NCBI GenBank assembly: GCA_027310575.1
Contig: DAIDAO010000048.1
Coordinates: 1 to 52,900 of the forward strand
Reading direction: 5' to 3'
Length of the DNA: 52,900 bases
Source of the DNA: a bacterium
GTDB lineage: Archaea > Thermoproteota > Nitrososphaeria > Nitrososphaerales > Gagatemarchaeaceae
In this document: positions 1 through 52,900 of the stretch, one piece after another
Layout: each line of letters starts with the position of its first letter
How positions within the stretch are numbered: position 1 is the first letter of the stretch
Made by a program: the position numbers and the translations under genes
Notes under the pieces: model-generated
What the model was told of the DNA's origin: nothing
What the model saw: the letters and a program-made list of their open reading frames with translations, nothing else
Database searches by the model: none

Positions 1-180
1 CCTCCCATGTCCCCTCCTCTCTGGCATGATCAACCGGAACCTCTTCGAGAGTGGCCCGACCTGCTCCGAGAAGCACTCGATGTTCCAGAGGTCCCCGTGC
101 AGCATTACGAGAGGCCTGCCCTCGCCGTACTCTTCGTAGTATGTTCTCACCCCGCCGGCCTCCAGGAACTTGCCCCGCAT
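1..180 (-). CDS. Alpha/beta hydrolase, N-terminal 60 residues (runs off the left edge)
   Basis: Read on the minus strand from an ATG at 180, the frame stays open to base 1. The visible part has the start of an alpha/beta-hydrolase fold: a first strand, then GRPLVMLHGDLWN around residues 21-33 (the LHG oxyanion-hole motif after strand 3), and RLIMPERRGHGR at 49-60, which matches the D/ERRGHG segment before the nucleophile region. The catalytic Ser, Asp and His lie outside the window, so the substrate cannot be judged. It follows hyuB by 106 bases on the same strand and may be the last gene of that operon, acting on esters, amides or lactones released upstream. The family is well supported by motif; the specific role is inference. 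Confidence 0.75.
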   Translation of the reverse strand, partial: MRGKFLEAGGVRTYYEEYGEGRPLVMLHGDLWNIECFSEQVGPLSKRFRLIMPERRGHGR

Positions 181-286
181 GTTTGCGCGCGCAAGAGGGG
201 CCGAGGCAACATGCGCGTTTCGCTGTGGTTTTACTGGGAGGACTCGAGCACGCGAACCCGAGAGCCCTGCCCCTCTTGACTCCGCT

Positions 287-2434
287 TCACTGTACGATGC
301 GGTCGTCCAGAACCATGTCTCCCTTCCGCGCCACCTCGACTTCGAGCTGCCTGGCGCATCTGGGACAGTAGTAGATCCGCAGTTCGAAGCGCCCTCTGCC
401 GTAGAGTTCGCCTCTAACCCGGCCGGCCTTGTTCAGAGAAGCCACCTCCACCTTGGCACGCCTCTTGTAGCCCTCCCTTCCGCTCCCAAACGTGAATCCG
501 CACGGGCACTTGACCTGGCCGTCCTCCAGAAAGAGGGTGTTCGGAAGGTCGTCCCGAGCAGACCTCAGGACAGCGGATGGCTTGAAGGTCGTCTTCACTC
601 TTCTCTTGCGGATATCCAACCTCTTCTTCGCCGTCTCCGTTCTGCCGAAGGTCGACCTGTCTCCGTTCAGGACAACGCCGTAGATTTCATTCGCTGCTTT
701 CGGCGAGACGAGTCCGTCTCTCACGTCCTGAAGCACAAGCGCCGGCTCTCTCTCGATTGGGTCACCGTACCCACCCCCACCCTCCCAGCAGTGGTAGAGA
801 ATAGAGCCGTTCGTGAAGAATGTCCTCTTGTGCTTCTGAGGGAGGACTTTGCCCTTCGCTCGCATTTCTTCGAGCGATGAAGGGAACATCTTTCTCTCGG
901 AAAGGAGCCTGGTGAAGTATCCCTTGGGGAACCGGATCAACCTGACCGTCGAGCCCGGCATCCCGCCGGCGATGCCCATCACATTCGGTACCTCGCAACC
1001 TGTCGAAGCCCAACCAGTTTCTATTCCGCCTTCCGGAGCGCCATACACGGCGTAGCATGTCTCGCCTGTAGCACCGCCTCTGTACATCCCGGGTCCCCCT
1101 GAGTCAGTAACGTGCTTCCTGAAGAAGTACAAGATCGGATACTCCTGTTCCGTCGTCTCGATGTTTGGGATGTTCGGCGTGGTCGTGTTGACGAAGCCTG
1201 CTGTGTTTACGCCGTCCCTGTAGATCCGAGCGCCTCCGCCTCCAGCGAAGTGGCTGCATTCGGCCATGGAGAAACTGTAGCCATGCTGGTTCACCCCCCC
1301 ATGGAGAGGCGCTACCGTCGGTGCCATCCAAAGGCCCATGGTCTCTTCCCTGCGTTTCTCGCTCCAGTTCAGCATCTTGGAGACGCATTCGAATGAAGCG
1401 AGGGCCACCATCAGAATGCCGGAGAGCGTCGCCATCGAGCAGGGTGCAGGATAGGTGCAGTTGCAGACCGTCCCCTCTGGAGCGTTGATTTCGACTTGCT
1501 GGAGAATCCCCTGGTTCCAGACCATGTCAGGGCAGAGCAGGATGTACACAGGTGTAAGGAGTCCGGCGACCAGGCCGCTGTAGCTGCAGTTGATGAACGT
1601 GTTAGCCTGCGGGCTGCTCTTCGAGAAATCGAATGACAGCCTGTCTCCCTTCTTCGTCATCTTGCACACCACCTGGTAGATCTTGGGCGACCGGCCGTCG
1701 TGGTCGATGTACTGTCTTCCCCACCACTCGCCGTCTGGAAGCTCTTCCAGCCTCTTCGCGAACTCGTCTCTTGTCTTGACGAGGCTCTCTTCCATGACTT
1801 GGGTTACCAGGTCTGCACCGTATTTCTCGAAGAGGGCGACCAGTCTCTTTCTCCCAACGTTGTTCGCCGCGAGCTGGGCCTTGATGTCCAAGCCCACGAT
1901 GGGGTCCCTGACCGAGTTCAGTATCCATGAGAAGATGTCGTGCCGAAGCACGTCCTTCTCTACTAGCTTTGTCGGTGGCATCCGAATCCCTTCTTGATGC
2001 ACGTCGGCTGCTTGCATTGAGAAGCCGCCTGGGTCGGTCCCGCCGATGTCTGCCTGATGCCCGGACGCCCCCACCCATGCCCTGAGCTTGCCCTCGTAGA
2101 AGACGGGCGAGAAGGTACCCGAATCTGCCTGATGGGTTGCGCCGATATATGGGTCGTTGCACATGAAAGTGTCCCCTTCTGAAATGCCAGGATTGTCTTT
2201 GCACCTTTCGAGGGCCGCTCGTACCATGAATGGTATGACGTTACCCTGGGTAATCATGTAGGGCCCGACTATGACCAGGTCCCCGTTCGGCAGCATGACA
2301 CTCACATTGGCGTCGTTGGAATCGACGACAAGGCTTGACCCTGATGTCCTCTGGTAGTTGATTTGCATCTCTTCCGCTACCTGCATCAGCTTGTGAAGGA
2401 TGATTTCGTACGTCACGGGATCGATCTTGCTCAT
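287..2434 (-). CDS. hyuB: Hydantoinase B/oxoprolinase-family subunit (HyuB)
   Basis: This 715-residue protein belongs to the HyuB family (N-methylhydantoinase, 5-oxoprolinase and acetone carboxylase alpha-type subunits), which with HyuA performs ATP-dependent opening of cyclic amides or related reactions. It begins KIDPVTYEIILHKLMQVAEE, a typical HyuB N-terminus, followed by NDANVSVMLPNGDLV and GDTFMCNDPYIGATHQAD with the conserved NDP..GG/AxH region. The body is full length. A C-terminal extension near residues 640-690 carries two CxC/CxxC pairs (KCPCGF and YYCPRCARQ), resembling a small zinc-binding tail such as acetone-carboxylase gamma-like modules. Its ATG overlaps the hyuA stop in an ATGA arrangement, so the two are translationally coupled. 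The substrate (hydantoin, oxoproline, ketone) cannot be decided from sequence. Confidence 0.93.
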   Translation of the reverse strand: MSKIDPVTYEIILHKLMQVAEEMQINYQRTSGSSLVVDSNDANVSVMLPNGDLVIVGPYMITQGNVIPFMVRAALERCKDNPGISEGDTFMCNDPYIGATHQADSGTFSPVFYEGKLRAWVGASGHQADIGGTDPGGFSMQAADVHQEGIRMPPTKLVEKDVLRHDIFSWILNSVRDPIVGLDIKAQLAANNVGRKRLVALFEKYGADLVTQVMEESLVKTRDEFAKRLEELPDGEWWGRQYIDHDGRSPKIYQVVCKMTKKGDRLSFDFSKSSPQANTFINCSYSGLVAGLLTPVYILLCPDMVWNQGILQQVEINAPEGTVCNCTYPAPCSMATLSGILMVALASFECVSKMLNWSEKRREETMGLWMAPTVAPLHGGVNQHGYSFSMAECSHFAGGGGARIYRDGVNTAGFVNTTTPNIPNIETTEQEYPILYFFRKHVTDSGGPGMYRGGATGETCYAVYGAPEGGIETGWASTGCEVPNVMGIAGGMPGSTVRLIRFPKGYFTRLLSERKMFPSSLEEMRAKGKVLPQKHKRTFFTNGSILYHCWEGGGGYGDPIEREPALVLQDVRDGLVSPKAANEIYGVVLNGDRSTFGRTETAKKRLDIRKRRVKTTFKPSAVLRSARDDLPNTLFLEDGQVKCPCGFTFGSGREGYKRRAKVEVASLNKAGRVRGELYGRGRFELRIYYCPRCARQLEVEVARKGDMVLDDRIVQ

Positions 2435-4569
2435 CGGCTCACTCCCATGTCAATCACGGTGTTCAGATGCTCGTCGATCCTGGCTCTCTGGTCCGGGTCG
2501 ACCACTATCGTGGTGCCAAGATGCTCTACTATGGCGGGACCCTCGAATTCGTAACCTGCCTTCATGCGCGTACCGTCGTACACCGTCGTCGGGGCGAAGG
2601 AATCAAGCTTCATCCAGTACACGTCCCGCTTCCCCTTGACCGCACTGCGGACCTGTCCTGCCTCGCTGCGTGGATACTTGGGCAGCGCTATCTTCTTCGT
2701 CCTGCCGTAGGCGTCTACCCCGAAGGTGACCAGCTCTACGCCAGCCTCGGCGTAGGCCGAATCTTTGCCGTAGAGGGTCTGGTACTGAGCCTCGAACCTT
2801 CTGACAAGGTCCGCAAGGTCCTCGGTAGTGAGCTTTCCGTTGCCTATGGGAATCGTGAGTTGGTGGACTTGTCTTCTGTATCTCATATCGACCCATCTCG
2901 AAAGCGCCATCTGCTCGTCGAGGACCCCCTCGGAGTGGAGCTTCTCTACTGCCTTTGTCTCCGTCTGCTCGAAGATTCCGCTGACGACGTCGGGATCAGC
3001 CGGGGCAGGTCGAGGATCTGAGATCTTGAGCGAGTGGTGGATGTCACACACTACGGCGCCAAAGGCCGAGAACACGGTGGCTAGTTCGGGGACTATTGCT
3101 TCCCTGATTTCCGCTTCCGATGCGTAGCCGGAGACGTGTGTTGGCCCTGCCCCCCCGTACGCCATAAGGACGAATTCCTTCGGGTCGTATCCGCGCTGTA
3201 TGCTGCATTTCCTTATCAGGTCCGCCATCATGTTGTCCATTACATATCTGATTCCTGCCGCCGCTTTGACCACGTTCCCTCCAAAGAGAACGTCGCCTAC
3301 CTCCGCCTTCACCGCTTTCTCTGCCAGCGCCCTGTTCAGCTTGATTCTTCCGCCCAGAAAATTGTCAGGGTTTACGTATCCCAGGATCACGTCTGCGTCG
3401 GTGACAGTAGGCTTCGTGCCGCCTCTGCCGTAGCAGGCAGGACCAGGGTCTGCACCTGCGCTCTCGGGACCAATCCTGAGGCGACCCAGCCGGACGGAAG
3501 CAATCGAGCCTCCTCCCGTCCCTATTGAAGAGACGTCTACGGCGGGAACGCGCAAGGAATACTGGTTCACTATGAACTCCCTGAGATAAGACCACGCGCC
3601 ATCGTAGATGATTGAGACCTTGAAGGTCGTCCCCCCCACATCGGTGGCGATCACGTTGCGAATGCCCATTAAGTCGGCCAGAAACTTCGCGGCGATGACC
3701 CCTGCCGCAGGGCCGGACTCGATGGTGTTCACCGGTATGGTGTCCTCTGCTGGCGCTACTCCGCCGCTCGCTTGAAGTATGAATAGCGGGGACTTTAACC
3801 CATTCTTCGTCAGAGTCTCGCTCAGCTCGTCGAGGTAGTCCCTGATCAAGGGGCCGACGAAGGCGTTTGCCACCGTGGTCTGGAAACGCTCGTACTCTCC
3901 GATGAGGGGCGACAGCTCGTGCGATGTGCTGACGAACGCGCCGGGGAATGACTTCGTGACGATCTCTTTAATCCTCTTCTCGTTGACCGGGTTCCGGAAT
4001 GACCAGAGCGTTCCGATGGCTACAGCCTCAATCCTCTCTGCCTTGAATCTCCTTACCGCTTCCATCACTTCCTTCTCTTCGAGGTTCGCCAGAACCTTGC
4101 CGTCCCGGTCGATCCTCTCGTGTACCTCCATGATGTTCTCTCTCGATACTAGGGGTGGGGGCTTGTCCGTCTTCCTGAAGTGCCTCCTTTCGAGGAGGCT
4201 CAAGCCTGCGACTCGACCGTAGCCGCGCATGATCATTATCTGGTCGCCGAACCCGGCGGTTGTGATGAAACCAACCTTCGCTCCCTTTGTCATGAAAATC
4301 GCGTTAGAAGAGACCGTGGTGCCGTGAACCAACTTGCTAGCCTTCTCAAGCAGACTCCTGGCCTTCTCCCCAGCCTGGGGCGCTGCAAGCCCAGCCGCGG
4401 CCAGGACGCCCTCCTTCAGCATCGAGGGCGTTGTCGGCGTCTTGGAGACGAAGAGCTTGCCTGTTTCGTCGTCTATCATGAATAGGTCCGTAAATGTGCC
4501 GCCGATGTCGATCCCAACCGAATAGGTCAGTTGCTTAACCTCCAACAATGCGGTTCCGCAATTCGCCAA
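2431..4569 (-). CDS. hyuA: Hydantoinase A/oxoprolinase-family subunit (HyuA)
   Basis: This 712-residue protein is the ATP-binding partner of HyuB. Near the N-terminus it has SVGIDIGGTFTDLFMIDD, the actin/ASKHA phosphate-1 loop with the DIGGTFTD signature of HyuA. It also has the family motif KLVHGTTVSSNAI, the central ESGPAAGVIAAKFLA, and a second phosphate loop IATDVGGTTFKVS, followed by GTGGGSIA and AYGGAGPTHVSGYA. The annotated ATG lies inside the preceding FAH gene (35-base overlap). An in-frame TTG at 4545 would remove eight residues and still precede the P-loop, so the start is uncertain. It sits between the FAH gene and hyuB in one minus-strand operon headed by a ParB-like gene. HyuA/HyuB are known to act as a complex; the cyclic amide, ureide or ketone substrate is undetermined. 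Confidence 0.93.
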   Translation of the reverse strand: MANCGTALLEVKQLTYSVGIDIGGTFTDLFMIDDETGKLFVSKTPTTPSMLKEGVLAAAGLAAPQAGEKARSLLEKASKLVHGTTVSSNAIFMTKGAKVGFITTAGFGDQIMIMRGYGRVAGLSLLERRHFRKTDKPPPLVSRENIMEVHERIDRDGKVLANLEEKEVMEAVRRFKAERIEAVAIGTLWSFRNPVNEKRIKEIVTKSFPGAFVSTSHELSPLIGEYERFQTTVANAFVGPLIRDYLDELSETLTKNGLKSPLFILQASGGVAPAEDTIPVNTIESGPAAGVIAAKFLADLMGIRNVIATDVGGTTFKVSIIYDGAWSYLREFIVNQYSLRVPAVDVSSIGTGGGSIASVRLGRLRIGPESAGADPGPACYGRGGTKPTVTDADVILGYVNPDNFLGGRIKLNRALAEKAVKAEVGDVLFGGNVVKAAAGIRYVMDNMMADLIRKCSIQRGYDPKEFVLMAYGGAGPTHVSGYASEAEIREAIVPELATVFSAFGAVVCDIHHSLKISDPRPAPADPDVVSGIFEQTETKAVEKLHSEGVLDEQMALSRWVDMRYRRQVHQLTIPIGNGKLTTEDLADLVRRFEAQYQTLYGKDSAYAEAGVELVTFGVDAYGRTKKIALPKYPRSEAGQVRSAVKGKRDVYWMKLDSFAPTTVYDGTRMKAGYEFEGPAIVEHLGTTIVVDPDQRARIDEHLNTVIDMGVSR

Positions 4570-5437
4570 TGTGGTCTATGGAAGCCGAGACCTCGTCACG
4601 CGGCCCCAGGAACCGTTGTGGCTGCATGAAATATGCAACGCCAGCCGGGGAACCCGTGAGAATGACGTCTCCAGGATACAGCGTCACTGCCTTCGAGACG
4701 AATGAGACCAGAGTCGGGATGTCGAAGATGAGGTCAGAGATGGAGCCCTTCTGTCGCAGTTCGCCATTGACCGTCAGCCTCAGGCTCAGGCCTGCAGGGT
4801 CACCAATTTCGTCCTTCGTCACGAGATGTGGCCCTGCGGGACAGAAGGTATCAAGGCTCTTTGACAGGGTGTGCTGGTTGTAGAACTGGTTCCTAGGATC
4901 GATCTGGATGTCTCTGGCTGTGAAGTCGTTGATCACGGTATACCCTCCGACGTACTCCATGCTCTGGCCCTTCGCCGCCCCTATGCACTTCTTTCCGATG
5001 ACGACGCCGAGCTCTACCTCGTAGTCGAGTGAGGTGACCCAGCTTGGCTTCACGACGTCGTCATATGGACCGCATGCGCTCGAAGGGAACTTCGCGATGA
5101 TGAATGGTTCGCGCGACGGCTCGGACCGCGTCAGGGAGCTTGCCTCTCTCATGTGAGACCAGGTGTTCGCCCCTATCGCCACTATCTTCGAGGCACCCGC
5201 TGCAACCGATCCCAGGCGCTTTCCAGCAGTCTTCACAAGACAATCTTCAGGAAGGCCAGCAGATTCATCGACTAGGTCTTCGGCAATTTTCGTCCAGCCT
5301 GATTCGGAAAGGAAAGACCTCAGCGTGTCGTGGGCTCGATTGCCTTTGCGCGCCCTGTCGAGGTCGACTAGCGTTCCGCTGTCCTTCAGGACGCCGACCC
5401 TCTCTTCGCCTCGCTTCCCATATGTCGCTATCCTCAC
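4535..5437 (-). CDS. Fumarylacetoacetate hydrolase (FAH)-family protein
   Basis: A 300-residue FAH-fold enzyme. The family hydrolyses C-C bonds or decarboxylates oxo-acids with a divalent metal. The metal-binding acidic triad is visible as LDYEVELGVVIGKK (ExE near residues 135-145) plus the downstream NDFTARDIQ, and the C-terminal FDIPTLVSFVSKAVTLYPGDVILTGSPAGV is characteristic. The start is a GTG whose GTGA overlaps the stop of the upstream ParB-like gene, so translation is coupled to it. HyuA begins before this gene ends. It is distinct from the second FAH gene at 8442-9275, which is shorter at the N-terminus. In this setting it probably processes a dicarboxylate or keto acid released by the HyuAB hydrolase; that is inference. 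Confidence 0.92.
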   Translation of the reverse strand: MRIATYGKRGEERVGVLKDSGTLVDLDRARKGNRAHDTLRSFLSESGWTKIAEDLVDESAGLPEDCLVKTAGKRLGSVAAGASKIVAIGANTWSHMREASSLTRSEPSREPFIIAKFPSSACGPYDDVVKPSWVTSLDYEVELGVVIGKKCIGAAKGQSMEYVGGYTVINDFTARDIQIDPRNQFYNQHTLSKSLDTFCPAGPHLVTKDEIGDPAGLSLRLTVNGELRQKGSISDLIFDIPTLVSFVSKAVTLYPGDVILTGSPAGVAYFMQPQRFLGPRDEVSASIDHIGELRNRIVGG

Positions 5438-6327
5438 CGTCGAATCCCCGCTCCTTCAATCCGAGACCTCTGATCCGTGTCTGCCAACTTCTTCTTCAGT
5501 CGTATCAGCATGTCCACCTGCTCGTGGATTCTGAACCTCAGCTCCATCAGGAAATTCTTCAGAAGGTCGTTGTCTGAGAGACCGTCGATGATGAGGTCCA
5601 TTCTCATAAGGAGAATCCTCGTGTTGGTTATCACTTCGTTGATTATCCGTTCGTCGCGGCGGCTGGGTGGCTTCGTCATCGAGAAGTCGTCGAGGTCGTG
5701 GTCGCTCGGCTTGCATAGCGACTGCGCAAGGGTCTTCACGAACCTAGAAGGGTAGGCGCGGTTTGACACGCGTTCAATCAGCTCGGTCTTTACCTCGTCC
5801 TTTGCCCACGCTATCTCTCGAGCGCTGCTGGCATACAGCGTCCCTGAGCTCACCATGTCCTGTACCTCCTTCGGAAGTTCGAGCAGCTTTATTCGCTGCC
5901 TGACGTAGCTTTCACTCTTGCCTATCCTGACAGCGAGGTTCCGTACTCCGCCCCATCCGTAGTCTCTGACATACCGGTCGAAGGCTCTGGCCTCTTCCAT
6001 TGAGTCCAGGGTCTTCCTCTGAACGTTCTCTGCGATGGCCACCTCGTCGGCTTCCCGGTCACTGAGGTTCCTGATATCGCAGGAGATTCTCTTCCACCTG
6101 AGCAACTTACACGCCTCAAGCCTCCTGTGTCCGGCCACCAGCTCAAAGCCAGACCCGGTCTGCCTGACGATAACTGGCTGCAGGAGCCCCTGGTTCTTGA
6201 TCGAATGAGCAAGCCCCTCGATGTCACCGAGTTCACGTCTGAGCGGATTGGTAGGTGGACGTATGAGCTTGATCTCAAGGTTCTCGACGAACCTGTCGTC
6301 GAAGATCAGAGAACCATGCTTTGACAA
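5434..6327 (-). CDS. ParB/Spo0J-like DNA-binding protein heading a catabolic operon
   Basis: 297 residues with a ParB/sulfiredoxin-fold N-terminal domain. It shows LAHSIKNQGLLQPVIVRQT, then FELVAGHRRLEACKLLRWKR (the GxRRLxA box) and IAENVQRKTLDSMEEARAF (the ENxQR box). In bacterial ParB these two boxes form the CTP-binding pocket. A helix-turn-helix follows (RNLAVRIGKSESYVRQRIKLLELP), then a helical C-terminal region. The start is TTG at 6327, about 27 bases from a TATA-like octamer shared with the divergent TrmB-like gene. The stop overlaps the GTG of the FAH gene (GTGA), making this the first, translationally coupled gene of the FAH-hyuA-hyuB operon. A paralogue of similar length is at 47110-48015. 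A regulatory rather than partition role is inferred from context; no parA is present in the window. Confidence 0.9.
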   Translation of the reverse strand: MSKHGSLIFDDRFVENLEIKLIRPPTNPLRRELGDIEGLAHSIKNQGLLQPVIVRQTGSGFELVAGHRRLEACKLLRWKRISCDIRNLSDREADEVAIAENVQRKTLDSMEEARAFDRYVRDYGWGGVRNLAVRIGKSESYVRQRIKLLELPKEVQDMVSSGTLYASSAREIAWAKDEVKTELIERVSNRAYPSRFVKTLAQSLCKPSDHDLDDFSMTKPPSRRDERIINEVITNTRILLMRMDLIIDGLSDNDLLKNFLMELRFRIHEQVDMLIRLKKKLADTDQRSRIEGAGIRR

Positions 6328-6350
6328 CCGAAGAAATCATTCAGATATCC

Positions 6351-6358
6351 TAATATAT
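6351..6358. promoter_or_regulatory. Shared TATA-like element for divergent ParB-like and TrmB-like genes
   Basis: The octamer TAATATAT is nearly symmetric and is the only TATA-like element between the two genes. Its centre is about 27 bases from the TTG at 6327 on the minus strand and about 33 bases from the TTG at 6388 on the plus strand. Both fit archaeal core promoters with leaderless or near-leaderless transcripts. A bidirectional promoter is inferred from spacing only. Confidence 0.6.
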
Positions 6359-6364
6359 GGATTT

Positions 6365-6382
6365 GTGTCTCACAACTGACAC
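6365..6382 (+). promoter_or_regulatory. Putative operator GTGTCTCACAACTGACAC at the TrmB-like gene
   Basis: This site has GTGTC and GACAC arms separated by eight bases. It lies between the TATA-like octamer and the TTG start of the TrmB-like gene, ending five bases before that start, so a protein bound here would block initiation in that direction. Read towards its own TrmB-like gene, the sequence at 47069-47052 matches at 14 of 18 positions (GTGnCnCACAACnnACAC) and sits in the same place. The binding protein could be the TrmB-like product or the ParB-like product (a parS-like site). Confidence 0.6.
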
Positions 6383-6387
6383 GCAAT

Positions 6388-7266
6388 TTGGAAGCTGAAA
6401 GCCTGCCCGAAGCTGGCCCAGAGTCAAGGTTCAACGAGCTCCTCGTGGGCCTCGGGCTTCCTAACGCTGCGGCGAAGGCATACGTGAGCCTCTTGTCCTT
6501 GGGGAGGTCTGGGGTCCAGGCAATTTCGGATAGAAGTGGACTCGAAAGGGCCCAGACGTACCACGTCCTCAAGGACCTTCAGAGCAGAGGCATAGTGGAG
6601 GTCACTCTGACGAGACCACTCAACTTCGTCCCGCTAGATGCAGAGGCAGCGATCTCGCGGCTGCTACAGCAGCAGTCCGAGCAGCTCTCTGAAATCAGGA
6701 GCTCCTGGAACAAGCTCAGGGGCGAGCTCAGAGTGCAGAAGAAGCAAGTGCTTGAGGAGCGCCCGTCTTACTCGCTGGTAAAGGGGAGGAGGAACATCTA
6801 CCTGAGAATGGTGCTCGACATCTCGCACTCCCACAAAGAAGTCAGGCTTCTGATGTCGCCAAGAGGCGTAATGAGGGAGCGGCGGTTCACGAAGGTGTAT
6901 GGCGGGCTCTCACGGAAGAGCCGTACGGGGACCAAGGTGAGGATAATCACCCAGGTCACCCCCGAGAACGTCCAGGCGGTTGCGGACTGGGCGAGAATAG
7001 CCGAGATCAGGAGCGCGACCCCTCAGACCTCCAACTCGTCGACCTACGATGATTCGAGAACGTCGATCTGTCTTTCAGTCGTCGAGGATTTGAGCCTCGA
7101 CACCGAATCGCATGTAAGCCTCTGGACCAACGCTCCCACCTTCATAACTGCGATGAACGAATATTTCTGGACCCTCTGGAAGAGTTCGACACCGGTGGAG
7201 GAATTGGATGAGTTCAGACAGGCGGCACAATTGCGCACGCGCGTGCGCAATCCCCTCCCTGCCTAG
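6388..7266 (+). CDS. TrmB-family transcriptional regulator
   Basis: 292 residues. The N-terminal winged helix-turn-helix shows LLVGLGLPNAAAKAYVSLLS, then SGVQAISDRSGLERAQTYHV as the recognition helix region. It continues into GIVEVTLTRPLNFVPLDAEA and a coiled segment (SRLLQQQSEQLSEIRSSWNK) typical of TrmB proteins. The C-terminal half (SYSLVKGRRNIYLRM to about residue 260) is a phospholipase-D-like/TrmB sensor domain, which in characterised archaeal TrmBs binds sugars or other small ligands. The start is TTG at 6388, just downstream of the putative operator. It is transcribed away from the ParB-like gene and ends in a 4-base tail-to-tail overlap with the MFS gene. A paralogue with the same layout is at 46233-47048. 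The ligand is unknown. Confidence 0.9.
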   Translation: MEAESLPEAGPESRFNELLVGLGLPNAAAKAYVSLLSLGRSGVQAISDRSGLERAQTYHVLKDLQSRGIVEVTLTRPLNFVPLDAEAAISRLLQQQSEQLSEIRSSWNKLRGELRVQKKQVLEERPSYSLVKGRRNIYLRMVLDISHSHKEVRLLMSPRGVMRERRFTKVYGGLSRKSRTGTKVRIITQVTPENVQAVADWARIAEIRSATPQTSNSSTYDDSRTSICLSVVEDLSLDTESHVSLWTNAPTFITAMNEYFWTLWKSSTPVEELDEFRQAAQLRTRVRNPLPA

Positions 7267-8426
7267 CGAGACCGCAAAGACATGGAGGCGACAGCCCCCA
7301 GCAATGTCATCACCGCCAACCAGACCCATGCAGACTCGAAAGTGCCCGTTGTATCCTTGAGGAAGCCGAAGACCGCGGGAAAGATGAACCCGGCAACGCT
7401 CGCAAGTGTGTTCTCTATCCCGGTCACCAGCCCGATCCTCTCCTCGTTGAACATTTCGGGCAGGATGGCGAAGAGCGCGGCGAAATCGAAGTACATCAGA
7501 GCGCCTATCACGAGTGCAGAAGACCAGATCATGTAACCGTTCGAGATAAGGCCGAAAGCGAGAACGGCAGGCACCAAGAGCGCAAGCTTGACCAGGATTA
7601 TCCTCGCCTTGCTGAAGCGATCCGATAGGGCCCCCCCAACGGGGATCATCAGCAGCGTCAAAGACCAGATAGCGCCGAGCAAGAGCCCGGACTGAACCGG
7701 GGTGAAGCCGCGTGCCTCGACCATGAATGTGGGTATCCATGTAGACACCGCCGTCGCGATGCCGAACCTCATGAACTGGTCGTATCCGAGCACCCATGTC
7801 TGATGGTTGCGCATGGTTGAGATGGTGAAGCGGCCGGCAGATCTCTTTGCAGGGCGGGGGACCTGCTGGGACCTGAACACTAGAAGCAGTACCACCGAAG
7901 CGAGACCCGCGAGGTTGGTGGCAAGCAGCGCCGGCCGCCATCCGCCCAAGGCGACAGCCAATGGAACGGGAACCGCCGCTGCGACTATCGAACCTGCTGC
8001 AAGACTGGACCCATAGAGTCCGACAGCTCTTCCGCGACTCGCTGGACCGGTGGATGACATGGCCAGTCTGATGCCCGGGACGAAGACGAAGGACATCGAA
8101 ACGCCCATCAGAGCCCTGAAGAGCAGTGCCTGCGCGTAAGACTCGGAGACAGCGAAGAAGACCGACGCCACGGTAAAGAAGGCTGTCGAGACGGCTACGA
8201 TCTTCGTTGCTGGATATCTGTCAACAAGCGCTCCGGCTGTGACCTGGAGTATGGCGTAGGGGACGAATGTCGCCGTCTGGAGCAGGCCTATCTGCGTGTA
8301 GGACAGCGACAGGTCTTTCGCGATGGGGCTTACGAGCGGCGTGAACGCAAAGACTTCGATCTGGACGGCGGCCAGGGCAGCCCACAGGGCGACGAGTGTC
8401 GTAGACCGGTTCGGCTGCAACGCCAC
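7263..8426 (-). CDS. Major facilitator superfamily transporter
   Basis: A 387-residue, very hydrophobic protein with about twelve predicted membrane segments. The MFS signature after helix 2 is visible as TAGALVDRYPATKIVA (G-x-x-x-D-R-x-x-x), and the duplicated version in the second half is GGALSDRFSKARIIL. The N-terminal motif LSYTQIGLLQTATFVPYAI resembles organic-anion and oxalate/cyanate-type MFS permeases. It starts 15 bases after the stop of the FAH-family gene, so the two are probably one transcript, suggesting it imports the acid handled by that enzyme or its precursor. The gene ends tail-to-tail with the TrmB-like gene. Substrate specificity cannot be read from sequence. Confidence 0.88.
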   Translation of the reverse strand: MALQPNRSTTLVALWAALAAVQIEVFAFTPLVSPIAKDLSLSYTQIGLLQTATFVPYAILQVTAGALVDRYPATKIVAVSTAFFTVASVFFAVSESYAQALLFRALMGVSMSFVFVPGIRLAMSSTGPASRGRAVGLYGSSLAAGSIVAAAVPVPLAVALGGWRPALLATNLAGLASVVLLLVFRSQQVPRPAKRSAGRFTISTMRNHQTWVLGYDQFMRFGIATAVSTWIPTFMVEARGFTPVQSGLLLGAIWSLTLLMIPVGGALSDRFSKARIILVKLALLVPAVLAFGLISNGYMIWSSALVIGALMYFDFAALFAILPEMFNEERIGLVTGIENTLASVAGFIFPAVFGFLKDTTGTFESAWVWLAVMTLLGAVASMSLRSR

Positions 8427-8441
8427 CTTCTGCCCGAAGTC

Positions 8442-9275
8442 CTAGGCCACCCTGTTCTCTATGAAGCCCACGCCCTGGATGGAGACCTTCACCACATCCC
8501 CTCTTCTCAGATTACGCTTCCGTGTGGCCCCAACACCGGACGGCGTTCCAGTAGCTATCATGTCGCCGGGGTTGAGCGTCACTCTGCGGGAGATGTACTC
8601 CACGAGCTCTTCGATGGGGAACACCATTCCACTAATCTGCTCGTTCTGGACCGTCTCCCCGTTCAGTTCGGTCACGACTCTCAACTGCTGTGGATCCGCG
8701 ATCTCGTCCTTCGTGACAATCCATGGGCCCACCGGGCTGGTACTGTCAATTGCTTTGCACGAGAACCAGTCGAAGATTGTGTTCGCCCCCAGGGTGACCC
8801 GGAGCAGGTCTCTGGCTGAGACATCGTTGATCACTGTGAAGCCAGCCACGTGCTGCCATGCGTCCTTCCTGCTGATGTTTCTCCCCTCCTTGCCTATCAC
8901 AACGGCCAATTCGCCCTCATAGTCGATGAAGCTTGAGATGGCAGGAGTCACTATAGGCTGGTATGGGCCGATCAGGGTAGAATGATACTTCGAGAATATC
9001 ACCGGCTCTTTCGGAGGGGTCATGTTCATTTCCTTGATGTGGCTGTAGTAGTTTGCGGCTACACAGAGGATCTTCGAGCCTTCGTCCAAAGGAGGGCGGA
9101 TGTCCGGGTTATTGATCTTCAGCCCCTTCCTTGTGGAGTCGAGGCTCCCCCGACCGTGGATGCTGCTTAGCACTTCGGACATCGTCTCAGACTCTCCGGA
9201 GAGTTCCGCGATCTCGCCGTCGTTCGCGATACCGAGTGACGGCTTTCCGCCCGCCTCGTACTTGATCAGCTTCAT
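8442..9275 (-). CDS. Fumarylacetoacetate hydrolase-family protein (second copy)
   Basis: A 277-residue FAH-domain enzyme of the 2-hydroxyhepta-2,4-diene-1,7-dioate isomerase/hydrolase or acylpyruvase type. Key pieces are ILCVAANYYSHIKEM (domain start), SFIDYEGELAVVIGKEG with the ExE metal ligands, NDVSARDL with the third ligand, and the C-terminal ITRRVTL-like segment followed by PGDMIATGTPSGVGA. Upstream on the minus strand lies TTTTTATCTG about 25-30 bases before the ATG, consistent with a leaderless transcript. The MFS gene follows after 15 bases. It differs clearly from the FAH protein at 4535-5437, so it is a family member and not a recent tandem copy. The exact substrate is unresolved. 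Confidence 0.92.
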   Translation of the reverse strand: MKLIKYEAGGKPSLGIANDGEIAELSGESETMSEVLSSIHGRGSLDSTRKGLKINNPDIRPPLDEGSKILCVAANYYSHIKEMNMTPPKEPVIFSKYHSTLIGPYQPIVTPAISSFIDYEGELAVVIGKEGRNISRKDAWQHVAGFTVINDVSARDLLRVTLGANTIFDWFSCKAIDSTSPVGPWIVTKDEIADPQQLRVVTELNGETVQNEQISGMVFPIEELVEYISRRVTLNPGDMIATGTPSGVGATRKRNLRRGDVVKVSIQGVGFIENRVA

Positions 9276-9411
9276 GTTGAGCGAAGAGCTGTCTGGCAGA
9301 TAAAAATCTTCGTCGGTCGGCTCGACTCATGGAGCCAATTCTCGGTCGGTCCGGACGGTCGAAGACGTAGTCTAGGGCCGTTCAAACAAAACGGGAAAAC
9401 ACGAAGTAATT

Positions 9412-10668
9412 CTATGGAGGCGGCATCTGCAACTGACTCTGAGCGTACTGGCTTGGCCAGATTGTCACCCATTGGAGGGCACCGTTGACTATCTGGACCT
9501 GCGCTTCAAGAGTCTGCAGGTTCGGAACCGTGTGGGTCGTGGGGTCGAAGTTGATCTGTACTCCTCTGGCGTCTCCTTTCCAGCTGAAGTGGAGTAGTGC
9601 TTTTGCTATCGCGGCATGGTCAAGCGTTCCTGCGTTCCTTATCGCGAGGAGCGTAGTCCAAACCGCATCGTACTCCTGTATCTCCAGGAGCGTGGGCGTG
9701 TAACCCATCGTGGTCTTGAAATTGGTTGCGAAGGTGTTGTTCTCTGAAGGCAACCAGGTGAGATTGGTCAGGTGGTAGAGTGAGGCGTTGCCCATGGACT
9801 GGATCCAAGCCGCGGGTGTCGGTGAACTGGGAGTCGACGAACCGTCCATTGTCAGGACGCGGACCCCCGCCGCTGCCTCCTGCTTGACGAAGGCGTTGGT
9901 GGAAATTCCGCTGGTGACCTCGTACACCATTGTCGGCTGGAAGTCCTTAATCTTCAACATGACAGCGGAGTAGTCAGTTGCGCCAGGCGGGGTGAACACC
10001 ACCTGTACGTTGGTAGAGGGTGAATCCTGTGCGATTACAGCCTGGAAGCCCGACTGGAAGTCTCGCCCCAAGTCGCTGTCGTCAGCGACAATCATGATCT
10101 TGGCTGGATGAGAGATGTACATCAGGACGGATCTCGCGTCGTCGCCCGCCCTTTGTGTACTCGTGGGCGAAGTCTGGAAGACATGCGTGTAGTTGTTCGA
10201 TGCGATCGCCTTGGATATGCTGACTCCGTTCGCATTGCCTACAACGAACGGCACGCCAAGTTGTTGAGCCACTGGCTCTTCCACGACTGCGTTTGCTGTT
10301 AGTGCTTCGCCAGCTACGGCGACCACTCCCTCAGAAGCGAGGCTTCTGAACGCGTTGGGCGCTTGGTTGGGGTCAGACCTGGTGTCGCCGATCACTATCT
10401 TCACGTAGTACTTCTGATTGCCGACCTCGAGGCCGCCGCTCTTGTTAATCTGGTACGCAGCAAACTCCGCACCGTGGAAGGTGGCAGCCCCCAGGTTGGA
10501 GGCGAATCCCGTCTGTGGACCTATTACACCCAAGAGCAGAGTCTGCGGTGGCGCCGTTGATTGCGCTGAGAGAAAATAGTAGACGCCAGCCACTACTGCG
10601 ACGACGAGAATGACGACGATTCCGATTGACTGAATTTTCGAGATTGCTTTTCTTCCGCTAACGTGCAT
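9412..10668 (-). CDS. ABC transporter substrate-binding protein, Leu/Ile/Val-receptor family
   Basis: 418 residues. The N-terminus is a basic stretch plus one hydrophobic helix (SIGIVVILVVAVVAGVYYFL, about residues 14-33). There is no lipobox Cys, so it is probably a membrane-anchored external binding protein, a common archaeal form. The mature part begins LLLGVIGPQTGF and contains AAYQINKSGGLEVG, IGDTRSDPNQAPNAFRSLAS and the type-I periplasmic-binding fold typical of LivK/amide-binding proteins. It is the last gene of a five-gene minus-strand operon, 12 bases after the LivM-like permease. Systems of this family carry branched-chain amino acids but also urea, short amides and aromatic acids. 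The neighbouring amidase and hydantoinase genes make an amide or ureide plausible, by inference. Confidence 0.92.
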   Translation of the reverse strand: MHVSGRKAISKIQSIGIVVILVVAVVAGVYYFLSAQSTAPPQTLLLGVIGPQTGFASNLGAATFHGAEFAAYQINKSGGLEVGNQKYYVKIVIGDTRSDPNQAPNAFRSLASEGVVAVAGEALTANAVVEEPVAQQLGVPFVVGNANGVSISKAIASNNYTHVFQTSPTSTQRAGDDARSVLMYISHPAKIMIVADDSDLGRDFQSGFQAVIAQDSPSTNVQVVFTPPGATDYSAVMLKIKDFQPTMVYEVTSGISTNAFVKQEAAAGVRVLTMDGSSTPSSPTPAAWIQSMGNASLYHLTNLTWLPSENNTFATNFKTTMGYTPTLLEIQEYDAVWTTLLAIRNAGTLDHAAIAKALLHFSWKGDARGVQINFDPTTHTVPNLQTLEAQVQIVNGALQWVTIWPSQYAQSQLQMPPP

Positions 10669-10680
10669 CTATTCGAAAAT

Positions 10681-11604
10681 TTACCCCGGTTGGGATATAT
10701 ACCTTCCTAGCGTTGAGATGCCTCTTGGGAGGACGAGTATCACCAAGGCGATTATCGCGCCCTGCAGCATCAGACTGACGTCGGCGCCTGTCCGTCTCAA
10801 TCCCTCTGTGACAATTTCCACCAGGAAAGCGCCGAACAGCGACCCCCAGATGGTTCTTCTGCCGCCAATCATGGCCATGCTGATTACAGCCGCAGTCACC
10901 GAGAGACCCAGCAAGTCCGGCGTGATTGACAGGGAGAAGACTGCGAAGAATACGCCCGCCATGCCCGCAAAGAAGCCGCTTATCATGAAGGCCGCGAGCC
11001 TGTACCTAGTCGTGTTGATTCCCTGCATCTCGGCGAGAGGCAGGTCATCCCTGATTGATTGAAGAGTAAGGCCGAACTTGGAATTGACTACTTTGTACAG
11101 GATTACGGTCGCGACCACGCTGAGAGCCATGCCCATGTAGTAGTAGTTCTCCAGAGTGTACGGTACGAACTCGAAGGTCTTGTAGCCGAACAATCCTTGC
11201 GGGCCTCCCGTGACGTCGGACATGCTTGAAATCGAGATTCGGGCCGCCTCGGCGAACGCTAGCGTGGCAATTGCAAAATACGGCCCCCTCAGCCTCAGCG
11301 TGGGATACCCGACGACCAAGCCGAACAATGCGGCCGTACCGCCGCCCAAGACCAGGCCCAGCCATGGCGAGATGCCAAAGTCGATGGAGAGGAGGGCGCT
11401 GGTATACGCACCGACTCCGAAGAACGCGGCGTGCCCGAATGATATCAGCCCAGTGTAGCCTGCCAGGAGGTCCCAAGTCTCCGCAAGTATGGCGTATACG
11501 AACACGTAGATTATGATCGTCATGAGATATTGGTCGGGCCTGATTATCGGGACAACGAGCAGGAGGATGCCAAGCGCTGTCCATATCAGAGAGCGAGTCT
11601 TCAC
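10681..11604 (-). CDS. livM: Branched-chain amino acid-type ABC transporter permease (LivM-like)
   Basis: 307 residues with about eight to ten membrane segments. The LivM signature is visible as YAILAETWDLLAGYTGLISF, then GHAAFFGVGAYTSALL, TLRLRGPYFAIATLAFAEAA and GGRRTIWGSLFGAFLVE. The GTG start overlaps the LivH stop in a GTGA arrangement. It follows livH and precedes the binding-protein gene, completing the membrane channel of the importer. Family identification is strong; the transported compound is not determined by this subunit. Confidence 0.93.
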   Translation of the reverse strand: MKTRSLIWTALGILLLVVPIIRPDQYLMTIIIYVFVYAILAETWDLLAGYTGLISFGHAAFFGVGAYTSALLSIDFGISPWLGLVLGGGTAALFGLVVGYPTLRLRGPYFAIATLAFAEAARISISSMSDVTGGPQGLFGYKTFEFVPYTLENYYYMGMALSVVATVILYKVVNSKFGLTLQSIRDDLPLAEMQGINTTRYRLAAFMISGFFAGMAGVFFAVFSLSITPDLLGLSVTAAVISMAMIGGRRTIWGSLFGAFLVEIVTEGLRRTGADVSLMLQGAIIALVILVLPRGISTLGRYISQPG

Positions 11605-12458
11605 TCTGCGTCAATCTCTCCAAGGAAACCTCTCGGCCTTACCAAGAGTATCAGCAGCACCGCGATTATTCCAACGAACTCGTAGGAGAACCCCCCCACA
11701 TACAACTGAGCAAAGGTTTCGGCGGCAGCGAGGACGAAAGCCGCAATCAGCGCCCCTAGGATGCTCCCCATCCCTCCCATGATCGTCACAATGAACGCCT
11801 TCTGCAGGTATGTCACCCCTCCCTGAGGGAAGACGTAGAGTATTGGTCCGAAAAGGCCCCCAGCCGCGGCTGCAAAGGCGACACCCACGCCGAACGAGAT
11901 TGTGTAGACGTGGTTGACGTTGATTCCCAGTGCCCTCGCGTTCGTCGAGTCTGCCGAAGTGGCCCTTATTGCGAGACCGAGCGTAGTGAATTTCAGCAAC
12001 GCCATGAGCCCCACGATCAGGGCCGCCGAAATCACGAGGGCGAAGAGCTCTTGCACGCTGAAGGTGAAACCTATGACCGAGGTTGTGCCAGAAAAGACGC
12101 CGGGCACCTGCCTGTAATCCGACCCGAAGACGAAGAACAGGCTCCCTGCGATGATCAGGGAGACGCCCAGGGTGAGGACCATGCTGTTGGTCTGCAGATC
12201 CTCCCGCTTTCGTAGCGCTTGGATTCCGACACGGTCAATGACGATGCCAGCCAGAAACGCGAAGAAGATGGAAAGGACAAGACCGAACATGGGACCGAGG
12301 AAATACGCAAAGTAGAGAGTCAGGTATCCTCCCACTGTGTAGAAGTCAGCGTGAGCAAGGTTCACGACTCGCATCACGCCGAAGATCAGCGTAAGGCCAA
12401 GCCCGATCATCGCGTACTCAATGCCGAGGAAGACGCTCGAAATCAGCCCTTGGGCCAC
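11601..12458 (-). CDS. livH: Branched-chain amino acid-type ABC transporter permease (LivH-like)
   Basis: 285 residues with multiple membrane helices. The conserved LivH start is present: GIEYAMIGLGLTLIFGVMRV followed by VNLAHADFYTVGGYL. Later come the EAA-like cytoplasmic loop RATSADSTNARALGIN and a C-terminal GGMGSILGALIAAFVLAAAE. The start is GTG, 14 bases after the LivF stop; the end overlaps livM. It forms the transmembrane channel with LivM. Length and motifs are typical of the family. Confidence 0.93.
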   Translation of the reverse strand: MAQGLISSVFLGIEYAMIGLGLTLIFGVMRVVNLAHADFYTVGGYLTLYFAYFLGPMFGLVLSIFFAFLAGIVIDRVGIQALRKREDLQTNSMVLTLGVSLIIAGSLFFVFGSDYRQVPGVFSGTTSVIGFTFSVQELFALVISAALIVGLMALLKFTTLGLAIRATSADSTNARALGINVNHVYTISFGVGVAFAAAAGGLFGPILYVFPQGGVTYLQKAFIVTIMGGMGSILGALIAAFVLAAAETFAQLYVGGFSYEFVGIIAVLLILLVRPRGFLGEIDAE

Positions 12459-12472
12459 TATGGAAGCGTCGA

Positions 12473-13183
12473 CTATGGCTTATTGCCCCCGATGAAGATG
12501 TTCTTCAGCTGATCCTGCTCCATCAACTCTTCCGGCTTGCCCTCGACCCTGACTTGGCCCAGGCTGATCACGTACCCATAGTCAGCGATCTCGAGTACTC
12601 CGCGGATGTTCTGGTCCACGATCAGGAAGGTCTTCTTCTCTTCCCTGATCCTCGTCACGAGTTCGTAAGTCTGCCTGGCCAGCACAGGAGCGAGCCCTAC
12701 CGATGGTTCATCCAGCAGGATGAGTTGAGGGTCAATCATCAGTATGCGGCCGAATTCGATCATCTTCTGTTCTCCTCCGCTCAGAAAGCCCGCCCTGTGG
12801 TGCTGCTTCGCTTTCAGTTGAGGAAACAAGCCGAACACCTTTTCGAGATTGTCTCTCGCCTTGTTCTTGTCCTTCAAGGAGTAAGCACCTACCTTGAGAT
12901 TCTCCTTCACCGTCATGGCTGGGAAAACGCTCCTCCCCTGCGGCATGTAGGCCACTCCCTTGTTCAGCATCTCGTGGGGGTCTAGTCCGACTATGCTCTT
13001 ATTCCTGTAAGTCACCTCTCCTTTCGTGGGCCGGATGAAGCCGAAGATGGTCTTGAGAACTGTGGATTTTCCAGCACCATTGGGTCCTATGATGCAGGTG
13101 ATGTTGTCCTCCGCGGCCCTTAGCGTTACGCTCTTCAGAACCTCTATGATACCGTAGCCGCTCGAGAGGCCCTCGACGTTCAG
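12473..13183 (-). CDS. livF: ABC transporter ATP-binding protein (LivF-like) without a canonical start codon
   Basis: The frame encodes a LivF-type ATPase: Walker A CIIGPNGAGKST (about residues 30-41 from the CTG at 13183), Q-loop AYMPQGRSVFPAMTVKENL, signature AGFLSGGEQKMIEFGRIL, Walker B PQLILLDEPSVGLAP and a switch region with DQN. It is complete except at the 5' end. Between the LivG stop TGA (13198-13196) and Walker A there is no ATG, GTG or TTG in frame. The first GTG in frame (13015) lies after Walker A and would give a dead protein. A GTG overlapping the LivG stop (GTGA), the spacing used elsewhere in this operon, is out of frame by one base. So either a one-base indel (assembly or real), a CTG start at 13183, or readthrough from LivG, which is in the same frame. 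The start given here is provisional. Confidence 0.85.
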   Translation of the reverse strand: MNVEGLSSGYGIIEVLKSVTLRAAEDNITCIIGPNGAGKSTVLKTIFGFIRPTKGEVTYRNKSIVGLDPHEMLNKGVAYMPQGRSVFPAMTVKENLKVGAYSLKDKNKARDNLEKVFGLFPQLKAKQHHRAGFLSGGEQKMIEFGRILMIDPQLILLDEPSVGLAPVLARQTYELVTRIREEKKTFLIVDQNIRGVLEIADYGYVISLGQVRVEGKPEELMEQDQLKNIFIGGNKP

Positions 13184-13195
13184 GCTCGTACTGAG

Positions 13196-13921
13196 TCACC
13201 TCGCACGCTTCTTCTCCCCCAAGTATGCCTGAATCACTCTTTGGTCCGCCGTTATCTCGGCTGGCGTACCCTCTGCTATCTTCTTCCCAGCGTCAAGAAC
13301 CACTATTTTGGAGCAGAGATTCGTGATGAACGGGATATCGTGCTCGATTACGACGAACGTCTTGCCCTTCGACTGCAGTTCTCTTATCATGCCTGAGATC
13401 TTGGCCACGAGATCGGGGTATACCCCTGCGGCGATTTCGTCGAGCAATATCAGAGAGGCGTCCCGCACCAGCATCATCCCGAAGGCGAGCAACTTCTGCT
13501 GGCCATAGGACATGCTCCCGGCTTCATCGTTTTGCTTCTCCTCAAGACCCACGAAACGCAGAACTTCTCCGATCTTCCCGCTGACGTCTCCGCCCATTCC
13601 GGTCCCAGCCACGGCGAGATTCTGCGCAACCGTAAGGTGCTTGAATACTCTGAGCGACTGGAACGTCCTGCCGACCTTGAGTCTGGCTATTTCGTGAGGC
13701 GGTTTCCCGGTCGAATCGACCCCGTTGAGGAATATTCTACCCGAGTCGGGTCTGACGATGCCGCAAATCAGATTGAAGAGCGTGGTCTTCCCAGATCCGT
13801 TTGGTCCCACTATGCCGGTTATGCTGGCCGTCTCTACCAGGAGCGAGACGCCCTCAAGCGCCACGACGCCGCCGAAGCGCTTGGTGATGTTGTCGACAAG
13901 CAAGGCGGCCTCAGCTGCCAA
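13196..13921 (-). CDS. livG: ABC transporter ATP-binding protein (LivG-like)
   Basis: About 241 residues from the TTG at 13921. An upstream start at 13981 is possible, but a TATATC box near 13955 on the minus strand fits the downstream TTG better. It has LLVDNITKRFGGVVALEGVS, Walker A GIVGPNGSGKTTLFNLICG, the LivG-specific insertion around GVDSTGKPPHEIARLKVGRT with FQSLRVFKHLTVAQNL, signature MSYGQQKLLAFGMML, Walker B SLILLDEIAAGVYP and switch VIEHDIPFI. The C-terminus (ITADQRVIQAYLG) is typical. It is the first gene of the livGFHM-binding-protein operon and divergent from the nitrilase gene. The Walker B Glu of the usual DEP is present, followed by I instead of P. Confidence 0.92.
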   Translation of the reverse strand: MAAEAALLVDNITKRFGGVVALEGVSLLVETASITGIVGPNGSGKTTLFNLICGIVRPDSGRIFLNGVDSTGKPPHEIARLKVGRTFQSLRVFKHLTVAQNLAVAGTGMGGDVSGKIGEVLRFVGLEEKQNDEAGSMSYGQQKLLAFGMMLVRDASLILLDEIAAGVYPDLVAKISGMIRELQSKGKTFVVIEHDIPFITNLCSKIVVLDAGKKIAEGTPAEITADQRVIQAYLGEKKRAR

Positions 13922-13996
13922 TATGGTACAAGAGAGACCGGGCGCCCTGTGGAAGATATAGTTATCCGACTGTGAAACCAAAACTTGCGAGGCATG

Positions 13997-14003
13997 TTTA
14001 TAT
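13997..14003 (+). promoter_or_regulatory. TATA-like element of the nitrilase gene
   Basis: TTTATAT is centred about 28 bases before the TTG start at 14028, the spacing expected for a leaderless archaeal transcript. It lies in the divergent region between livG and the nitrilase gene. Confidence 0.5.
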
Positions 14004-14027
14004 CAGAAATCAGGACTTGAAGTTTCG

Positions 14028-15107
14028 TTGACTTCTCGGAACATCGTGCGTGTGGGGGTCGTGCTCCCTGAAAGTTACTTCGGCAGTGAGGAGTGGAAGA
14101 ACGCTGAGGCGTCGCAGAAGTACGCGGACCAGGCTGCAAGACAAGGTGCCGAATTCGTCCTCTTTCCCGAGGGATACCCAGGCCCTGCCACCGGCCCTCT
14201 TGAGCAAGAGGAACTGGGGTACAATCCGATTGATGGGCTTAGGGAGAGGGCACGGAAGCACGGGGTCTGGATTGCTGCGAGCGACATAGAGCCGAACCCG
14301 TCGATCCGAGACACGTACTTCTTGACACTCAAGCTTATATCGCCCGACGGGAAGATTGCTGCGCGTTACGTGCGAGTCCAGCCGGACACCCCGCCCCTGA
14401 ACGCGTACCTCTATGATGGCAAGGCTCATCTGCTGCCAGGGAATGACTTCGTTGTCTCCGCCACCAAGAAAGCGAAACTTGGGCTGTGCATCTGTTCGGA
14501 GATATTCGTCCCTGAGATTCCCCGGATTCTCATGCTGAGGGGAGCGAACGTCCTGTTCGCGCCCGTTCACGGGCTTCACAGTTCCACCCTGTGCAACGCC
14601 GCTGAACAAAGAGACACCTGGCGATGCGTCGCCAGGGCACGAGCTGCGGAGAACCTCTTCTACGTCATCGCGACACAGAATGCATACAGGAAGCGGGAGT
14701 TCAGGTACGAGAACGAAGTCCCGGCAGGCGCGTTCATCGCCACCCCTGAGAGAATGCTCGCCAGCCGAGAAGAGCCTGGGATCATGATGGCTGATTTGGA
14801 TATGGATAGGATCGACTACCTAAGGTCCAGAAACTACGACGAGCAGATTCTGTCGAGGCCGAGCAGTTCGGATGCCACGAAGATTGGGTGCAGGCCCGGC
14901 CAGATCTGGGAGAGGAATCCGGAACTCTTTTCGGAACTGGCGAAGCCGTCGAAGTACAGCTTCGACCACAGGTACTTCAAGGAGGACCTCGACGCGTGGA
15001 TTGATGAGTATGAGAGGATCTACGGGGGCAGGTACCGTGCGCTCCAGAAGCAGTACGGAAAGCTCAGGTTCAGCGAAAGTGCAGAGGTTGCTGCCAAGAA
15101 GAACTAG
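14028..15107 (+). CDS. Carbon-nitrogen hydrolase (nitrilase/amidase superfamily)
   Basis: 359 residues. The Glu-Lys-Cys triad can be placed as E48 in VLFPEGYPG, K132 in the GKAHLLPGND motif (the usual KxHLxPG) and C156 in LCICSEIF. The region around NVLFAPVHGLHSSTL matches the strand after the nucleophile, and RARAAENLFYVIATQNA is typical of aliphatic amidase and N-carbamoyl hydrolase branches. A C-terminal extension of about 100 residues (from about 260) is not part of the core fold and probably mediates oligomerisation. The TTG start sits 28 bases after a TATA box. It is divergent from the Liv-type transporter. A role in hydrolysing an imported amide, nitrile or carbamoyl compound is inferred. 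Confidence 0.9.
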   Translation: MTSRNIVRVGVVLPESYFGSEEWKNAEASQKYADQAARQGAEFVLFPEGYPGPATGPLEQEELGYNPIDGLRERARKHGVWIAASDIEPNPSIRDTYFLTLKLISPDGKIAARYVRVQPDTPPLNAYLYDGKAHLLPGNDFVVSATKKAKLGLCICSEIFVPEIPRILMLRGANVLFAPVHGLHSSTLCNAAEQRDTWRCVARARAAENLFYVIATQNAYRKREFRYENEVPAGAFIATPERMLASREEPGIMMADLDMDRIDYLRSRNYDEQILSRPSSSDATKIGCRPGQIWERNPELFSELAKPSKYSFDHRYFKEDLDAWIDEYERIYGGRYRALQKQYGKLRFSESAEVAAKKN

Positions 15108-16015
15108 GAGAGGGCCTCGTAGTACAATCCAAGGTCGACAAACTCCTCCGGGCTGGGTCTCTTCCGCCTGACGCCCGTTACATCCCACCTGAGGTTGATA
15201 ACACTCTTGATCCCCCTCAGGCTCAGACTGGCGCATGGGGAGATGCCCTCCCTCGGGTCGATCACCTCGTCGTAGCACAACGTCGCTTCGCTCTCTTTCA
15301 GACCTATACGCTCCGAGAGGATCCTCCCGGCCTCCGCTCTGTTAGACGGATTGAAGAGCCATAATCCTGCGCTTGCGTAGGCACGGACATATTTCCTGAC
15401 GATGGCCCTGATTTCTTTCAGACGTGAGAGCCTCGCAACGCCGACGGTCCCTTCGTACGGAGCTACGAACTCGCGGGAAGACGCAAGCAATCTGAGTCCG
15501 CGCTTCTGAGCTATCAGGTCGAATGGCGGGTTTAGCATGCAAGCGTCGACGGTTTCTGCGGCCATAGCCTCCATCCTCAGATCAGTCCCACCCACAGACA
15601 CCAGCCTGAAGTCACTCCGTTTTAGGCCGCTTTCCCGTAGAATCTGCAGCAGGACTATCGCAAGCCCGGTGCTAGGAGCATCGACTCCGAGCACCTTTCC
15701 TTTGAGGCCACGAATCGAATTGATGCCGCGCCTCGCCACGAGGGAAGCCTGGCCCGCATCCCCTCCCATGAAGGCGGCAAAATCAGGCTTCTTGACGTCG
15801 AATGCGCCCATGTGCTCGTCGTAGGCGACTACGTTGTCCATCAGGGTGTGGCCCAGGTCATAGTCTCCATCGACCAGTCCCCGGAACTGCTGAATCGAGC
15901 TCTTTACGTGGACCACTTCTATGCTGACTCCATCGCGCCGAAGGAGGCCTTTCTCGACTACGACGTACAGCGGCCAACTACTTGCGGTCTTGAAGACCGC
16001 GACCGTTAGATGCAC
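15104..16015 (-). CDS. NMT1/THI5-like substrate-binding-fold protein, no export signal seen
   Basis: About 303 residues from the GTG at 16015, chosen because ATTTAAACG at 16041-16049 lies about 30 bases upstream. A TTG at 16036 is possible but too close to that box. Motifs typical of SsuA/NMT1 binding proteins: AVFKTASSWPLYVVVEKGLL, a VDGDYDLGHTLMDNVVAY segment, LKGKVLGVDAPSTGLAIVLL and AAETVDACMLNPPFDLIA. No signal peptide, lipobox or membrane anchor is visible, and no cognate permease or ATPase is adjacent. It could therefore be a cytoplasmic enzyme or sensor of the fold rather than a transporter receptor. It overlaps the nitrilase gene tail-to-tail by four bases. Confidence 0.82.
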   Translation of the reverse strand: MHLTVAVFKTASSWPLYVVVEKGLLRRDGVSIEVVHVKSSIQQFRGLVDGDYDLGHTLMDNVVAYDEHMGAFDVKKPDFAAFMGGDAGQASLVARRGINSIRGLKGKVLGVDAPSTGLAIVLLQILRESGLKRSDFRLVSVGGTDLRMEAMAAETVDACMLNPPFDLIAQKRGLRLLASSREFVAPYEGTVGVARLSRLKEIRAIVRKYVRAYASAGLWLFNPSNRAEAGRILSERIGLKESEATLCYDEVIDPREGISPCASLSLRGIKSVINLRWDVTGVRRKRPSPEEFVDLGLYYEALS

Positions 16016-16104
16016 CGCACGTTTGAGAGCAGGCAATTGGATTTAAACGGTTGCGACTCGTCGGGAACCTCGTGAGTTCTGCCGCTCCGTCGTGCTACTC
16101 GCCA

Positions 16105-16157
16105 GTGGCTAGATTCGAACCCGATTAGGTCCAAGAGCCCGCGACTGCGCCAGCCAC
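16105..16157 (-). other. tRNA-like fragment, probably not functional
   Basis: On the minus strand a 53-base segment begins GTGGCTG and ends TAGCCAC, which can pair as a 7-bp acceptor-like helix with one G-U. Between them are a D-arm-like GCGCAG and GGTTCGAATC, the classic T-loop string. A T stem cannot be formed and about 20 bases are missing for a complete tRNA, so it reads as a remnant or a coincidence. It lies between the accessory-looking first 16 kb and the arsenic genes. Confidence 0.2.
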
Positions 16158-16190
16158 GCTCTTTCGCATCTACACAAGCACGGCTGCGCC

Positions 16191-17246
16191 TCATGTTTCA
16201 TGGAAGTACCTCTTCCGCAGCCAGAGCGCGACGTTCACCAAGCTGATCATCACAGGCACCTCGATCAGGGGCCCTATCACAGTGGTGAACGCCTCCTGCG
16301 AACTGAGCCCGAAGACCGAAACCGCGACGGCTATCGCGAGCTCGAAGTTGTTGCTCGCGGCCGTGAAGCCCAGGGTGACGGTCCTCCCGTAGTCCAGCTT
16401 CGAATAGACGCCCAGCCCAAAAGAGGTGAAGAACATGATGACGAAGTAGACGAGCAGCGGGGCCGCCACCATGACGACGTCGAGCGGGAGGCTGACGATG
16501 TACTCCCCTTTCAGTGAGAACATCACGACTATGGTGAAGAGCAGGGCGACGAGCGAGGTCGGGGCGAGCCTGGGGATGAGCACCCCTTCGTACCATGCCT
16601 TCCCCTTCGTCCTCAGGAAGAAGAACCGGGTCGCCATCCCTCCGAAGAAGGGAATGCCTAGGTAGACCGCCACGGACTGGGCGACCTCAAGGAGCGAGAT
16701 GTTGACGACCGTCCCCTGCCCCGAGATCCAGGAACTGGCGAGGGTCACGTAGAAGTAGGCCAGCACGCTGTAGAAGGCTATCTGGAAGACGGAGTTCAGC
16801 GCCACGAGTATCGCAGCCCACTCGCTGTCTCCGTCCGCCAAGTTGTTCCACACTATCACCATGGCGATGCATCTCGCCAGCCCGATCACTATCACGCCTA
16901 TCCTCAGGTGGGGGAAGCCTGCCAGGAACACCCAGGCCAGGGCGAACATGAGCAGGGGTCCGACCACCCAGTTCAGGACCAGGGAGGCCGAGAGCATCGT
17001 CTTCGAGCCCCTGGCGCCGACTATCTTCCCGAGGTCCTCGTAGCGGACCCGCGCGAGGGGCGGATACATCATCCAGATGAGACCGATGGCTATCGGGATG
17101 GAGGTGGTCCCCACGCTGAATGAATCGATGAGGTCTGAGAGGCCGGGGTAGGCGTAGCCGGCTGTGACGCCGACGACCATCGCCGCGAATATCCAGACGG
17201 TCAGGAACCTAGTGAGGAACGAGAGCCGACTCGATTTCGCAGTCAT
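16191..17246 (-). CDS. acr3: ACR3-family arsenite efflux permease
   Basis: 351 residues with about ten membrane segments. The ACR3 hallmarks are present: [20 protein letters not shown] after helix 2, [20 protein letters not shown] with the essential Cys at residue 126, and the C-terminal [20 protein letters not shown] with the conserved NNFELA. ACR3 proteins expel arsenite using the proton gradient. An OsmC-family gene, a flavodoxin gene and an arsM-type methyltransferase gene lie within 3 kb, supporting an arsenic detoxification context. No ArsR-type repressor is visible nearby. The ATG start fits the family length. Confidence 0.94.
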
Positions 17247-17459
17247 TTCGATTCCCCTTCGACCCGCCCTGCGGCTGCCACCTAAACCTGCTCAAGACGT
17301 TCTTTCAGCGATTGATGTCGGAGGAGCGACAGTTTACCCGTTCCAGGGGATTTGACTCGGGCGATCACACGTCTCTTCTCGTCCAATGAGACCCATCTGT
17401 AGCACAAAACGTGCCATCGTTTCGCGTCAAACTAGAACGGAAGGCGGCCTGCGAGCTGG

Positions 17460-17993
17460 TTACAGCGGAACCTCGGTCCCGTTGACGAACAGCTTGTCAA
17501 TGACAGGCGCTATCTTCGAGATGCTTGAATGCATCGGGCACCTGTAGTGCGCAGTCTTGGCTATCTCCCGAATCTTCTCGAGGGGAGCACTCGACACTAT
17601 CCGAGTCTCCACTACGAAGTCCTTGAAGGCGGGTTCGATTCCTTCCCACTCGCCCTGCCCCCTCCTGTCCCAATGCCCCCTAACGCTCGTCTCGAGCGAC
17701 TCGAATTCCAAGCCCTTCAGCGCAGCGAACCTGGCGAAGGTGACGTTTTCACAGAATCCCACGGACGACATGAAGAACTCCAGGGGGTTCGGCCCCTGAT
17801 CCGTGCCGCCCAGGTTTGAAGGTTCGTCGCAGACCAGAGTGTAGTCCTTGATCTTCACTTCCTGGCGCTGGTCACCCACCAGTTTCGCGTCAGCTCGCAC
17901 GGTTCCCAGACCCTTCATCGGCTCCGTTATCTCCTGGATTCCTGCGAGCCACTTCTCCACGTAGGGTTTGAAATTCGGTGACAGCGAAGGCAT
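17460..17993 (-). CDS. OsmC-family peroxidase-like protein
   Basis: 177 residues of the OsmC/Ohr fold. The two redox Cys are visible: SSVGFCENVTFARFAALKGL (first Cys, on the central helix) and TAHYRCPMHSSISK (second Cys). Other family parts are NPLEFFMSSVGF and LESLETSVRGHWDRRG. These proteins reduce organic hydroperoxides with thiol cofactors, though some members with this RCPMHSSI tail are of unknown substrate. A TTAAG box lies about 35 bases upstream on the minus strand. Its position between acr3 and the flavodoxin gene suits a stress-response cluster. Confidence 0.88.
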   Translation of the reverse strand: MPSLSPNFKPYVEKWLAGIQEITEPMKGLGTVRADAKLVGDQRQEVKIKDYTLVCDEPSNLGGTDQGPNPLEFFMSSVGFCENVTFARFAALKGLEFESLETSVRGHWDRRGQGEWEGIEPAFKDFVVETRIVSSAPLEKIREIAKTAHYRCPMHSSISKIAPVIDKLFVNGTEVPL

Positions 17994-18260
17994 GGGGCTT
18001 CAAATCAGGACCGTTTCTTAAGATTTCCCACGATTACATTCGTCCAATGGCCGCGTGAGGGGTCCATGTCCTCAGCATGGCCGGGTGCTCGGGCGCACTT
18101 GTGAAGATGCGACCGTTGGTCAGCAAGATATCGGGTAGCCGCTGAGACAAATTCGGCTGCATGGATTCTTCCCTCGTAGAGATAAATCCATTGTGAGATG
18201 CCAACCCACGTCGGAATTCTCGATTCGGTCCTCGGAGGTCCCGGCGACCGTGTGTAGGGT

Positions 18261-18527
18261 TTACGGGAGTTGTGGCAAGAAGTATGCCGCCCGCCTAGAC
18301 AGCAACAACACCACGAATACGACTGGCAGGATGAGGCCAGCGAAGGCGGTCATGGAAACGGCGAAGGAAGACACACCATCGAAGACAATAGTCAGGGCGC
18401 TGACGGCCACTGTCCCCCAGTATCCCCATCTCGTCATCAAGAGGAGGCCAGAGACAACGACCAGTCCTCCCAGCCCTAGAATCAGGTTGACGGCGTTCAC
18501 GACGTCCATAGTGGCTTGCGGCGGCAT
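18261..18527 (-). CDS. Small membrane protein, start unresolved
   Basis: From the ATG at 18527 the protein has 88 residues with about three hydrophobic helices, ending RRAAYFLPQLP. The frame is open further upstream to about 18685 and continues with plausible membrane sequence (PRVVLVIGILAIIEAVLRIF then FYYEAVFAGV), so the real protein is probably about 130 residues with four helices. No ATG, GTG or TTG lies in that extension, which suggests a non-canonical start or an indel near 18640. It directly follows the flavodoxin gene on the same strand. No family is recognised. Confidence 0.6.
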   Translation of the reverse strand: MPPQATMDVVNAVNLILGLGGLVVVSGLLLMTRWGYWGTVAVSALTIVFDGVSSFAVSMTAFAGLILPVVFVVLLLSRRAAYFLPQLP

Positions 18528-18651
18528 GGGCTGGAGCAGCGGAACGCCGGCGAAGACGGCCTCGTAATAGAAGAAGATACGCAGGACTGCCTCGATGATC
18601 GCCAGGATGCCAATGACGAGGACAACCCTGGGGCGCTTGCTCGTGATCCTG

Positions 18652-19221
18652 TCAGCTCTGGATGGGGACCGTCGTCCCGGGAGCTAGGAGTGAATCTGCG
18701 ATGCTGTCGGCCCAGGTCGCAACGTCCTGCCAATCGCGGTAGTCGCCGTCGGGCATCGACTCGCGCACTGCCTTGCTTCGCTGCATGAACCTGTAGGTGA
18801 GCCCGATGCCGCCCCGAAGCTTCTCACCATAGAGCGCCCCGAAGAAGACGTGGTGGTCGCGAGGCCTGGCTGCTTCCTTGAGCTCCTCGATCTCTTTTGG
18901 CCCGGAGACCGATGCGTCGCGCAAGTCGCGGCCCGCAGAGTCCGTCTTCTGTACGCCGACCGGTCCGCTGCTGAACAGCCAGACTGGCCGGATGGCAAGA
19001 AGGTCCCGGTTCTTCGAGAGGAACTGCCTCGCGTCCTTCATCCAATGGAACATGTAGAGCGCGCTTCCGATGACATAGGCATCGTAGCCCCCGGCCGCAC
19101 GGGCAGAGCCCACGTCTTGCACCTCCGCTTCCACGCCGCGCCCGCGGAGCTTCTCGCCGATGAACTCGGCAATCTCCTTTGTGGAGCCGGCTCTGCTGGC
19201 ATAGGCGATCAGTACTTTCAC
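18652..19221 (-). CDS. Flavodoxin-domain protein (HemG/protoporphyrinogen oxidase-like)
   Basis: About 189 residues from the GTG at 19221, chosen because the flavodoxin fold starts at once: KVLIAYASRAGSTKEIAEFI, with the TxxxxxT/S-type FMN phosphate loop ASRAGSTKE. The second loop is YDAYVIGSALYMFHWMKDAR and the third VWLFSSGPVG, as in menaquinone-dependent protoporphyrinogen oxidases and related flavodoxin oxidoreductases. The C-terminal half has RDHHVFFGALYGEKL and ends soon after, typical in length. No haem genes are adjacent, so a general FMN redox role alongside the arsenic and OsmC genes is as likely. It is divergent from the arsM-like gene, 119 bases away. Confidence 0.85.
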   Translation of the reverse strand: MKVLIAYASRAGSTKEIAEFIGEKLRGRGVEAEVQDVGSARAAGGYDAYVIGSALYMFHWMKDARQFLSKNRDLLAIRPVWLFSSGPVGVQKTDSAGRDLRDASVSGPKEIEELKEAARPRDHHVFFGALYGEKLRGGIGLTYRFMQRSKAVRESMPDGDYRDWQDVATWADSIADSLLAPGTTVPIQS

Positions 19222-19340
19222 TGCCGCTCCACAGGGAGAAGGCCCCTGAGCCACTTAAGCCCAGGATACGATTATCAGTTCTGGCAGAGCGTGAATGCCG
19301 GAGGAAGTCAATAAATCCCGCCGGCCCTGGCGTCTCCCTC

Positions 19341-20087
19341 ATGTCAGAGGACGAGAAGATCAAGCAGGCCGTGAAGAGCGCATACGGCACCCTGGCCACA
19401 AGCAGGACCATTCCTCTGGAACAGGGCTGCTGCGGGCCGGCTACGAACGACAAGCTGCTGCGTTATGGGTACACCCAGGAGGAACTCGGCAGCCTCCCCG
19501 AATCGGTGGTCACAATGTCCGACGGGTGCGGCAACCCGACCGGGCTCGGGATGATAAGGGAAGGGGAGACCGTCGTCGACCTCGGGTCAGGAGGGGGGAT
19601 CGATGTCTTCCTTGCGAGCAGGAAGGTCGGTCCGCGCGGCAGGGTCATAGGCGTGGACATGACCCCCGAGATGATCCAGAAGGCCCGCGACAACGCGCGC
19701 AAGGCCGACCTCGCGAACGTCGAGTTCAGGGCCGGAGAGATAGAGGATCTGCCTCTGGAGGATGGCAGCGCGGACGTGATAATCAGCAACTGCGTCATCT
19801 GCCTCAGCCCGGACAAGGGCCGGGTCTTCAGGGAGATGTTCCGAGTCCTGAGGCCAGGAGGGAGGCTCGCGATCGCGGACGAGGTGGCCGTGAGGCCGTT
19901 CACCAAAGAGGAGAGGGAGAACCCGGCCATGTGGTGCAGTTGCGTGACGGGGGCGATAACGGAGAAAGAGTACGCCTCGGCGCTGACCGGCGCGGGCTTC
20001 AAGGACGTCTACGTCAAGCAGCTGCGCCCGTCCGGGGACATGAACCCGGCGGTGTTCAGCGCCTTCGTGAGCGCGACGAAGCCGTAG
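19341..20087 (+). CDS. arsM: Arsenite S-adenosylmethionine methyltransferase
   Basis: 248 residues from the ATG at 19341 (CAATAAATC about 28 bases upstream acts as TATA box). The SAM motif I is VVDLGSGGGIDVFLASRKVG. The arsenic-binding cysteines of ArsM are in place: C63 in MSDGCGNPTGLG, C151/C154 in ISNCVICLSPDKG and C199/C201 in MWCSCVTGA. A further vicinal pair, C30/C31, is in the N-terminus (EQGCCGPA). These enzymes methylate As(III) to volatile or less toxic forms. It is divergent from the flavodoxin gene and close to acr3 and osmC, forming an arsenic cluster. Confidence 0.93.
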   Translation: MSEDEKIKQAVKSAYGTLATSRTIPLEQGCCGPATNDKLLRYGYTQEELGSLPESVVTMSDGCGNPTGLGMIREGETVVDLGSGGGIDVFLASRKVGPRGRVIGVDMTPEMIQKARDNARKADLANVEFRAGEIEDLPLEDGSADVIISNCVICLSPDKGRVFREMFRVLRPGGRLAIADEVAVRPFTKEERENPAMWCSCVTGAITEKEYASALTGAGFKDVYVKQLRPSGDMNPAVFSAFVSATKP

Positions 20088-20178
20088 CCCCCCGCGGCCG
20101 GGATTCCGGGCTTGGTCTGTCCGAGCGTGAGAGCGAACCGGTTAGGTCTAACTCCTTTAAGGCGAAGATAGCCGCTAC

Positions 20179-20724
20179 TTGCGCATGCCCGATGGCGGAA
20201 GCTTCTGCCATAAGTGCGGGGCACCGGTGCCTCCGGGCTCGTCCTTCTGCGCGAAGTGCGGAGCCGCAGTCACGTCGTCAGCGTCTTCCATACCAGCGTC
20301 TCAGCCGCGCGCGAGGGAGGAGAAAGGCGAGAAACACGAGAAGCAGGAGAAGCACGAGAAAGGGGAGAAGTCGGGCGGAGGAGGGATGCTCGGCGCGATC
20401 GTCGCCGGGCTGATCCTCATCTGGCTCGGCACTACCTTCTATCTGGAGCAGAACGGATACCTTGCCAGCGACATCTGGTGGGCCTACTTCATCTCTGGGG
20501 TCGGGATCGTCCTCGTCCTGGATGGAGTGGTGATCTACACCAGAGGGCACGTCGGCCTCGGGCCGCTGATCGGTGGAGCGATACTCCTCTTCGGCGGGCT
20601 GAGCTCGATCACGACGAACAACTACAGGTACGAATCCCAGCTCTGGCCCCTTGCCATCATAGTCATAGGAGCGATAGTCCTCATAACCGGCGTCACCTTC
20701 CGCAAACGAGTCCCGAAGCCCTAG
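20179..20724 (+). CDS. Double zinc-ribbon membrane protein
   Basis: 181 residues (TTG at 20179 or ATG at 20185; CCTTTAAGG at 20152-20160 is the likely TATA box). The N-terminus is a zinc ribbon with two CxxC pairs, FCHKCGAPVPPGSSFCAKCG. A low-complexity, charged linker rich in EK and H follows (about residues 48-68), then a membrane domain of about four helices beginning GAIVAGLILIWLGTTFYLEQ. This DUF-like arrangement is common in archaea and usually of unknown function. It ends tail-to-tail with the GH3 gene, overlapping by four bases. Confidence 0.8.
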   Translation: MRMPDGGSFCHKCGAPVPPGSSFCAKCGAAVTSSASSIPASQPRAREEKGEKHEKQEKHEKGEKSGGGGMLGAIVAGLILIWLGTTFYLEQNGYLASDIWWAYFISGVGIVLVLDGVVIYTRGHVGLGPLIGGAILLFGGLSSITTNNYRYESQLWPLAIIVIGAIVLITGVTFRKRVPKP

Positions 20725-21860
20725 CGCCTCAGAGCGAGCAGGTTGAACAGGCGGTGTTCGACCCTAGTAGAGACCCTGTTCCTGCCGAAGATTCGGAAGT
20801 ACCCCTTGCCGACCGACTCGACCAGGTCCCCGATGTCGTAGCGCGGGAGCATCGTGGTCGAGACGATCAGCCTCCCCCACTCGTTCGGCTTCAGCTCGTG
20901 CAGCATCTTCACCCCCCTCCTGGTCACGACCTCGAACAGGTAGCCGTCGTAGTTGGGGGAGACGTAAGGGTTGCCGTCGAGCTGCTGGGCGAAGGCCCCC
21001 TCGGTCGCAGTGTACATCTCCACTACCGGAACGCGGCCGTACATGTGACGAAGGATCGGCTCGTACTTGGTGTGTATCTTCGCAACGCTGGTGCAAAAGA
21101 GCGCCCTGGGCTTCCAGAGGTCCATCGGCCACTTCCCGTGCTTCCTCTTCACGTAGTCCGCGAAGCCCACGATCACCGGGGTGACCCCCATCAGCGAGCC
21201 TACGTCCTCGTCCTTCGCCCGCTGGTAAGCCAGCTCGTATCGCCTCTCCCAGTCCCCCTTGGCGATGCCGCCTCCCAGGGAGTCGATCTCTTCCTGCTTG
21301 GGCACCAGCCTTGCGCCCATGAGCTCCGAGTGGATCCTCGCGTAGGTGCCTGAGCTGTAGCCGTAGGACTCCTGTCTGCCTGCGAACTCCATCTGGTGCA
21401 CCTGGGACGGGAAGTTCAGGTTGAGGACCGCCGTGTCCAGCACGTCGGCATCCCCGTTCAGGGCGAAGTTCACCACAGCCCTCGACCCGAAGGAGAGGAT
21501 CTGGTCCAGGTGAGCGCTGCCGACAGGGAGGACCTTGGACCGCGCGGTCGTGCCCCGCGTCATGACCCAGCCCGCCGGAGGGTCCGGGAGGAGGGCCTCG
21601 TGCTCGCCGTTGCGAACCCTCGCGATGTACGGCGAAAGGGTCCCGTAGTCCGACTCGGGGAATGAGCGCCTGAACCCTTCGATCCCCTCGACCGACGAAG
21701 CGCCGTGCTCCCTCCCGTAGACCGTCTTCGCGTATCCCTCGAGGAGGACCTTCAGCGTCGCCTGCTGGGCAGAGGCGGGGTCTTCCAGCGACGAGTACCA
21801 CGGGTCGACCAGCTGCTTCAGGAGCGATTTGTCAACGGCCGCCTCGCCGTCATGGCCCAT
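20721..21860 (-). CDS. GH3-family acyl-adenylate/amido-synthetase-like protein
   Basis: 379 residues. Sequence features match the GH3 branch of the ANL-like adenylating enzymes: N-terminal LEGYAKTVYGREHG, the phosphate-binding loop WVMTRGTTARSKVLPV (GH3 motif SSGTTxGxxK-like), VVEMYTATEGAFAQQLDG (motif II, YxxSE-like) and YDIGDLVESVGKGYFRIFGR (motif III). Plant GH3 enzymes conjugate amino acids to jasmonate or auxin; prokaryotic members are mostly uncharacterised. This one is shorter than plant GH3s (about 580-600) and lacks most of the C-terminal lid. An ATP-dependent acyl-activating activity is likely; the substrate is unknown. Confidence 0.8.
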   Translation of the reverse strand: MGHDGEAAVDKSLLKQLVDPWYSSLEDPASAQQATLKVLLEGYAKTVYGREHGASSVEGIEGFRRSFPESDYGTLSPYIARVRNGEHEALLPDPPAGWVMTRGTTARSKVLPVGSAHLDQILSFGSRAVVNFALNGDADVLDTAVLNLNFPSQVHQMEFAGRQESYGYSSGTYARIHSELMGARLVPKQEEIDSLGGGIAKGDWERRYELAYQRAKDEDVGSLMGVTPVIVGFADYVKRKHGKWPMDLWKPRALFCTSVAKIHTKYEPILRHMYGRVPVVEMYTATEGAFAQQLDGNPYVSPNYDGYLFEVVTRRGVKMLHELKPNEWGRLIVSTTMLPRYDIGDLVESVGKGYFRIFGRNRVSTRVEHRLFNLLALRR

Positions 21861-21963
21861 CGGCCCCTGGGGGCTCTTGGTGACGATTTGAACCTAGAGC
21901 GAAACGCCCAGAGACGCCGGCTCCGGGCCAAGGGGTAAATACGGCGCGGAGGCCCGGCGCCCC

Positions 21964-22053
21964 ATGGGTTGCAAGTGCAAGACCTGCGGCGAGATGTTCC
22001 CGAGCGCCAAGCAGAGGGACGCCCACGCGGCGAAAGCGCACCCGAAGAAGTAA
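21964..22053 (+). CDS. 29-residue C2H2 zinc-finger microprotein
   Basis: The small frame reads MGCKCKTCGEMFPS at its start and carries C5-x2-C8-x12-H21-x4-H26, a complete C2H2 zinc-finger spacing, with an extra Cys at position 3 and a basic tail (HPKK). GGGTAAATACGG at about 21933-21944 puts a TATA-like box roughly 26 bases before the ATG, as in other leaderless genes here, which supports expression. It stands alone between GH3 and the SemiSWEET gene. Single-finger microproteins occur in archaea; a nucleic-acid-binding role is inference. Confidence 0.65.
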   Translation: MGCKCKTCGEMFPSAKQRDAHAAKAHPKK

Positions 22054-22158
22054 GGCGTGTGGCCGGCAGACGGAACGCTTTCTCTGCTAGCCTGGGCGCT
22101 GGCGGGATCGCGGGTGTGACCTGAAGGTTTTTCGGGGGTACGGACGGCGCGCTGCTGA

Positions 22159-22419
22159 TTGACCTCAGACGCCGAGCTGGTCGGGCTGGCCGCAGGGCTC
22201 CTGGTCGCCTGCGGGCTCGTGCCCCAGGTCGTCCGCGTCTGGAGGATGAAGGACGCGCACCAGATCAGCCTGGGCTTCAACCTGATCACCATAGGGGGCA
22301 TCGCCCTCTGGCTGGCTTACGGCGTCCTGCTAGGGCTCCTGTCTGTCATTCTTTGGAACGCGGTGAACCTCGTCCTCTACCTTTCGCTCCTCGTCGTGAA
22401 GCTGAAGTACGGGATGTAG
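22159..22419 (+). CDS. SemiSWEET/PQ-loop family small transporter
   Basis: 86 residues with three hydrophobic helices, the size of one SemiSWEET triple-helix bundle. The PQ motif is in helix 1 (LVACGLVPQVVRVWRMKDAH), followed by QISLGFNLITIGGIALWLAY and GVLLGLLSVILWNAVNLVLY, which carry the helix 2 and 3 signatures (Asn in helix 3). Bacterial SemiSWEETs dimerise to make a sugar pore. The start is TTG. The gene is isolated, so the substrate is not suggested by context. Confidence 0.88.
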   Translation: MTSDAELVGLAAGLLVACGLVPQVVRVWRMKDAHQISLGFNLITIGGIALWLAYGVLLGLLSVILWNAVNLVLYLSLLVVKLKYGM

Positions 22420-22465
22420 TCCGTGAGGTGGAGCTGAAGTTGCTTCGGAACGGCGGCAGGCGGGG

Positions 22466-23572
22466 CTACTTCTTCTTGGGCTGGAGGGCGGCCTTCGAAT
22501 TGATGCTCTCCATGATCCTCGTCCTGAGCTGGTGCAGGCCGTCCCCCCGCGTGGCCGAGACCTTGACGCAGTGGTAGTCCCTGAAGAGCGGGTCAGCCTC
22601 GATCCTGGAGCGGCTCCTAGAGTCAAGCAGGTCGACCTTGTTCAGGACGAGGAGCATCCGCTCCGGGTCGACCTCCAGCTCGTTCAGCGTCTCCCTGCAG
22701 CTGGTCAGCTTGATCCTGATGCTCTCGATGCTCTCGCTCACGTCGACCATCAGCAGGACCAGGTCAGCGTAGCGCAGCTCGTCCAGGGTCGACTTGAAGG
22801 ATTCGACGAGATATGTGGGGAGCCGCGAGATGAAGCCGACCGTATCCGAAAGGAGGATCCTCTTCTTCGACTTCGGGAAGGTCACCATCCTCGTCGTGGT
22901 CGCGAGCGTGGTGAAGAGGTTGGGGGACTCCTCCTTCGACTCGGAGGCGAGGCGGTTGAACAGGGTCGTCTTCCCGCTGCTGGTGTAGCCTGCGAGCGAG
23001 ACGAACGGGACGCCGAGCTTCCTCCTCTGCGAGGTGTGGAGGTCCCTGACTGTCCGGCTCTTCTCCAGCTTCTCCTTGACGAAGACCATCTGGCGCTTCA
23101 GGTCGCGGAACCTCACGTCGACCGCGTACTCCCCCATCCCCATGAACCCGGCCTGCTCCCCCCTGACGGAGTATCGGACTGCGTCCCTCGCCCTCGGGAG
23201 CTCGTAGCGTAGCTCCGCGAGCTTGACCTGCAGCTTCGCTTCCGTGGTAGCCGCCCTCCGGGCGAATATGTTGAGGATGAGCCTCTCCCTGTCCACCACG
23301 GCGGCGTGCGTGAGGCTTGCCAGCTTGTTCGCCTGGGCAGACGTGACGCTTTCGTCTATGATTATCGTGTCAGACTTGGTGTCTGCGACCTTCCCCTCGA
23401 GCTCCTGGGCCTTGCCAGACCCGACCCCGTACTCGGACCTGATGATCTCCCGCTGGGTGACGACCTCCACGACCTCGTATCCGGCTGCCTTGGCAAGCTC
23501 GGCGATCTCGTTCCTTGCGAACTCGTCCGGGTAGGTGACCACTATGGCCCTGTTCTGTGTTCCGCCGCTCAT
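22466..23572 (-). CDS. hflX: HflX-type ribosome-associated GTPase
   Basis: 368 residues. The N-terminal HflX nucleotide-binding domain covers about residues 8-140 (REIIRSEYGVGSGKAQEL; VVDRERLILNIFARRAATTE). A coiled linker follows, then the GTPase domain: G1 LAGYTSSGKTTLFNRL (about 193-208), G2 TLATTTRMV, G3 LLSDTVGFI, G4 VLNKVDLL and G5 VSATRG. HflX family proteins act on 50S or 70S particles and rescue stalled ribosomes. Length is normal for archaeal HflX. It is monocistronic here and tail-to-tail with the SemiSWEET gene. Confidence 0.95.
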   Translation of the reverse strand: MSGGTQNRAIVVTYPDEFARNEIAELAKAAGYEVVEVVTQREIIRSEYGVGSGKAQELEGKVADTKSDTIIIDESVTSAQANKLASLTHAAVVDRERLILNIFARRAATTEAKLQVKLAELRYELPRARDAVRYSVRGEQAGFMGMGEYAVDVRFRDLKRQMVFVKEKLEKSRTVRDLHTSQRRKLGVPFVSLAGYTSSGKTTLFNRLASESKEESPNLFTTLATTTRMVTFPKSKKRILLSDTVGFISRLPTYLVESFKSTLDELRYADLVLLMVDVSESIESIRIKLTSCRETLNELEVDPERMLLVLNKVDLLDSRSRSRIEADPLFRDYHCVKVSATRGDGLHQLRTRIMESINSKAALQPKKK

Positions 23573-23624
23573 GCTGGCTTTCTAGCGGGTGCGCGGTATC
23601 GCGGCTGTAAAACGGTTGCCTTCC

Positions 23625-24200
23625 CTACTGCCTGACGACCGTAGTCCCCATCAGATGGTCGGAGTACTTCTGCTGGTACCCCTTCGTTACCGCCAGGCCG
23701 ATGACGACGTCCAGCAGGAGCAGCAGCCAGTAGATCTTGCTGATGTTCCTGACGAAGGCCTCCCCGAAGGTCGGCTTCGAGCCGTTCTTGCCCTGGACCT
23801 TGAAGTGGAAGAGGTGCTTGCCTAGGCTCTCCCCCCAGGTGGTCTCCGCGACCGCGTTGTACAGGACGAAGACAATTCCGTTGAGGATGGCGATTGTGCT
23901 GAGGACGGCAGCGACGAAGGCGCCTCCTCCCAAGAAGAACGAGGGCAGGCCAACCGCCAAGGCTATGATTCCGAGCACAACCCACACGACCACGTAGTCC
24001 ACTCCGACCGCGACCAGCCTCCAGATCCAGTGCTCCTGAGCCTTCTGGTCCTTGATCAGGGTGTCGAATCCGCTCACCGGAGCCTCGGGGGCCGGAGGCG
24101 CAGCGGAAGTCGGGCCGACTGAGGCACCACATGCAGGGCAGAAGGTAGCACCCTCCGGAATCTCCTTTCCACACTTTGCGCAGAATGCCAAATCCTTCAC
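23625..24200 (-). CDS. Zinc-ribbon RDD-family membrane protein
   Basis: 191 residues. A zinc ribbon opens the protein (FCAKCGKEIPEGATFCPACG), then a Pro/Ala linker, then an RDD domain from about residue 60: WRLVAVGVDYVVVWVVLG (the RDD first helix with R and D), a second helix pair, ETTWGESLGKHLFHFKVQG (the conserved T..GESLGK motif) and a final helix before SDHLMGTTVV. RDD proteins are integral membrane proteins of uncertain, possibly transport, function. The ATG is preceded by an AATAATAGG box about 25-30 bases upstream. Confidence 0.85.
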   Translation of the reverse strand: MKDLAFCAKCGKEIPEGATFCPACGASVGPTSAAPPAPEAPVSGFDTLIKDQKAQEHWIWRLVAVGVDYVVVWVVLGIIALAVGLPSFFLGGGAFVAAVLSTIAILNGIVFVLYNAVAETTWGESLGKHLFHFKVQGKNGSKPTFGEAFVRNISKIYWLLLLLDVVIGLAVTKGYQQKYSDHLMGTTVVRQ

Positions 24201-24257
24201 CTTTGAGTGTCGCGGCCCTATTATTTAGCAGAATGCCCTAGAATCACCCGTAAGAAT

Positions 24258-25196
24258 CTACAGGAGGCTTACGAGCAGGTAACTTGAGGTGAAGGCGACG
24301 AGGGGAGCCGCCACCCAGAGCGAAAGGGTGTCCCCCACGAGCCTCCGGTTGACCACGGACACGATGCGGGAGTAAGCCGCCCCGAGCATCCCGCCCAGAA
24401 GGCACTGGCTGATCGATACGGGGAAGGCGAACTGCGTCCCCACCCATACGACTATGGAGCTGGCGACGAAGGCAGAGAAGACCCCCTGCGGGCTCAGGGT
24501 CAGCATCTTGTCCCCCATGGTACCGCCGAGCGCCGTGCGCCCGAGCGCCACGATGCCGACCGTCCCCGCGATGATCAGAACCAGGACGACCGTGTAGTCG
24601 ACCGGGGCCGAGGCGGCTAGGATACCGGTCGCGGCGTAGAACAGGCCGAGGTTGTTGGCCCCGAGCGTGTACGAGACGGCCAGGCCGCTCACCACCGCGC
24701 CTGCCCGGTTCATGGAGTCGACGGCCAGGATGCCGAAGCGCGAGGCGAAGCTCGTCGTGGACTCGTAGATCCCGAAGGTGATGAGCGCTGTGGCGAGGGG
24801 AGCGAGGAACCAGAAGCCGATCACCTCGGAGGACCTCCCCAGATTGATCGGGATGCCCGCGGCGTAGGTGGCGCCGAGGAAGGCGCCCACCATGATCATG
24901 CTGAACGAGACAGGGAGGTCGAGGAGGGTGAGGACGAAGGCGAGCGAGATGGATACGATCATCACGGCGAGGAGGACAGAGTAGGTCGTAGAAAGCGCGA
25001 GGGAGCCTGCGAGGGTGGCGGCCATCTTCGACCCTTCGAGGAGAGCCCCGACGAGGAGCCCCAGGACGGACAGGATGATCGCGGCTGCGAAGGAGAGAGA
25101 GCCCGCCCCCCTCAGGTTGCCTATCAGGAAGGAGCTGTTGTTCCACCCGAAGAGGAACGTGAGGACTGCTGCGAGCCCCACGAGAAGCTCATCCAT
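24258..25196 (-). CDS. pit: Pit-family inorganic phosphate transporter
   Basis: 312 residues with about ten helices. Pit proteins have an internal repeat with GANN/GxND motifs: the first is FLFGWNNSSFLIGNLRGAGS near the N-terminus, the second is SYTLGANNLGLFYAATG. LSPQGVFSAFVASSIVVWVG and the FPVSISQCLLGGMLGAAY segment (P-V-S-T/I-x-x) also match. It imports phosphate by cation symport. It lies 12 bases after the DUF47/PhoU-like gene on the same strand, the standard arrangement. It is shorter than E. coli Pit (about 500) but normal for archaea. Confidence 0.92.
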   Translation of the reverse strand: MDELLVGLAAVLTFLFGWNNSSFLIGNLRGAGSLSFAAAIILSVLGLLVGALLEGSKMAATLAGSLALSTTYSVLLAVMIVSISLAFVLTLLDLPVSFSMIMVGAFLGATYAAGIPINLGRSSEVIGFWFLAPLATALITFGIYESTTSFASRFGILAVDSMNRAGAVVSGLAVSYTLGANNLGLFYAATGILAASAPVDYTVVLVLIIAGTVGIVALGRTALGGTMGDKMLTLSPQGVFSAFVASSIVVWVGTQFAFPVSISQCLLGGMLGAAYSRIVSVVNRRLVGDTLSLWVAAPLVAFTSSYLLVSLL

Positions 25197-25208
25197 GACC
25201 AGGGACTA

Positions 25209-25883
25209 CTACCCGTACCCCTTCGCTATCAGCACCAGGATGACGTCGCTTGCGTCCTCGGCGTTGTCAGCTATGTTGTCTGCGACGAAGATGAAGTCCC
25301 TCAGCTGGATGACGGTGACCGGGTCCATCGATTCGTTGGAGCTGAACAGGGCCTTCAGCAGGATGTCCTTGTGGGCGTCGGCCTCCTCCTCGAAGTCCTC
25401 GACGGCCGTCACCTTCGCCAGGGCTTCGCTCTTCCCCTGCTCTAGCGCCTGCACAAGGCTGGTCAGCGCAGCTACCGACGACTTCAGGGCGGAGATGAAC
25501 GACCTCATCGCTGCCGAGCCGAGCGTGCTCCTGGCCTCGGCAGTCAGGCGGGAGTCCTGGGACAGGAAGCGGGCCGCGTCCTTCGCGCTGTCGGCGATGT
25601 CGTCTATCTTCTCGAGGAGGTTCAGCATGTCCTCCCGGACGCCCCCGAAGAAGGCCCCCTCGGCTATCTTGGTGCCGAGCTCCCGGTGGATGGCGTCCGC
25701 CTCGGTCTCGCCGTCGAAGACCTTCTCGACCACCTCAGCCGACTTCGCGTCCCCTCTGGCGAAGGCAGAGACGCTCGCATCGAACGAGTCCACAGTCCTG
25801 GTGACCGTGTCGAGGAGGCGGAGGACGCCGTCGAATATCGCCCTCTCTCGCCTGTTGATCGAGAGGAACCTTAGGTCGACCAA
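25209..25883 (-). CDS. DUF47/PhoU-like phosphate transport accessory protein
   Basis: A 224-residue all-helical protein of the DUF47 (TIGR00153) family, found next to Pit transporters in many archaea and bacteria and thought to regulate them. Signature stretches are RERAIFDGVLRLLDTVTRTV, FDGETEADAIHRELGTKIAE, NLLEKIDDIADSAKDAARFL and the metal-binding-like RDFIFVADNIADNAEDASDV near the end. Acidic E/D-xxx-D repeats match the PhoU fold. It directly precedes pit and is probably co-transcribed with it. The upstream neighbour is the AT-richer intein-like gene, ending 27 bases before this start. Confidence 0.9.
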   Translation of the reverse strand: MVDLRFLSINRRERAIFDGVLRLLDTVTRTVDSFDASVSAFARGDAKSAEVVEKVFDGETEADAIHRELGTKIAEGAFFGGVREDMLNLLEKIDDIADSAKDAARFLSQDSRLTAEARSTLGSAAMRSFISALKSSVAALTSLVQALEQGKSEALAKVTAVEDFEEEADAHKDILLKALFSSNESMDPVTVIQLRDFIFVADNIADNAEDASDVILVLIAKGYG

Positions 25884-25910
25884 TCCCGCAGAGGTCCGGG
25901 CGGGCTGCCC

Positions 25911-27161
25911 TTAAACGTCGCCGAGAGCAGAGGTAGTGTCATGAACCGAGATGCCGGAGAGCGTGAAACTGTGGTCTTCATCGACCTCTAGGTTGTACGC
26001 AAGACCCCTGAATTCCTCCTCGGTAACCTTCTTGACCGGGACCCAGAATTTCTTGAACCGTTTCGTGTACCATTGAGCGGTCCTTCCGGACTTGCTCATG
26101 CCCGTGGGTTCGTCGACAACTTCGTTGAACCTGAACCTTTGTTTCCCGGAGATTGACAATTGATATGATATCCCACTTTTGACTACTCGGTCCCCAATCT
26201 TACTTTCCCGGATTTCGTGCTTCAGGAAACTTGGCAGGTAACCGAGACGTTCGAAGACCAGTGTCATTCCGCTTGCTAGATCGATGTACGAGGAGGAAGC
26301 TGAAAAGCTGTTGAGACTGGAAGTCCCGTCGCCACGCCACCAGCCTTTCACTAGCTCCTTGAGGAACCGTTCAGGTAGCCGGAGAACCCACCTCGGAAGA
26401 TGCTTCTCCGGTCCTACGCGTCCGAAGTAACGCGAGAAGAATGTGTAGGCATGAACTGATGTGACGTGGATTACCGTCGTCGACTCGGTGTGCTGTATCC
26501 ATGGTTTCACCAGAAAAATCTCTCTAAGCAGTGCGACGCAGTCGGCTACGTAGAGTTCTTCCCCATTTCTGTTGAAAGTGAAAGCGACACGCCCCTCGTT
26601 CGGAAGGGGATGGTAGGCAAATCCCTCTGAGAGATAGTATCCCACAAGCCTCATTAGTGGTGGAGTCACGCGCAGAATCCTAGTTTTCGAGCGATTATGA
26701 GGGTGGTACGCACCCCTGTGGGCCAGCATGTGGTGCTCGCTCATCCCAATCTTCAGTTGTCTGTCATTCCACTGACGACTGCTTCGGAGTGACCTCGCTG
26801 GTCTGGGCACACAGATCATGTCCCCTTTGCGCAATTCGCTTGCGGGTCTCCAGCGTTCGGCGTAACGGGGATATCCTGTGGAGTCGAGCCTCCAGCTCAT
26901 AGAGAGCACAGGGTATTCTGGCCCGAGGAGAATGTCTGGTTTGTAGGTTGGTGTGATTCGAAAGACCTTGTCTACACATGGTGTCGTCCCTAGTCGAGTA
27001 ATCGGTCTGAACCGACCTCTATGGGTGTAGACTAGGTTCCCGATTTTCAGATCTTGAGCGAATACGCTTCTGAGGATTTCAGAAAAGCGAGTCCGTTCGC
27101 TGGTGATGATTCTTCCTTGCGGAATAGAAACGCGTGTGAAATCAGATTCGCCGTCTCTCAC
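25911..27161 (-). CDS. Intein-like Hint/LAGLIDADG homing-endonuclease protein
   Basis: 416 residues that read like an intein standing alone. The N-terminal part has a Hint-like block (AQDLKIGNLVYTHRGRFRPI, about 35-54). A LAGLIDADG (DOD) endonuclease has its two motifs at LMRLVGYYLSEG (169-180) and LVKGWWRGDGT (270-280). The C-terminus is a nearly perfect intein end, AYNLEVDEDHSFTLSGISVH at 388-407, followed by D and TTSALGDV. The catalytic N-terminal Cys/Ser of block A and the TxxH of block B (here LLGPEYPVL) are missing, and the terminal Asn is Asp, so splicing is doubtful. It is clearly AT-richer than its neighbours. It lies directly downstream of the RecB-type nuclease gene and probably arrived with it. 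It could be an intein remnant whose host gene was lost, or a free homing nuclease. Confidence 0.8.
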   Translation of the reverse strand: MRDGESDFTRVSIPQGRIITSERTRFSEILRSVFAQDLKIGNLVYTHRGRFRPITRLGTTPCVDKVFRITPTYKPDILLGPEYPVLSMSWRLDSTGYPRYAERWRPASELRKGDMICVPRPARSLRSSRQWNDRQLKIGMSEHHMLAHRGAYHPHNRSKTRILRVTPPLMRLVGYYLSEGFAYHPLPNEGRVAFTFNRNGEELYVADCVALLREIFLVKPWIQHTESTTVIHVTSVHAYTFFSRYFGRVGPEKHLPRWVLRLPERFLKELVKGWWRGDGTSSLNSFSASSSYIDLASGMTLVFERLGYLPSFLKHEIRESKIGDRVVKSGISYQLSISGKQRFRFNEVVDEPTGMSKSGRTAQWYTKRFKKFWVPVKKVTEEEFRGLAYNLEVDEDHSFTLSGISVHDTTSALGDV

Positions 27162-27280
27162 AAACTCGGAGATGCAATAGCAGGATTAAAACCACCAACC
27201 GATTCCAGACTAATTTGGAAGGGAGCTCCTGTAAGTGATTGTGTGATACCCAGAACGTGGCTAGTGCCCTTTCGGTTCAT
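27158..27280 (-). CDS. Possible 40-residue coupled microORF
   Basis: An ATG at 27280 opens a 40-codon frame (MNRKGTSHVLGITQ at its start, NPAIASPSL at its end). It overlaps the 3' end of the RecB-type nuclease gene by 20 bases, and its TGA overlaps the GTG of the intein-like gene in a GTGA arrangement. That linkage is the only support. The sequence resembles no family I know and could be a fragment of a lost host protein. Confidence 0.25.
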   Translation of the reverse strand: MNRKGTSHVLGITQSLTGAPFQISLESVGGFNPAIASPSL

Positions 27281-28064
27281 AGAGAACGAGTTGGTTCCCT
27301 GAGCGTTTGAACTTCATCTGCTTCTCCGCCGCCAACAGTGCTGGCTCGGCGTAAGCGTCGAGAATCTTCCTTTTCGACCTGAGGACAGCGAAGACCAGCC
27401 CCTTGTCCACGAAGATTCTGCCTCGGGAGAACGGTTTGGCTGGAAGAGGCCTGTCGACTATCTGGCCTCGCTCCATGTAGGGGTTCAGTGTCGTCCATAT
27501 CTCTATGTCAGTGAAGATGTCACCGATGGCTGGATAGAATGGCTTTCTCTCGATCTCTTCTCCTTCGCCGTCAATCTGCTTGGTATAGAGGCAGTTGGGG
27601 TCTGAGAGAATCATCCCGTAAGCCCAGACCTGGAGCCAGTAACTTCCTTTGACGAACACCTTGTCATCCACGATAAGGAAGCGAAGTGTGTCTCCTTGCC
27701 AGTCCACGAGAACTGCGTCCACAGTTCCTCTTAGCCCATAACGCGCAGAACAGAAGGATAGAGAGAAGTAGAAAGTCTCCTTATTGCGAATGCGACGGAT
27801 AATTGATTCAGGATTGGTTTCGACCTGTCTTCTCTCTTCCAGCTCCATGTGCGCAGCGGTACCTGCGTCCATCTTCGCTTGATCTTCTGGAGAAGGTTCC
27901 ATCCTGTAAATGTTCCTAACCACTAGGTCGCGCAACTTTTCCGGGTGTCTTCGGTCAACTTGCGACAGGGAAGAACATCTGATACACTCCAGCCTTAGCG
28001 GGCACACCATGCAGTTCAGCATGCTCAGTGGTATCGACGGCTTCCTCTTGTGACGAGTCGGCAT
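27261..28064 (-). CDS. RecB/Cas4-type PD-(D/E)XK nuclease-like protein
   Basis: 267 residues. The motifs of the RecB-like PD-(D/E)XK superfamily appear in order: DAGTAAHMELEERR (GxxxHxxxE, about 67-80), GLRGTVDAVLVDWQGD (motif II Asp), LRFLIVDDKVF (D-x-K) and SYWLQVWAYGMIL (QxxxY). Near the N-terminus there is a Cys cluster, LNCMVCPLRLECIRC (C18, C21, C27, C30), which could bind metal. This differs from Cas4, where three cysteines lie at the C-terminus. No cas genes or CRISPR repeats are in the window. It starts one base after the stop of the 106-residue gene upstream and is followed by the intein-like gene. An Exo/repair or mobile-element nuclease is the safest description. Confidence 0.72.
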   Translation of the reverse strand: MPTRHKRKPSIPLSMLNCMVCPLRLECIRCSSLSQVDRRHPEKLRDLVVRNIYRMEPSPEDQAKMDAGTAAHMELEERRQVETNPESIIRRIRNKETFYFSLSFCSARYGLRGTVDAVLVDWQGDTLRFLIVDDKVFVKGSYWLQVWAYGMILSDPNCLYTKQIDGEGEEIERKPFYPAIGDIFTDIEIWTTLNPYMERGQIVDRPLPAKPFSRGRIFVDKGLVFAVLRSKRKILDAYAEPALLAAEKQMKFKRSGNQLVLYEPKGH

Positions 28065-28065
28065 T

Positions 28066-28386
28066 CTACTTCACCTCCATGCGCCCCGGCACTGCGTTCA
28101 GGGGGTCCGCGTACTTCCTGATGAGCTCCTTCGCGACCGACTGCCTCTGGATGGTCTGTATGTAGGAGTGGGGCCACTTGTGCTCGAAGATGATGAGCCT
28201 CCCCCTCCTGTCGAGCGCGAAGACGCGGAAGGTGAGCACCCATTTGGTCCCCTGAGAGTCCAGCTGCTTGATGTCCACGTCGTAGTGGACGGGCGAGTTG
28301 TCGTCGACCCTTATGCGGAAGTCAGGGTAGAGGTAGAAGACCCTGACCGCGTTCGGCCGCTGCACCTGCTCGCTAGGAGCTAGCAC
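28066..28386 (-). CDS. Conserved-looking hypothetical protein (106 residues)
   Basis: A 106-residue soluble protein with alternating strands and a helix at the C-terminus (QTIQRQSVAKELIRKYADPL). It carries FRIRVDDNSPVHYDVDIKQL and WVLTFRVFALDRRGRLIIFE. I do not recognise a family. It overlaps the upstream membrane-protein gene by 14 bases and precedes the RecB-type nuclease gene with a 1-base gap, so it is likely co-translated with them. Its base composition is like the GC-rich neighbours, unlike the two genes downstream. Confidence 0.65.
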   Translation of the reverse strand: MLAPSEQVQRPNAVRVFYLYPDFRIRVDDNSPVHYDVDIKQLDSQGTKWVLTFRVFALDRRGRLIIFEHKWPHSYIQTIQRQSVAKELIRKYADPLNAVPGRMEVK

Positions 28387-28966
28387 TTGGCTGACCTCCC
28401 ACGTTGGCAGGTTGAGTCAACCGTCTCTGTGGCGCGAGCTGGACCCAGAGTCCGATGAGGGTGATGGCGCCGGCGACCACTATGGCCATCGTAGGGCCGA
28501 AGCCGTAGCGGGTGAGTACGTCGAAGAGGAGCACGCCCCCGAACACAGCGGTAGCCAAAGTCAGTATCTTGCCTGACAGGACCACGCCCACGATGAAGAA
28601 GGCGACCCCGACGAGGAGCGAGATGGTAGGACCGAGGGCGAAGCCCAGGGCCATGAGATAGGCCACGTAGCCCACCAGCAGGCCGATGCCGAGGGCGAGC
28701 AGCGCCACCCCTAGTATCCCTCCAACGACGAAGCCGAGAAGCAGACCGATCATGCTCCAGTAGGGGGGGAGGTACTGTGCGGCTAGGGTGCCGCCGAATG
28801 CCGCCCCGACCAGGCCGACGGCAAGGAAGGCGACGACCTTGGCCGCGGTCCTTCCAGCGAAGATCAGGACAAGTGATATCCCCAGCAGAGCCACCAGTAC
28901 GAGGGGCGCTGGCACGTGCGCCGTTACCGGGGCCAATATGTCATGTATTGAGAACATTGGTTTCAC
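28373..28966 (-). CDS. Polytopic membrane protein (DUF4203/TMEM198-like)
   Basis: 197 residues with about seven hydrophobic helices rich in Gly/Ala/Leu/Val, for example VALLGISLVLIFAGRTAAKV, LGFVVGGILGVALLALGIGL and MAIVVAGAITLIGLWVQLAP. The glycine-rich repeated hairpins resemble DUF4203/TMEM198-type proteins, but the match is by general character only. It is the first gene of the minus-strand set that includes the 106-residue protein and the nuclease. Function unknown. Confidence 0.7.
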   Translation of the reverse strand: MKPMFSIHDILAPVTAHVPAPLVLVALLGISLVLIFAGRTAAKVVAFLAVGLVGAAFGGTLAAQYLPPYWSMIGLLLGFVVGGILGVALLALGIGLLVGYVAYLMALGFALGPTISLLVGVAFFIVGVVLSGKILTLATAVFGGVLLFDVLTRYGFGPTMAIVVAGAITLIGLWVQLAPQRRLTQPANVGGQPSASS

Positions 28967-29192
28967 CTCCGCTCGCGTGAGCGGACGGGCCCGCTATCGC
29001 CGTTAGCCACTTAATTGATTAGATTTGAACAGAGATTTTCAGACGTGGGGCGGCATCATTGAAAGAATTTGAAAGGATGGTCTCCGGCCAGCTTCCGAGG
29101 GATTCTAGGCATTCGGGTGCGTAGAACGAAGGTGCCTTTTCCAGTGCCGTTCATCACGTAGAATCTGCTTTGAGCTTCAATGCGAATGAAAC

Positions 29193-29201
29193 TCTTATCT
29201 C
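29193..29201 (+). promoter_or_regulatory. TATA-like element of tRNA-Phe
   Basis: TCTTATCTC lies about 30 bases before the tRNA 5' end at 29229, in the position of an archaeal core promoter. The same CTTATC-type box precedes several other genes here. Confidence 0.4.
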
Positions 29202-29228
29202 GACTACTAGTCGGAGCCCCGCTTCGGT

Positions 29229-29318
29229 GCCGCGGTAGCTCAGCCTGGGAGACCCTTGTGGCTCATCAGCATCCGGCTGAAGACCGGAGTGTCGTCGGCT
29301 CAAATCCGACCCGCGGCA
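29229..29318 (+). tRNA. tRNA-Phe (GAA) with a D-arm intron
   Basis: Removing 16 bases gives a perfect 74-nt tRNA. The acceptor GCCGCGG pairs with CCGCGGC, the D stem is GCTC/GAGC, the anticodon stem is TCCGG/CCGGA with loop CTGAAGA (anticodon GAA at 29279-29281), and the T stem is GTCGG/CCGAC with loop CTCAAAT. The discriminator is A at 29318, and CCA is not encoded. The D stem is split by the intron at 29252-29267. The last 18 bases plus the next T recur at 46205-46223, so the 3' end looks like an integration site. Confidence 0.93.
29252..29267 (+). other. 16-base tRNA intron at position 22/23
   Basis: The intron ACCCTTGTGGCTCATC interrupts the D stem after G22 (a one-base shift, to 29253-29268, is equally possible). 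A bulge-helix-bulge-like fold can be drawn. Exon TGGG (29246-29249) pairs with CTCA (29262-29265), the three-base bulges are AGA and TCA, and CC pairs with GG inside the intron. The fold is short and one outer pair is poor, so it is a relaxed motif, as expected for non-canonical archaeal introns. Confidence 0.8.
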
Positions 29319-29319
29319 T
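29301..29319 (+). repeat. Left 19-bp direct repeat (putative attL) in tRNA-Phe
   Basis: CAAATCCGACCCGCGGCAT spans the T loop, T stem 3' strand, acceptor 3' strand, the discriminator and one flanking T. It is identical, in the same orientation, to 46205-46223. The T-loop-to-3'-end part of tRNA genes is a common attachment site for archaeal integrative elements. Confidence 0.7.
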
Positions 29320-29349
29320 TTCTATCAATCTGACGGGCTTCAATGCGCT

Positions 29350-29853
29350 CTACTGATGGCATCGGAACGAAGACATGATCTGGAGCGTGTTCTCGCCCTG
29401 CTCCTTTGAACCCGCTGCGTTTGACTCGCTGTAGATTACAAAATATCTTCCCGTCTGGGGGCAATGGATGTGCAGCGACCTGACCTCCTTTTGTTCCGGC
29501 TTGGCAAAGAGTCCTTTACCCGGAACCTCGACCCTCACGTGGTTGTAGACCCCTTGGTGTCCACTTGACTGAATCTCCTTGTGTTCTACATTGGTCAGCG
29601 AGGTCCGGACCCCCTTCCTGATTTTGCTGAGACTGAACTCGGCGTGGTCTTCCACGGTCGGAAGCTTGCGCGTCACCTCTTCGAGGGAACCCCAGGACAC
29701 CATCACGATGGATTTCGTCGCCGATTTCACCGCCAGGTCGCCCTTTACCCTCTCGAACTTGGGATGAAACTCGACTCTCGAAGACGCGGGGAATTTGAAG
29801 GAAAACCCATAGATCAGCAGGCTGTCCATGTTCAGGTCTTCGAGTTGCGCCAT
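29350..29853 (-). CDS. Hypothetical protein next to tRNA-Phe
   Basis: About 167 residues from the ATG at 29853, with CTCTTATCT about 35 bases upstream. The frame is open further upstream, but that part overlaps the convergent promoter and start of the next gene. The sequence is a mix of strands and helices (SLLIYGFSFKFPASSRVEFH, KSIVMVSWGSLEEVTRKL, RSLHIHCPQTGRYFVIYSES) and looks like a small soluble beta-rich domain. No known family is recognised. It is the first gene inside the left repeat, the place where an integrase fragment would be expected, but no recombinase motif is present. Confidence 0.55.
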   Translation of the reverse strand: MAQLEDLNMDSLLIYGFSFKFPASSRVEFHPKFERVKGDLAVKSATKSIVMVSWGSLEEVTRKLPTVEDHAEFSLSKIRKGVRTSLTNVEHKEIQSSGHQGVYNHVRVEVPGKGLFAKPEQKEVRSLHIHCPQTGRYFVIYSESNAAGSKEQGENTLQIMSSFRCHQ

Positions 29854-29988
29854 TCCAGCGAGCTGCGGAGCAACGGCACTTCCATAGATAAGAGCGCTGT
29901 TCGACCAAATCAGGCTCCCGGGGCCTTTCCGGTCTGACCTGAAAGGTATCCGAGTTCCCGCCAAGCTATTAATACGGTAGATGCCCCG

Positions 29989-31185
29989 ATGCGTTCGATG
30001 AAACGTAATGTGGCGAAGGCCAGCATTGGGACCAAGGCCGTGTGGGCTGGCGAGGAGGAGTCTCCTCCTGGCAGCTCGACCCAGGTGCCAATAGTGCAGA
30101 GCGTCACATTCGGCTATGAGAACTTGGACGAGTGGCGGGATGTCGCACTTGGCCACAGGGTCGGTCACATCTACAGCCGCAACACCAACCCCACGGTCTC
30201 CGCCTTCGAAGGAAAGGTCAGAGGCTTGGAAGGTGCCGAGGCGTCGACTAGCTTCGCATCGGGGATGGCGGCGGTTACCAACACCGTCTTCGCCCTCTTG
30301 AAGTCAGGGGACAGGGTCGTCACCATAAAGGACACCTACGGTGGGACGAACCAATTCTTCAGAGAGTTCTTGCCGAAGATTGGAATCGAAGTTCGCATGT
30401 GCGACACCACGAATCCTGACCAGATGGAAGAGGAGATCGGAAAGGGGTGCAGGCTGGTCTACCTGGAGACGCCTACGAACCCTACGCTGAAGGTCGTCGA
30501 CATCTCAAGAGTCGCGAAGGCCGCCCACGATTCAGGAGCCGTGGTCGTCACGGACAACACCTTCGCCACTCCTGTCAACCAGCTGCCTCTGAAGCTGGGT
30601 TCAGACATGGTCCTACACAGCGCTTCGAAATTCCTGGGCGGCCATGCCGACGCCCTGGGTGGCGTGGTCTGCGGCCCCAGGGAGATGGTCAAACAGGTCT
30701 TCCACTACAGGGAAATCACTGGCGCGGCCCTTGACCCGTTCGCGGCGTACCTCCTGGTCCGCGGACTAAAGACCCTGCAGCTTAGGGTCGAGCGACAGAA
30801 TGCCAACGCGATGAAAATCGCAGAATATCTTGAGGAGCATCCGGGCGTAGCCGAAGTCCACTACCCCGGGCTCGGGTCCCATCCGCAGCACGATGTTGCG
30901 CGAAGGCAGATGCACGGCGGATATGGAGGGGTGCTGAGTTTCGTCCTAAAGGGGGGCTACCGGGCGGTCAGGAGATTCCTTCCCAGGCTCGCGCTCGCGC
31001 ACAGAGCGGCGAACCTAGGAGCCGTGGAGACCACCGTGGGACCGCCGTCGACAACCAGTCATGTTGAGGTCAGCGCCCGGAATCGGGCCGCCATGGGGAT
31101 TCCGGAAGCCCTCGTGAGGTATTCGGCCGGGATAGAGGATGCAGACGACCTGCTGTCGGACCTGAAGCGGGCTCTCTCCGTGTGA
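29989..31185 (+). CDS. Cys/Met metabolism PLP enzyme (cystathionine synthase/lyase family)
   Basis: 398 residues of the cystathionine gamma-synthase/lyase, methionine gamma-lyase and O-acetylhomoserine sulfhydrylase family. Landmarks are THVPI-like STQVPIVQSVTFGYEN, YSRNTNPTVSAFEGKVRGLE, the phosphate-binding FASGMAAVTN, VTDNTFATPVNQLPLKLGSD (Asp to PLP nitrogen) and HSASKFLGGHADALGG with the PLP lysine. The C-terminal GPPSTTSHVEVSARNRAAMG is typical. CTATTAATACGG lies about 20-30 bases before the ATG at 29989 (29998 is also possible). thrC and thrB follow convergently, so a role in homoserine-derived sulfur amino acid metabolism is likely. Which reaction it catalyses is not decided by motifs. 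Confidence 0.92.
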   Translation: MRSMKRNVAKASIGTKAVWAGEEESPPGSSTQVPIVQSVTFGYENLDEWRDVALGHRVGHIYSRNTNPTVSAFEGKVRGLEGAEASTSFASGMAAVTNTVFALLKSGDRVVTIKDTYGGTNQFFREFLPKIGIEVRMCDTTNPDQMEEEIGKGCRLVYLETPTNPTLKVVDISRVAKAAHDSGAVVVTDNTFATPVNQLPLKLGSDMVLHSASKFLGGHADALGGVVCGPREMVKQVFHYREITGAALDPFAAYLLVRGLKTLQLRVERQNANAMKIAEYLEEHPGVAEVHYPGLGSHPQHDVARRQMHGGYGGVLSFVLKGGYRAVRRFLPRLALAHRAANLGAVETTVGPPSTTSHVEVSARNRAAMGIPEALVRYSAGIEDADDLLSDLKRALSV

Positions 31186-31235
31186 AGGAGACCGCAGAGT
31201 TCGTGGGCCTAACTTCCAAAGGCGGACCGGAGTAT

Positions 31236-32462
31236 TCAGGTTAGGAGTTTCACGAGCTCCTTCGCACCCGTAGCGACCTGCGGTCTGGTCCTGGTCCAGC
31301 TTGCCGGCAGTTTGTCTTTGAGGCCGTGGCCGGTCAGGATGCAGACTACGGTCGAGTCGCGACCAATCTCCTCCTTTACTCTTCTGAGTCCTGCAAGAGG
31401 TGCAGCGCTGGCGTTCTCGACGAACACGCCTTCCCGCGATGCCAGCTCTCTTCTGGCTTGGAGGATCTCTTCGTCCGACACCGCCATTGCCCTTCCGCCC
31501 GAACCCTCGATTGCCCTCAGGGCTTTCTTCCAAGACATTGGGTTCCCTATCCTGATGGCCGAGGCCACTGTCTCCGGGCTCCTCCAGGGCCTCACCTTTC
31601 TCGACCCCCTCTCGAACGCCTCGGCTACTGGCGAGGCTCCGGCGGCCTGTACTCCTACGAGCCTCGGCACACTGGCGGTTACTCCCCAGTCGCGAAGCTC
31701 CTTGAAGCCCTTCCAGACTGCGCTGATGTTCCCTGCGTTCCCCACGGGCAGGAACACGTAGTCCGGGACCCTCTGCAGCTGTTCGTATATCTCGAAGGCG
31801 ACAGTCTTCTGTCCTTCTATCCTGTATGGGTTTATCGAGTTCATCAAGTAGAGCTCGTCAGATTCTGCCACGGCTTTGACCGTGAGCTCGAGCGCCCTGT
31901 CGAAGCCGTCGTCCACCTGAATCAGCCTCGCGCCGTGGGCGATTGCCTGGGCGAGCTTTCCGGTGGCTACCTTTCCAGAAGGCAGGATCACCGCAGCCTT
32001 GAGGTCGGCCCTCGCAGCGTACGCGGCTAATGATGCGGCCGTGTTTCCCGTGGACGCGCAGACCAGGACCTTGGCCCCCGACTCCCTGGCTCGACTCACG
32101 GCGACGGTCATCCCTCTGTCTTTGAACGAACCAGTGGGGTTCTGGCCTTCGACCTTGAAGAACAGGTTGGGCAGCCCCAGCTCGCGTCCCAGACTGACTG
32201 ACTTCGGTAGAGGAGTGCCACCTTCGTTGAGGGTCACAGCCTTGGAAGGTTCGCCCGGAATGGCGCGGGCGTACCGCCAGACGCGCAGGCTGGCGTTTTT
32301 CGGTTTGAAAAGCTCGTCCGCAGAGGGCCTCCCTGAAAAGAGCAGTTCGAGGATGTCGCCACAGTTCGGACAGGTGAAGGCTCCCGGGTCGGAATGCAGT
32401 TTCCGGCCGCAGCCTACGCATGCAAGGGTCCAGCCGTCAGGAACTTTCAACGACTCTCGCAC
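31236..32462 (-). CDS. thrC: Threonine synthase
   Basis: 408 residues. An N-terminal zinc ribbon (C15, C18, C31, C34; LACVGCGRKL and FTCPNCGD), common in archaeal ThrC, precedes a fold type II PLP domain. This has LNEGGTPLPKSVSLGRELG, GQNPTGSFKDRGMTVAVSRA with the PLP lysine K114, CASTGNTAASLAAYAARA (asparagine loop) and PVGNAGNISAVWKGFKEL (phosphate loop). It converts O-phosphohomoserine to threonine. The start overlaps the end of thrB by 26 bases, so the pair is an operon. Threonine and methionine branches thus meet in this region. Confidence 0.93.
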   Translation of the reverse strand: MRESLKVPDGWTLACVGCGRKLHSDPGAFTCPNCGDILELLFSGRPSADELFKPKNASLRVWRYARAIPGEPSKAVTLNEGGTPLPKSVSLGRELGLPNLFFKVEGQNPTGSFKDRGMTVAVSRARESGAKVLVCASTGNTAASLAAYAARADLKAAVILPSGKVATGKLAQAIAHGARLIQVDDGFDRALELTVKAVAESDELYLMNSINPYRIEGQKTVAFEIYEQLQRVPDYVFLPVGNAGNISAVWKGFKELRDWGVTASVPRLVGVQAAGASPVAEAFERGSRKVRPWRSPETVASAIRIGNPMSWKKALRAIEGSGGRAMAVSDEEILQARRELASREGVFVENASAAPLAGLRRVKEEIGRDSTVVCILTGHGLKDKLPASWTRTRPQVATGAKELVKLLT

Positions 32463-33408
32463 CTTCTCCCACAGAAGTGACGAATCCTTCTGCAGCCACG
32501 CTCCCTGAGCGGAACGCGTCCAGGACCGAACCGAGCACGGCAGTGGGGTCTTCCTTTAGCCCGTCAACCAAGGAAAGGATAGAAGGCCCGGCTCCGCTCA
32601 TGCAGACGCCCGCCGCACCTGCTTCCTTGGCGGCCTTCTTCACAGCCGCGAAGCCGGGTATCATCTTGGCTCGCGCCTTTTCGACGATGGCGTCGTCCAT
32701 GCCGCTACCTATCATCTGGATGTCGCCTGTCGCGAATCCCGCCACCATCACGCTCGCCATGGAGACATTGTGGACCACCCGGTTGAGCTCCACTGTGGCC
32801 GGGAGCAGTGACCTGGCGTACTCTGTCTTGCGGGCCGGGAGCTTCACCTTGGGGGTTGCGACTGCTATAGCCAGTGACTTTGGAGCTGGGAAACGCACTG
32901 GAGTAGGCTCAGCTCCCGCAGGAACGAGGACGAATCCGCCTGCGGTGGAGGCGGCCACGTTGTCCAGGTGGGCCGCACCCGAGGCGGCGCGTTCTCCCTC
33001 GCCTGCGTGGCGGACGAGTTCGGCCATGCCGATGCCCAGTCCAAAGAGAGTGTCCATGGCCACGGCGGCAGCCGCAGACGAAGCTCCGCTGCTTCCGAGC
33101 CCCACTCCCATGGGGACCCTTTTCGTGAGCTTGACGTGAATCTCGCCCCCAAGTTTGAACTTCCTGGCAATGGAGAGCACGACCGCGCCTGCGGCATTTT
33201 CACGGGGGATAGTAGGCAGCTCTGCGCCGACATTCTCCATCATGACCTTCGTCTTCCCCGACCCGGCGGTCCTGACCTCCACCCTGTCCCTGGGTTCCTT
33301 CAGAGCGAGGGCGAAGACGTCGAAACCAGGCCCCAGGTTCGCCGAGGAGGCGGGCGCTTCGACCACCACTCTGTCCAATGAACGAGGAGTCCTGGGCCGT
33401 GATATCAA
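32437..33408 (-). CDS. thrB: Homoserine kinase
   Basis: 323 residues of the GHMP kinase family: the N-terminal substrate motif VVEAPASSANLGPGFDVFAL, the ATP loop RVPMGVGLGSSGASSAAAAV and the C-terminal KEAGAAGVCMSGAGPSILSL. It phosphorylates homoserine, feeding threonine synthase just downstream. The start is TTG, 11 bases after the stop of a small membrane-protein gene on the same strand. Length is typical for archaeal ThrB. Confidence 0.94.
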   Translation of the reverse strand: MISRPRTPRSLDRVVVEAPASSANLGPGFDVFALALKEPRDRVEVRTAGSGKTKVMMENVGAELPTIPRENAAGAVVLSIARKFKLGGEIHVKLTKRVPMGVGLGSSGASSAAAAVAMDTLFGLGIGMAELVRHAGEGERAASGAAHLDNVAASTAGGFVLVPAGAEPTPVRFPAPKSLAIAVATPKVKLPARKTEYARSLLPATVELNRVVHNVSMASVMVAGFATGDIQMIGSGMDDAIVEKARAKMIPGFAAVKKAAKEAGAAGVCMSGAGPSILSLVDGLKEDPTAVLGSVLDAFRSGSVAAEGFVTSVGEGARVVESS

Positions 33409-33419
33409 CGTTGCAAAGG

Positions 33420-33632
33420 TCAGGCTCGCTTCGGATGGTGGACAAGGTCCGGTCTGAGATGTGCGATGCCGACCCTGAAGATGACCAGGCCGAAAAGGCC
33501 CACGAGGAGATAGATCAGGTTCGTAGCGTTGAATCCGCCGTGGTAGAAGTAGAGGTAGAAGAACCCGGCATAGAACAGCAGCAGGTAGAGGGCGAAAGAC
33601 GCGACGAGGCGTCTTCCCGAGTGCCCTGACAC
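33420..33632 (-). CDS. Small two-helix membrane protein
   Basis: 70 residues with two hydrophobic segments (SFALYLLLFYAGFFYLYFYH and NLIYLLVGLFGLVIFRVGIA) joined by a short polar loop and flanked by basic residues. It is not recognised. It ends 11 bases before thrB and is probably co-transcribed with thrB-thrC as the leading gene; a TTAAGAAAT-type box lies upstream near 33660 on the minus strand. Real coding is supported by the regular helix pattern and operon position. Confidence 0.65.
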   Translation of the reverse strand: MSGHSGRRLVASFALYLLLFYAGFFYLYFYHGGFNATNLIYLLVGLFGLVIFRVGIAHLRPDLVHHPKRA

Positions 33633-33718
33633 CTACCCAAGCTCGTTTCCCGATTTCTTAAGCGTTGGAAGAATAGATGGAAAGCTTAAACTGTCGAAGG
33701 AGAATCCTCGGCGCTGTT

Positions 33719-34375
33719 TTGGGGGACACCATCCAGTTCAACGAGATAATCGACCTCTCCTTGCCCTTGAAAAGCCAGGGCACCCCGGTCTACCCGGGCT
33801 ACCCGATGCCTGTGAGAGCGATAATGACCACGATAAGGGACAACGGCTACTTCTCCAACCTTTGGGCCTTCGTCGAGCATTCGGGCACGCATGTCGATTC
33901 TCCGGCCCACTTCGCCGAAGGGGCTCCTCCCATCGACAAGGTCCCGCTGACCACCTATGTGGGGAGGGGAGCGGTGTTGAGCTTCGTCGGCAGGGAGCCC
34001 CGATACTCCATTACGAGGGACGACGTCCTGAAGGGACTCAAGGACAAAGTCGGGCCGGGTTGGATCCTGCTCTTCCACACCGGCTACTCTGCCAGGGCGG
34101 GGACGCCGGAATGGCTGGACCACCCGGAGCTGAGCAAGGAAGCCTGTGAAGCCATCGCCGAGTTGAAGGTCAATGCGATTGGCTTTGACGCCCCAGGGCC
34201 TGATCACGAGCCGTTTCCAGCGCACAAGATCCTTCTCCCCAAGGGGATTGCGATCTTTGAAGGCCTGACCAATCTCGACAGGGTCGCCGACAGAGAGTTC
34301 GTCTTTGTCGGAGCCCCGCTGCCCTTGGTCGACGGCTCGGCGAGCCCGGTGAGGGCCTTCGCCCTAGTACGATAG
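33719..34375 (+). CDS. Cyclase-family metal-dependent hydrolase (kynurenine formamidase-like)
   Basis: About 218 residues from the TTG at 33719 (AAGCTTAAAC at 33681-33690 fits as TATA box; an ATG at 33677 is less likely). The cyclase/KynB metal motif HxGTHxDxPxH is present as EHSGTHVDSPAHF. Other landmarks are IIDLSLPLKSQGTPVYPGYP, RGAVLSFVGREPRYSITRDD, GWILLFHTGYSARAGTPEWL and IGFDAPGPDHEPFPAHKILL. Family members hydrolyse formylkynurenine, isatin or other cyclic or linear amides. It ends three bases before the convergent glutamine-synthetase-like gene. The substrate is open. Confidence 0.9.
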   Translation: MGDTIQFNEIIDLSLPLKSQGTPVYPGYPMPVRAIMTTIRDNGYFSNLWAFVEHSGTHVDSPAHFAEGAPPIDKVPLTTYVGRGAVLSFVGREPRYSITRDDVLKGLKDKVGPGWILLFHTGYSARAGTPEWLDHPELSKEACEAIAELKVNAIGFDAPGPDHEPFPAHKILLPKGIAIFEGLTNLDRVADREFVFVGAPLPLVDGSASPVRAFALVR

Positions 34376-34377
34376 GC

Positions 34378-35727
34378 TCAGAATGGGTCCAGGAAGTGGG
34401 AGATTTCCCACTGGGTGACCTGGTCGGCTGCCTGCGAGACCTCGTAGGATCTCTGGGTGATGAATTCCTCGAAGAGCTCGGTTCCCATGGTCTGCCGGAG
34501 GAGTCTGTCTCTCTCCAGTTCAGACAGCGCTTCTCCAAGCGAGCGAGGCATCAGGTGCAGGCCCCGCGAAACCATCTCCCTGTCGCTCAGATGTGAGGCG
34601 TCGAAGGTTAGCGGCTTCCCAGGGTCGAGCTTTCTTTCGACCCCGTCGAGGCCGGCAGATAGCGTGCACGCGAGGAGCAGGTAGAGGTTGCAGGCGTTGT
34701 CGGGCATCCGCATTTCAATCCTCGTGGCCCGGCCCCGCTCGTCGGGGATCCGGATGGCGGACCCGCGGTTTCCTGGCCCGTAGGTTATGGCGTCCGCGTT
34801 CCACCTGCCGGGCAGGAGCCTCTTGTACGAGTTGACAGTCGGTGCGGCTATGGCGGACAGCGCCCTCGCGTGCTTCAGGACCCCGCCTATGAAATCGTAG
34901 CAGACGCCGCTGAGACCCAGCTTGCGCTTATCGCCCTTGCCCTCGAAGAGGTTCCTTCCCTTCCTGTCTGCCAAGTTGATGTGGACGTGCAGGCCGCTCC
35001 CCCACCAGTCGGCGCCTATCTTCGGCATGAAAGAAGCGATGAGGCCGTGAGCCCGGGAGACCGCTTTCACGACCTCCTTGAAGTAGACGTATCCATCTGC
35101 CGCCTTCAGGGCATTATCGTGGCTCAGGTCGATTTCGAACTGCCCCCTGCCGCCCTCGGCATGAGCCTTGACAGGCTTTACCCCAACAGTGGAAAGGGCT
35201 TTCACCACGTCGCCCAGAAGCTCGCGATGCTCATTGTAGCCGTCCAGCGTCTGAATCCCGCTCGTGTCTGCGGGAACGACCTTCTCTCCTTGGAACTTTA
35301 CTAGGTGAAATTCGCTTTCTACCCCGACCAAAGGTTCGTACCCTGCCGAACTTGCATTCCGCAATGCCCTCTTGAGCAGGCTTCTCGTGCAAAAGGGAGA
35401 GACGCTACCGTCCGCCTCGTGGACGTCTCCGATGAAACGCGCGGTCCCCGGCGCGTATGACGGGAAGACAAGGGTTTCGGGGTCGGGTATGACCGACACG
35501 TCCCCCTGCGAGATGTCCAGCTTGCTGCCCGGAGTGAGAGGGGCGGCCGTGTTCATGTCCAGGTTCGCCCTGGCAGTCTTGAACCCATGCCTCAGAATGG
35601 AGTCGACCTCTGTCTTGATCAGCGGCTTTGACCTGGTGACGCCAGCGAGGTCGACATATGAAACGCCCACCATTACGATGCCGCGGTCAGCAAGCCGCTT
35701 CCTGACCTGCCCCGCCTTCAACACCAA
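34378..35727 (-). CDS. Glutamine synthetase-family ligase (gamma-glutamylation type)
   Basis: 449 residues with the GS fold. It has MVGVSYVDLAGVTRSKPLIK (beta-grasp domain), GVESEFHLVKF (metal Glu pair), HAEGGRGQFEIDLSHDNALK, GSGLHVHINLADRKGRNLFE (HxHxS-like), RLLPGRWNADAITYGPGNRG and RIEMRMPDNACNLYLLLACT. The usual GS adenylation site and the strict ammonium-pocket sequence are altered, as in gamma-glutamylpolyamine, gamma-glutamylethanolamide or FluG-type ligases. It is divergent from an amidohydrolase that matches the N-terminal half of FluG, and near a gamma-glutamyltransferase. Joining glutamate to an amine is the likely reaction; the true housekeeping GS is probably elsewhere. Confidence 0.88.
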   Translation of the reverse strand: MVLKAGQVRKRLADRGIVMVGVSYVDLAGVTRSKPLIKTEVDSILRHGFKTARANLDMNTAAPLTPGSKLDISQGDVSVIPDPETLVFPSYAPGTARFIGDVHEADGSVSPFCTRSLLKRALRNASSAGYEPLVGVESEFHLVKFQGEKVVPADTSGIQTLDGYNEHRELLGDVVKALSTVGVKPVKAHAEGGRGQFEIDLSHDNALKAADGYVYFKEVVKAVSRAHGLIASFMPKIGADWWGSGLHVHINLADRKGRNLFEGKGDKRKLGLSGVCYDFIGGVLKHARALSAIAAPTVNSYKRLLPGRWNADAITYGPGNRGSAIRIPDERGRATRIEMRMPDNACNLYLLLACTLSAGLDGVERKLDPGKPLTFDASHLSDREMVSRGLHLMPRSLGEALSELERDRLLRQTMGTELFEEFITQRSYEVSQAADQVTQWEISHFLDPF

Positions 35728-35778
35728 GGCTTCGAACCTCGAATTGCTTTAAACATTCGGCCGCCGATGGTCTGAGAG

Positions 35779-36933
35779 TTGGGCGTGGACCTAAGGAGAC
35801 AGCCGGTCACCGACATTCACTGCTTTTCCTTCGCACCAGGCGCAACGCTGGCCAAGGGTTCCTTCGGAAGGATGTTCATGGCAGGCGGACCTACGGTAAT
35901 GAGCTACAGACCGGCGCTACGCCAGCGGGACCTGTCGGCCTCGGTTGCCTATAGACGAATGATTCACGAGCTCTCCATCTTCTTGCACACGGCCGACGGC
36001 GAAGCCGAGGTGTTCAGGAGAAGGAACGAGACGGGAAAGGATTTCGCGACCTATGTCGGGTCGCTCTTCAAGGACGCAGGCATTGAACGGATTGTGCTTG
36101 ACAACGGGATAGAGCCTGTCCGGTTCGACGATTTCAGAAGGCTAGTCCCCGCAAAGATCTACAGGGTCTTCAGGATAGAGCCGCTTCTCAAGAATCTCCT
36201 CACAAGCTCCAGATCCTTCGGCGACCTTTTGGACTCGTTCGACGACGCGGTCCTATTCGCTGTCAGGAAGGACGGGTTCGTGGGTTTCAAGTCAGTCATC
36301 GCCTACAGGACCGGGCTGGAAGTCGGCGCACCGGACGAAACCGAAGCCCGCAGGTCATTCCAGGCGCACAGGAAAGGAAAGGAGCAAGTCGAATGGTTCG
36401 GGCCGAGGGTCAAGCCCTTGCGCGACTTTCTGCTCCGTCGGGTGGCCGGAATGTCAGGAAGGCTGGGCGCCTTCCTCCAAATCCACACGGGGCTGGGCGA
36501 CACGGACGTGATTGCCGACAAATGCAACCCGCTCCTCCTCAAGAACTTCCTCAAACTAGAGGAAGTGTCGAAGATTCCGGTGATACTGATTCACGGAGGC
36601 TTCCCCTACACGGCGGAGGCCGCCTGGCTCGCGAGCGTCTTCCCCAACGTGTACTTTGAGCTGTCGACCCCTTTTCCTCCGACCTTCCTCCCCGCGCTCG
36701 GAAGGAGGAGGTTCAGAGATGTCCTTGAGATTGTCCCGACCTCGAGGATCATCTATGGCTCCGACGCCATCGAGACGCCTGAGAACCACTGGCTCTCGGC
36801 CAGAATGGCAAAGCAGGCGCTCGGTGAGGCGCTCGGGGACCTAGTGGCCGAGGGAACCATGGATGAGGACGAAGCGAGGAAAGGAGGGGCACAGATTTTG
36901 GACTCGAATGGGCGGGAACTCCTCGCACGTTAG
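35779..36933 (+). CDS. Amidohydrolase-2 family TIM-barrel enzyme (FluG N-domain-like)
   Basis: 384 residues. The barrel starts with VTDIHCFSFAPG, a DxHxH-like metal site in which the second His is replaced by Phe. Later motifs include AFLQIHTGLGDTD, IPVILIHGGFPYTAEAAWLA, NVYFELSTPFPP and RIIYGSDAIETPENHWLSAR, the terminal Asp motif of the family. In fungal FluG an amidohydrolase-2 domain is fused to a GS-like domain; here they are separate divergent genes sharing a CTTTAAACA box (about 35744-35752). It may hydrolyse the gamma-glutamyl or amide product. The altered metal ligand is noted. Confidence 0.85.
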   Translation: MGVDLRRQPVTDIHCFSFAPGATLAKGSFGRMFMAGGPTVMSYRPALRQRDLSASVAYRRMIHELSIFLHTADGEAEVFRRRNETGKDFATYVGSLFKDAGIERIVLDNGIEPVRFDDFRRLVPAKIYRVFRIEPLLKNLLTSSRSFGDLLDSFDDAVLFAVRKDGFVGFKSVIAYRTGLEVGAPDETEARRSFQAHRKGKEQVEWFGPRVKPLRDFLLRRVAGMSGRLGAFLQIHTGLGDTDVIADKCNPLLLKNFLKLEEVSKIPVILIHGGFPYTAEAAWLASVFPNVYFELSTPFPPTFLPALGRRRFRDVLEIVPTSRIIYGSDAIETPENHWLSARMAKQALGEALGDLVAEGTMDEDEARKGGAQILDSNGRELLAR

Positions 36934-36934
36934 C

Positions 36935-38545
36935 CTAGGCGAGGACGGCTGCTCCGAGCCGTCTGGGGTCGGCAGCACCACTCAGCTTGCCAGAGCGGAC
37001 GTCGAGGATGGCCGCTTGCACGCCCCCGAAGTAGAGGTCGCGCCTCTTCCTGACCTTCAACTGCGGCCTGAGCTTCTTCAGCCCGGCGACTGTTGTGCGG
37101 CTGAACCCGCCCTCGACCATCAGGCCTTCGCCGGTCGGGTGGACTCGAGGGGCCGCCAGGGCTCGAGGCAGGCTCATCTTCCTCTCGATGACGTTATCGA
37201 TGACCTGGAAGACTGAGCTTATGATTCGCTCCGAGCCTGCGCCACCCAGGACAAGGAAGGGGATTCCGTCCTTCAGCATCATCGTCGGAGTCATGCTGCT
37301 CGCGGGTCTCTTGAGAGGCTCCACGGAGTTCGGCTTTCCTGCATCGGTGTCAAAATCGTGCATCTCGTCGTTCAGGATTATGCCCAACCCTGGGACGGTC
37401 ACCCCCGAGCCATAGAAGCACTCTATGGTCTCTGTGGCTGCCACAGCGTTGCCCAGACCGTCGACCACGCAGAAATGTGAAGTAGATCCAGGGCCGGTCG
37501 CGAGCGAGTGGGTGGGTGGTTCCGCCCGGGAACGGATTTCGTCAGCCTTCTTTCTTGCGCTGGCCCCTGAAAGCAGGGCCTTGACCGGCACATCGACGAA
37601 CTCCGGGTCGCCGAAGTTCGGCTTCTCTCTCAGCATCGCTTCGAGAACGGCCGCACGGATGTTGAGGGCCACAGTGTCTCCGTGAGTCTTTGCCCTGCCT
37701 TCCAACTCTTCCATTATCTTGAGCCCGTAGGCGAGCAGTGTTCCCCCCGCGCTGGGCGGAGGCATCGACAGAAGCTCGTAGTCTCGGTAGACGCACTGGA
37801 CCGGCCTCCTGTCCTTGACCTTGTACTTCGCGAAATCGTCCTCACAGAGCAGTCCCCCGAGGCTCTTCAGGTGCCGGGACGTCTTGGCGAGGATTTCGCC
37901 CTGGTAGAAGTGCCCGGGCCCCCTCTGTGCCAACCCGGCAAGAGTGCCAGCGAGCAGGGGGAGCTTGCTCCGACCCAGGAAGACATCAGCAGATGTCTTA
38001 AACCGCCTGATCTTGTCCACAACGCCTGCGGTGTTGTCCACGAGCATGCGTCGCGAAAGGCTCTCCCTCCCAACTCCAGACCTGGCCGCCTTAATCGCAG
38101 GATCTGCGAGGTCGCGGAACTTCATGGTCCCGAACTCCTCGAGGATTCTTGCTTGGCCGGCCAGCAACCCGGGGGTGGCCACCGCCAGGGGACCTACGCT
38201 GTTGCTTTCTGACCCGCCGACGAACATCGAAGCAGAGGACCCGAGGGGAGCCACCTCTCTGTAGTCCAGGGCCAGGTTCTCGCCGGAATGGGAGTGAAGC
38301 AACGCGAAGCCGCCTCCGCCGATGCCTGAGAAGGCAGGCTCGGCGACGCCAAGCATCAGGGACGTGGCTACCGCCGCGTCAAAGGCGTTGCCACCCTTCC
38401 TGAGAACTGTGGCCCCGGCTTCGGAGGCCAGCCTGTGCGCCGAGACCACGATGCCGTGGGCGAGCTTCAATTGACCATCACGCGTCCGAGCATCTTCAGT
38501 CCGCCTTCGAGCACGATCCCGCTTCGGACGATGCATTAAGTTCAT
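36935..38545 (-). CDS. ggt: Gamma-glutamyltransferase family (Ntn hydrolase)
   Basis: 536 residues. It follows the GGT plan: GIVVSAHRLASEAGATVLRK then GGNAFDAAVATSLMLGVAEP, and FSGIGGGGFALLHSH. The autoprocessing site is GPGSTSHFCVVDGLGNAVA, in which the Thr before SHF becomes the new N-terminal nucleophile. The small subunit carries GSGVTVPGLGIILNDEMHDF, then SSMTPTMMLKDGIPFLVLGG and GSERIISSVFQVIDNVI. No signal peptide is visible, so a cytoplasmic enzyme is likely. It sits between the FluG-like amidohydrolase and an amino-acid permease, consistent with cleavage or transfer of gamma-glutamyl groups. The true start may be later than 38545, for example at an in-frame codon before GIVVSAHR. Confidence 0.92.
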   Translation of the reverse strand: MNLMHRPKRDRARRRTEDARTRDGQLKLAHGIVVSAHRLASEAGATVLRKGGNAFDAAVATSLMLGVAEPAFSGIGGGGFALLHSHSGENLALDYREVAPLGSSASMFVGGSESNSVGPLAVATPGLLAGQARILEEFGTMKFRDLADPAIKAARSGVGRESLSRRMLVDNTAGVVDKIRRFKTSADVFLGRSKLPLLAGTLAGLAQRGPGHFYQGEILAKTSRHLKSLGGLLCEDDFAKYKVKDRRPVQCVYRDYELLSMPPPSAGGTLLAYGLKIMEELEGRAKTHGDTVALNIRAAVLEAMLREKPNFGDPEFVDVPVKALLSGASARKKADEIRSRAEPPTHSLATGPGSTSHFCVVDGLGNAVAATETIECFYGSGVTVPGLGIILNDEMHDFDTDAGKPNSVEPLKRPASSMTPTMMLKDGIPFLVLGGAGSERIISSVFQVIDNVIERKMSLPRALAAPRVHPTGEGLMVEGGFSRTTVAGLKKLRPQLKVRKRRDLYFGGVQAAILDVRSGKLSGAADPRRLGAAVLA

Positions 38546-38550
38546 ATAAC

Positions 38551-40200
38551 TTGTCCGGTATTGCGTTGCCCTACACCTTGCAGACGAAGCAATTCGTCCG
38601 AGAGGCTACTGGTCTGATAAGGGAGTTCGGCGCCATCGACACCCTACTGTTCGCTTCCGCCTTCGTCTTCGCGCTCGTTTTCACCATAGAGCAATTCCCC
38701 TGGTTCTACGGCAACACCCTGGGAGCGGACCTTACCTCCTCGCTGCTGCTGGCCTCGATCCCGTTCCTTTTCCTGATGGCCACCTACTGGGTAATCGGCG
38801 TCCTGATGCCGAGGACCGGGAACGACTACGTCTGGGTGGGGCGCATTTTCCGCCCCTCCATCGGCTTCGCCTGGTCTCTCCTGTACATGATCACCGTCTT
38901 CCTCGTGGCTTATGTGGCTGAAATAGGTCCGTTCGCCACGGCGGTTTCGTCCGTTTTCGGAACCTATGGTCTGATATCCAATTCCTCCTACCTGACCGAC
39001 CTGGGCACGTTCTTCGGGGGGCCCCTAGGAACCTTCGAACTTGCTACGCTGTTCACTGTAATTTTCGGCCTCTTCGCAATCTTCGGTTCGAGGTTCATCA
39101 AGGGTCTCCTGTATGTGACCTGGGCGGTGGCCATCATCGGCTTCCTCCTGATGTGGTACATCATGGGAACGACCAGCAACGGCACCTTCGTAACCAACTG
39201 GAACACATTGATGACGCCCATAAACTCCACCTACTCGTATGCGGCACTGCAGAGCACCGCAGTGAAGGCCGCTTCGTTTCCGGGCCTCAGCACGGGTTTC
39301 GCAGCAGTGGTCACGGCGCTGCCGCTGGCCTTTCTGTTCCTGTTCGGGGGCAACTACGCGAATGGCTTCGCCGGGGAGATCAAGAACATCAGGAAGTCGA
39401 TGCCCATCGCCCTCTTCCTGTCGCTCCTGTTCGGCGTAGTGTATTGGAGCATCACCTCGACGCTCACTCTCAACGCTGTAGGCCACGACTGGTTGACCGA
39501 AGTCGGATACGGGTGGATTTCAGGTGGGTCGTCCCCGGGCACTGCAAGCTATCCGTTGCCGTTCCAGCCGACCCAGCCCCTCTTCCTGGCCGTAGCTGCC
39601 TACCCGAACTATGCGCTAATCACGATCATGTTCGTGACCTACCTTGTCGGCTCTCTCGGCGCCCTCTTCGCGTACTTCTGGATACCTAGCAAGTACATTT
39701 TCGCATGGGCATTCGACCGGGTCATTCCATCGAAGTTCGCAGATGTGAATCAGAGGTTCCACACGCCTTACTTGGCCGTGACCGCAGTCGTGATAATCGG
39801 GGTCATCCTATCGTATCTCTACGCCATCCTCGGATATTCGACGCTGTTCACCATGGGGACTGTCGTATGGGGAGTATCCTACGTGATACCGGGACTGGCT
39901 CTGATGGCCTTCCCGTACGCAAAGAAGGACCTCTTCGCGCAGGCTCCTGGATGGATGGGACGGAAAGTGGCGAGCATCCCCATAGTCTCGATAATAGGCC
40001 TGGCCACAGCGATCGGCTTCGCCTATGTCGGTTACGTGGCGTACTCCAACCCCATAATCACGGCGCCCAACCAGTTCAGCTTCATCCTGATCGCGTTTCT
40101 TGTCATCCTGGCCTTCGTAATCTACTTCGTGAGCAAGAGCTACTACAGAAGCAAGGGAATCGACGTCTCCCTGGCTCTGAAAGAGATTCCTCCCGAATAG
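38551..40200 (+). CDS. APC-family amino acid permease
   Basis: 549 residues with about twelve helices. The N-terminal helices carry TSSLLLASIPFLFLMATYWV and VLMPRTGNDYVWVGRIFRPS, the APC pattern of a PRxGGxY-like motif (here PRTGNDYVW). Further features are GFAGEIKNIRKSMPIALFLS (helix 6 region with conserved E) and FDRVIPSKFADVNQRFHTPY, the loop typical of amino-acid/amine permeases. The start is uncertain: TTGs at 38551, 38566 and 38578 are in frame, and TCATATAAC at 38542-38550 favours the last by spacing. It is divergent from ggt and is a likely uptake route for the amine or amino acid used by the neighbouring enzymes. Confidence 0.9.
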   Translation: MSGIALPYTLQTKQFVREATGLIREFGAIDTLLFASAFVFALVFTIEQFPWFYGNTLGADLTSSLLLASIPFLFLMATYWVIGVLMPRTGNDYVWVGRIFRPSIGFAWSLLYMITVFLVAYVAEIGPFATAVSSVFGTYGLISNSSYLTDLGTFFGGPLGTFELATLFTVIFGLFAIFGSRFIKGLLYVTWAVAIIGFLLMWYIMGTTSNGTFVTNWNTLMTPINSTYSYAALQSTAVKAASFPGLSTGFAAVVTALPLAFLFLFGGNYANGFAGEIKNIRKSMPIALFLSLLFGVVYWSITSTLTLNAVGHDWLTEVGYGWISGGSSPGTASYPLPFQPTQPLFLAVAAYPNYALITIMFVTYLVGSLGALFAYFWIPSKYIFAWAFDRVIPSKFADVNQRFHTPYLAVTAVVIIGVILSYLYAILGYSTLFTMGTVVWGVSYVIPGLALMAFPYAKKDLFAQAPGWMGRKVASIPIVSIIGLATAIGFAYVGYVAYSNPIITAPNQFSFILIAFLVILAFVIYFVSKSYYRSKGIDVSLALKEIPPE

Positions 40201-40267
40201 GCACGGAGTCGCGCCTCTTCCGCCACTGCGGAACTCTTATCATCGATGGGGCCGTAGCGTCCGCAGT

Positions 40268-41161
40268 TTGCGGAGACCTCACAGGGACTTCGTTGGGTAC
40301 GGGGGGGCTCCGCCAAAGTTCCAATGGCCGGGCGGCAAGAGACTCGCGCTATCCCTCGTCGTGAACTACGAAGAGGGCTCAGAGCACTCCCACCCGGTCG
40401 ACCGCACGGTCGAAGGAGTAGGCGAGTTCCTGCCTGTGGACGTGGCAGCAAGGGACGTTGGGAACGAGAGCGCCTACGAGTACGGCCCCAGGGTGGCCGT
40501 TTGGAGGATACTCGATACGTTCAGGAAGTCCGGAGTCAAAGCGACGTTCTTCGCGACAGCCGAGGCGCTCCAGGGTAACGTGGGTGCAGCCAAAGCCATA
40601 GTCGGCGCGGGGCACGAAATCTGCGACCACGGGCTCCGTTGGACTGAGCACTACAGGTACACCCGCAAGCGGGAAAAGAAGATGATAAAGCGCTCTGTGG
40701 AGCTCATCGAGGGGATTACGGGAAAGAAACCTGTGGGTTTCTATGCGAGGGAGCCGAGCGTCAACACAATTGAGATCGTTCAGGAGCTCGGGAATTTCAT
40801 CTACGACTCCGACTCCTACAGCGACGACTTGCCATACAGATACCAGGGGAAGGGGATTCTGATTCTTCCCTACACCCCCGACGCCAACGACTTCCACTTC
40901 CAGTCTCCCATGCACAGGTTCGCAAACTCTTCCGACTTCTTCGAGTATCTGAAGGATACGTTCGACGTCCTGCACGAAGAGGCCCAGTCCACGCCCAGGA
41001 TGATGTCAGTGGGGTTGCATTGCAGAGTGATAGGCAGACCGGGGCGGATCGTCGCGCTGCGCAGATTCCTGTCTTACATCTCGGGCTACGGAGATGTGTG
41101 GGTAGCCACAAGAGAACAGATAGCGAGGCACTGGCTTGAGGTCGTGGAGCCCTCTCTCTGA
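40268..41161 (+). CDS. Polysaccharide deacetylase/PuuE allantoinase-like protein
   Basis: 297 residues of the PuuE branch of the NodB fold. The characteristic stretches are FQWPGGKRLALSLVVNYEEG, SEYGPRVAVW-like YEYGPRVAVWRILDTFRKSG, VKATFFATAEAL, GHEICDHGLRWTEHY and GKKPVGFYAREPSVNTIEIV. PuuE proteins open allantoin or other cyclic amides without the usual sugar substrate. The start is TTG at 40268 with AACTCTTATCATC about 30 bases upstream. It follows the permease on the same strand but with its own promoter. Together with the GS-like, GGT and cyclase genes it fits use of cyclic N-compounds; this is inference. Confidence 0.88.
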   Translation: MRRPHRDFVGYGGAPPKFQWPGGKRLALSLVVNYEEGSEHSHPVDRTVEGVGEFLPVDVAARDVGNESAYEYGPRVAVWRILDTFRKSGVKATFFATAEALQGNVGAAKAIVGAGHEICDHGLRWTEHYRYTRKREKKMIKRSVELIEGITGKKPVGFYAREPSVNTIEIVQELGNFIYDSDSYSDDLPYRYQGKGILILPYTPDANDFHFQSPMHRFANSSDFFEYLKDTFDVLHEEAQSTPRMMSVGLHCRVIGRPGRIVALRRFLSYISGYGDVWVATREQIARHWLEVVEPSL

Positions 41162-41173
41162 CCTCCGTCGGGC

Positions 41174-41614
41174 CTAGGGATTTTGAGCCACGAGCTCCCT
41201 TATGTCGGCGGGGACGTTGGGCTCGTAGAACACCCTTACCACCCATTTGTGAAGGTCCCGTTCGGTGACTATGCCCACCATGTTGCCACCCTCCATCACT
41301 GGTAGCCGCCTGATCTTCCTTCTGAGCATCGTCGCGAAGGCCTCCCAGATTTCCGTGGTCGGGGTGACTGTCACCAGGGGTTTCGACGCGAGTGCACCTA
41401 GATTCTTTCGGAGTGCGTCTCCTCCCCGGGACAACTGCTTCACGATGTCCCTTTCGGTGACTATGCCAACGGGCTTCCCTTTCGCAGTGACCACGAGGGA
41501 GCCGACATCGCGTCTGGCCATTAACTTCGCCGCGCCGCTGATGCCGCTCTCGGAGTCGATGGTGTAGACCGTTTTTGACATGACTTGGCTGACAGTGTTT
41601 GAGTCCCCGGGCAT
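41174..41614 (-). CDS. CBS-domain pair protein
   Basis: 146 residues from the ATG at 41614, with ACTTATACACG about 30-40 bases upstream. Two CBS motifs fill the protein: VSQVMSKTVYTIDSESGISG to GKPVGIVTERDIVKQL, and KPLVTVTPTTEIWEAFATML to GNMVGIVTERDLHKW. CBS pairs bind adenine nucleotides and regulate partners. Nothing adjacent identifies a partner. The region between 41614 and 41719 is open in frame but non-coding in appearance. Confidence 0.92.
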   Translation of the reverse strand: MPGDSNTVSQVMSKTVYTIDSESGISGAAKLMARRDVGSLVVTAKGKPVGIVTERDIVKQLSRGGDALRKNLGALASKPLVTVTPTTEIWEAFATMLRRKIRRLPVMEGGNMVGIVTERDLHKWVVRVFYEPNVPADIRELVAQNP

Positions 41615-41726
41615 TCCACTCCCCTGCCATTCGTTCCCTGGACGGCGTGTATAAGTCGTTAGCTCTCTGTCAGGAGGAGCAGTACCACAAGCTCTAAAGA
41701 AGCCTGCGACATCAAGCACCTACCAC

Positions 41727-42497
41727 TTGAGCATTCTCGCCAAGCCGCAGGATGAAGCAAGGAGGATACTCGAGGCTTCTTCGAGCCGGGACGTGGTCCT
41801 GAAGCTCCTCGGCGGAATCGCAATCCTAACCAGGTGCCCTTCAGCCAACAAATACGGGCTCAAACGAAACTACCTCGACCTGGATTTCGTAGGTCATGCC
41901 AAGCAGTCGGGGGCGATAACGTCACTTTTCGGCGACTTGGGGTACCAGCCTCGAGAGAAGTTCAACGCCATGATGGGCGCGAAGAGGCTCATCTTCAACG
42001 ACCTAGAGAACCAGAGGCGGAGCGACATATTCCTCGACGTGTTCGAGATGTGCCACAAATTCAATTTCAGGCATAGGCTCAAGATGGACTCCTACACTCT
42101 TCCCCTGGCAGACCTCCTCGCGACCAAGCTGCAGATCGTCGAGGTCAACGACAAGGATTTCAGGGACATGACGTCGCTCCTCCTGGACCACGAGATAGGA
42201 AGGAGTGACGGGGAAACGGTAAACGGCCCCTACATAGCAGACCTCTGTGCCAACGACTGGGGAATATACAAGACGTTCACGATGAACCTGTCGAAGCTCA
42301 GGTCGACGGTCGGCGGCTATGACATCCCCCCTCAGGACGCAGCCGTGGTGAAGGCGAGGATCGGCGAGCTTGTCAAGATGATAGAGGAGGAGCCGAAGAG
42401 CCTCGCATGGAAGCTGAGGGCCAGGGTGGGGGAAAGGCTCCCCTGGTACGAGTTGCCGGAGGCCGACAAGCAGGTGGTCGTCGGCAAATTAGAATAG
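41727..42497 (+). CDS. Nucleotidyltransferase-fold protein (AbiEii-like)
   Basis: 256 residues. VVLKLLGGIAILTRCPS and the later YLDLDFVGHAKQ (D-x-D) match the core of the polymerase-beta nucleotidyltransferase fold. DIFLDVFEMCHKFNFRHRLK and TLPLADLLATKLQIVEVNDK complete the domain as in AbiEii/DUF1814 proteins, where the K-x-Q region is conserved. In bacteria AbiEii is the toxin of AbiE toxin-antitoxin pairs, but no AbiEi-like antitoxin is adjacent. A stand-alone nucleotidyltransferase of unknown target is the safe call. It ends two bases before the convergent metallophosphoesterase gene. Confidence 0.75.
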   Translation: MSILAKPQDEARRILEASSSRDVVLKLLGGIAILTRCPSANKYGLKRNYLDLDFVGHAKQSGAITSLFGDLGYQPREKFNAMMGAKRLIFNDLENQRRSDIFLDVFEMCHKFNFRHRLKMDSYTLPLADLLATKLQIVEVNDKDFRDMTSLLLDHEIGRSDGETVNGPYIADLCANDWGIYKTFTMNLSKLRSTVGGYDIPPQDAAVVKARIGELVKMIEEEPKSLAWKLRARVGERLPWYELPEADKQVVVGKLE

Positions 42498-42498
42498 G

Positions 42499-43452
42499 TC
42501 AGCCGGACGTAAGGATGTAGGATTTCACCTTCTCTCCGTCGAGGTCGGTCAGGAATCCGCGCAGGATTCCTTCCCCGTATTCGCTCCCGGGGTTGGCACA
42601 GGTCGTCCTCCCCATCTTGAAGACCCCGCGGGACTCGTGTATGTGTCCGTGGAGGCCGAGCAAAGGCTGGTACTTCTCGATGGCAGTGCGGCACGCGGAG
42701 CTCCCTGCCGAGACCATCTCCACGTTTCCTGCCTTGACCACGACCTTGAGGTTCTCGTCGATGCGGGGAGCCTGGTCAATCACGGTGTCAATCGGCGGGA
42801 CGTGGATGTTGAAGATGGCGGCCTTCATCGTCTTGGCCTGGTCGGCCATCCTCCCTATCATCCCGGCCAAGACATCTTCGTCGACCTCCCTCGGGCTGTT
42901 CCAGGGGGTGTGGTTGGTGTACCCGAGGGTGATCATTTCGTGTTCTCCGTCGATGTCTACAACGCGCCCTTCGGGGTTGATCACGTAGGAGGAGGAGCTG
43001 AGCACCGGGTCCAGTTCGAAAAGGTCGTCGTTTCCAGGGGATATGTAGCATTTCACCTGCGTCTTTCCGAGCCTCTCTTCCGCGAGGGAGACCCACTCCT
43101 GCACTCTTTCGACCATAAGACGCTTGAAGAGTTCCGAGACTGCGTCTGGCTTGGCCTCGAGCTCTTCGAACTCAGACTTGCTTACGATGTGGGTGTACGA
43201 ACCAGCTTCCGCCGCTTTCCTCGCAAGCTCGGCAGCTTCGGCCTTATCCTTGAGCACCAGCTCGACCCCCTGGTAGGTGCATCTGAAGCCGCCGCCGGGT
43301 TCCTCGACTATCGGGGACATCACCTTGCCGGTAATGTCTCCTCCCAGCAACAGGACGTCGGCCCCATAGAACTTGGCGGAGTTGAGGAACTTTCTGAAGC
43401 ACCTGTTGGAGCCGTGGACGTCGGTGGTGAAGTAAACCCTGGACTTGGCCAC
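42499..43452 (-). CDS. Calcineurin-like metallophosphoesterase
   Basis: About 317 residues from the GTG at 43452, chosen because ATTAATTACAT lies about 30 bases upstream. The metal motifs are VYFTTDVHGSNRCFRKFL (DxH), ADVLLLGGDITGKV (GD), YISPGNDDLFELDPVLSSSS (GN(H/D)D) and PLLGLHGHIHESRGVF (GHxH). Such proteins hydrolyse phosphomonoesters or diesters; this archaeal subgroup with a long insertion is not characterised to my knowledge. It is single-copy and divergent from the SDR gene. Confidence 0.9.
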   Translation of the reverse strand: MAKSRVYFTTDVHGSNRCFRKFLNSAKFYGADVLLLGGDITGKVMSPIVEEPGGGFRCTYQGVELVLKDKAEAAELARKAAEAGSYTHIVSKSEFEELEAKPDAVSELFKRLMVERVQEWVSLAEERLGKTQVKCYISPGNDDLFELDPVLSSSSYVINPEGRVVDIDGEHEMITLGYTNHTPWNSPREVDEDVLAGMIGRMADQAKTMKAAIFNIHVPPIDTVIDQAPRIDENLKVVVKAGNVEMVSAGSSACRTAIEKYQPLLGLHGHIHESRGVFKMGRTTCANPGSEYGEGILRGFLTDLDGEKVKSYILTSG

Positions 43453-43595
43453 GACCGCGCCTCCCCGGCGAATGTAATTAATCTGAGCGGAAGGCAGGAA
43501 TTGCATTAGATGCCACTCTCCAGGACCGGCCAGGTCGCGACCGGTTCAGAATTGTTTTAATTCGAAGACAGGAGAACCCCGCACGTGGCCCTGAG

Positions 43596-44390
43596 TTGAG
43601 AGGCACCTTTGGTCTGGCTGGAAAGCGTGTGCTGGTCACTGCTGCCAGCAGAGGGATAGGTTTCGGAGCAGCCAAGGCATTCCTCGAAGAGGGTGCCCGC
43701 GTCGTCATCAACTCGTCGAACCGCCAGAGGATTTCGGCCGCAGCCAGAGAGCTGAAAGCCGTCGGAGAAGTGCACGCTGTGGTAGGAGACCTGACGCACA
43801 AGGAGGACTTGGACAGGCTCATCGCCGAGACGAAGCGCCACCTGGGAGGAATCGACATATTCGTCTACGTCACAGGCCCGCCTGAGGCAGGCACCTTCTT
43901 AGAAAAGGGATACGACGAATGGGAAGAGGCCGCCGAACTAATGGTGGTCAGCCCAGCCTATCTTGCGAGATTGGTGGCCCTCGACATGGTCGATTCGGGG
44001 ACAAAGGGGAGCATGATCTTCCTCGCCTCAGTCACGAATAGGGAACCCATCCTGACGATTGCCACTTCCGGCGTCTGCAGAATTGCGATCTCCGGCCTTA
44101 CAAGGACGCTTGCCCGAGAGCTCGGGTCGAAGGGCATCAGGGTCAACGGGATACTTCCCGGCTACATAGACACAGCACGGGTCCAGAAGATCCTAGACAC
44201 GGCCGCGACCCGAAAGAGGATTTCGCGCTCGCAAGCGCTCAGAGAGTTGGAAGGCGAGATCCCCATGGGCAGACTTGGCACGACCAAGGAAGTGGCCCAG
44301 GTCATTCTGTTCCTTGCGAGCGAACTTTCTTCGTATGTGTCGGGGGCGCTCGTGCCTGTGGACGGAGCCTACCTGCGGTCTGTGGGTTAG
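43596..44390 (+). CDS. SDR-family protein lacking the Tyr/Lys catalytic pair
   Basis: 264 residues of the classical short-chain dehydrogenase fold. It has KRVLVTAASRGIGFGAAKAF (TGxxxGIG-like, with A for the first G), the adenine pocket VGDLTHKEDL, DIFVYVTGPPEAGTF (NNAG equivalent, changed to VTGP), LASVTNREPILTIATSGVCR and a normal C-terminus ending GALVPVDGAYLRSVG. At the positions of the YxxxK active site it has S and R (TSGVCRIAI), so canonical dehydrogenase chemistry is unlikely. Related SDRs with SNAxRA at this place are known. The start is TTG at 43596 after a TTTTAATTC box. Confidence 0.87.
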   Translation: MRGTFGLAGKRVLVTAASRGIGFGAAKAFLEEGARVVINSSNRQRISAAARELKAVGEVHAVVGDLTHKEDLDRLIAETKRHLGGIDIFVYVTGPPEAGTFLEKGYDEWEEAAELMVVSPAYLARLVALDMVDSGTKGSMIFLASVTNREPILTIATSGVCRIAISGLTRTLARELGSKGIRVNGILPGYIDTARVQKILDTAATRKRISRSQALRELEGEIPMGRLGTTKEVAQVILFLASELSSYVSGALVPVDGAYLRSVG

Positions 44391-44404
44391 GACCCGAAGA
44401 GCCG

Positions 44405-44791
44405 CTAGGCGTCCGGAGGTGCGGCTTCGGAGTGATAGTCCTGCCTCTCAGGCGTGAAGAAGTCGATGATGACGCTCTGCTCCTTTTCGTTGGTCCTCAG
44501 CTCGTGGCTGATGCCCGGCGGGATGTAGTAGGAGTCCCCCTTCTTCATCTTCCAGACAGCCTCCCCGACTCTGAATTCGCCGCCTCCTTCGAGGAAGACG
44601 CCAAACTGGGCGTGGGGGTGCGAATGAAGGGCAAACACCCGCTGAGGCTCAATCCTGTAGAGGACCATCATCCCGGCTGGAGAGTGCGTGAGAATCCTTC
44701 TCCTGACGCCCGGCATGACCTCGTGCCAGGACTCCGGCTTGTCCTCCCAAAACGCGGGGTTCGCGAACTCGTCGACCTTGCCGCTCTGCAT
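44405..44791 (-). CDS. Small cupin-domain protein
   Basis: 128 residues. The cupin motif 1 is ALHSHPHAQFGVFLEGGGEF (HxHxxxQxxxxxxG) and motif 2 is DSYYIPPGISHELR (PxxxxH). The fold probably binds a metal and a small ligand. It ends 14 bases after the convergent SDR gene and could act on, or sense, the same small molecule. Specific function unknown. Confidence 0.88.
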   Translation of the reverse strand: MQSGKVDEFANPAFWEDKPESWHEVMPGVRRRILTHSPAGMMVLYRIEPQRVFALHSHPHAQFGVFLEGGGEFRVGEAVWKMKKGDSYYIPPGISHELRTNEKEQSVIIDFFTPERQDYHSEAAPPDA

Positions 44792-44891
44792 TCTTGGCCG
44801 CCTTCCTCGAGAAGTTACAGTGATTTATGCGCTTTCGTTGGACTTCGCGGCTTTGCCAGAGCTTAAATCCGGTCAACCCTAGATTCAGCGC

Positions 44892-46028
44892 GTGTCCCTT
44901 GACGACGTAGAGGGCTCGCCCTCGCTCGAAATGGTCAACCTCGTGCTGCAGAAGCAGGCGGCGGGCGAACACATCGTGTCCCTCGCGATAGGGGAGCCTT
45001 CGTTCAACACCCCGGCCGAAATCGTCGACGTAGCATACCGCGCCATGCAGGCCGGCGAGGTTCACTACACCTCCTCCTATGGGACGGCCGAGGTGAGGGA
45101 TGCAATACGCACGAAGGTCTCGCGGAAGAACAGAATAGAGGCAGATGTGAGCAACACGATCTTCCTTACGACGAAGCTGGCCGTCTTCGCGGCTCTCGTG
45201 GCAGTGGTCCGGAAATCTTCCGAAGTCCTCATCCCCGACCCGGGCTACTTCTACAGGGAACCAGTAATTCTCTCTGGCGCCACGCCTCGATACTACGGGC
45301 TGAACGGAGACCTCTCCCTTGACGCAGACTTGGTCGGGAAGCAGATCAACGAAAGAACTCGGGCGGTCATCATCAACACCCCCTCGAACCCCACGGGGAG
45401 GGTCTACGACAAGGAGGAGCTCGGTCGGCTCTACGACGTGTGCCGCAAAAGGGGGGTGTACATCATCAGCGACGAGGCATATGAAGACCTGGTCTACGTG
45501 AAGGAGCACTCCTCGATCGGTTCCTTGGAAGATGCCCCCGAACTTGTGATATCTCTCTTCAGCCTGTCGAAGAGCTACGCCATGACAGGCTGGAGGGCAG
45601 GGTACGCGGTTGGGAGTGCGGAGATGGTGTCCCGCATTGCCAAGTTCATTGAGCACACCTATACGTCCTATCCACCGTTCATCCAGAAGGCTTCAGCCCA
45701 CGCCCTTTTGAACTGCGACCATGTGGTAGAGCAGTTTGTCCAAGAACTGGCTTCCAGGAAGAAACTCGCCGAGGGAAGGCTGGAGAGTATCAGCGGAATC
45801 GAGCCCTACACCGCTGAAGGCGCTTTCTACCTGTTTCCTAGCTACAAGCCCGACGTCTCTTCCCAGGAGCTCTCGAAGAAGATACTCCAGGAGCAGGGAG
45901 TCGCATTGCTGCCCGGCATCGCATTCGGGCCCCATGGGGAGCGTCGTCTGAGGGTCTCGTTTTCTGGGCCAACAGAGTCGCTGACCGAAGGCATGGACAG
46001 GCTGGGCGCCTTCTTCTCCGGACTCTGA
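44892..46028 (+). CDS. Class I/II aminotransferase (AspC-like)
   Basis: 378 residues of fold type I PLP enzymes. It has VSLAIGEPSFNTPAEIVDVA (N-terminal arm), YTSSYGTAEVRDAIRTKVSR, VIINTPSNPTGRVYDKEEL (NPTG motif), IISDEAYEDLVY (Asp and Tyr to PLP), LFSLSKSYAMTGWRAGYAVG (PLP lysine in SLSKSYAMTGWR) and a C-terminal RRLRVSFSGPTESL with the carboxylate-binding Arg. It probably transaminates an aliphatic or aromatic amino acid with 2-oxoglutarate. The start is GTG at 44892 after a GCTTAAATC box (about 44858-44866). It is the last gene before the right tRNA-derived repeat. Confidence 0.92.
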   Translation: MSLDDVEGSPSLEMVNLVLQKQAAGEHIVSLAIGEPSFNTPAEIVDVAYRAMQAGEVHYTSSYGTAEVRDAIRTKVSRKNRIEADVSNTIFLTTKLAVFAALVAVVRKSSEVLIPDPGYFYREPVILSGATPRYYGLNGDLSLDADLVGKQINERTRAVIINTPSNPTGRVYDKEELGRLYDVCRKRGVYIISDEAYEDLVYVKEHSSIGSLEDAPELVISLFSLSKSYAMTGWRAGYAVGSAEMVSRIAKFIEHTYTSYPPFIQKASAHALLNCDHVVEQFVQELASRKKLAEGRLESISGIEPYTAEGAFYLFPSYKPDVSSQELSKKILQEQGVALLPGIAFGPHGERRLRVSFSGPTESLTEGMDRLGAFFSGL

Positions 46029-46204
46029 CCGCCGTACTCTATCCTCTGAAACGACTAGGTTGTTATCGATATCAATTCCGTCAAGACCGCATGACATCTC
46101 GCCCGCGATTCAGAAGCGTTTCCAGCCCAGGTCTGGCTTCCCGGCCGTTGATCACCTTGAAGAAGCCGACCGAGTAACGTTTGAATCACTGGTAGGTTGA
46201 AGCG

Positions 46205-46223
46205 CAAATCCGACCCGCGGCAT
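46205..46223 (+). repeat. Right 19-bp direct repeat (putative attR), tRNA-Phe 3' end copy
   Basis: CAAATCCGACCCGCGGCAT is identical to 29301-29319 and in the same orientation. It is not part of a tRNA here: the bases upstream (GTTGAAGCG) do not form a T stem or any tRNA. It ends ten bases before the stop of the TrmB-like gene at 46233. Confidence 0.7.
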
Positions 46224-46232
46224 CTTTCTCAG

Positions 46233-47048
46233 CTACGGCCGCAGCCCCATCGATTTCATCGTAGGCCCTGCCGGGGCGGCTAGGAACCAGGCCGAATCGA
46301 AGAACGCCGCCAGCATCTTCACGAACGGCGCTCCATTTGACCAGAGCGCGACGTGCTCCGCGACGTCTTCGTCCAGGGCGTCGTTTATCGCGAGCGCGAC
46401 CGAGCCGATCTTCGTGTCGTAGATGGACGCGTTGGTCGACTGGTTCCTCACGTGGCGAACCTCGGCCATTTCGCCGATGGTCTTCACGTATTCCGCGTTC
46501 GACTTCGTTATCTCGGTTATCACCCTGAACTCCACCCCCTCCTTCGCCTTCTGGTCCATGAGGTGGAGGAAGTTCCTGAACCTGCTCAGCCGGATGATGC
46601 CGTTGGAAGACATCAACAGGGACACTTCGTCCTTGCACGCAGATATCGACTCTATGACGCGGAGGTACGTCCTGACCCTCCCTCTGACCACCGAGAAGGT
46701 CTCGGTGCTCGGCGGCGTCCCGAGGGCCGCAGGAGTGAGGCTGTCCAGGATTGACCGCTTCACTTCGCCCAGCTTCTTGAACCTGACAGTCTGGAGCGCG
46801 AACAGGTGGCCGACAGCTTCCCTGGGCTCGATCGGTTTGAACCGGGTGGGAGAGTCGAGTGTGGCATCGACCAGCCCCAGCCGCTCGAGCCTCTCCAGGA
46901 GATGGTGGGTGTTGCTCCGCTCCTTCACGGCAGCGGCTGCTATCTCGGTCGTGGTTGCGGTCCCCAGTCGTGCGGCTGCAAGGTAGACTTTGGCCTCAGA
47001 ATTGGTGAGGCCCAGCTCCACGAGGGCTTCGAGAAGGTCGTTGGGCAA
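46233..47048 (-). CDS. TrmB-family transcriptional regulator (second copy)
   Basis: 271 residues from the TTG at 47048. A GTG at 47069 would place the putative operator inside the coding sequence. It has the same plan as the protein at 6388-7266: winged helix LLEALVELGLTNSEAKVYLA, recognition region KERSNTHHLLERLERLGLVD, TRFKPIEPREAVGHLFALQT, then a sensor domain with SVVRGRVRTYLRVIESISAC and VSLLMSSNGIIRLSRFRNFL matching the first copy closely in layout. The transcription direction is away from a ParB-like gene, as in the first pair. Its stop is ten bases from the right tRNA-derived repeat. Ligand and targets unknown; autoregulation through the 18-base site is inferred. Confidence 0.9.
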   Translation of the reverse strand: MPNDLLEALVELGLTNSEAKVYLAAARLGTATTTEIAAAAVKERSNTHHLLERLERLGLVDATLDSPTRFKPIEPREAVGHLFALQTVRFKKLGEVKRSILDSLTPAALGTPPSTETFSVVRGRVRTYLRVIESISACKDEVSLLMSSNGIIRLSRFRNFLHLMDQKAKEGVEFRVITEITKSNAEYVKTIGEMAEVRHVRNQSTNASIYDTKIGSVALAINDALDEDVAEHVALWSNGAPFVKMLAAFFDSAWFLAAPAGPTMKSMGLRP

Positions 47049-47051
47049 GCT

Positions 47052-47069
47052 GTGTGTGTTGTGTGTCAC
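47052..47069 (-). promoter_or_regulatory. Putative operator matching the site at 6365-6382
   Basis: Read towards the TrmB-like gene the site is GTGACACACAACACACAC. It ends three bases before the TTG at 47048. It matches GTGTCTCACAACTGACAC at 14 of 18 positions, including the central CACAAC and both ends. The neighbouring GTGTGTCACACAC (47061-47073) is also a perfect palindrome around one base. Its place next to the TATA element suggests control of one or both divergent genes. Confidence 0.6.
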
Positions 47070-47078
47070 ACACTTAGT

Positions 47079-47088
47079 CTTTTATACA
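47079..47088. promoter_or_regulatory. Shared TATA-like element for divergent TrmB-like and ParB-like genes
   Basis: TCTTTTATACAT (its reverse complement contains TATAAAAG) lies about 26 bases before the ATG at 47110 and about 36 before the TTG at 47048. As in the first module, it is the only TATA-like box between the two genes. Confidence 0.6.
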
Positions 47089-47109
47089 TTTCCAGGCCGT
47101 TCGCGCGCC

Positions 47110-48015
47110 ATGGTCACTCGTCTGAATGAGTATCTCAACGCCGTCAGCGTCTTTGACCGCATCGAAGTGGGCTTGCTTTCGTTCTCCCGCAACCAGCTGC
47201 GGAGAGGCAAGGATGGAGACCTCTCGGACCTGGTAGCCTCGATTCACGAGCACGGCCTGCTGGAGCCCATCATAGTGAGGCCGAAGGGCAAGGGGTTCGA
47301 AGTCATCGCTGGTAACAGGCGCCTCAGGGCCTGCAAGCTCCTCAGGTTCCGCAGGGTGAACTGCATCGTCGCCGACCTCAATGACGCCGAGGCCTATGAA
47401 GTCTCGATCATCGAGAATGTGCAGCGGAGCACGCTCAATCCGCTCGAGGAGGCTATGGCCTTCAAGAAATACTGCGACGAGTACGGCTGGGGGAGCCAGA
47501 CCCGGCTCGCCAAGAAGGTCGGGAAGAGCCAGGAGTACATCTCGCACAGGCTAAAGCTGCTGGAGCTGCCGGAGGAGGTGAAGGAGGAGCTGCTCAGCGG
47601 GAGGCTGAACCCGACCACGGCGCAAGAGATGGTCTGGCTGAAGTCGGACAGCTGCAGGATCGCTGCGATGGAGATCGTGAAAGGGAGCGGTCTGGACACC
47701 AAATCCGTGAGGAGGCTGGTCCGCGACCTCAACCTCCCCGATGGCCAGCGCGTGGGCGTGGGCTTCGAGATCCCTCGCGAGGACGGCGAAGGCCGCCACG
47801 GGAAGAGCCACCTCGAAGAGGCGGTGCTGATACTGAGGATCTCCCTGGCGAGGCTCGATTGGACGCTGACAAGGGTCCAGGACCCCCAGCTGAAGTCGGT
47901 CCTGCTCGCAAAGAGGAACGAGCTGAACAAGATAGTGGACGACCTGATCCAGGTGAAGATGATCGGGGTCTACCAGGCACGGCAGATCCCGGTGATCGCG
48001 ACCCGGTCCGACTAG
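47110..48015 (+). CDS. ParB/Spo0J-like DNA-binding protein (second copy)
   Basis: 301 residues from the ATG at 47110, placed 26 bases after the TATA box. It has LVASIHEHGLLEPIIVRPKG, the GxRRLxA box FEVIAGNRRLRACKLLRFRR, the ENVQR box IIENVQRSTLNPLEEAMAF, a helix-turn-helix (QTRLAKKVGKSQEYISHRLK) and a C-terminal helical part (LLAKRNELNKIVDDLIQVKM). These correspond one-to-one with the protein at 5434-6327. The CTP-pocket residues known from bacterial ParB are conserved. There is no ParA or parS-like GTTTCACGTGAAAC sequence in the window. glyA follows after 81 bases with its own TATA box, so here the ParB-like gene appears not to lead a coupled operon. Confidence 0.9.
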   Translation: MVTRLNEYLNAVSVFDRIEVGLLSFSRNQLRRGKDGDLSDLVASIHEHGLLEPIIVRPKGKGFEVIAGNRRLRACKLLRFRRVNCIVADLNDAEAYEVSIIENVQRSTLNPLEEAMAFKKYCDEYGWGSQTRLAKKVGKSQEYISHRLKLLELPEEVKEELLSGRLNPTTAQEMVWLKSDSCRIAAMEIVKGSGLDTKSVRRLVRDLNLPDGQRVGVGFEIPREDGEGRHGKSHLEEAVLILRISLARLDWTLTRVQDPQLKSVLLAKRNELNKIVDDLIQVKMIGVYQARQIPVIATRSD

Positions 48016-48096
48016 CGCGGCACAGCCACCCGTACAGCGGATGCATCCATCTGGGGAATTCTAGTCTTAAATAGAATCGGGCAGGCTCGCCCCTCC

Positions 48097-49443
48097 ATGG
48101 ACGACTGGTTAGAGCATCTCCAGAAGGCCGACTCGGCCGTGGCAGAGCTCGTCCGGAAGGAGCTTGACAGGCAGGAATACGGCCTGGAGATGATCCCGTC
48201 AGAGAACTATGCGAGCCTGGCAGTGCTCGAGGCGATGGGGACGATACTGACGAACAAGTACTCTGAAGGCTATCCCGGCAGGCGATACTACGCGGGGAAC
48301 AAGTTCATCGATCAGGTGGAGAATCTAGCCATAGAGAGGGCAAAGAAGGCGTTCGGGGTGCCGTATGCCAACGTCCAACCATACTCGGGGACGCCCGCCA
48401 ACCAGGCAGTCTACATGGCGGTCTGCAATCTCGGGGACGTGGTGATGGGCCAGGGCCTGCTGGACGGAGGTCATCTGACCCACGGGTGGGGGACCAGCTT
48501 CTCCGGCATCAATTACAAGAGCGTCCAGTATCATGTGAAGGCAGACGGATACATCGACCTAGAGGAGGCCAGGAAGCTCGCCAAGGAGAATCGGCCGAGG
48601 CTAATGTGGGTCGGAGCGAGCGCATACTCCAGGGAGTACCCGTTCGAGGAATTCTCGAAGATAGCGGAAGAGGTCGGGGCCTGCCTGGCAGCGGACGTGG
48701 CGCACGTGGCCGGCCTGATAGTCGGAGGCGTCCACAAGGACCCTGCGCCCTACGTGCATATCATCACGACGACCACGCACAAGACCCTGAGAGGACCCCG
48801 TGGCGCCATGGTCATGGTCACGAAGAGGGGGCTCGAGCACGATCCGGACCTCGGGGCCAAGATAGACAAGGCTGTCTTCCCGGGACTGCAGGGAGGGCCG
48901 CACGACCAGACGACGGCTGCCATAGCCGTCGCTCTCGGCGAAGCGCTGAAGCCGGAGTTCAAGGGATATGCGCGTCAGGTGGTGCAGAACGCGAAGGCGC
49001 TGGCGCAACGTCTGGTCGGGAACGGCGTCAAGATCGTGTCCAACGGGACAGACAACCATCTGATGCTCCTGGACCTGACGCCATTTGGCAAGGGAAAGGG
49101 AGTGTTCGTCCAGGACGCGCTGGAAGGCGCCGCGATTACGGTGAACAAGAACACGATCCCTGCCGACCCGGCGCCGCCGTTCTACCCGTCAGGGGTACGG
49201 CTGGGGACACCCGCGCTTACGACCAGAGGGATGAAGGAGCCCGAGATGGGGCTGATTGCGGACTGGATTGCAGACATCGTCAAAGACTCCAAAGACATCA
49301 TGCTCCCTGAGGACAAGCTGGAGCGGAGGAGTGCGGTGAAGGCCTTCAGGTCGAGCGTCGGAAAGAACCCGAAGGTGGCGGAAGTGAAGGGGCAGGTCAC
49401 AGACCTCTGTAAGCGGTTCCCTCTGTACCCTGAACTGCGATAG
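48097..49443 (+). CDS. glyA: Serine hydroxymethyltransferase
   Basis: 448 residues. The SHMT landmarks are YGLEMIPSENYASLAVLEAM, YSEGYPGRRYYAGNKFIDQV, YANVQPYSGTPANQAVYMAV, LAADVAHVAGLIVGGVHKDP and ITTTTHKTLRGPRGAMVMVT with the PLP lysine in THKTLRGPRG. It interconverts serine and glycine with tetrahydrofolate or an archaeal pterin. TCTTAAATAG lies about 27-32 bases upstream of the ATG. It is a core one-carbon gene; its closeness to the ParB-like gene may be accidental. Confidence 0.96.
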   Translation: MDDWLEHLQKADSAVAELVRKELDRQEYGLEMIPSENYASLAVLEAMGTILTNKYSEGYPGRRYYAGNKFIDQVENLAIERAKKAFGVPYANVQPYSGTPANQAVYMAVCNLGDVVMGQGLLDGGHLTHGWGTSFSGINYKSVQYHVKADGYIDLEEARKLAKENRPRLMWVGASAYSREYPFEEFSKIAEEVGACLAADVAHVAGLIVGGVHKDPAPYVHIITTTTHKTLRGPRGAMVMVTKRGLEHDPDLGAKIDKAVFPGLQGGPHDQTTAAIAVALGEALKPEFKGYARQVVQNAKALAQRLVGNGVKIVSNGTDNHLMLLDLTPFGKGKGVFVQDALEGAAITVNKNTIPADPAPPFYPSGVRLGTPALTTRGMKEPEMGLIADWIADIVKDSKDIMLPEDKLERRSAVKAFRSSVGKNPKVAEVKGQVTDLCKRFPLYPELR

Positions 49444-49566
49444 CTGTGGCGTTTCGGCTGTCAGCCTTCGTCGACCGGCCGCCTCCACCTCGACTTTGAA
49501 TTCGTTGAACCTATCAGAGGTCATGCCTGGAAGGTCCTACGGCTGGAGGGGGATGATCCGCTTTGC

Positions 49567-50457
49567 TTAGGCCTGCGTCGTCCCCGGCTCACCTGTCTGA
49601 TTCCCGCCATGTCCCTGGTCCTCCTCGAGACGGGCCCTGCTGATGATGTCCTTGCCGTACTTTGTGGCTATGACCTCGCTCAGTATGCTGACCGCAATCT
49701 CCCCGGCGGAAACCGCCCCGATGTCTGCGCCCACTGGCGCCTTGACGGAGCCGATGAAGTCTTCCCTCACACCCAACTCCCTGAGCTTGGCGAGGTCCTG
49801 TTTGGTCCTCTGGTGGCTCGCCACCATCCCCACGTACCTGAGCTTGAACCTGGAGAGTGCCTGCAGCGTCTCCACGTCTCTTCCGCCCTTCGTCAGGATG
49901 ACTACGGAGTCCGAGTCCGAGAAACTGAACTTGGCCAGGTCGAAACTGGCGTCCTTGATCAGCTCGTCGGGCTGCTCCGTGAGCGTCGGGCTGTGGTCGA
50001 TGACGACCGTGGTGACGTCGAGGATCTTGCCCATCCTGACCAGCGCGTCCTCGACCTCGTCCCTCCCCCCCTGCCCGATGACGATGAGCCTCTCCTGGGG
50101 GAGGTAGGGTTCGACGTAGATCTCCATCACCCCGCCGCAGTTCGTTTCGACGTGGATCTCATCCTCGCTCTGCCCCTTCAGGACCGCATTCACAGAGTCT
50201 TCGACGGACTCCAGGAAGACCTTGACCGTCTTCGGGTTCTTGGTCCTCATCGTCATCTTGGCTGCGGCGACTATGGCCGATTCCGGGCACGCGCCCCCCA
50301 GAGTGCCGCAGAGGACTTCGCCCTCCCCCGAGATGATGACCTTGAAGCCGGGCTTGCCGATGGACGAGCCCTCGGTCTTCGTCACTGTCGCCACCGCGAA
50401 GGGTTCGCCCCTGCTTGTCAGGGACGCCATGACTTCGGTGAATTCCTTCTGTTTCAT
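49567..50457 (-). CDS. XdhC/CoxI-family molybdenum-hydroxylase maturation factor
   Basis: 296 residues. The N-terminal XdhC domain has PFAVATVTKTEGSSIGKPGF, LCGTLGGACPESAIVAAAKM and VETNCGGVMEIYVEPYLP (the CGG motif). A Rossmann-like second domain follows: RLIVIGQGGRDEVEDALVRM, SDSVVILTKGGRDVETLQAL, VGMVASHQRTKQDLAKLREL and APVGADIGAVSAGEIAVSIL. XdhC/CoxI proteins insert sulfurated Mo cofactor into xanthine dehydrogenase or CO dehydrogenase-type enzymes. No such enzyme is in the window, so its client must be elsewhere. The ATG lies close to a TTTATTTATTC box. Confidence 0.93.
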   Translation of the reverse strand: MKQKEFTEVMASLTSRGEPFAVATVTKTEGSSIGKPGFKVIISGEGEVLCGTLGGACPESAIVAAAKMTMRTKNPKTVKVFLESVEDSVNAVLKGQSEDEIHVETNCGGVMEIYVEPYLPQERLIVIGQGGRDEVEDALVRMGKILDVTTVVIDHSPTLTEQPDELIKDASFDLAKFSFSDSDSVVILTKGGRDVETLQALSRFKLRYVGMVASHQRTKQDLAKLRELGVREDFIGSVKAPVGADIGAVSAGEIAVSILSEVIATKYGKDIISRARLEEDQGHGGNQTGEPGTTQA

Positions 50458-50514
50458 GCGCTCTCGTTTTGTGAAGTCTCTTCCGCTTTATTTATTCTTG
50501 GTCGCCGGAGCCGG

Positions 50515-50778
50515 TCACAGCCAGGCGTCGACTTCGTCCTTGGGGACCGCGACGAGCGTCGCCGACTCGGCCTCCTCGGCGGTCGCGATGGCGTACTTCA
50601 TCGCCGACCTCTCGTCCGGTGCCTCGATGATCGACACCACGTCATACTTGCCGAGAGTGAAGTACGTGTGGTGGAACTTCACCCCCCACTTCAGCGCTTC
50701 CTCGTGCTTCCCGTCGAACCACGCCTTCTGCTCCTTCCTGTACGGGCTCTTCAGTTTGATCAGCCGGATGAACAACAT
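50515..50778 (-). CDS. GYD-domain protein
   Basis: 87 residues from the ATG at 50778, with CTTAAATCG about 30 bases upstream; the frame is open further upstream but without protein-like sequence. The GYD domain is recognisable: LGKYDVVSIIEAPDERSAMK (G-x-Y-D then E-x-P-D) followed by an Ala/Glu-rich helix and a final strand ATLVAVPKDEVDAWL. GYD proteins are small ferredoxin-like-fold dimers of unknown function, usually about 95-100 residues. It is isolated from its neighbours. Confidence 0.85.
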   Translation of the reverse strand: MLFIRLIKLKSPYRKEQKAWFDGKHEEALKWGVKFHHTYFTLGKYDVVSIIEAPDERSAMKYAIATAEEAESATLVAVPKDEVDAWL

Positions 50779-51126
50779 TGCGAATTGGCGGGCGGCGCAG
50801 TCGCGATTTAAGGCGGCTCTGTGGCGTCGGCAATCGTGGTGTGGATGTTCGTTAATCGACGTGGCAACTATCCATAGGGGGAAGGAACCACGACCCCTGC
50901 CCAGGATACTCAGGCCAGCGCTCGATCCGGACGACCTACGCCGGGACAACCCGTCAGGACCGTACGGTGCTTCGGCGGTGCACGTCAGGTGGGAAAGTCG
51001 CACACGTGAATCGGCCGGTGCGACGCCGGCTGGGCGGGGAGACCGAGTGCGGCTCGACGGTCCGCATGTTCTCACGAGTGAAAAACGTGGCAGCCAATTA
51101 TCTACGAGCAGCCGCACATAGCCCCC
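50779..51126 (+). other. 348-base intergenic region, promoter at its right end
   Basis: I see no protein-coding frame with family motifs on either strand. The only clear element is CCAATTATCTACGA at 51093-51106, about 25-30 bases before the deoC ATG at 51127, which looks like its TATA box. Several GC-rich inverted repeats (around 51020-51040) could be structured RNA, but nothing identifies one. Confidence 0.4.
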
Positions 51127-51867
51127 ATGCCCGACGGGCAGGCGGAGGGGAGGGGTTCGTCCCTGACCAGGACAGAGCTGGCGAAGCGGATCGACCACAC
51201 GCTGCTGAAGGCGACTGCGACCGGGCCCGACATCGACCAACTCTGCGCTGAGGCTCTGCGCTTCGACTTCTGGAGCGTCTGCGTGGCGCCATCGTATGTT
51301 CGGCGTGCGGCAGAGCGCCTGGAGGGGAGCGGCGTGAAGGTCTGCGCTGTCGTCGGGTTCCCCCTCGGGTTCCACCAGGGGAGCATCAAGCTCGCGGAAG
51401 CCGTGACCGCGATCAAGGGCGGGGCGGACGAGATCGACATGGTCATGAACATAGGTGCGTTCAAGTCAGGGGACGACGACACGGTGTTCAACGAGGTCAA
51501 GAACCTGGCCCAGTTCTGCCACGCGAACTCGAAGGTCCTCAAGGTCATAATCGAGTGCTGCTACCTGACGGACGACGAGAAGGTGAAGGCGGCGAGGCTC
51601 GCGGAGCTCGCAGGTGCCGACTACGTGAAGACCTCCACGGGCATGGGGACAGGCGGGGCGACAGTGGAAGACGTCAGGCTCCTGAGGAGGACGCTCCTCC
51701 CCCAGACGAAGATCAAGGCTGCGGGCGGGATAGGCACGCTGGAGAAGGCGCTCTCCATGATAGCGGCCGGAGCCGACAGGATCGGGACCAGCTCCGGGGC
51801 GAAGATCATGAGCGAGTGGCCGGCCACTGCGGACAGCCGCTTCGTCGCCAGGCCGAAGCCGGGTTGA
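51127..51867 (+). CDS. deoC: Deoxyribose-phosphate aldolase
   Basis: 246 residues. Class I aldolase motifs: RIDHTLLKATATGPDIDQLC at the N-terminus, VVGFPLGFHQGSIKLAEAVT, ADEIDMVMNIGAFKSGDDDT with the Asp and the barrel strand, VIIECCYLTDDEKVKAARLA, GADYVKTSTGMGTGGAT with the Schiff-base lysine, and IKAAGGIGTLEKALSMIAAG. It cleaves 2-deoxyribose 5-phosphate to glyceraldehyde 3-phosphate and acetaldehyde. The GAPN-like aldehyde dehydrogenase gene follows 68 bases downstream with its own TATA box. Confidence 0.95.
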   Translation: MPDGQAEGRGSSLTRTELAKRIDHTLLKATATGPDIDQLCAEALRFDFWSVCVAPSYVRRAAERLEGSGVKVCAVVGFPLGFHQGSIKLAEAVTAIKGGADEIDMVMNIGAFKSGDDDTVFNEVKNLAQFCHANSKVLKVIIECCYLTDDEKVKAARLAELAGADYVKTSTGMGTGGATVEDVRLLRRTLLPQTKIKAAGGIGTLEKALSMIAAGADRIGTSSGAKIMSEWPATADSRFVARPKPG

Positions 51868-51935
51868 GGCTGCGCGCGCGGTCCGCTAAGGGGGGGCGGA
51901 CAACGTTTAATCTCCCCAGGGGCGGAAATCCACGC

Positions 51936-52900
51936 ATGCCCGGAAAGGAGGGGACCGGACTCGGGCTCTCGCAGCTGTTCGCCGATTGCTACGACACCCG
52001 TGACGGGACGCCGGAGTTCAAGCTCTTCATCGACGGGAGATGGTCCCCGGCGGCCGGCGGGCGCACCCTCGAGGTGGACTCGCCGATAGACGACTCGGTC
52101 ATCGCGAAGGTCCAGGCAGGCACCGCGGTGGACGCCGAGAGGGCGGTGGCAGCAGCCTACCGCGCCAGGAAGTCGATGAGGGACATCCCGGCGATCGACA
52201 GGATAGACATCCTCAACAAGGCCAGGCACATCCTGAGGGAGCACGAGGACGAGTTCGCGAACGCGATGGTCCTCGAGGCCGGGAAGCCCCGCCTGATGGC
52301 CGAGGCGGAGGTCAGGGCTTCGGTCAACAGGATCAAGATGACGATGGAGGAGGCGAGGAAGATCTTCGGCGAGTACGTCCCGGGAGACTGGTCGGAGGAC
52401 ACGATGGCGAAGTTCGCGCTCGTGATCCATGAGCCCCTTGGGGTCGTCGCCTGCATCACCCCCTTCAACTATCCTCTCTTCTCGGTCGTCGCGAAGGTGA
52501 CCCCTGCCCTCGTCGCCGGAAACGTCGCCGTGGTGAAGCCGGCGAGCGACGACCCTATCGTTTCACTGCTCTTCGGACGGGTGCTGCAGGAGGCGGGGGT
52601 GCCCGCCGGCGCGATCAACGTCGTCACCGGGTCGGGGAGGGAGGTGGGGGAGCCGCTGGTGACCCACGGCCGCGTCAGCATGATCACCCTTACCGGGAGC
52701 ACCGAGGTGGGGAAGCACATCGCCAAGCTCGTGGGCATGAAGAAGATGCACCTCGAGCTCGGAGGGAAGGGGGCGGCCATCGTCGCGGCCGACGCCGACC
52801 TGGCTCTCGCGGCAAGGAAGGTCGCCGAGGGGTGCCTGAAGTACTCGGGGCAGCGGTGCGACGCGATCAGCAGGGTCTTCGTCGAGGAGGGGGTGGCGGA
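51936..52900 (+). CDS. gapN: Aldehyde dehydrogenase, GAPN-like (truncated by the window edge)
   Basis: From the ATG at 51936 (CGTTTAATCTC about 28 bases upstream) the frame runs open to the end of the window, 321 residues. Landmarks: EFKLFIDGRWSPAAGGRTLE, PLGVVACITPFNYPLFSVVA, VVKPASDDPIVSLL (K-x-A/S-E-like cofactor site), ITLTGSTEVGKHIAKLVG, MHLELGGKGAAIV with the catalytic Glu, and YSGQRCDAISRVFVEEGVA with the catalytic Cys in GQRCDA. The QRCDAISRV sequence is typical of archaeal non-phosphorylating glyceraldehyde-3-phosphate dehydrogenases. Other NADP-dependent semialdehyde dehydrogenases are possible. Next to deoC, which makes the same triose phosphate, this assignment is reasonable. Confidence 0.88.
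   Translation, partial: MPGKEGTGLGLSQLFADCYDTRDGTPEFKLFIDGRWSPAAGGRTLEVDSPIDDSVIAKVQAGTAVDAERAVAAAYRARKSMRDIPAIDRIDILNKARHILREHEDEFANAMVLEAGKPRLMAEAEVRASVNRIKMTMEEARKIFGEYVPGDWSEDTMAKFALVIHEPLGVVACITPFNYPLFSVVAKVTPALVAGNVAVVKPASDDPIVSLLFGRVLQEAGVPAGAINVVTGSGREVGEPLVTHGRVSMITLTGSTEVGKHIAKLVGMKKMHLELGGKGAAIVAADADLALAARKVAEGCLKYSGQRCDAISRVFVEEGVA

Follow-up and report, generated by a model that had tools for sequence, protein, structure and literature searches.

Why should a ParB-like protein stand back to back with a TrmB-like regulator, with no ParA gene nearby, and do so twice in the same stretch of DNA? The question is raised by a window of 52,900 nucleotides (the whole stretch analysed) from a 1.58-Mb genome assembly of Nitrososphaerota (G000:C55), in which two divergent ParB/TrmB pairs, here called A and B, are separated by spacers of 40–60 bp (Table 1). 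Both pairs had been described in a first-pass annotation, and gene calls and Pfam domains confirmed them. ParB A and ParB B match ParB_N (7.8e-18 and 6.9e-20) and HTH_ParB (2.7e-14 and 2.3e-18), the features that mark membership of the family, and the TrmB winged helix (PF01978) was found in TrmB A and TrmB B (7.5e-13 and 4.8e-12). Between A and B, identity is 37–39% for ParB and 30–32% for TrmB. A recent local duplication of one pair was rejected on these values of 30–39% and on the free tree, which sets ParB A apart from ParB B; judged by their sequences, the pairs are old paralogues.

Only three TrmB proteins in the whole genome exceed the Pfam cut-off. ParB_N proteins number four, and pairs A and B account for two of each kind. 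A third ParB paralogue (G000:C31:60516-61430, L003/L192) is without a TrmB; it lies beside a BMP-type ABC binding protein and also adjoins a gene that we read by eye as a CoxG-like SRPBCC protein. The fourth, on C19, is more distant. No ParA gene was found near the pairs, as the annotation had stated, and the only AAA_31 match of the genome is partial and on another contig. In addition, an ORF at 25911-27161 of the window resembles, by eye, a LAGLIDADG/intein-type endonuclease.

Table 1. Positions in the window of the two gene pairs, their neighbours and the sequence elements of the two spacers.
Feature	Position	Strand	Remark
Hydantoinase/oxoprolinase B	287-2434	-	same direction as ParB A
Hydantoinase/oxoprolinase A	2431-4569	-	same direction as ParB A
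Fumarylacetoacetate-hydrolase (FAA) family gene	4535-5437	-	directly behind ParB A, GTGA overlap
ParB-like A, 297 aa (ParB_N, HTH_ParB, C-terminal helices)	5434-6327	-	last codons overlap FAA-hydrolase start
TATA-like element, spacer A, TAATATAT	6351-6358	.	sequence reading
Operator-like dyad A, GTGTC-N8-GACAC	6365-6382	.	between TATA and TrmB start
TrmB/TrmBL2-like regulator A, 292 aa	6388-7266	+	60-bp spacer to ParB A
TrmB/TrmBL2-like regulator B, 278 aa	46233-47069	-	coordinates from first ORF start
Operator-like dyad B, GTGTGTG-N8-CACACAC	47052-47073	.	between TATA and likely TrmB start (TTG 47048)
TATA-like element, spacer B, TTTTATAC	47080-47087	.	sequence reading
ParB-like B, 301 aa	47110-48015	+	
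Serine hydroxymethyltransferase (SHMT)	48097-49443	+	82 bp behind ParB B

When the ParB family was compared with solved structures, its sequences matched Noc, Spo0J/ParB and KorB. A fold search with an AlphaFold (AF2) model of ParB B (mean pLDDT 82) returned the same Noc/ParB/KorB folds, with Noc (7nfu) as the best PDB match; the closest structures are 7nfu, 6sdk and 6t1f (Noc and Spo0J-ParB). The two long C-terminal helices of ParB B gave no match to the Pfam ParB C-terminal dimerisation domain (PF23552). These best family-model and fold matches favour the usual annotation, by which such proteins serve in chromosome segregation, nucleoid occlusion or SMC loading in the manner of Spo0J or Noc, and the ParB/Spo0J proteins of sponge-associated Thaumarchaeota have been read in this way (PMC9289680).

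The nucleotide pocket was mapped on Caulobacter ParB over 84 archaeal rows, using published mutants (PMC8367383). Caulobacter residues R60, S74, G79, R103, R104, N136, R139 and E135 correspond to R31, S44, G49, R70, R71, N103, R106 and E102 of ParB B, and these CTP-contact residues are kept in 79–84 of the 84 rows; all of them except E135 are reported as required for CTP binding in Caulobacter (PMC8367383). The GxRR(LxA) and ENVQR boxes named in the first-pass annotation were found as GxRR and ENVQR in both A and B, and the degeneration across homologues that it had regarded as telling against the module idea was not seen at the binding residues tested. The catalytic positions behave differently. 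The Glu of GERR (Caulobacter E102) is Glu in none of the 84 archaeal ParBs, being mostly Asn or His, and at the position of Gln58, the second residue proposed to be catalytic, 11 of them have Gln. The E102A mutant of Caulobacter ParB still binds CTP but fails to hydrolyse it, and it remains closed on DNA (PMC8367383). Since the binding residues are kept and both proposed hydrolysis residues are lost or rare, the better prediction is that the ParB-like proteins bind CTP and close the clamp without normal turnover. Of the CTP-switch clamp originally suggested, the binding pocket has thus held up but the residues for hydrolysis have not. Because nucleotide specificity is not predictable from sequence (PMC12704722), CTP is taken here as the default and not as a result.

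The ParA-binding motif (L/F/I)G(K/R)G(L/F/I) was found in 0/84 archaeal rows and in two of the three bacterial rows. Of the features of a ParABS partition protein, the nucleotide-binding fold with GxRR and ENxxR and the HTH_ParB domain are therefore present, whereas a ParA gene, the ParA motif and the catalytic pair of Gln and Glu are not; the CTP-contact residues expected of a VirB- or KorB-like regulator are there. The genomes carry up to five ParB paralogues each, several of them at catabolic genes, and according to a recent survey chromosome segregation is an unlikely function of archaeal HTH-ParBs (PMC12704722). With no ParA motif, no ParA nearby and the catalytic residues lost, we consider a segregation role for these proteins improbable, despite the fold.

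The partner protein was examined as well. TrmB matched the profile of TrmBL2 (5bpd/5box) over its full length, residues 13-273 against 4-263 (E 3.1e-18), and its C-terminal domain showed a weak alignment to PLD-like proteins, cardiolipin hydrolase among them. The sugar-binding C-domain (Regulator_TrmB) gave no Pfam match in TrmB A or TrmB B, and a sugar-sensor TrmB was rejected on these observations. The AF2 model of TrmB was usable for the winged helix only (mean pLDDT 52), the C-domain being poorly modelled. What had been called a ligand-sensing TrmB should, on these alignments, be read as a TrmBL2-like protein with putative ligand binding. The PLD-like C-terminal domain also occurs in histidine kinases of 557 and 719 aa in the same genome (G000:C1:18351-18656, L277; G000:C31:44974-45321, L278), and therefore has the appearance of a general-purpose sensor domain in this lineage. 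At one locus (L236), a ParB without a TrmB (5007-5870) is followed by a histidine kinase (3414-4880) with a weak TrmB-profile score (15 bits), possibly obtained through a C-terminal domain common to regulators and kinases; another type of sensor may replace TrmB there.

The pairing was then followed in 84 ParB homologues of the order with their gene neighbourhoods; the divergent pair of G077, which has an over-long start, was added by hand. The genomes are drafts read with a simple ORF picker, and the phylogenies were quick ones with SH-aLRT support, in which branches are long. A TrmB was found within two genes of ParB in 17 of the 84 homologues, against about 0.7 (~0.66) expected from a TrmB density of 3.3 per genome and an assumed average of ~1700 genes. 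The binomial probability is 3e-19 over rows, or 4e-6 when the count is by clade (~30, at least 5 of them paired); both values are rough, and the rows are not independent. The 17 pairs comprise four divergent ones, nine in the order TrmB>ParB and four in the order ParB>TrmB, and they fall in several clades (six changes on the tree) and in three families (f1, f9 and f12). On the TrmB tree the four divergent pairs group together as a single clade (support 89); for their ParBs a single clade is not rejected (AU p 0.52). The pairing is neither chance nor the product of a recent duplication. The other 67 ParBs, however, have no TrmB within two genes, and many related TrmBs also stand alone. The annotation had proposed a paired module and had named separation of the two genes in most relatives as the observation that would speak against it; this separation is what we found, and the gene order varies. 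A universal or obligate two-gene TrmB-ParB module was therefore rejected, and because most ParBs lack a TrmB neighbour, only an optional, recurrent association survives.

We also looked at the genes next to the pairs. The FAA-hydrolase gene is likely to be on the ParB A transcript, and catabolic or uptake genes lie directly behind pair A and five tandem pairs. Behind the tandem pairs elsewhere these are MmgE/PrpD, a DHDPS-like gene with an FAD oxidase, a peptide ABC transporter, an aldehyde dehydrogenase and an FAA hydrolase; behind one ParB>TrmB pair it is a molybdopterin dehydrogenase. ABC permeases, arginase or Bmp are the neighbours of some orphan ParBs. A co-directional gene behind ParB was seen in 10 of 14 paired cases versus 24 of 65 orphans. 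SHMT is a possible target of pair B, but this context is not kept in G022; behind the f12 pairs the next gene is convergent, not co-directional. A target operon can therefore be named neither for pair B nor for the f12 pairs.

Mobile elements often carry ParB genes (PMC12704722), and the pairs could in principle be partition genes of a plasmid or mobile element left behind in the chromosome. We regard this origin as highly improbable: the scan of neighbouring genes identified neither a transposase nor an integrase, and in a sample of 151 genomes of the phylum the family was seen in the order Nitrososphaerales only, in lineage-specific clades. In the f12 and f8 groups, different species keep the gene at orthologous positions, and mobile genes are absent from the surroundings.

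Each of the spacers A and B contains one A/T-rich TATA-like element, at a distance of ~25-28 bp to the start of ParB and ~33-35 bp to that of TrmB, and the single element may serve both divergent genes. A bacterial-type promoter scan of spacer B gave no match, as expected for an archaeon. For TrmB B an alternative start, TTG at 47048, lies just behind dyad B and fits the relatives better. A GTGT..ACAC dyad between the TATA element and the TrmB start was present in all four divergent pairs, as TGTGTGTGT-N10-ACACACACA in G077 and as GTGTnTGTTnnnnAACAnACAC in G022. Dyads A and B are identical at 15 of 19 positions, and 7 of 2000 shuffles were equally good, which makes the match only moderately significant, partly because both spacers are GT/AC-rich; for spacers A and G022, 3 of 2000 shuffles were as good. 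In the whole genome, the pattern derived from A and B matched exactly at these two sites only, an exactness that follows by construction, and no second target was found at 0-1 mismatch; with up to two mismatches, 0.18 chance matches are expected per window. The weight of the dyad comes from its common position, from its counterparts in G022 and G077, and from the lack of other sites.

The spacer between TrmB and ParB in tandem pairs has another motif, TGTAGGTANCA..TACC, which precedes ParB. At the same stringency and with leave-one-out, it was found in 6 of 9 TrmB>ParB spacers versus 3 of 67 orphans; an operator common to orphan and paired ParBs was rejected for this reason. As the motif tracks TrmB and precedes parB, it suggests that TrmB regulates parB in tandem pairs. 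Two sister ParBs, one with a TrmB (L207) and one without (L250), have a third palindrome in common, GGGTTGCA..TGCAACCC, which could be ParB's own site. In three two-gene units (L193, L194 and L196) a conserved palindrome, TGTTGNCGNCAACA, lies upstream of TrmB and is distinct from the motif before ParB, so that each unit has two different putative operators. From these positions, the dyad and the tandem motif may be assigned to TrmB and the palindrome of the sister ParBs to ParB.

These results bear on the possibility that the two proteins are independent local regulators, TrmB running the operon and ParB being a separate regulator or else a DNA-binding relic under its own control, with no mutual action. 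The many members that stand alone on both sides fit this explanation, as do a tandem operator that tracks TrmB only and the palindrome found with and without TrmB. It accounts less well for repeated pairing across separate clades and three gene orders, or for a tandem-pair operator that stands directly before parB, and we judge it rather unlikely.

We consider it probable that the pairs serve local transcription control, in which a TrmBL2-like repressor works with a weakly hydrolysing CTP clamp of the VirB/KorB kind, and that they are not a partition system. The winged-helix protein would bind the dyad operator at its own start in divergent pairs, or the operator before parB in tandem pairs, and would thereby control, perhaps in answer to an inducer, how far its own gene, parB and the genes transcribed downstream of parB are expressed. 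The ParB-like protein would load at a nearby site, bind CTP or another NTP, close as a clamp, slide over the promoter region and alter transcription as VirB and KorB do, as a repressor or as an anti-repressor, with little or no CTP hydrolysis. Counting against local control are the unpaired majority of ParB homologues, the loss of the SHMT context in G022, the f12 pairs without a co-directional gene and the A-B dyad match equalled in 7 of 2000 shuffles.

VirB of Shigella, a CTP-dependent, ParB-derived activator that acts as an anti-silencer, keeps the binding residues and one of the two hydrolysis residues and is a weak CTPase (PMC10770331). The archaeal proteins resemble it in having a ParB fold without ParA, a kept GxRR and a presumed role in transcription; they differ in that VirB belongs to a bacterial virulence plasmid, is distant in sequence and has no TrmB partner, and in that here the Glu is always and the Gln mostly missing. 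KorB of plasmid RK2 represses together with a second repressor (KorA or TrbA). It is a ParB-family CTP clamp used in gene repression and is matched here in sequence and fold, but it comes from a bacterial plasmid, its partner is not a TrmB, and it uses CTP binding and hydrolysis (PMC12704722). Noc and Spo0J-ParB are closest in sequence and fold, whereas the archaeal ParBs lack the GERR Glu, the ParA motif and a PF23552 match in their C-terminal helices, and are paired with TrmB at metabolic genes. On the side of the partner, TrmBL2 members of Thermococcales are chromatin-like global repressors. The likeness to them lies in the full-length profile match, a TrmB winged helix with a PLD-like C-domain; TrmBL2 of Thermococcus is, however, an abundant, filament-forming, non-specific chromatin protein (PMC7325993), while here local genes with operator-like dyads are concerned. 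A bolder version would make the pair an archaeal counterpart of H-NS and VirB, in which a TrmBL2-like silencing filament spreading from the dyad is stripped by a sliding, non-hydrolysing, CTP-loaded ParB clamp, giving catabolic operons a long-lived ON state; we give this little credence.

We found no description of the TrmB-ParB association, and no known role for archaeal ParBs with a DNA-binding domain, in the literature searched (one open-access library, which does not prove novelty). The 2025 survey describes archaeal HTH-ParBs without ParA, gives no function and does not mention TrmB (PMC12704722). With a recurrent partner, candidate targets, candidate operators and the sharp prediction that CTP is bound and not turned over, the question becomes directly testable. 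Taken from sequence comparison, the pattern suggests that Nitrososphaerota recruited a protein of chromosome segregation as a switch for gene control. If this is true, the ParB clamp became a transcription switch in archaea too, and loss of hydrolysis would accompany the change, as in VirB.

Follow-up and report, generated by a model that had tools for sequence, protein, structure and literature searches.

The question raised by this locus is how an intein-type protein comes to be encoded by a gene of its own. The window, meaning the whole 52,900 nucleotide stretch of DNA that was analysed, contains a minus-strand open reading frame of 416 codons with a GTG start that encodes a complete intein-type protein. 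An earlier note, made from the letters alone, had left two alternatives for it, a decayed intein that outlived its host gene or a free homing nuclease still carrying its Hint shell. The gene and its neighbours are the following.

25911–27161, minus strand: intein-derived free-standing LAGLIDADG protein, 416 aa, GTG start (ORF, profile, predicted model)
25209–25883, minus strand: PhoU_div (DUF47) protein, downstream neighbour (Pfam)
27261–28064, minus strand: weakly Cas4-like nuclease, intact, upstream neighbour (family searches)

A phosphate transporter gene lies downstream, beyond the PhoU_div gene. At the element the Rfam search gave neither an RNA family nor an intron, and its one tRNA lies elsewhere in the window.

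The match of the protein to Pfam Intein_splicing is below threshold (E 1.2e-4), and the match to NCBIfam intein_Cterm is barely over the cutoff (15.8 versus 15.6 bits). The search against intein profiles that the earlier note had proposed was carried out with a profile made from inteins embedded in hosts (64 of them), and the protein scores 237 bits against it over residues 36–407. AlphaFold2, given an alignment of 61 of these 64 aligned inteins, produced a model with a mean pLDDT of 86.3 and a pTM of 0.88, in which the predicted Hint shell is complete and its beta fold is built from both ends of the protein. VIA-align pairs this model end to end (residues 8/11–408) with the inteins PI-PfuI, PI-PkoII and TliVMA; the scores are Z 31.7 with 325 residues aligned at 3.2 Å for 7qsu, Z 30.8 with 347 residues at 4.3 Å for 2cw7 (PI-PkoII), and Z 21.5 with 330 residues at 4.3 Å for 1dq3 (PI-PfuI). 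The predicted Hint part (residues ~11–411) matches mini-inteins and hedgehog Hint in VIA-align at Z 17–19, and the LAGLIDADG part of the model matches I-DmoI at Z 17 and WhiA structures at Z 18. Given the 237-bit profile score and the model matches to whole inteins at Z 20–32, the intein-type identity of the protein is far beyond chance. Its parts map as follows.

26778–27131, minus strand: N-terminal half of the Hint (splicing) fold, residues 11–128, with position 1 at Val11 (AlphaFold model, VIA-align register, alignment)
26913–26924, minus strand: block B, residues 80–83, GPEY, in which the Thr of TxxH is Gly80 and the His is Tyr83 (alignment)
26112–26669, minus strand: two-motif LAGLIDADG homing endonuclease domain, residues 165–350 (alignment, profile, I-DmoI match Z 17)
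26619–26648, minus strand: DOD motif 1, LVGYYLSEGF, residues 172–181, catalytic Glu179 retained (Glu in 58/64 relatives)
26403–26405, minus strand: Lys253, conserved endonuclease-domain residue, retained (64/64 relatives)
26322–26354, minus strand: DOD motif 2, LVKGWWRGDGT, residues 270–280, catalytic Asp278 retained (Asp in 64/64 relatives)
25938–26060, minus strand: C-terminal half of the Hint fold, residues 368–408, with blocks F and G (alignment, profile, model)
25911–25937, minus strand: TTSALGDV, eight codons past the intein end, and the stop codon (sequence)

The two DOD motifs that had been noted earlier are confirmed at residues 172–181 and 270–280, and the C-terminus reads YNLEVDEDHSFTLSGISVHD-TTSALGDV, the nearly complete intein ending followed by TT that had been described.

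The positions required for splicing are a different matter from the fold. In the structural register, model residues 11 and 408 coincide with the first and last intein residues of 2cw7, 1dq3 and 1vde, and the 65-row alignment also places Val11 at position 1. The smaller 12-row alignment (A1) places Ser12 there, and for that reason a one-residue doubt remains at position 1, Val11 or Ser12. Ser12 as a splice nucleophile is favoured by the 12-row alignment only and was set aside, the 65-row alignment and the structural register both disagreeing with it. The N-terminal splicing Cys or Ser had been described as missing, and Val11 indeed occupies its place (Ser12 in the smaller alignment). The TxxH block had also been described as missing, which is correct for its Thr and His, each kept in 64/64 relatives and replaced here by Gly80 and Tyr83, but not for the block B segment itself, which is present. 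The terminal Asn, found in 63/64 relatives (the remaining one has a gap), is Asp408 in the window protein, and the penultimate His407 is the sole splicing catalytic position left unchanged. What a functional intein carries, namely Cys, Ser or Thr as residue 1, the block B Thr and His, and a terminal Asn, is not found. The LAGLIDADG catalytic positions Glu179, Lys253 and Asp278 are all retained in the 65-row alignment, giving the protein the two DOD motifs, acidic residues and basic residue of a DOD homing endonuclease.

The same division is seen across the 18 highly conserved columns, each conserved in at least 61/64 relatives: the window protein keeps 2/8 of those in the Hint domain and 9/10 of those in the endonuclease domain (Fisher p 0.013). 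The value is p 0.036 after removal of Cys1 and the last Asn, which were left out of the second test because both are fixed by the junction patterns that extracted the relatives. No other row of the alignment has lost more than two of the eight Hint columns. Within the endonuclease domain, one otherwise invariant residue is changed, a Ser that is Tyr292 here. In the window protein the Hint half is just marginally less conserved than the endonuclease half: relative to other inteins the difference is −0.106, the lowest of 12 group means, but 6/64 single inteins are as low or lower, so that the comparison does not establish a relaxed constraint on Hint; the 64 aligned inteins leave out 14/53 named-genome loci that do not fit the junction patterns. 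On this alignment, the predicted splicing residues are replaced and the predicted DNA-cutting residues are kept.

The intein region is flanked by approximately 10 residues before it and 8 after it, and does not lie in frame within a host protein. The joined flanks have no match beyond the window itself among the 31 genomes of the genus, and the 40-residue frame together with the 99-base gap 5' of the gene has no meaningful DNA match in 61 genomes, where the upstream DNA gives two matches of 27–29 bases besides its self-match. The earlier statement that no host extein of useful length surrounds the protein is borne out by these flanks, and the suggestion that TTSALGDV and the upstream 40-residue frame might match a common extein found no match in the 31 and 61 genomes searched. 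A host gene upstream or downstream was rejected, since neither the upstream DNA nor the joined flanks have meaningful matches. A protein that still splices or cleaves, yielding a micropeptide from very short exteins (~10 and 8 residues), could account for the retained His407, and inteins in small host genes do occur in the same order (L133). This reading is highly improbable in view of the Val (Ser in one alignment) at position 1, the replaced block B Thr and His and terminal Asn, and a joined peptide with no counterpart in 31 genomes.

Matches to the protein at E 1e-8 or better occur in 41/101 genomes, the window's own included, and the wider searches found matches in 58/400 genomes of the order (E 1e-12) and 27/398 genomes of the phylum (E 1e-10). 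Among the matches listed, all lie in open frames of at least 457 residues except those of G152:C56 (372 residues) and of the window gene. The three shortest frames of the order and phylum searches (G152:C56, G719:C62 and G695:C18) were considered as other stand-alone copies and rejected, each being an intein with a C-extein behind it whose host gene is small or broken. A uniform host check was applied to the 64 loci of the named-genome and viral scans, and host genes enclose 64/64, with two short frames (L100 and L113) being frameshifted host genes; for loci of the genome searches the assessment was by reading or from the length of the open frame, and not in every case one by one. The earlier note would have been contradicted by a closest homologue that is free-standing with the same ends. 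Such a homologue was sought and is absent from these 64 host-embedded loci, and with the window protein as single query, neither a second copy nor a close relative turned up among the named genomes and viral contigs. Matches in the phage and plasmid collections are distant, at 22–26% identity among the matches listed. They include genes for DNA methyltransferases in P1-like phages and plasmids (P1 dmt; H2, H5, H12–H24), which match most of the protein at 22–26% identity.

A small ferredoxin-like protein, by eye of NuoI type, carries two inteins at adjacent cysteine motifs (L013, L014, L010, L023) in several genomes of the family. The host gene of the intein at L133:2490–3898 is very small and zinc-ribbon-like; its C-extein has only ~20 residues, and the N-terminal part is apparently frameshifted. 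Two genomes of the phylum have inteins (L134 and L135) in a small host protein of unassigned function.

The identity of the window protein to its relatives is ~30% at best and up to 37% in short pieces. The best sequence match in 101 genomes is to inteins L006–L008 of the same genus (28% identity, E 1e-30), whose host we take by eye to be a Hel308-like helicase; the host names helicase, NuoI, POR, SufB, TrxR, IscU and endonuclease IV type are likewise presumed, by eye from sequence motifs. Unlike the window protein, L006–L008 are situated in a helicase gene with their splice motifs intact. In the tree, the window protein is on a long branch (length 2.1) beside helicase, endonuclease IV-type and radical-SAM-type inteins. 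Its apparent placement with the helicase inteins is not firm, because these are the best pairwise match but the tree support is 93/42. The helicase gene of the window genome lies in an intein-free open frame of 749 residues, while at least three inteins of the genome lie within host genes. Its inteins L002, L003 and L004 are in genes that by eye are of the radical-SAM, PurL and NAD-synthetase types.

The G+C content of the gene is 52.3%. It had been described as AT-richer than its flanks, which is the case relative to the PhoU, Pit and HflX genes (62.5–65.4%) but not relative to the adjacent cas4-like gene (52.2%). AT-richness is shared by inteins of the same genome, with a G+C content of 50.8–57.8%, and this resemblance bears on whether the locus is an assembly or binning artefact in which an intein fragment was fused to unrelated DNA. 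The window being one whole contig of a 61-contig genome leaves some room for such a fusion, but with the intein-like G+C, the open frame, a promoter-like box of its own and compact boundaries on both sides, an artefact is hardly credible. The orphan intein-type endonuclease gene is real.

The promoter-like box lies upstream of the start codon.

27186–27191, minus strand: TATA-like TTTTAA, of which the TTTAA starts 29 bases before the GTG (motif count)

A TATA-like string at −33 to −24 is present at 6/38 gene starts in the window, the element gene included (5/37 others), where the 38 starts are selected long frames, not all annotated genes. The background is 0.5% of all positions and 0.7% within the element on the same strand; the former is probably somewhat too low, since upstream regions are probably AT-richer than genes. 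A TATA-like box at about −29 fits leaderless archaeal transcripts, and TTTTAA is probably the promoter of one. Such a position fits a gene that is expressed from a promoter of its own and is not a passenger. A promoter-like box and a separate place between genes would also suit a domesticated protein with a DNA-binding or regulatory role, in which the LAGLIDADG fold no longer serves homing, comparable to HO (switching) or to WhiA-like proteins, the WhiA structures matching the LAGLIDADG part at Z 18. This explanation is improbable: the catalytic acids and Lys are retained, and same-genus counterparts are found only inside longer open frames, which ill suits a housekeeping role.

The first of the two original alternatives is that the gene is a decaying relic, an intein moved out of its host gene by recombination that neither splices nor cuts and is awaiting erosion. 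The loss of four splicing positions, the change of the invariant endonuclease Ser to Tyr292 and the single occurrence, with no close relative in named genomes or viral contigs, all agree with a relic. The state of the reading frame does not, as there are no stop codons in its 416 codons. Random change applied to the present frame introduces a mean of 4 stops at 0.1 per site, with 2% of runs intact, and 7 stops at 0.2 per site, with 0.3% intact, and changes in all three of the Thr, His and Asn codons have a probability of 0.65% at the first distance and 4.5% at the second. The joint probability of an intact frame and three altered codons is ≤ ~2e-4 at the seven distances tried in this simple neutral model, which has no indels and considers three codons only, and this favours a frame that was maintained beyond the loss of splicing. 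The 416 stop-free codons in spite of at least three changed catalytic codons, together with the full retention of endonuclease catalytic residues and a correctly placed promoter-like element, leave a relic unlikely. The second alternative, a free nuclease that kept its Hint shell, is the better supported, based on the intact frame, the retention of the homing endonuclease residues with splicing lost, the promoter-like element and the complete predicted Hint shell. The gene is probably a functional, free-standing homing endonuclease derived from an intein and no longer able to splice.

Comparison with related genomes provides candidate insert-free sites. Orthologues of the cas4-like gene are present in two genomes of the same genus, G023 (82% identical) and G027 (70% identical), in the same gene order, and both lack the insert. 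In G023, the cas4-like gene is followed by ~40 bases and then a PhoU-family gene, and in G027 there is ~2.1 kb of other DNA between the two. The PhoU genes of G023 and G027 belong to the same Pfam family, yet the window PhoU protein does not match them. As the window PhoU gene is no close orthologue of its G023 counterpart, the empty-site comparison is firmly anchored on the cas4 side only. A short motif lies at the other end of the gene.

25911–25915, minus strand: TTTAA 32 bases before the PhoU start, which holds the stop codon of the gene (sequence)

The string GTTTAAGG at this TTTAA recurs before the PhoU-family gene of G023.

These features suggest that the element is a former intein turned free-standing homing endonuclease gene, and we infer that its product both cuts and homes. 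The protein would fold as a Hint domain with a LAGLIDADG domain, the splice-dead Hint shell possibly serving as a scaffold or DNA-contacting part. It would cut a long target in insert-free chromosomes, presumably at the cas4-like/phoU junction, and recombination would then copy the element into the break. Since the gene sits between genes and appears to be transcribed separately, splicing would no longer be needed, and the splicing residues may have been free to drift.

In fold, domain order and endonuclease motifs, the protein resembles the archaeal LAGLIDADG inteins PI-PfuI (1dq3), PI-PkoII (2cw7) and TliVMA (7qss/7qsu). Those three inteins sit in host proteins and splice, in contrast to the window protein, which is hostless and has its splicing residues replaced. 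Free-standing homing endonuclease genes usually have no Hint splicing domain at all. As a selfish endonuclease gene between host genes, the element is similar to such genes (PMC8966425). The closest parallel in arrangement is with the yeast HO and WHO proteins, which combine intein-type and LAGLIDADG parts, have no exteins, are transcribed on their own and lie beside a gene (Coughlan et al. 2020, PMC7282813). The window gene likewise has no exteins and a putative promoter of its own, the latter recognised from sequence alone. HO and WHO have a C-terminal zinc finger and no motif G (PMC7282813), unlike the window protein, which has no zinc finger, ends 8 residues past the intein end and contains motif G with Asn changed to Asp. 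The host also differs in being archaeal, and no WHO-like duplicated piece of a neighbour gene was found within 25100–28200. The route from intein to free nuclease is described, in the literature examined, for yeast HO/WHO only (PMC7282813). An archaeal counterpart of the WHO elements, active and of a third structural kind in which a whole intein without splicing spreads by cutting at a gene junction and inserts beside a gene and not within it, is a tentative proposal.

By title and opening of the abstract, no archaeal free-standing intein-derived gene of this kind was found in the open-licence literature, which supports novelty only weakly. The usual view is that inteins retain splicing because a failure to splice kills the product of the host gene. 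If the proposed reading is true, this would be an archaeal example of an intein that left its host, gave up splicing and persists as a selfish nuclease in its own right, and the gene offers a ready test of the role of the Hint shell for the endonuclease after the loss of splicing.

The surroundings of the element are variable in other ways. The PhoU/transporter pair of G023 and G027 (L057:6024–7578 and L058:2592–4146) is a distant version relative to that of the window and other relatives, as if exchanged in place. On the other side lies a minus-strand cassette of three genes (27261–28966) common to G023 and G027, encoding the Cas4-like nuclease and proteins of 106 aa and 197 aa. The nuclease has further distant matches in G016 and G061 only, among 46 genomes, and the 106 aa and 197 aa proteins have no family match in Pfam, NCBIfam or PADLOC. 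The tRNA gene at 29252–29318 (plus strand) was found by Rfam and missed by ARAGORN, and by eye its anticodon stem-loop is that of tRNA-Phe (GAA). DNA resembling this tRNA is present near the PhoU locus in L057, L058, L060–L063 and L041. The stretch from PhoU (25883) to the tRNA (29252) varies among relatives, containing the cas4-like cassette in the window and, by eye, methyltransferase-like genes (L060:3145–4935) or a helicase-like gene (L062:6874–10230) elsewhere. This variable region resembles an integration hotspot.
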